Assembly: GCA_017965685.1 (NCBI GenBank)
Contig: JAGCPM010000216.1
Span: 1 to 11,991 of the forward strand
Direction of reading: 5' to 3'
Length of the DNA stretch: 11,991 nt
DNA from: Kiritimatiellia bacterium
GTDB lineage: Bacteria > Verrucomicrobiota > Kiritimatiellia > RFP12 > UBA1067
The notes beneath the pieces are model-generated. The model did no database searches and was not told the DNA's origin. It worked only from the letters and a program-made list of their open reading frames with translations. The translations under genes were made by a program, and so were the position numbers. This document shows positions 1 through 11,991 of the stretch, one piece after another; position 1 is the first letter of the stretch; the number at the start of each line of letters is the position of its first letter.

Positions 1-2
1 CA

Positions 3-2009
3 GTCGGCCCCGATCCGCGCGATCCGCTGCCGCCCAAGGTCGAGAACCCGAAGAAGCCCGAGGAATACGCGAGCGCCGAACTCGCCTACGAGGTGGGCTT
101 GCGCCTCGACCAGTTCCAGAACGGCATCCTCGACCCGGTGCCGTACTACAAGCGCGCGCTTGAAATCGACCCCGACTACACGCGCGCCAACGTTGCCATG
201 GGCGTGCGGCTCGCCAAGAACGGCTCGTTCGCCGAGGCGAAGCCGTACCTCGAGCGCGCCGTCGCCCGCGCCACGCAGAACCACACCCGCGCCCTCGACG
301 CCGCGCCGGAATACTACCTCGCGCTCGTCGAACGTCATCTCGGCGACTTGAAGCGCGCGGAAGACCTCTTCTGGAGATGCACATGGCGCCTCACGCACAA
401 GAAGGAGTCTTATGTGGAACTCGCCCGCATCGCGGCGCTTCGCGGCGACTGGCAGGAGGCGTTGGCGCGAATCGACGATGCGCTCGCCCTCGGCCAGGAC
501 GAAGCAAAGCTCTGGACGCTCAAAGGAATTTTCCTAAGAAAGTTGTCCACTAATGCAAATCTCTGTGCCCCTGCGTCTCTGTGTGAGATAAACAGTTGTT
601 TTGAAAAGGCTCTGAAATGCGACCCGCTGGAGTATTGGGCGGTAGTTGAGAAAGACGGTTTCACCGCTGCCGAGAAGAACCGCGGACTCAAGGCGCAGCA
701 GCTTCTGGAGTGCGTTAGCGACTACTGGGGCATCGGCCTCTACGACGAAGCAATCGCCCTCTGCGACGTCGCGCTTGCAAAAGCCGCCGCCGAGCAGCCC
801 TACGAAACCGAAGGCGCGTTGCCGCTCAAGGACACCATCGCCGCTTGCGACAGCTACAAGAACGCGCTATTCGGCTATTTCAAGGGCGCGGCGCTTGCGA
901 AGAAAGGGGACATGGCGGCGGCAAAAGGCGCGTTCGCCGCAGCAAACGCAATGCCGACAGACTACTGTTTCCCGAACCGTCTGGAAGAAGAGGAGGTCTT
1001 GATGATTGCCTCAAAGGTCGCACCGGAACTTGCGAACACGTGGTACTACCTTGGCAGCTGCGAATGGAACCACGACCGCAAGGATGTCGGTCTTGCAGAC
1101 TGGAAACGTTGTGTAGAACTTTGCGAAGCCACTAACCACTACGCACTAGGCACTAACCACTCTGCTTACGCTCTTGCGCTTCGGTGCATCGGCTTTGCGC
1201 TTTCGCATCCCGGAACATACTTCACAAACACGGGCGTTCCTTCCGGCGTTCCGAGCAAGGAGGCATACGAATACTACTTGAAGTCGCTGGAAGCCGACTC
1301 CGGCAACTTCCGCACGCTCGACGAAGCGGGCAAGCTGGCGGAGAAACTTAACATCCCGGCGGCTGAACGGCTAGCGCTGATGGAGAAGTACCGCGCTACG
1401 GTCAACAAGTACGATCCGTGCATACTGCGACTGGCATACACTTACAACGCCGTTGGACGCTACGCCGAGGCGCATGAAATCCTCACGACGCGGCGCTTCC
1501 ACGTCTGGGAGGGTGCGGACGGACTTCTCGCGCCGTTCGTGGAGTCGTGCCTTGGCCTTGGACGTTCGCTGATGGAAAATGGCGACTACAAGGTGGCGCT
1601 CAAGTATTTCGAGGAGTCGACGACCTATCCTGAAAATCTTCAGGCCGGACGTCCCGGCGACGCTGGCACCGAGCCGAAGAGCCGCTACTTCATGGCGCAG
1701 TGCAAGAAGGCTCTCGGCGATGCGGCTGGATACAAGGCGGAACTTGAAAACTCTCTCAAGGGCTGGATCCACGCTGGCGAGATGGACTACTGGCGCGTGA
1801 AGGCGCTCAGGGAGCTCGGACGCGACGCCGAGACCGCGCCGCTCATAGCAGAACTGAATACGGCGATCAATGAACTTGAAACTCCCCAGCCTGAAATCAT
1901 CAACGCCTACGCGAAGTTCGCCGGCGACAACTCCGCCATGGAGCGCGCCGCGAAGAACCGCGAAAGGGCCGGAGAGCTCAAAAAACTCCTTGAAGAAATA
2001 TCGAGATGA
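3..2009 (+). CDS. DUF5107/TPR-repeat protein, C-terminal part (5' partial)
   Basis: The reading frame is open from the window edge (codon at 3) to TGA at 2007-2009, giving 668 residues with no start inside the window. The first residues lead into a segment (YASAELAYEVGLRLDQFQN) that resembles the linker between the N-terminal DUF5107 domain and the TPR solenoid in proteins of about 1000-1100 residues. TPR-like helical pairs follow throughout, for example PYYKRALEIDPDY near residue 45, WQEALARIDDALALG near 150 and VALKYFEESTTYP near 530. No catalytic motif is visible in this part. The DUF5107 domain is usually found near glycan-use genes and its function is unknown; the TPR part suggests protein-protein contacts. 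Two short tandem arrays (561-584 and 1130-1160) interrupt the solenoid in frame. The gene ends 41 bases before the sugar porter, so co-transcription is possible but not shown. Family assignment is from recalled sequence patterns and the DUF5107 domain itself is out of view. Confidence 0.75.
   Translation, partial: VGPDPRDPLPPKVENPKKPEEYASAELAYEVGLRLDQFQNGILDPVPYYKRALEIDPDYTRANVAMGVRLAKNGSFAEAKPYLERAVARATQNHTRALDAAPEYYLALVERHLGDLKRAEDLFWRCTWRLTHKKESYVELARIAALRGDWQEALARIDDALALGQDEAKLWTLKGIFLRKLSTNANLCAPASLCEINSCFEKALKCDPLEYWAVVEKDGFTAAEKNRGLKAQQLLECVSDYWGIGLYDEAIALCDVALAKAAAEQPYETEGALPLKDTIAACDSYKNALFGYFKGAALAKKGDMAAAKGAFAAANAMPTDYCFPNRLEEEEVLMIASKVAPELANTWYYLGSCEWNHDRKDVGLADWKRCVELCEATNHYALGTNHSAYALALRCIGFALSHPGTYFTNTGVPSGVPSKEAYEYYLKSLEADSGNFRTLDEAGKLAEKLNIPAAERLALMEKYRATVNKYDPCILRLAYTYNAVGRYAEAHEILTTRRFHVWEGADGLLAPFVESCLGLGRSLMENGDYKVALKYFEESTTYPENLQAGRPGDAGTEPKSRYFMAQCKKALGDAAGYKAELENSLKGWIHAGEMDYWRVKALRELGRDAETAPLIAELNTAINELETPQPEIINAYAKFAGDNSAMERAAKNRERAGELKKLLEEISR
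561..584 (+). repeat. In-frame short tandem array, three degenerate 8-bp units
   Basis: Three 8-bp units (CTCTGTGC, then CCCTGCGT, then CTCTGTGT) follow one another inside the DUF5107/TPR gene and encode LCAPASLC, residues 187-194. The array is exactly 24 bp, the smallest length divisible by both 8 and 3, so it keeps the frame. It lies at a helix-helix turn, where about nine residues more than a usual TPR turn are present. Flanking bases 545-560 and 585-600 are also richer in A/T than the surrounding gene and may belong to the inserted unit. Similar pyrimidine/GT-rich repeats (peptides like LCASAPLRLC) occur in many environmental genomes; that comparison is from memory. Confidence 0.6.
1130..1160 (+). 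repeat. In-frame short tandem array, 4.4 units of 7 bp
   Basis: Four 7-bp units with consensus CACTAVS (CACTAAC, CACTACG, CACTAGG, then CACTAAC again) plus a final CAC run without gaps inside the DUF5107/TPR gene. They encode the loop peptide TNHYALGTNH, about residues 376-386. The TPR repeat on both sides (WKRCVELCE and YALALRCIGFAL) continues normally, so this looks like an insertion into a turn. Composition differs clearly from the GC-rich codons around it. Confidence 0.65.
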
Positions 2010-2050
2010 AAATACAGAAATGTGAGAATGTTGACAAAGGTTGATTCGCC

Positions 2051-3406
2051 ATGAACAAGTTTCTTCTGTACTTTTCTATCGTCGCGTCGATCGGCGGGTT
2101 TCTGTTCGGATTCGATTCCGGCGTCATCTCCGGCGCCGAAAAGGCGATCCAGGCGGAGTTCGCCCTTGACGCGTTTTGGCACGGGCTTATCGTCTCCGTC
2201 GCGTTAATCGGTACGCTCTTCGGCGTGTTCACGGCGGGGAAGCCGAGCGACCTTTTCGGACGCCGCCCAACATTGTGGGCGATGGCGATTCTCTTCCTTG
2301 TATCCGCTCTTGGCTGTGCATTCACTCCAATGGACGCAATTATCGGTCCCCACGCGCTCGGCTGGTTCCGGTTCATCGGCGGCCTAGCCATCGGCGGCGT
2401 TTCGGTTGTCGTGCCGCTTTACATTGTCGAGATTGCGCCCGGAAAGTGGCGCGGACTTCTTGTCGGGCTCAACCAGTTCAACATAGTTTTCGGCATCCTT
2501 GCGAGCTATGTGACAAACTATCTTGTCGCGTGCTATATGCCAGGCTTCGATCCGCGCATCGTATGGCGTGTGATGCTCGGCGTAGAGTGCTTTCCGATTG
2601 TCGTGTTCATGCTCCTGCTTGCCACGATACCGGAATCCCCGCGCTGGCTTGTGCGCGTCGGCCGCATAGCGGATGCGGCAGCCGTTTTGGCCCGCGTTGG
2701 GTGCGATAAAGTCTCTGAGACGGTCGAGGAGATAAAGGCATCGCTCCTTGCGGCCGCCAACGGCGCGGACGTGCCGCTTTTCCAGCGGAGGTTCTTCAAG
2801 CCGATACTGCTTGCGTTTTTCATCGCCTTCTTCAACCAGATAAGCGGCATCAACGCGATCAACTACTATGCGCCGCGCATCTTCCAGATGATATTCGGCG
2901 ATGGGTCGTCTCTCGCTGCGCTGGCTGGTACGATGGGCATGGGGCTGGTCAACCTCGTATTCACTGCGCTCGCTTTTGCGGTGATAGACAAGGTCGGACG
3001 CCGCATCCTGATTATGATAGGCGCAGTCGCGATGATTGTCGCACACTCGCTTGTCGCCTGGCAGCTGTCGCTTCAGTCGCCCAACTCGACAATCGCCGTC
3101 ATCGGCATCTTCGGGTTCATTGCGGCTTTCGCGATGTCGTCGGGAGCGTGCCTGTGGGTCTATGTCTCCGAGGTTTTTCCGAACACGGTCCGCGCCAAGG
3201 GGCAGGCCTTTGGATGTTTCACGCACTGGTTCCTTTGCACTATTATCAGCTGGACGTTCCCGATGGCGGCTGAGCGCGCCGGATCGTGGACCTTTGCGTT
3301 TTTCGCCGCAATGATGGCCTGCCAGTTTGCATGGGCGTTCTTCTTCATGCCAGAGACGAAGGGTGGCACGATAGAGGATATTGAAAGGAGGCTTGGAATA
3401 TCATGA
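2051..3406 (+). CDS. Sugar porter family MFS transporter (proton:sugar symporter)
   Basis: This 451-residue inner-membrane protein has the marks of the sugar porter branch of the major facilitator superfamily (XylE/AraE/GLUT type) and should import a monosaccharide with protons. In order: TM1 with GFLFGFDSGVISGA (16-29), the loop motif DLFGRR (67-72), PLYIVEIAPGKWRG (122-135), PESPRWL (194-200), the sugar-binding TM7 signature NQISGINAINYYAP (262-275), DKVGRR (313-318), the SEVFPNTVRAKG motif, and a terminal PETKGG near 434. Length is close to the usual 450-490 residues. The start ATG has AAGG at 2037-2040, ten bases upstream. Its stop overlaps the next start (ATGA at 3403-3406), so it is coupled to the glycyl radical enzyme. 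The exact sugar cannot be read from sequence; the neighbouring alpha-galactosidase-like gene makes galactose, or a hexose or pentose freed with it, plausible. Confidence 0.93.
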   Translation: MNKFLLYFSIVASIGGFLFGFDSGVISGAEKAIQAEFALDAFWHGLIVSVALIGTLFGVFTAGKPSDLFGRRPTLWAMAILFLVSALGCAFTPMDAIIGPHALGWFRFIGGLAIGGVSVVVPLYIVEIAPGKWRGLLVGLNQFNIVFGILASYVTNYLVACYMPGFDPRIVWRVMLGVECFPIVVFMLLLATIPESPRWLVRVGRIADAAAVLARVGCDKVSETVEEIKASLLAAANGADVPLFQRRFFKPILLAFFIAFFNQISGINAINYYAPRIFQMIFGDGSSLAALAGTMGMGLVNLVFTALAFAVIDKVGRRILIMIGAVAMIVAHSLVAWQLSLQSPNSTIAVIGIFGFIAAFAMSSGACLWVYVSEVFPNTVRAKGQAFGCFTHWFLCTIISWTFPMAAERAGSWTFAFFAAMMACQFAWAFFFMPETKGGTIEDIERRLGIS

Positions 3407-5490
3407 CGGAGAGGATTAAATCGCTGCTCGATCGCATATTTGACAAGGAGCAGGCGAAGTTCCGCCGCGACGTGGACTGGAAACCGCTTCTCGACCGGTT
3501 AATCGCCGATGGCATAGGCGATGAAGCGCGTGCGCGCATCGGCCTCGAGGAAATGCTCAAGGCGGAGACTCCCGCCTTCATGGACGGCGAGCGCCTTGCA
3601 TTCCTTCGCACCGTGCGAGAGATTCCCGACCTTCATTCCGATGCCGAAATGGATGCGCGCCGTGCTGCGGGAACCGCGTTTGGCGAGAAGGGCGTGGTAT
3701 TCAACCTGACTGCCGACTTCGCGCCGACGATACGCGACGGACTTGGTTCGCGGCTTTCCGAAATGGAAGAGCGGCTTGCGCAATGCCGTGCAGAAGGCGA
3801 CGCCGCGGGAATTGAGTTCCTGGAGAACGCGATTCTCTCCGCAAAGGCCGTGCTGGAGCTTGCGGAGCGCTACCGTGCCGAGGCCGAAAAGCGCGGACTT
3901 GACGATATTGCAGCGACGCTTGCGCAGGTGCCGCGAAAAGGAGCACGCACGTTCCACGAGGCATTGCAGTCGCTTCGCATTCTGCACTACGCCATGTGGT
4001 GCGAGGGAGAGTACCATTGCGGTCTCGGGCGCATCGACCAGTATCTCTATCCCTACTACGAAGCGGATGCCAAGTCTAGCCGTCTCACGGAGGCGGCGGC
4101 TCTTGAGGAGCTTGAGGAGTTTTTCATCGCGTGCAACCGGGATAGCGACCTATACATCGGAATACAGCAGGGCGACAACGGCCAGTCCGTCATGCTGGGC
4201 GGCGTCACTCGCGACGGAAAGAGGGCGTTCAACGCGCTGTCGCGGCTTTGCCTAAAGGCTTGCGGCGAACTGAAGCTTGTCGATCCGAAAATCATTCTGC
4301 GCGTTGATAAATCCACTCCGCTTGAAATATACGAACTTGGCACGGAGCTTACGGCGAAGGGCCTCGGCTTTCCGCAGTACGCGAACGACGACGTGGTGAT
4401 ACCGGCGCTTCAAAGATGGGGCTACGAGCTGGAGGATGCACGCGACTATTCCGTCGCCGCGTGCTGGGAGTTCTTGATTCCCGGATGCGGCATGGACATC
4501 AACAACATCGATGCCGTGAGTTTCGTCGGGTCGCTTGATGCGACGTTGCGAAACCTCGCACAGAGGTGCAAAGACGCACAGGACGGGTTGAAGTACGAGG
4601 CTGTGGAGAAGGGGTTTCTTGCTGAAATACAGCGCCGGGCGGATGAGCTTGTCGAGAAGTACAAACATGTTGAAATACTGCCAGGTCCTTTTGTGTCGGT
4701 CATATCGCGAGGTTGCATCGGGAAAGCCCGCGATATCTCGAAAGGCGCGAAGTACAACAATTTCGGGATACACGGCACCGGCATTGCCGTGGCGGTGGAT
4801 TCGCTCGCTTCCGTCAAGGAACTCGTCTTCGAGAAGAAACTCGTTTCTCTTTCCGTGCTTGTCTCGCTTCTCGATACCGATTTTGCCGGTCGCCCCGATG
4901 TGCTGGTCGCGGCGAAGGCCGCTCCGAAGATGGGCAACGCCGATCCGCGCGCGGATGAAATCGCCAAGCGCGTGATTGGATTCTGGGGCCGCGTTTTCGA
5001 CGGCAAGCGCAATGACAGGGGCGGGATATTTCGTCCCGGCACGGGGAGTGCCATGTACTACATCTGGCATGCGCGGGAGGTGCCGGCGTCGCCAAGCGGG
5101 CGTCGCAGGGGCGAGCCTCTTTCCGCAAACTGGGCGCCGTCGCTTGATGTTCCTGTCAAAGGACCGGTGAGCGTGGTAAGGTCCTTCACCGAACCGGACC
5201 TCGGCCCTGTCTGCAATGGCGGGCCTCTCACGATAGAGATACACGATTCTGCATTCGCGATGTCTGATGGCGTCTCCAAGGTTGCGCATCTTGTGAAGTT
5301 CTTCATCGAGCGCGGCGGACACCAGATGCAGATAAACACGATCAACCGCGAGACGCTCAAGGATGCACAGAAGCATCCCGAGCGACATCGCCACCTCATT
5401 GTCCGAGTCTGGGGCTGGAGCGGTTATTTCGTGGAGCTCGACAGGGAATATCAGGATCAGATCATCAAGAGAATGGAGCTTGTCGCGTGA
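3403..5490 (+). CDS. Divergent glycyl radical enzyme (pyruvate formate-lyase-like superfamily)
   Basis: This 695-residue cytoplasmic protein belongs to the glycyl radical enzyme superfamily, in which a C-terminal glycyl radical makes a thiyl radical on an active-site cysteine. The likely thiyl cysteine is Cys354 in YSVAACWEF, with Glu356 two residues on, as in C-x-E eliminases (glycerol/propanediol dehydratase, choline lyase, hydroxyproline dehydratase). True pyruvate formate-lyase has Cys-Cys instead. The glycyl motif RVWGWSGYF puts the radical on Gly671, 24 residues from the C terminus, the usual distance. The protein is shorter than common members (about 760-850) and both motifs are unusual: ACWE where GCVEP is common, and WGWSG where a G-Y-S/T-A-like form is common. 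AAGGAGG at 3385-3391 precedes the ATG, which overlaps the porter stop; its own stop overlaps the activase GTG start. Superfamily membership is firm. The substrate is unknown; a sugar-derived diol or sugar acid is inferred from the operon. Confidence 0.9.
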   Translation: MTERIKSLLDRIFDKEQAKFRRDVDWKPLLDRLIADGIGDEARARIGLEEMLKAETPAFMDGERLAFLRTVREIPDLHSDAEMDARRAAGTAFGEKGVVFNLTADFAPTIRDGLGSRLSEMEERLAQCRAEGDAAGIEFLENAILSAKAVLELAERYRAEAEKRGLDDIAATLAQVPRKGARTFHEALQSLRILHYAMWCEGEYHCGLGRIDQYLYPYYEADAKSSRLTEAAALEELEEFFIACNRDSDLYIGIQQGDNGQSVMLGGVTRDGKRAFNALSRLCLKACGELKLVDPKIILRVDKSTPLEIYELGTELTAKGLGFPQYANDDVVIPALQRWGYELEDARDYSVAACWEFLIPGCGMDINNIDAVSFVGSLDATLRNLAQRCKDAQDGLKYEAVEKGFLAEIQRRADELVEKYKHVEILPGPFVSVISRGCIGKARDISKGAKYNNFGIHGTGIAVAVDSLASVKELVFEKKLVSLSVLVSLLDTDFAGRPDVLVAAKAAPKMGNADPRADEIAKRVIGFWGRVFDGKRNDRGGIFRPGTGSAMYYIWHAREVPASPSGRRRGEPLSANWAPSLDVPVKGPVSVVRSFTEPDLGPVCNGGPLTIEIHDSAFAMSDGVSKVAHLVKFFIERGGHQMQINTINRETLKDAQKHPERHRHLIVRVWGWSGYFVELDREYQDQIIKRMELVA

Positions 5491-6173
5491 CGGGGCGTGT
5501 TTTCGAGACAAGGGAGTTTACTCTTCATGACGGGCCGGGCGTGAGGACGACCGTGTTTATGAAGGGGTGCCCGCTTCGCTGTGCGTGGTGCCACAATCCA
5601 GAGGGACAGTCGTTCGAGATCGAGACGATGATTCGCAAGAATGGTGACAAGACCTTATGCGGACGGGACTGGACGGCGCATGCACTTGCGGACGAACTCC
5701 TCAAGAACGCCGACATGATGGCGCAATCCGGCGGCGGTGTCACTTTTTCCGGCGGCGAGCCGCTTGCCCAGCCGGACTTCCTGCGCGAAATCGTTTCTCT
5801 CCTCAAGGAAAGCGGTGTACATGGCGCGATCGAAACGAGCGGATATGCTCCGGCTGTGGTATATCGTGACATAATTCCCCGGTTCGATTTCGTCTATCAA
5901 GACGTGAAACTTCTTGACGCGGCGGCGTTCCGCCGCTGGACAGGAGGCAGTCTTTCGGTTGTGCTGGAAAATATAGCGTATTTGCGCGGGTGCGGCGTGC
6001 CGTTCGCCTTCCGGGTTCCTCTGATTCCCGGCGTGAACGATGATGCCGCGAGCCGTGCCGCCTTTGCGGCGTTTGCCGACGGGTGCAAGGTGGAATATTT
6101 GCCGTACAACACGGCGGCGGGCGCGAAGTATCCGTTGCTGGGTCGTGCGTATCCAATGGGAGCAATCACATGA
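5487..6173 (+). CDS. Glycyl radical enzyme activase (radical SAM)
   Basis: This 228-residue radical SAM enzyme should abstract a hydrogen from Gly671 of the GRE encoded just upstream. The N terminus has FTLHDGPGVRTTVFMKGCP, typical of activases, and the [4Fe-4S] motif CPLRCAWC (Cys28, Cys32, Cys35). The SAM-binding segment GGGVTFSGGEP lies at 82-92, and VYQDVKLLD and RVPLIPGVNDD follow in the expected order. Only one cysteine (Cys58) lies between the cluster motif and the SAM motif, so the 8Fe ferredoxin-like insert of many eliminase activases is missing and the architecture is the short, pyruvate formate-lyase-activase type. The start is GTG at 5487, overlapping the GRE stop as GTGA, with GGAG at 5475-5478 eight bases upstream. 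The ORF ends inside the next gene's start (ATGA). Adjacent, translationally coupled placement strongly supports a dedicated pair. Confidence 0.95.
   Translation: MTGRVFETREFTLHDGPGVRTTVFMKGCPLRCAWCHNPEGQSFEIETMIRKNGDKTLCGRDWTAHALADELLKNADMMAQSGGGVTFSGGEPLAQPDFLREIVSLLKESGVHGAIETSGYAPAVVYRDIIPRFDFVYQDVKLLDAAAFRRWTGGSLSVVLENIAYLRGCGVPFAFRVPLIPGVNDDAASRAAFAAFADGCKVEYLPYNTAAGAKYPLLGRAYPMGAIT
6158..6162 (+). promoter_or_regulatory. Ribosome binding site that decides the GH36 start
   Basis: GGGAG lies seven bases before the ATG at 6170. That ATG opens a signal peptide and overlaps the activase stop. A longer reading from ATG 6083 would put 29 non-signal residues ahead of the signal peptide, so the 6170 start is preferred. 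Confidence 0.7.
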
Positions 6174-8401
6174 AATACACATTGGCGGTTTGCGTGGCGT
6201 TTGCGAGCTTGGCCGCTTGCGCCGATACGGAGTTTGTCGAGGGAAGCTGGAAAGTGGCTTTCGCCGACGAAAACGCTTGTCTCATTCTTTCGCACAAGGA
6301 GGGGAACGCCGAGTTATCTGGCAACCTGTCGTTCACGGGTCCTGCCGAAGTCACCGGTGCGGGAGTCGGAAATGACGAGTCCATGGCGAAGTGGCGCATC
6401 ACATCTTCGCGCGACGGATTCCCCAATCGGCTCGCGCTTGTCGATACACGCGACAATGTGAACGGCTACATCGCGTTCCAGTCCGACGGAGAGGGCATCA
6501 CACTGCTCGTTTACCACCGCACGGCGTTCGCGTACCCGGGCGTTCTCTCGTTCGGCGGAACCCTTCGCTATCGCGGCGACGCATATCCTTGCTCGTTGAC
6601 GCCCAAGGCCGGCGACAGGGTCTTGTCCGTAAAGAGCGGCGATGCCATCTCCCTTGACGATGATGCGCTTTTCTCTCCTTCTACGGACGAGGCGCTTGCG
6701 TTCAAGGGGGTTAAGTTGAAATCAGATGGCGGAATGTCGCTGGCGTCGGCGCGTCTTGCAATCGATGATGCGACGCGGAACTCGTTCTCGTTCAAGATTG
6801 TCAAGGATTGGTACAAGACGCGCTGGGTGCCTAACTGGCGCGCCCCGAACCGTAGCCGTTCGCCTCATGCGCCCACGGGCTGGCTCAGTTGGAACACATA
6901 CTTCGACACCGCCGGCTCAAAGGAGAACCTTGACGAAGCGCGTTTCGCCGCGAAACTGTTCAAGCCGTTCGGCATGGAATTCTGGAATATCGAATCATGG
7001 CAGGACAACTCGCCGAAACTTCCCGTATCGAATTTCCACAATATGGACCTCGAGACCTACAAGGTGCAGTTCCCGGAGGGAATGAAATGGCTCGCGGACG
7101 AAATAAGGGAGCTCGGCTTTAGGCCGGGACTCTGGATGGCGCCATATGGAACGGGCAACGATGATTTCTACGCGCGGCACAAAAACTGGTTTCTGCATGG
7201 CCGGGACGGCAAGCCGGTTCGCTCGTGGAACGGAAAGTACACGCTCGACCCGACCGCGCCCGGCGCGCTGGAGCATCTGACTTCGATATTCGACAAGGCC
7301 TCGCACGAGTGGGGGTATGAGTTCTTCAAGATCGACGGGATGTCGGGCCGCAACCACGGCTACTCGGCCCATCTTTACGAACGGCCCGAGATCCGCGCGC
7401 TCATGCACGACCCGAAATGCCCCAACCCGTTCGAGCGCACCGTAGCCGCGTACAGGAAGGGGATTGGCGAAGACCGCGTCTTCCTCGCCTGCCAGGGGCA
7501 TTTCACCGGTGCGGAGGCGGGATATGCCGATGCAAGCCGCACGGGCGCGGATATCGTGCATCCAAACGAGCCTGTAAAGTGGGAGAATATTCTCCTTCAG
7601 GCGAGATGCACGGTGAACCAGTTCTTTGCACACTCAAACGTGTTCTGGTCGGACCCGGACTGCATGCTTGTCTCCCAAAACGCTCTCGCGCGCGAACAGG
7701 CGCAGGTCGAGACGACGGTCGTTGCGCTCCCGGGGCAGCAGACTTTCGCCGGCGACAAGCTCGCGGAACTTGCACTCGACCGCGTAAAGCTGATCCAGCA
7801 GGCGCTGCCTGTGTGTCCGACGCGTCCGGGAAAACTCTATCCGATGTTCGGGCATTTACCCGTATGGGATCTTCACGTATCGCGTCCTTTTGGCGAGTGG
7901 CACATTGTAGCGCTCTTCAACTGGAGCGACGAGGAGAGGGAGATAGCCGTGGACTGGCAAGAAATAGGCGAGAGCGGCGAGCGCGTCTTCGTAGTGTGGG
8001 AATTCTGGACCGATGCCTACTTTGGAGAGAGAAAGGGCTCTCTCGCCGCGGCTGTTCCGCCGCGCGCTGTGCGGCTCTTTGCGCTTCAACCGTATGCCGG
8101 CCACCCGCAGTTCCTCACGAGCGATCGCCATCTGACGCAGGGCGCCGTTGGGCTTTCGGACCAGAAGTGGGAGGGCTCGCGCCTTGACGCAAAAATTGCC
8201 GCAGTGGGCGGTTTTCCCCAGGTCGTGCGGTTTGCCGTGCCCGAGGAATGGAAGATTGAAGGCGCAACGGCTGACGGTGCGGATGTGAAGACAAAAGAGG
8301 AGTACGGCGGAAGGGTGGTGTCAGTGGAGCTTGAAGTTCCACGCTCGGGCGTCGTAGACCTTTGCCTTGATTTTTCATCAAACAAGGAGACACGCAAATG
8401 A
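6170..8401 (+). CDS. Secreted GH36-like alpha-galactosidase (clan GH-D)
   Basis: This 743-residue exported glycoside hydrolase probably removes alpha-linked galactose or a similar sugar by a retaining mechanism. A signal peptide (MKYTLAVCVAFASLAACA) opens the protein. An N-terminal beta-rich domain runs to about 235, then the TIM barrel starts with APTGWLSWNTYF, matching the GWxSW start of GH36. The KxD motif FFKIDGM gives Asp389 as likely nucleophile, and SRTGADI gives Asp461 as likely acid/base. A C-terminal beta-domain contains TSDRHLTQG, seen in related planctomycete and verrucomicrobial hydrolases. LAAC at 14-17 could be a lipobox or part of an A-x-A signal peptidase I site, so it may be a lipoprotein or a soluble periplasmic enzyme. 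It overlaps both neighbours by ATGA. Clan is well supported; alpha-galactosidase versus alpha-N-acetylgalactosaminidase or another GH-D activity cannot be settled here. Confidence 0.85.
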   Translation: MKYTLAVCVAFASLAACADTEFVEGSWKVAFADENACLILSHKEGNAELSGNLSFTGPAEVTGAGVGNDESMAKWRITSSRDGFPNRLALVDTRDNVNGYIAFQSDGEGITLLVYHRTAFAYPGVLSFGGTLRYRGDAYPCSLTPKAGDRVLSVKSGDAISLDDDALFSPSTDEALAFKGVKLKSDGGMSLASARLAIDDATRNSFSFKIVKDWYKTRWVPNWRAPNRSRSPHAPTGWLSWNTYFDTAGSKENLDEARFAAKLFKPFGMEFWNIESWQDNSPKLPVSNFHNMDLETYKVQFPEGMKWLADEIRELGFRPGLWMAPYGTGNDDFYARHKNWFLHGRDGKPVRSWNGKYTLDPTAPGALEHLTSIFDKASHEWGYEFFKIDGMSGRNHGYSAHLYERPEIRALMHDPKCPNPFERTVAAYRKGIGEDRVFLACQGHFTGAEAGYADASRTGADIVHPNEPVKWENILLQARCTVNQFFAHSNVFWSDPDCMLVSQNALAREQAQVETTVVALPGQQTFAGDKLAELALDRVKLIQQALPVCPTRPGKLYPMFGHLPVWDLHVSRPFGEWHIVALFNWSDEEREIAVDWQEIGESGERVFVVWEFWTDAYFGERKGSLAAAVPPRAVRLFALQPYAGHPQFLTSDRHLTQGAVGLSDQKWEGSRLDAKIAAVGGFPQVVRFAVPEEWKIEGATADGADVKTKEEYGGRVVSVELEVPRSGVVDLCLDFSSNKETRK

Positions 8402-9795
8402 AAACACGAATCGGTCGTATCGCGCCAGTCGCGCTTGTTGCGGTGGCGTGTCACATCCCGCTTTTTGCGGGACTTCTGGATAACGCATGGATAAAGGGCG
8501 TCACTGACAAGGATCCTCTCTCCTACGCCTGCGGAGAGGAGATTGTGTTCAAGTTGACGCCGATGGGTGTCGAGGGTGAAATCCCCGAAGGCGAATACAA
8601 ACTGCAATGGGATAAGAGCGACGATTACGGTTCTCAGGAAAAAGGTGAAGTTCCGTTTACGTCAGAGCCGTTCATATACAAGACGCGTCTGGACAAGCCT
8701 GGCTTTGTGCGCTTGACGGCGTATGTAGTTGATCGGAACGGGAAGCGCGTCGAGAAGAAGTTCACCGGCGACGCTTCCACTCCGGAAGGGCGCAAGGCAA
8801 TGAACGAGTTCGAAAGGTCCAACAAGGCCGTGTTCTTCGACGGAGGGGCCGGGGCGGCCGTGGATTCGCTCGCTCTTTCGCCCGAGGGCGAGCCTGCCGA
8901 CTTCGACGAATTCTGGAAGGGCCAGTTCGCCCGGCTTGACAGAGTGCCGGTCAAGGCGGAACGCATCGAAATCGAAAGTCCAGACCCCAGAGCGCGGCGT
9001 TTCGCCGTCCGCATCGATTGCGCGGGACTCAGGCCGGTGACTGGATACCTTTCGGTTCCCAAAGCGGTGGACGAGGGCAAGAAGTTTCCGTGCCGCCTCG
9101 AAACGCACGGTTACAGCGGCGACAACTGCACGCACACGAGGCCGGAATGGACCGTACCAGGCATGATTGTTCTCAACATCAACGCGCACGGGCTGAAGCT
9201 CGAGGAGTTCGGCGCGACCGATGCTGATACCAAGGCGCTCCGCTGGGAGATACGTTCGCACGACAGGCGCTATGCGTTCGATCCTGAGCAGAACAAAGAT
9301 CCGGAAACCGCCTACTTCAACGGAATGGTGCTGAGAGTCAAGCGCGCCTTGCAGTACCTCAAGACCATAGAAGGATGGGACGGCGTGAACCTCGAAGCCA
9401 GCGGCGGCAGCCAGGGCGGGCTCCAGACGATATGGGCGGCGGGTTGCGGAGAAGGCGTGACGCTCGCAAACTCCGGAGTAACGTGGTGCTGCGACATGCC
9501 TATGAACAATGTGCGCTTGGATTGGAAGGCTGCGAGCAACGGATGGTACATCAGCTGGGTGCCGGGCATCTCCTATTACGACGCCGTGGCCTGGGCGAAA
9601 CGCATACCCGAAACCTGCCGCACCAACATCACCCGCGCAGGACTGGGCGATTACTGCTGTCCTCCGATGGGGCTGGCAAAGCTCTGGAACGCCATCCCGG
9701 GCAAAAACAAGTCCATCAAATGGGTGCAGGGGTCGCAGCACGGATACGTTCCGCCGGACTATGACGGACGCGATTTTGTGAAAGAGGTCAAGTAA
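8398..9795 (+). CDS. Secreted acetyl xylan esterase-like protein (CE7/AXE1)
   Basis: This 465-residue exported serine esterase probably removes acetyl groups from sugars or oligosaccharides. A signal peptide ends around PLFA/GLLDNAW near residue 24. An extra beta-rich N-terminal domain (about 25-140) precedes the alpha/beta hydrolase AXE1 domain, which begins near FDEFWKGQFARL. The catalytic triad is visible in CE7 order: Ser338 in GGSQGG, Asp418 in GLGDYCCPP and His448 in GSQHGY. ATG 8398 overlaps the GH36 stop and has AAGGAG at 8384-8389, eight bases upstream. Pairing with a GH36-like enzyme suggests that the natural glycan is acetylated. CE7 enzymes are often broad and also act on small acetylated sugars, so the xylan label is only a family name. 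Confidence 0.9.
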   Translation: MKTRIGRIAPVALVAVACHIPLFAGLLDNAWIKGVTDKDPLSYACGEEIVFKLTPMGVEGEIPEGEYKLQWDKSDDYGSQEKGEVPFTSEPFIYKTRLDKPGFVRLTAYVVDRNGKRVEKKFTGDASTPEGRKAMNEFERSNKAVFFDGGAGAAVDSLALSPEGEPADFDEFWKGQFARLDRVPVKAERIEIESPDPRARRFAVRIDCAGLRPVTGYLSVPKAVDEGKKFPCRLETHGYSGDNCTHTRPEWTVPGMIVLNINAHGLKLEEFGATDADTKALRWEIRSHDRRYAFDPEQNKDPETAYFNGMVLRVKRALQYLKTIEGWDGVNLEASGGSQGGLQTIWAAGCGEGVTLANSGVTWCCDMPMNNVRLDWKAASNGWYISWVPGISYYDAVAWAKRIPETCRTNITRAGLGDYCCPPMGLAKLWNAIPGKNKSIKWVQGSQHGYVPPDYDGRDFVKEVK

Positions 9796-9809
9796 TAACT
9801 AAAACTCAT

Positions 9810-9816
9810 AAGGAGG
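9810..9816 (+). promoter_or_regulatory. Strong ribosome binding site for the truncated dehydratase
   Basis: AAGGAGG, a near-perfect Shine-Dalgarno sequence, sits seven bases before ATG 9824. The nearer ATG at 9818 is only one base away and is too close to be used well. An in-frame TAA at 9809-9811 stops any longer reading upstream. Confidence 0.8.
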
Positions 9817-9823
9817 AATGCTG

Positions 9824-10462
9824 ATGAAACGTTTCGAAGGCAAGGCGGAAATCCTCATCGAGTGCCACGGCAGATTCGACGTTCCGACCGCGCTCCGCAT
9901 TTGCAATGCTCTTGAAGAGTATTCGCCGTATTGGGTCGAGGAGCCCGTCATCCCCGATACGATGCGCGCACTCGCAGACGTGAGAAGTCGCGTTCGCGTG
10001 CCGATTGCCTGCGGCGAAAGACTCTACACAACGCAGCAGATACTTGACGCGATAGAGCTTCGCTGCTGCGACTACCTTCAGCCGGATTCGTCTCATGCCG
10101 GCGGCATAACCGGGATGAAGCAGATCGCCGCAATCTGCGACGCGCACCACATTCCGTTCTGTGCGCACAATCCATCCGGCCCTGTCGCGAACGCCGTGAC
10201 GCTCGCCTTGGGCGTCTCGACGCCCGGCTACTGCATCCACGAGACGCTTTTCGACGACGTGCCGTGGCGCAAGGATGTCATCGACGAGGACGTGCGCTTT
10301 GCCGACGGGTTGATGTATCCTTCGGATCGCCCAGGCCTCGGTATCGAGCTGAATGAAGAGGCTGCGAAGGCGCATCCCAAACAGGATCACTGGCTGCGGC
10401 ACTATGTCGGCACATTGACGAACATCCGTCCGCCGGACAGCGTGAAGTACTACCACGGATGA
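9824..10462 (+). CDS. N-terminally truncated enolase-superfamily sugar acid dehydratase (galactonate dehydratase-like)
   Basis: These 212 residues match only the C-terminal barrel part of mandelate racemase/galactonate dehydratase-type enzymes, normally about 380-400 residues. The capping domain and the first barrel strands with the usual K-x-K region are missing. The sequence starts right before the third strand: ILIECHGRF, with Glu13 where Asp is expected and His15 as in the D-x-H form of galactonate dehydratase. VEEP (39-40), GERLY (Glu65), QPDSSHAGG (Asp88), AHNPSGP (His115) and IHE (Glu140) are kept, as is the C-terminal PDRPGLGIELNEEA. The family dehydrates aldonates to 2-keto-3-deoxy acids. 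A strong ribosome binding site, an in-frame stop upstream and an intact frame to the end suggest that it is translated, yet it probably cannot fold or work as a normal dehydratase. An in-frame deletion that kept the original start is the simplest explanation; a misassembly is possible. Confidence 0.8.
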   Translation: MKRFEGKAEILIECHGRFDVPTALRICNALEEYSPYWVEEPVIPDTMRALADVRSRVRVPIACGERLYTTQQILDAIELRCCDYLQPDSSHAGGITGMKQIAAICDAHHIPFCAHNPSGPVANAVTLALGVSTPGYCIHETLFDDVPWRKDVIDEDVRFADGLMYPSDRPGLGIELNEEAAKAHPKQDHWLRHYVGTLTNIRPPDSVKYYHG

Positions 10463-10463
10463 T

Positions 10464-10468
10464 AGGAG
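10464..10468 (+). promoter_or_regulatory. Ribosome binding site that decides the lactonase start
   Basis: AGGAG lies eight bases before ATG 10477. It is downstream of the alternative ATG 10459, which overlaps the dehydratase stop but has no usable Shine-Dalgarno sequence. The 10477 start gives MIVYLGCYTG, the usual opening of the family. Confidence 0.7.
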
Positions 10469-10476
10469 CATTGGCC

Positions 10477-11514
10477 ATGATCGTCTATCTCGGATGCTAT
10501 ACGGGTGAGGTGAATCCGAATGGCCTAAAGGTGCTGGAGCTTGACGAAAACTCCGGCGCAATGTCCGTTGTCGCCGAATATCCCGTCTCCAATGCGCTCT
10601 ACCAGGCGCTTTCGCCGGACGGGAAATATCTCTACTCCTGCACCGGCGAAGGAATATCCTCGTTCAGTGTCGAAGGACTGAATAAAGTCGATTCGATTGC
10701 ACTTGGGAACTGTGTCTGCCATGTTGCGGCGATGCCGGACGGCAAGCAATTGGTATTTGCCGATTACCTTGGCGGATTTGCCGGTTCCGTCGAGGTTGAG
10801 GAAGGTAAGTTCGGCAAGCTTGTCAAGCATCAGCATTCCGGCTCTGGACCGAATCTGCCGCGCCAGGACAAGGCGCACTGCCATCAAGCGATGCCGACGC
10901 CCGGCGGGAATGGCTATTGCGTGGTCGATTTGGGGCTTGACCGGCTTGTAGAGTATCCGGCGGGTCGAGTATTTAATACTTTGCCCGCTGGTGCGGGCCC
11001 GCGTCATCTTGTATTCCATCCCAACGGAAGCCTCGCGTTTCTCGTCTATGAGCTCGGCAACCTCGTCTCGTCCCTTTCTTGGTCGCCCGAAGCAGGCTTC
11101 CAGCAACTCGAGACCTGTCCAACCCTGAACGATTTCCATAGTTCCATAATTCCATATTTTAACAATTCCACAATCCCACATTCTTCTTACCTTGCGGCTG
11201 CGATTCGCTTCACGCCGGATGGAAAAGAAGTCGTCGTCTCCAATCGCGGCGAGAATTCGCTTGTCGTTTTCGGCTTCGATGAAGCGACCGGGAAGCTCGC
11301 GTTCAAGGCTCGGACGATGCTTTCGGGCAACTGGCCGCGTGACTTCATTTTTGTAAACGATACTCTTGCGCTCGTCGCCTGCGAGCGCTCTGGAGAGTTG
11401 CTCGCAATGCGCTACGACCCGTCAACCGGCGTTTTCTCGCAAATCGCCGCGCTTGGCGGCCTCCACCGTCCAGTGGCGCTTACACCCAATCCACGCACAC
11501 ACTCCTATCTTTAG
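10477..11514 (+). CDS. Beta-propeller lactonase family protein (6-phosphogluconolactonase-like)
   Basis: This 345-residue protein belongs to the seven-bladed lactonase family typified by E. coli Pgl (YbhE). It opens with MIVYLGCYTG and has repeated blade motifs such as LSPDGKYLYSCT, FHPNGSLAFLVYELG and FTPDGKEVVVSNRGENSLVVF. The family signature around the active site, HSGSGPNLPRQDKAHCHQA, places Arg129, His134 and His136 in the expected region. No signal peptide is seen, so it is probably cytoplasmic and hydrolyses a sugar lactone to the aldonate. In this operon the substrate may be an unphosphorylated lactone made by the Gfo/Idh/MocA enzyme downstream; that is inferred. A tandem array (11134-11181) widens the loop before LAAAIRFTPDG by about 16 residues. 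The gene begins 14 bases after the dehydratase stop and is the last of the operon. Confidence 0.88.
   Translation: MIVYLGCYTGEVNPNGLKVLELDENSGAMSVVAEYPVSNALYQALSPDGKYLYSCTGEGISSFSVEGLNKVDSIALGNCVCHVAAMPDGKQLVFADYLGGFAGSVEVEEGKFGKLVKHQHSGSGPNLPRQDKAHCHQAMPTPGGNGYCVVDLGLDRLVEYPAGRVFNTLPAGAGPRHLVFHPNGSLAFLVYELGNLVSSLSWSPEAGFQQLETCPTLNDFHSSIIPYFNNSTIPHSSYLAAAIRFTPDGKEVVVSNRGENSLVVFGFDEATGKLAFKARTMLSGNWPRDFIFVNDTLALVACERSGELLAMRYDPSTGVFSQIAALGGLHRPVALTPNPRTHSYL
11134..11181 (+). repeat. In-frame short tandem array, six degenerate 8-bp units
   Basis: Six consecutive 8-bp units with consensus TTCCAYAN (for example TTCCATAG, TTCCATAA, TTCCACAA) occupy exactly 48 bp of the lactonase gene. They encode residues 220-235 (FHSSIIPYFNNSTIPH). 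Forty-eight is divisible by both 8 and 3, so the array adds 16 whole codons. It is far more A/T-rich than its surroundings and sits in a loop between propeller strands. The opposite strand is also open across it. Similar NSTIPQFNNSTIP-like stretches are recalled from many environmental bacterial proteins. Confidence 0.75.
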
Positions 11515-11519
11515 GATGT

Positions 11520-11547
11520 TTGCGCGGGGTGGTGATTTTGGTATAAT
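11520..11547 (+). promoter_or_regulatory. Extended -10 promoter (P1) after the operon
   Basis: A consensus TATAAT at 11542-11547 is preceded by TG at 11539-11540, an extended -10 element. A weak -35 (TTGCGC, 11520-11525) lies 16 bases upstream. Transcription would start near 11554, and no gene begins before the terminator at 11633. Confidence 0.55.
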
Positions 11548-11553
11548 ATACTC

Positions 11554-11651
11554 CCCGTTTCTCATTCATGAAGCGAGTGTGCCAGAACGGCACGCTCAAG
11601 CGGGGGCTTGACAGCCTTCATCCGCAGAAACGCGAGGAGCACCTCGTTTTT
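11554..11651 (+). ncRNA. Candidate structured small RNA (about 98 nt), class unknown
   Basis: The predicted transcript runs from promoter P1 to a Rho-independent terminator and contains no convincing ORF. It can fold as a three-way junction. The closing stem pairs ATGAAG (11568-11573) with CTTCAT (11616-11621). A 9-bp hairpin pairs GAGTGTGCC (11575-11583) with GGCACGCTC (11589-11597), with one U-G pair and loop AGAAC. A short hairpin pairs AAGC (11598-11601) with GCTT (11606-11609) around GGGG. I do not recognise a known family. It could be a trans-acting small RNA, a leader of the downstream oxidoreductase, or simply the operon's 3' end. The 5' and 3' ends are inferred from the promoter and terminator. 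Confidence 0.4.
11633..11651 (+). terminator. Rho-independent terminator
   Basis: CGAGG (11633-11637) pairs with CCTCG (11642-11646) around the loop AGCA and is followed directly by TTTTT (11647-11651). The stem is short but GC-rich. It would end the candidate small RNA and any read-through from the operon, since no other hairpin terminator is seen after the lactonase stop. Confidence 0.6.
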
Positions 11652-11654
11652 CAT

Positions 11655-11684
11655 TTGACTTGCGCACGACCAAAATGATACAAT
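11655..11684 (+). promoter_or_regulatory. Sigma70-type promoter (P2) for the oxidoreductase
   Basis: TTGACT (11655-11660) and TACAAT (11679-11684) are separated by 18 bases, and TG at 11676-11677 makes an extended -10. Transcription would start near 11691, leaving a leader of about 28 bases before ATG 11719. The promoter begins right after the terminator's T-run, which marks a new transcription unit. Confidence 0.65.
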
Positions 11685-11718
11685 ACGCGGCGTATTTGTT
11701 CACGAGCGAGGCGCGAAT

Positions 11719-11991
11719 ATGAAGAAAACAGACTCGGAAAGACGGCTCAAGTACGCCATGGTCGGCGGAGGGAAAGGCTCGTTCATCGGCCCGATCCACC
11801 GCATGGCGATAAGAATGGACGACCTTGCGGACCTTGTCGACGGATGCTACTCGCACTCCGGCGACTGGCGCGCGATGCTGGAGCGCTGCCGCGGCAGGGC
11901 GGATTTCATATCCGTCTGCACGCCGAACGACTCGCACTACGAGATCGCGAAGACCGCGCTCGAGGCGGGCTTTGACGTCATGTGCGAAAAG
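11719..11991 (+). CDS. Gfo/Idh/MocA family oxidoreductase, N-terminal part (3' partial)
   Basis: Ninety-one residues are visible before the window ends. The Rossmann NAD(P)-binding segment is MVGGGKGSFIGPIHRMA (14-30), a form seen in sugar or inositol dehydrogenase-like members, and SVCTPNDSHYEIAKTALEAGFDVMCEK ends at the conserved EK(P) motif. Such enzymes oxidise sugars or related polyols at a ring carbon with NAD(P). Between CYSHS and GDWRAMLER the stretch is about 15-20 residues shorter than usual for relatives, where a helix and strand (like ATGAALGLPPERVYAD) normally lie. The start ATG has a weak GAGG at 11708-11711. It has its own promoter (11655-11684) but is in the same direction as the lactonase, and sugar dehydrogenase followed by lactonase is a sensible pair. 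The C-terminal substrate domain is out of view, so the substrate is unknown. Confidence 0.88.
   Translation, partial: MKKTDSERRLKYAMVGGGKGSFIGPIHRMAIRMDDLADLVDGCYSHSGDWRAMLERCRGRADFISVCTPNDSHYEIAKTALEAGFDVMCEK

Follow-up and report, generated by a model that had tools for sequence, protein, structure and literature searches.

Gene context of a distinct glycyl radical enzyme subfamily suggests direct attack on an imported plant sugar

The window analyzed here is an entire contig of 11,991 bp from a 65%-complete genome of a Kiritimatiellia bacterium. Gene calls combined with Pfam and TIGR profile scores identify in it a glycyl radical enzyme (GRE), an activase and the neighboring genes (Table 1); all the genes named in a preliminary description of this DNA, which placed the GRE/activase pair amid a porter, glycan enzymes, a lactonase and a dehydratase fragment, with a Gfo/Idh oxidoreductase adjacent, are indeed present. 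Five start-stop overlaps of the ATGA or GTGA type indicate a tight operon. The TPR-repeat gene, with 41 bp between its stop and the start of the porter gene, may be the first gene of this operon, whereas the Gfo/Idh gene is probably a separate transcription unit outside it, because a terminator-like stem and a promoter-like site precede this gene. For the glycosidase, the preliminary description gave the GTG at 6083 as the start, but the ATGA overlap with the activase stop favors 6170 as the probable one. The same glycosidase matches the Thermotoga maritima alpha-galactosidase with 68 bits, the activase contains the CxxxCxxC motif and lacks the 8-Cys ferredoxin-like insert, and the dehydratase fragment covers positions 40-219 of PF13378, its N-terminal domain being absent.

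Table 1. Genes and sites in the window, with the profile match or other basis of each assignment
Feature	Position	Strand	Basis
TPR-repeat protein, 668 aa, 5' end lost at contig start	3..2009	+	
Sugar porter family MFS transporter, 451 aa	2051..3406	+	PF00083 345 bits
Glycyl radical enzyme (GRE), unassigned subfamily, 695 aa	3403..5490	+	PF02901 304.8 bits, PF01228 62.2 bits
C354-W355-E356 codons (predicted thiyl Cys, acid/base Glu)	4462..4470	+	alignment invariance
Gly671 codon, predicted glycyl radical, in VRVWGWSGYF	5413..5415	+	alignment invariance
Radical-SAM activase, 228 aa	5487..6173	+	TIGR02494 209.6 bits (cut-off 174.35)
GH36/GH27-like glycosidase, 743 aa	6170..8401	+	Melibiase 27.5 bits (cut-off 27)
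CE7-type acetyl esterase, 465 aa, accessory	8398..9795	+	PF05448 68.7 bits
Gluconate/galactonate-dehydratase-like enolase-superfamily C-terminal fragment, accessory	9818..10462	+	PF13378; NF040790 156.8 bits (cut-off 750)
7-bladed beta-propeller lactonase, 351 aa, accessory	10459..11514	+	PF10282 203.5 bits
Terminator-like stem, then promoter-like site	11632-11647, then 11655-11684	+	consensus matches only
Gfo/Idh/MocA oxidoreductase, 5' part, first 91 aa, cut by contig end	11719..11991	+	PF01408

By sequence and predicted fold, the window protein belongs to the GRE superfamily. The glycyl radical loop domain scores above its cut-off of 22.2 bits, Gly671, the predicted radical site, and Cys354-Trp355-Glu356 are invariant among 54 aligned sequences (the window protein included), and the predicted structural model, with a pLDDT of 90.8, yields full-length matches to GREs, the best three being PFL2 of Archaeoglobus, PflD and glycerol dehydratase. 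For PFL2 of Archaeoglobus fulgidus, we know of no established physiological substrate. The partner activase scores above the cut-off of its family model, and an activase gene lies within four genes of the GRE at 60 of the 80 loci compared (the window and 79 relatives), none having been found near the GRE at loci L018, L020, L021 and L038. The window enzyme is the single GRE found in its own 65%-complete genome.

Many GREs have no assigned reaction, and the window enzyme stays far below the cut-off in each of its matches to curated GRE equivalog models. The best match, TIGR01774 (the PFL2/glycerol dehydratase subfamily), reaches 315.5 bits against a cut-off of 678.2, in agreement with the earlier view that this protein lies outside the characterized non-sugar GRE families. 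Similarly low are the scores for HypD (283 bits, cut-off 1100), CutC (239, cut-off 1050), HpsG and HpfG (249.7 and 250.8, cut-off 1000), HPAD (174.8, cut-off 1150), indoleacetate decarboxylase (180.2, cut-off 1100), NF007437 (PRK09983, named formate C-acetyltransferase, which we take to be PflD; 273.2, cut-off 1109) and pyruvate formate-lyase (TIGR01255; 54.8, cut-off 994.2), and the window protein has CWE in place of the CC of the last of these enzymes.

On sequence grounds, this GRE represents a distinct, definable subfamily. A profile search of 146 genomes of the class, including the source genome, gave three matches of 851-1155 bits, with the rest of the matches listed at 362 bits or less, a gap that bounds the subfamily sharply. 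Its near-invariant motifs are NxDSDLYxGxQQGDNGQ, AACWEF, YNNxGxHG and VRVWGWS, and its members come from anaerobe genomes of several phyla, with Kiritimatiellae, Lentisphaerae, Planctomycetia, Bacteroidales, Clostridia and Treponema all represented; gut samples from goat, sheep, yak, deer, water buffalo and horse are among the sources named in the record titles. The distribution is patchy (3 of the 146 class genomes), and the same search detected no member in two other genomes of the window's genus. A literature search, mostly outside subscription journals, returned nothing on this subfamily or on an arabinose-acting GRE among the matches listed.

Among the solved structures, the highest sequence scores are those of glycerol dehydratase (393.7 bits) and, second, diol dehydratase (373.1 bits). 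The CxE motif is common to the window protein and the B12-independent glycerol/1,2-propanediol dehydratases (1r8w, 5i2a, 9rco), and dehydratase-type chemistry would be expected, although the window enzyme is about 90 residues shorter than 1r8w. This kinship favors a small-diol dehydratase, acting on glycerol, 1,2-propanediol or ethylene glycol and merely co-induced with sugar use, but several observations make such a role improbable. Apart from the TIGR01774 score, the positions His164, Ser282 and Asp447, presumably the glycerol-contacting residues of the Clostridium butyricum enzyme, are changed to Asn101, the variable position 206 and Asn368; there is no diol dehydrogenase or microcompartment family among the best 25 neighbor families per group; and the porter and importer are of the monosaccharide type.

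Another comparison is with PflD and YbiW, of which the primary study is reportedly that of Ma et al. According to PMC12441222 and the titles of PDB entries 8id0 and 8id7, these enzymes open 1,5-anhydrohexitol 6-phosphates, so that a sugar-related GRE is not unprecedented, and the list of known GRE contexts in the preliminary description, which omitted both, was incomplete. In structural alignments, the window GRE is 26-28% identical to PflD and YbiW (8id0, 8id7, 8yjo); its identity to A. fulgidus PFL2 (2f3o) is 26%. Compared with PflD and YbiW, the window subfamily has N101, N368, W355 and the NxDSDLYxGxQQGDNGQ motif of its own, and the importers recognized at its loci are of the MFS or ABC type instead of a phosphotransferase system. 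The substrate could, then, be a rare sugar derivative, namely, an unphosphorylated anhydro-alditol or deoxy sugar arising as a by-product of glycan cleavage, with the ring opened in the way PflD and YbiW open the 6-phosphates; we regard this as unlikely.

The gene neighborhoods carry most of the functional signal. Genes at the 80 loci were called with a codon-usage caller, longest-ORF calling having produced antisense artefacts in GC-rich genomes, and the counts are based on these calls, clustering, cluster-derived profiles and individually scanned proteins. A sugar porter lies no more than two genes from the GRE at 31 of the 80 loci (30 of the 79 relatives), an adjacency beyond chance given that the window's own 1.41-Mb genome contains seven PF00083 matches. 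A GntR- or LacI-type regulator is present at 20 loci (by a profile that merges clusters c3 and c10, the weakest extra match being 1e-10), an arabinofuranosidase at 15 and a GH36-like or GH31-like glycosidase at 16, a count that merges clusters c7 and c9, several members of c7 being beta-helix/GH31 rather than GH36-like proteins. The cluster of the window glycosidase itself is also found near the GRE at L007, L012, L015, L025, L060 and L071. Altogether, at least one recognized sugar gene occurs within four genes at 51 loci and none at 29, not every neighbor having been scanned singly; for the 45 loci whose flanks both exceed 3 kb, the numbers are 33 with and 12 without a recognized sugar gene, and 23 with a porter. 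The loci that lack a recognized sugar gene within four genes include that of Oligosphaera ethanolica DSM 24202 (L036), judging by title the sole named isolate among the 79 records, and four of the five Planctomycetia/Thermoguttaceae loci. In two further members, L119 and L120, about 20 kb of sequence shows no porter of this kind.

The arrangement varies by lineage, with the porter upstream of the GRE in Kiritimatiellae and downstream in Bacteroidales, which indicates that the sugar link is not one inherited block. Individual loci contain a ribose-type ABC importer (L049; ABC permeases were assigned by cluster membership and the neighbor-family tally), GH39 and GH51 (L076), GH28 and a GH127-like protein (L069), or xylulokinase and xylose isomerase on the opposite strand (L054), and single loci with GH31, GH42, GH95, GH2 or GH5 point to other sugars as well. 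There is no recurring downstream enzyme among the best 25 neighbor families per group.

Thus, the sugar link proposed in the preliminary description is supported by the recurrence of the porter, the regulator and the glycosidases, but its sugar-oxidation argument does not extend to the relatives. The CE7 esterase recurs in 2 of the 79 (L025, L011), the lactonase in one (L048), the dehydratase in one (L015), seven genes off, and a Gfo/Idh gene no more than three genes away in at least five (L017, L021, L031, L032, L033); the lactonase, the dehydratase fragment and the Gfo/Idh gene are accessory. An oxidative pathway in which the GRE would dehydrate a sugar acid or a 2-keto-3-deoxy acid alongside the lactonase is favored by the presence of these three genes in or beside the window operon, by the position of the lactonase after the activase in L048 too and by the aldo/keto reductase next to the own-genome regulator described below. 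These counts, the promoter-like site of the Gfo/Idh gene itself and the porter family, the characterized bacterial members of which transport, to our knowledge, neutral sugars, speak against this pathway, which we consider very improbable, and there is no indication that the GRE takes over from the broken dehydratase, as had been proposed.

The window porter exceeds the cut-off of the sugar porter family model (TIGR00879, 305 bits against 237.8) but not that of the XylE-type D-xylose transporters (NF007484, 307 against 608); it is 31% identical to Escherichia coli AraE and GalP and 35% to XylE. In the porter tree, 30 GRE-linked porters form a group (support 0.93) without XylE, AraE and GalP; this group includes another porter of the same genome (C233) and, therefore, is not exclusive to GRE loci. 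The tree does not identify the sugar and was discarded as a guide to it.

The regulators are of two kinds that have a common sugar-binding domain, with a GntR-type DNA-binding domain in Kiritimatiellae and a LacI-type one in Treponema and Clostridia, so that a single GntR-type (AraR-like) regulator for all loci was rejected; the Bacteroidales have a GntR protein from a different cluster. Elsewhere, the source genome encodes a regulator that shares 80% identity with the GRE-adjacent regulator of L025. An aldo/keto reductase gene adjoins this own-genome regulator gene.

Palindromes, putative operators of a regulon, recur at some of these loci, only 7 of the 46 remote and 9 of the 34 close ones. 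They were spotted post hoc, and the genomes searched were selected for having a palindrome at the GRE locus; with this selection, the 12-mer ATTAWCGWTAAT has 12 exact sites in seven Treponema and Clostridia genomes, nine of these at the GRE locus and three within unrelated genes, and looser copies also fall inside genes at other loci. The Kiritimatiellae palindrome, AAGTTGACATGTCAW, precedes porter, GRE or glycosidase genes. Its 10 exact sites in six genomes are located upstream of the porter (three), of orthologs of the window glycosidase (two), of beta-helix/GH31 proteins (two), of a beta-helix protein (one) and of an unassigned 551-aa ORF (one), the remaining one falling at the end of the source genome's own regulator gene; one-mismatch copies are also found upstream of unassigned ORFs in L151, L152 and L153. 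The window operon contains no copy within two mismatches. This near-confinement of the palindromes to the GRE locus in the searched genomes, the patchy distribution, the pyruvate formate-lyase score and the CWE motif all argue against a housekeeping or fermentative pyruvate formate-lyase-like GRE that lies near sugar genes by accident. Although the 29 loci without a sugar gene, the four without a detected activase and the lack of a second GRE among those found in the source genome would fit such an enzyme, we consider it extremely improbable.

The reading we prefer, at slightly better than even odds (roughly 0.53), is that the subfamily uses radical C-O cleavage to initiate the anaerobic degradation of a monosaccharide that is imported and not phosphorylated; the preselection of the palindrome genomes and the lack of the porter in L119 and L120 lower our confidence. 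The sugar would be released by glycosidases, the secretion and specificity of which are predicted, and imported by the porter or, elsewhere, by an ABC importer, with the operon switched by the sugar-binding regulator. By analogy with the GRE superfamily, the activase and S-adenosylmethionine would install the radical on Gly671, from which it would move to Cys354, and Cys354 would abstract hydrogen from a hydroxyl-bearing carbon of the sugar. With Glu356 as the acid/base, the adjacent C-O bond, to a hydroxyl or the ring oxygen, would be cleaved and the product radical would regain hydrogen, the net reaction being a redox-neutral dehydration or ring opening.

The substrate is most likely to be sought among L-arabinose and other sugars of arabino or galacto configuration. 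The best single candidate appears to be L-arabinose, with D-galactose next, because L-arabinose is common to the arabinofuranosidases of Bacteroidales and Clostridia and the galacto/arabinopyranose-type glycosidases of Kiritimatiellae and Treponema. More tentatively, and with the odds against it, this could be a widespread anaerobic route in which the GRE acts directly on unphosphorylated L-arabinose or D-galactose as the sole catabolic enzyme of the regulon, one redox-neutral radical cleavage of a C-O bond replacing or bypassing the isomerase and kinase steps. The notion of arabinose isomerase as the GRE's mirror image was rejected: PF02610 scores above the cut-off in 15 of 50 GRE genomes, selected from the 79 relatives, compared with 33 of the 146 class genomes (17 and 36, respectively, at an E-value of 0.001), frequencies that are uninformative. 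Equally uninformative is the only L-ribulokinase match in the window's own 65%-complete genome (80 bits, below the cut-off). HypD-like action on arabinosylated hydroxyproline, an idea raised by the GH127 at one GRE locus, was set aside given the HypD (trans-4-hydroxy-L-proline dehydratase) score and the lack of a proline family among the listed neighbor families.

The porter, the palindromes and the glycosidases leave a small set of plant sugars as candidate substrates. If the free sugar is indeed attacked, sugar catabolism would gain a radical route of entry in addition to phosphorylation, isomerization and oxidation; even with a rarer derivative as the substrate, the gene context renders the assignment testable.

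The window spans all of contig C208 in a genome of 1.41 Mb (65% complete), most of the close relatives of which bear the name Kiritimatiellae or Verrucomicrobia. It encodes a glycyl radical enzyme (GRE) from a subfamily that is sharply bounded and patchy. The top NCBIfam match of this GRE, TIGR01774, reaches 315.5 bits where the cut-off is 678.2, and the enzyme falls far under the cut-offs of all the NCBIfam models for HypD, PRK09983, CutC, HpsG/HpfG, decarboxylases and pyruvate formate-lyase. The best Protein Data Bank match of the family profile is glycerol dehydratase (393.7 bits). When 146 genomes of the class were searched with a subfamily profile of 54 sequences, window included, chosen from 66 complete ones, three genomes, including the window's own, were positive at 1154.6, 1123.8 and 850.8 bits, and beyond these no score among the matches listed exceeded 361.6 bits, hence the sharp boundary and patchiness; the subfamily is absent in this search from two further genomes of the window's genus. 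When placed in a tree alongside PflD and YbiW of E. coli and other GREs of Kiritimatiellae, the subfamily members cluster together among the rows listed.

The genes that the preliminary description named in the window are all confirmed (table). ATGA or GTGA overlaps at five junctions (porter/GRE, GRE/activase, activase/glycosidase, glycosidase/CE7 and dehydratase piece/lactonase) fit a single operon, from which the Gfo/Idh gene is probably separate because it is preceded by a terminator-like stem followed by a promoter-like site. The dehydratase piece, of the enolase superfamily, is missing the entire N-terminal domain; its start is preceded by a ribosome-binding-like AAGGAGG and its end overlaps the lactonase start.

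Features of the window and of related GRE loci in other genomes (L numbers); L150 is a stretch of the window's own genome holding the regulator gene
Feature	Locus	Position	Strand	Basis or placement
Sugar porter	window	2051-3406	+	ORF and family matches
GRE, 695 aa	window	3403-5490	+	ORF and family matches
Activase	window	5487-6173	+	ORF and family matches
Glycosidase, GH36/GH27-like	window	6170-8401	+	ORF and family matches
CE7 esterase	window		+	ORF and family matches
Dehydratase piece, C-terminal	window	9818-10462	+	ORF and family matches
Lactonase	window		+	ORF and family matches
Gfo/Idh gene, start	window		+	ORF and family matches
163-aa protein matching ureidoglycolate lyase and DUF4867	L049	8628-9119		between sugar ABC genes and activase
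Barnase-type ribonuclease and protein matching barstar and nitroreductase	L020	6708-7957		right behind GRE
Aldo/keto reductase	L150	2821-3813		immediately before sugar regulator
TTGACATGTCAA, ≤1 mismatch	L006, L007, L010, L071			before porter
TTGACATGTCAA, ≤1 mismatch	L009			before GRE
TTGACATGTCAA, ≤1 mismatch	L025			before glycosidase
TTGACATGTCAA, ≤1 mismatch	L045			before beta-helix/GH31 protein
TTGACATGTCAA, ≤1 mismatch	L002, L044, L045			before unassigned genes

From 99 matched stretches, 86 of them confirmed, the best 80 were kept. This gave 79 related loci, which belong to Kiritimatiellae, Lentisphaerae, Planctomycetia, Bacteroidales, Clostridia, Bacilli, Treponema and one Raymondbacteria genome; the window brings the number to 80. 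Within four genes of the GRE, these 80 loci encode an activase in 60 cases, a porter in 31, a regulator in 20, a GH36-like or GH31-like glycosidase in 16, an arabinofuranosidase of the GH51 or GH127 type in 15 and sugar ABC genes in 4; at least one sugar gene is present in 51 loci and none in 29. If only the 45 loci flanked by over 3 kb on each side are counted, 33 have a sugar gene, 23 a porter and 37 an activase. The recurrence of sugar genes anticipated from the window alone thus holds for the porter and the glycosidase, but not for the other neighbors: the lactonase and the dehydratase piece each accompany the GRE in 1 of the 79 relatives, CE7 in 2 and Gfo/Idh in at least 5, and these four are accessory. 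The loci lacking sugar genes include that of Oligosphaera ethanolica, four of the five from Planctomycetia/Thermoguttaceae and 11 among the 34 close ones, and no porter match is present in the ∼20 kb around two further subfamily members, L119 and L120. In 20 loci, no activase was detected close to the GRE; several of these are cut by contig ends, and one, L077, does have an activase that the gene caller missed. No activase is recognizable near the GRE in L018, L020, L021 and L038, each extending more than 4 kb on both sides, so that GRE activation may come from elsewhere. In L018, the gene directly after the GRE resembles hisA by eye.

The gene order varies by lineage: porter-GRE-activase in Kiritimatiellae; activase-GRE-porter-GH51 in Bacteroidales, with GH127 adjoining in several; GH39-GH51-GRE-activase or GH28-regulator-GH127-like-GRE-activase in Clostridia, preceded by ABC-permease-like genes; and activase-GRE-regulator-glycosidase in Treponema, whose glycosidase shares 44% identity with that of the window. 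In a Lachnospiraceae genome, genes for a ribose-type binding protein and an ABC ATPase precede the 163-aa protein, a possible partner enzyme, and then activase-GRE. In L054, xylulokinase and xylose isomerase genes on the opposite strand adjoin the GRE/activase pair, with galT nearby. Five Bacteroidales loci (L051, L052, L055, L058 and L061) encode an isochorismatase-fold hydrolase after the porter and GH51-like arabinosidase, and in L030, L031 and L032, a protein of 604-649 aa, which matches no family apart from a carboxypeptidase-regulatory-like domain, lies between GRE and activase. Among the activases listed, an 8-Cys ferredoxin-like insert is missing from those of the close Kiritimatiellae group and Bacteroidales, and is whole or partial in those of Clostridia, Bacilli, Treponema, Lentisphaerae, Raymondbacteria and L030. 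Its presence or absence within one GRE subfamily largely follows lineage, the exception being L030, from a genome that is titled Kiritimatiellae and is more remote.

The regulators of both groups share a LacI-type sugar-binding domain, and their DNA-binding domain is of the GntR type in Kiritimatiellae and of the LacI type in Treponema and Clostridia; two different operators would fit these two domain types. Two palindromes are present, which, we infer, are bound by the regulators. The first, ATTAWCGWTAAT, precedes activase-GRE, regulator, importer or glycosidase genes in 7 of 46 remote loci, those 7 being from Treponema and Clostridia; looser copies also lie inside genes of other loci. Across the 7 genomes, selected for carrying the palindrome at the GRE locus, exact copies number 12, of which 9 are at the GRE locus and 3 inside unrelated genes; with the reversed control, the same genomes yield 8 places, so the three extra copies are no more than chance. 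Of the 9 places of a stricter 16-mer with at most one mismatch, 8 lie at the GRE locus; the control has 2 places.

The separate palindrome TTGACATGTCAA has, with at most one mismatch, 10 places, all intergenic, in 9 of 34 Kiritimatiellae loci (table). Exact copies of the 15-mer AAGTTGACATGTCAW stand at 10 places in 6 genomes, five selected for having it at GRE-linked genes plus the window's own; with at most two mismatches, there are 30 forward and 26 reverse matches, a minority of them inspected individually, compared with 7 and 10 for the control. At other places in the L006 genome, exact copies precede an ortholog (81% identical) of the window glycosidase and a beta-helix/GH31 protein, and a one-mismatch copy lies before an unassigned ORF, after which comes a GH42 gene; another copy lies 39 bp before the L025 porter, and one-mismatch copies precede unassigned ORFs in three further stretches (L151, L152 and L153). 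The window's own genome has one exact copy at the end of a regulator gene, the product of which is 80% identical to the regulator adjoining the GRE in L025. Even with two mismatches allowed, the window operon has no copy; its promoter may be located upstream of the contig start. The aldo/keto reductase encoded next to the own-genome regulator is a possible additional pathway enzyme.

Near the palindromes, the GRE is the only recognized catabolic enzyme, the remaining genes being those for import, regulation and glycan cleavage, so on the simplest interpretation, the GRE acts directly on the sugar being imported. The arabinofuranosidases (15 loci) and the galacto/arabinopyranose-type glycosidases of Kiritimatiellae and Treponema have L-arabinose in common, to which we assign a probability of about 0.4; D-galactose, which has the same ring stereochemistry at C2-C4, is a less probable second candidate. 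C-O cleavage could proceed by loss of the C2 hydroxyl following hydrogen removal at C1 or C3, by loss at C3 following removal at C2, or by PflD-like ring opening.

GREs acting on sugar derivatives are already known: YbiW and PflD, according to passages of PMC12441222 and Protein Data Bank titles, open the rings of 1,5-anhydroglucitol and 1,5-anhydromannitol 6-phosphates. The E. coli pflD gene adjoins phosphotransferase genes, fsaB and gldA. The present subfamily differs from PflD and YbiW in both pocket residues and import type, and the reaction it catalyzes is possibly new.
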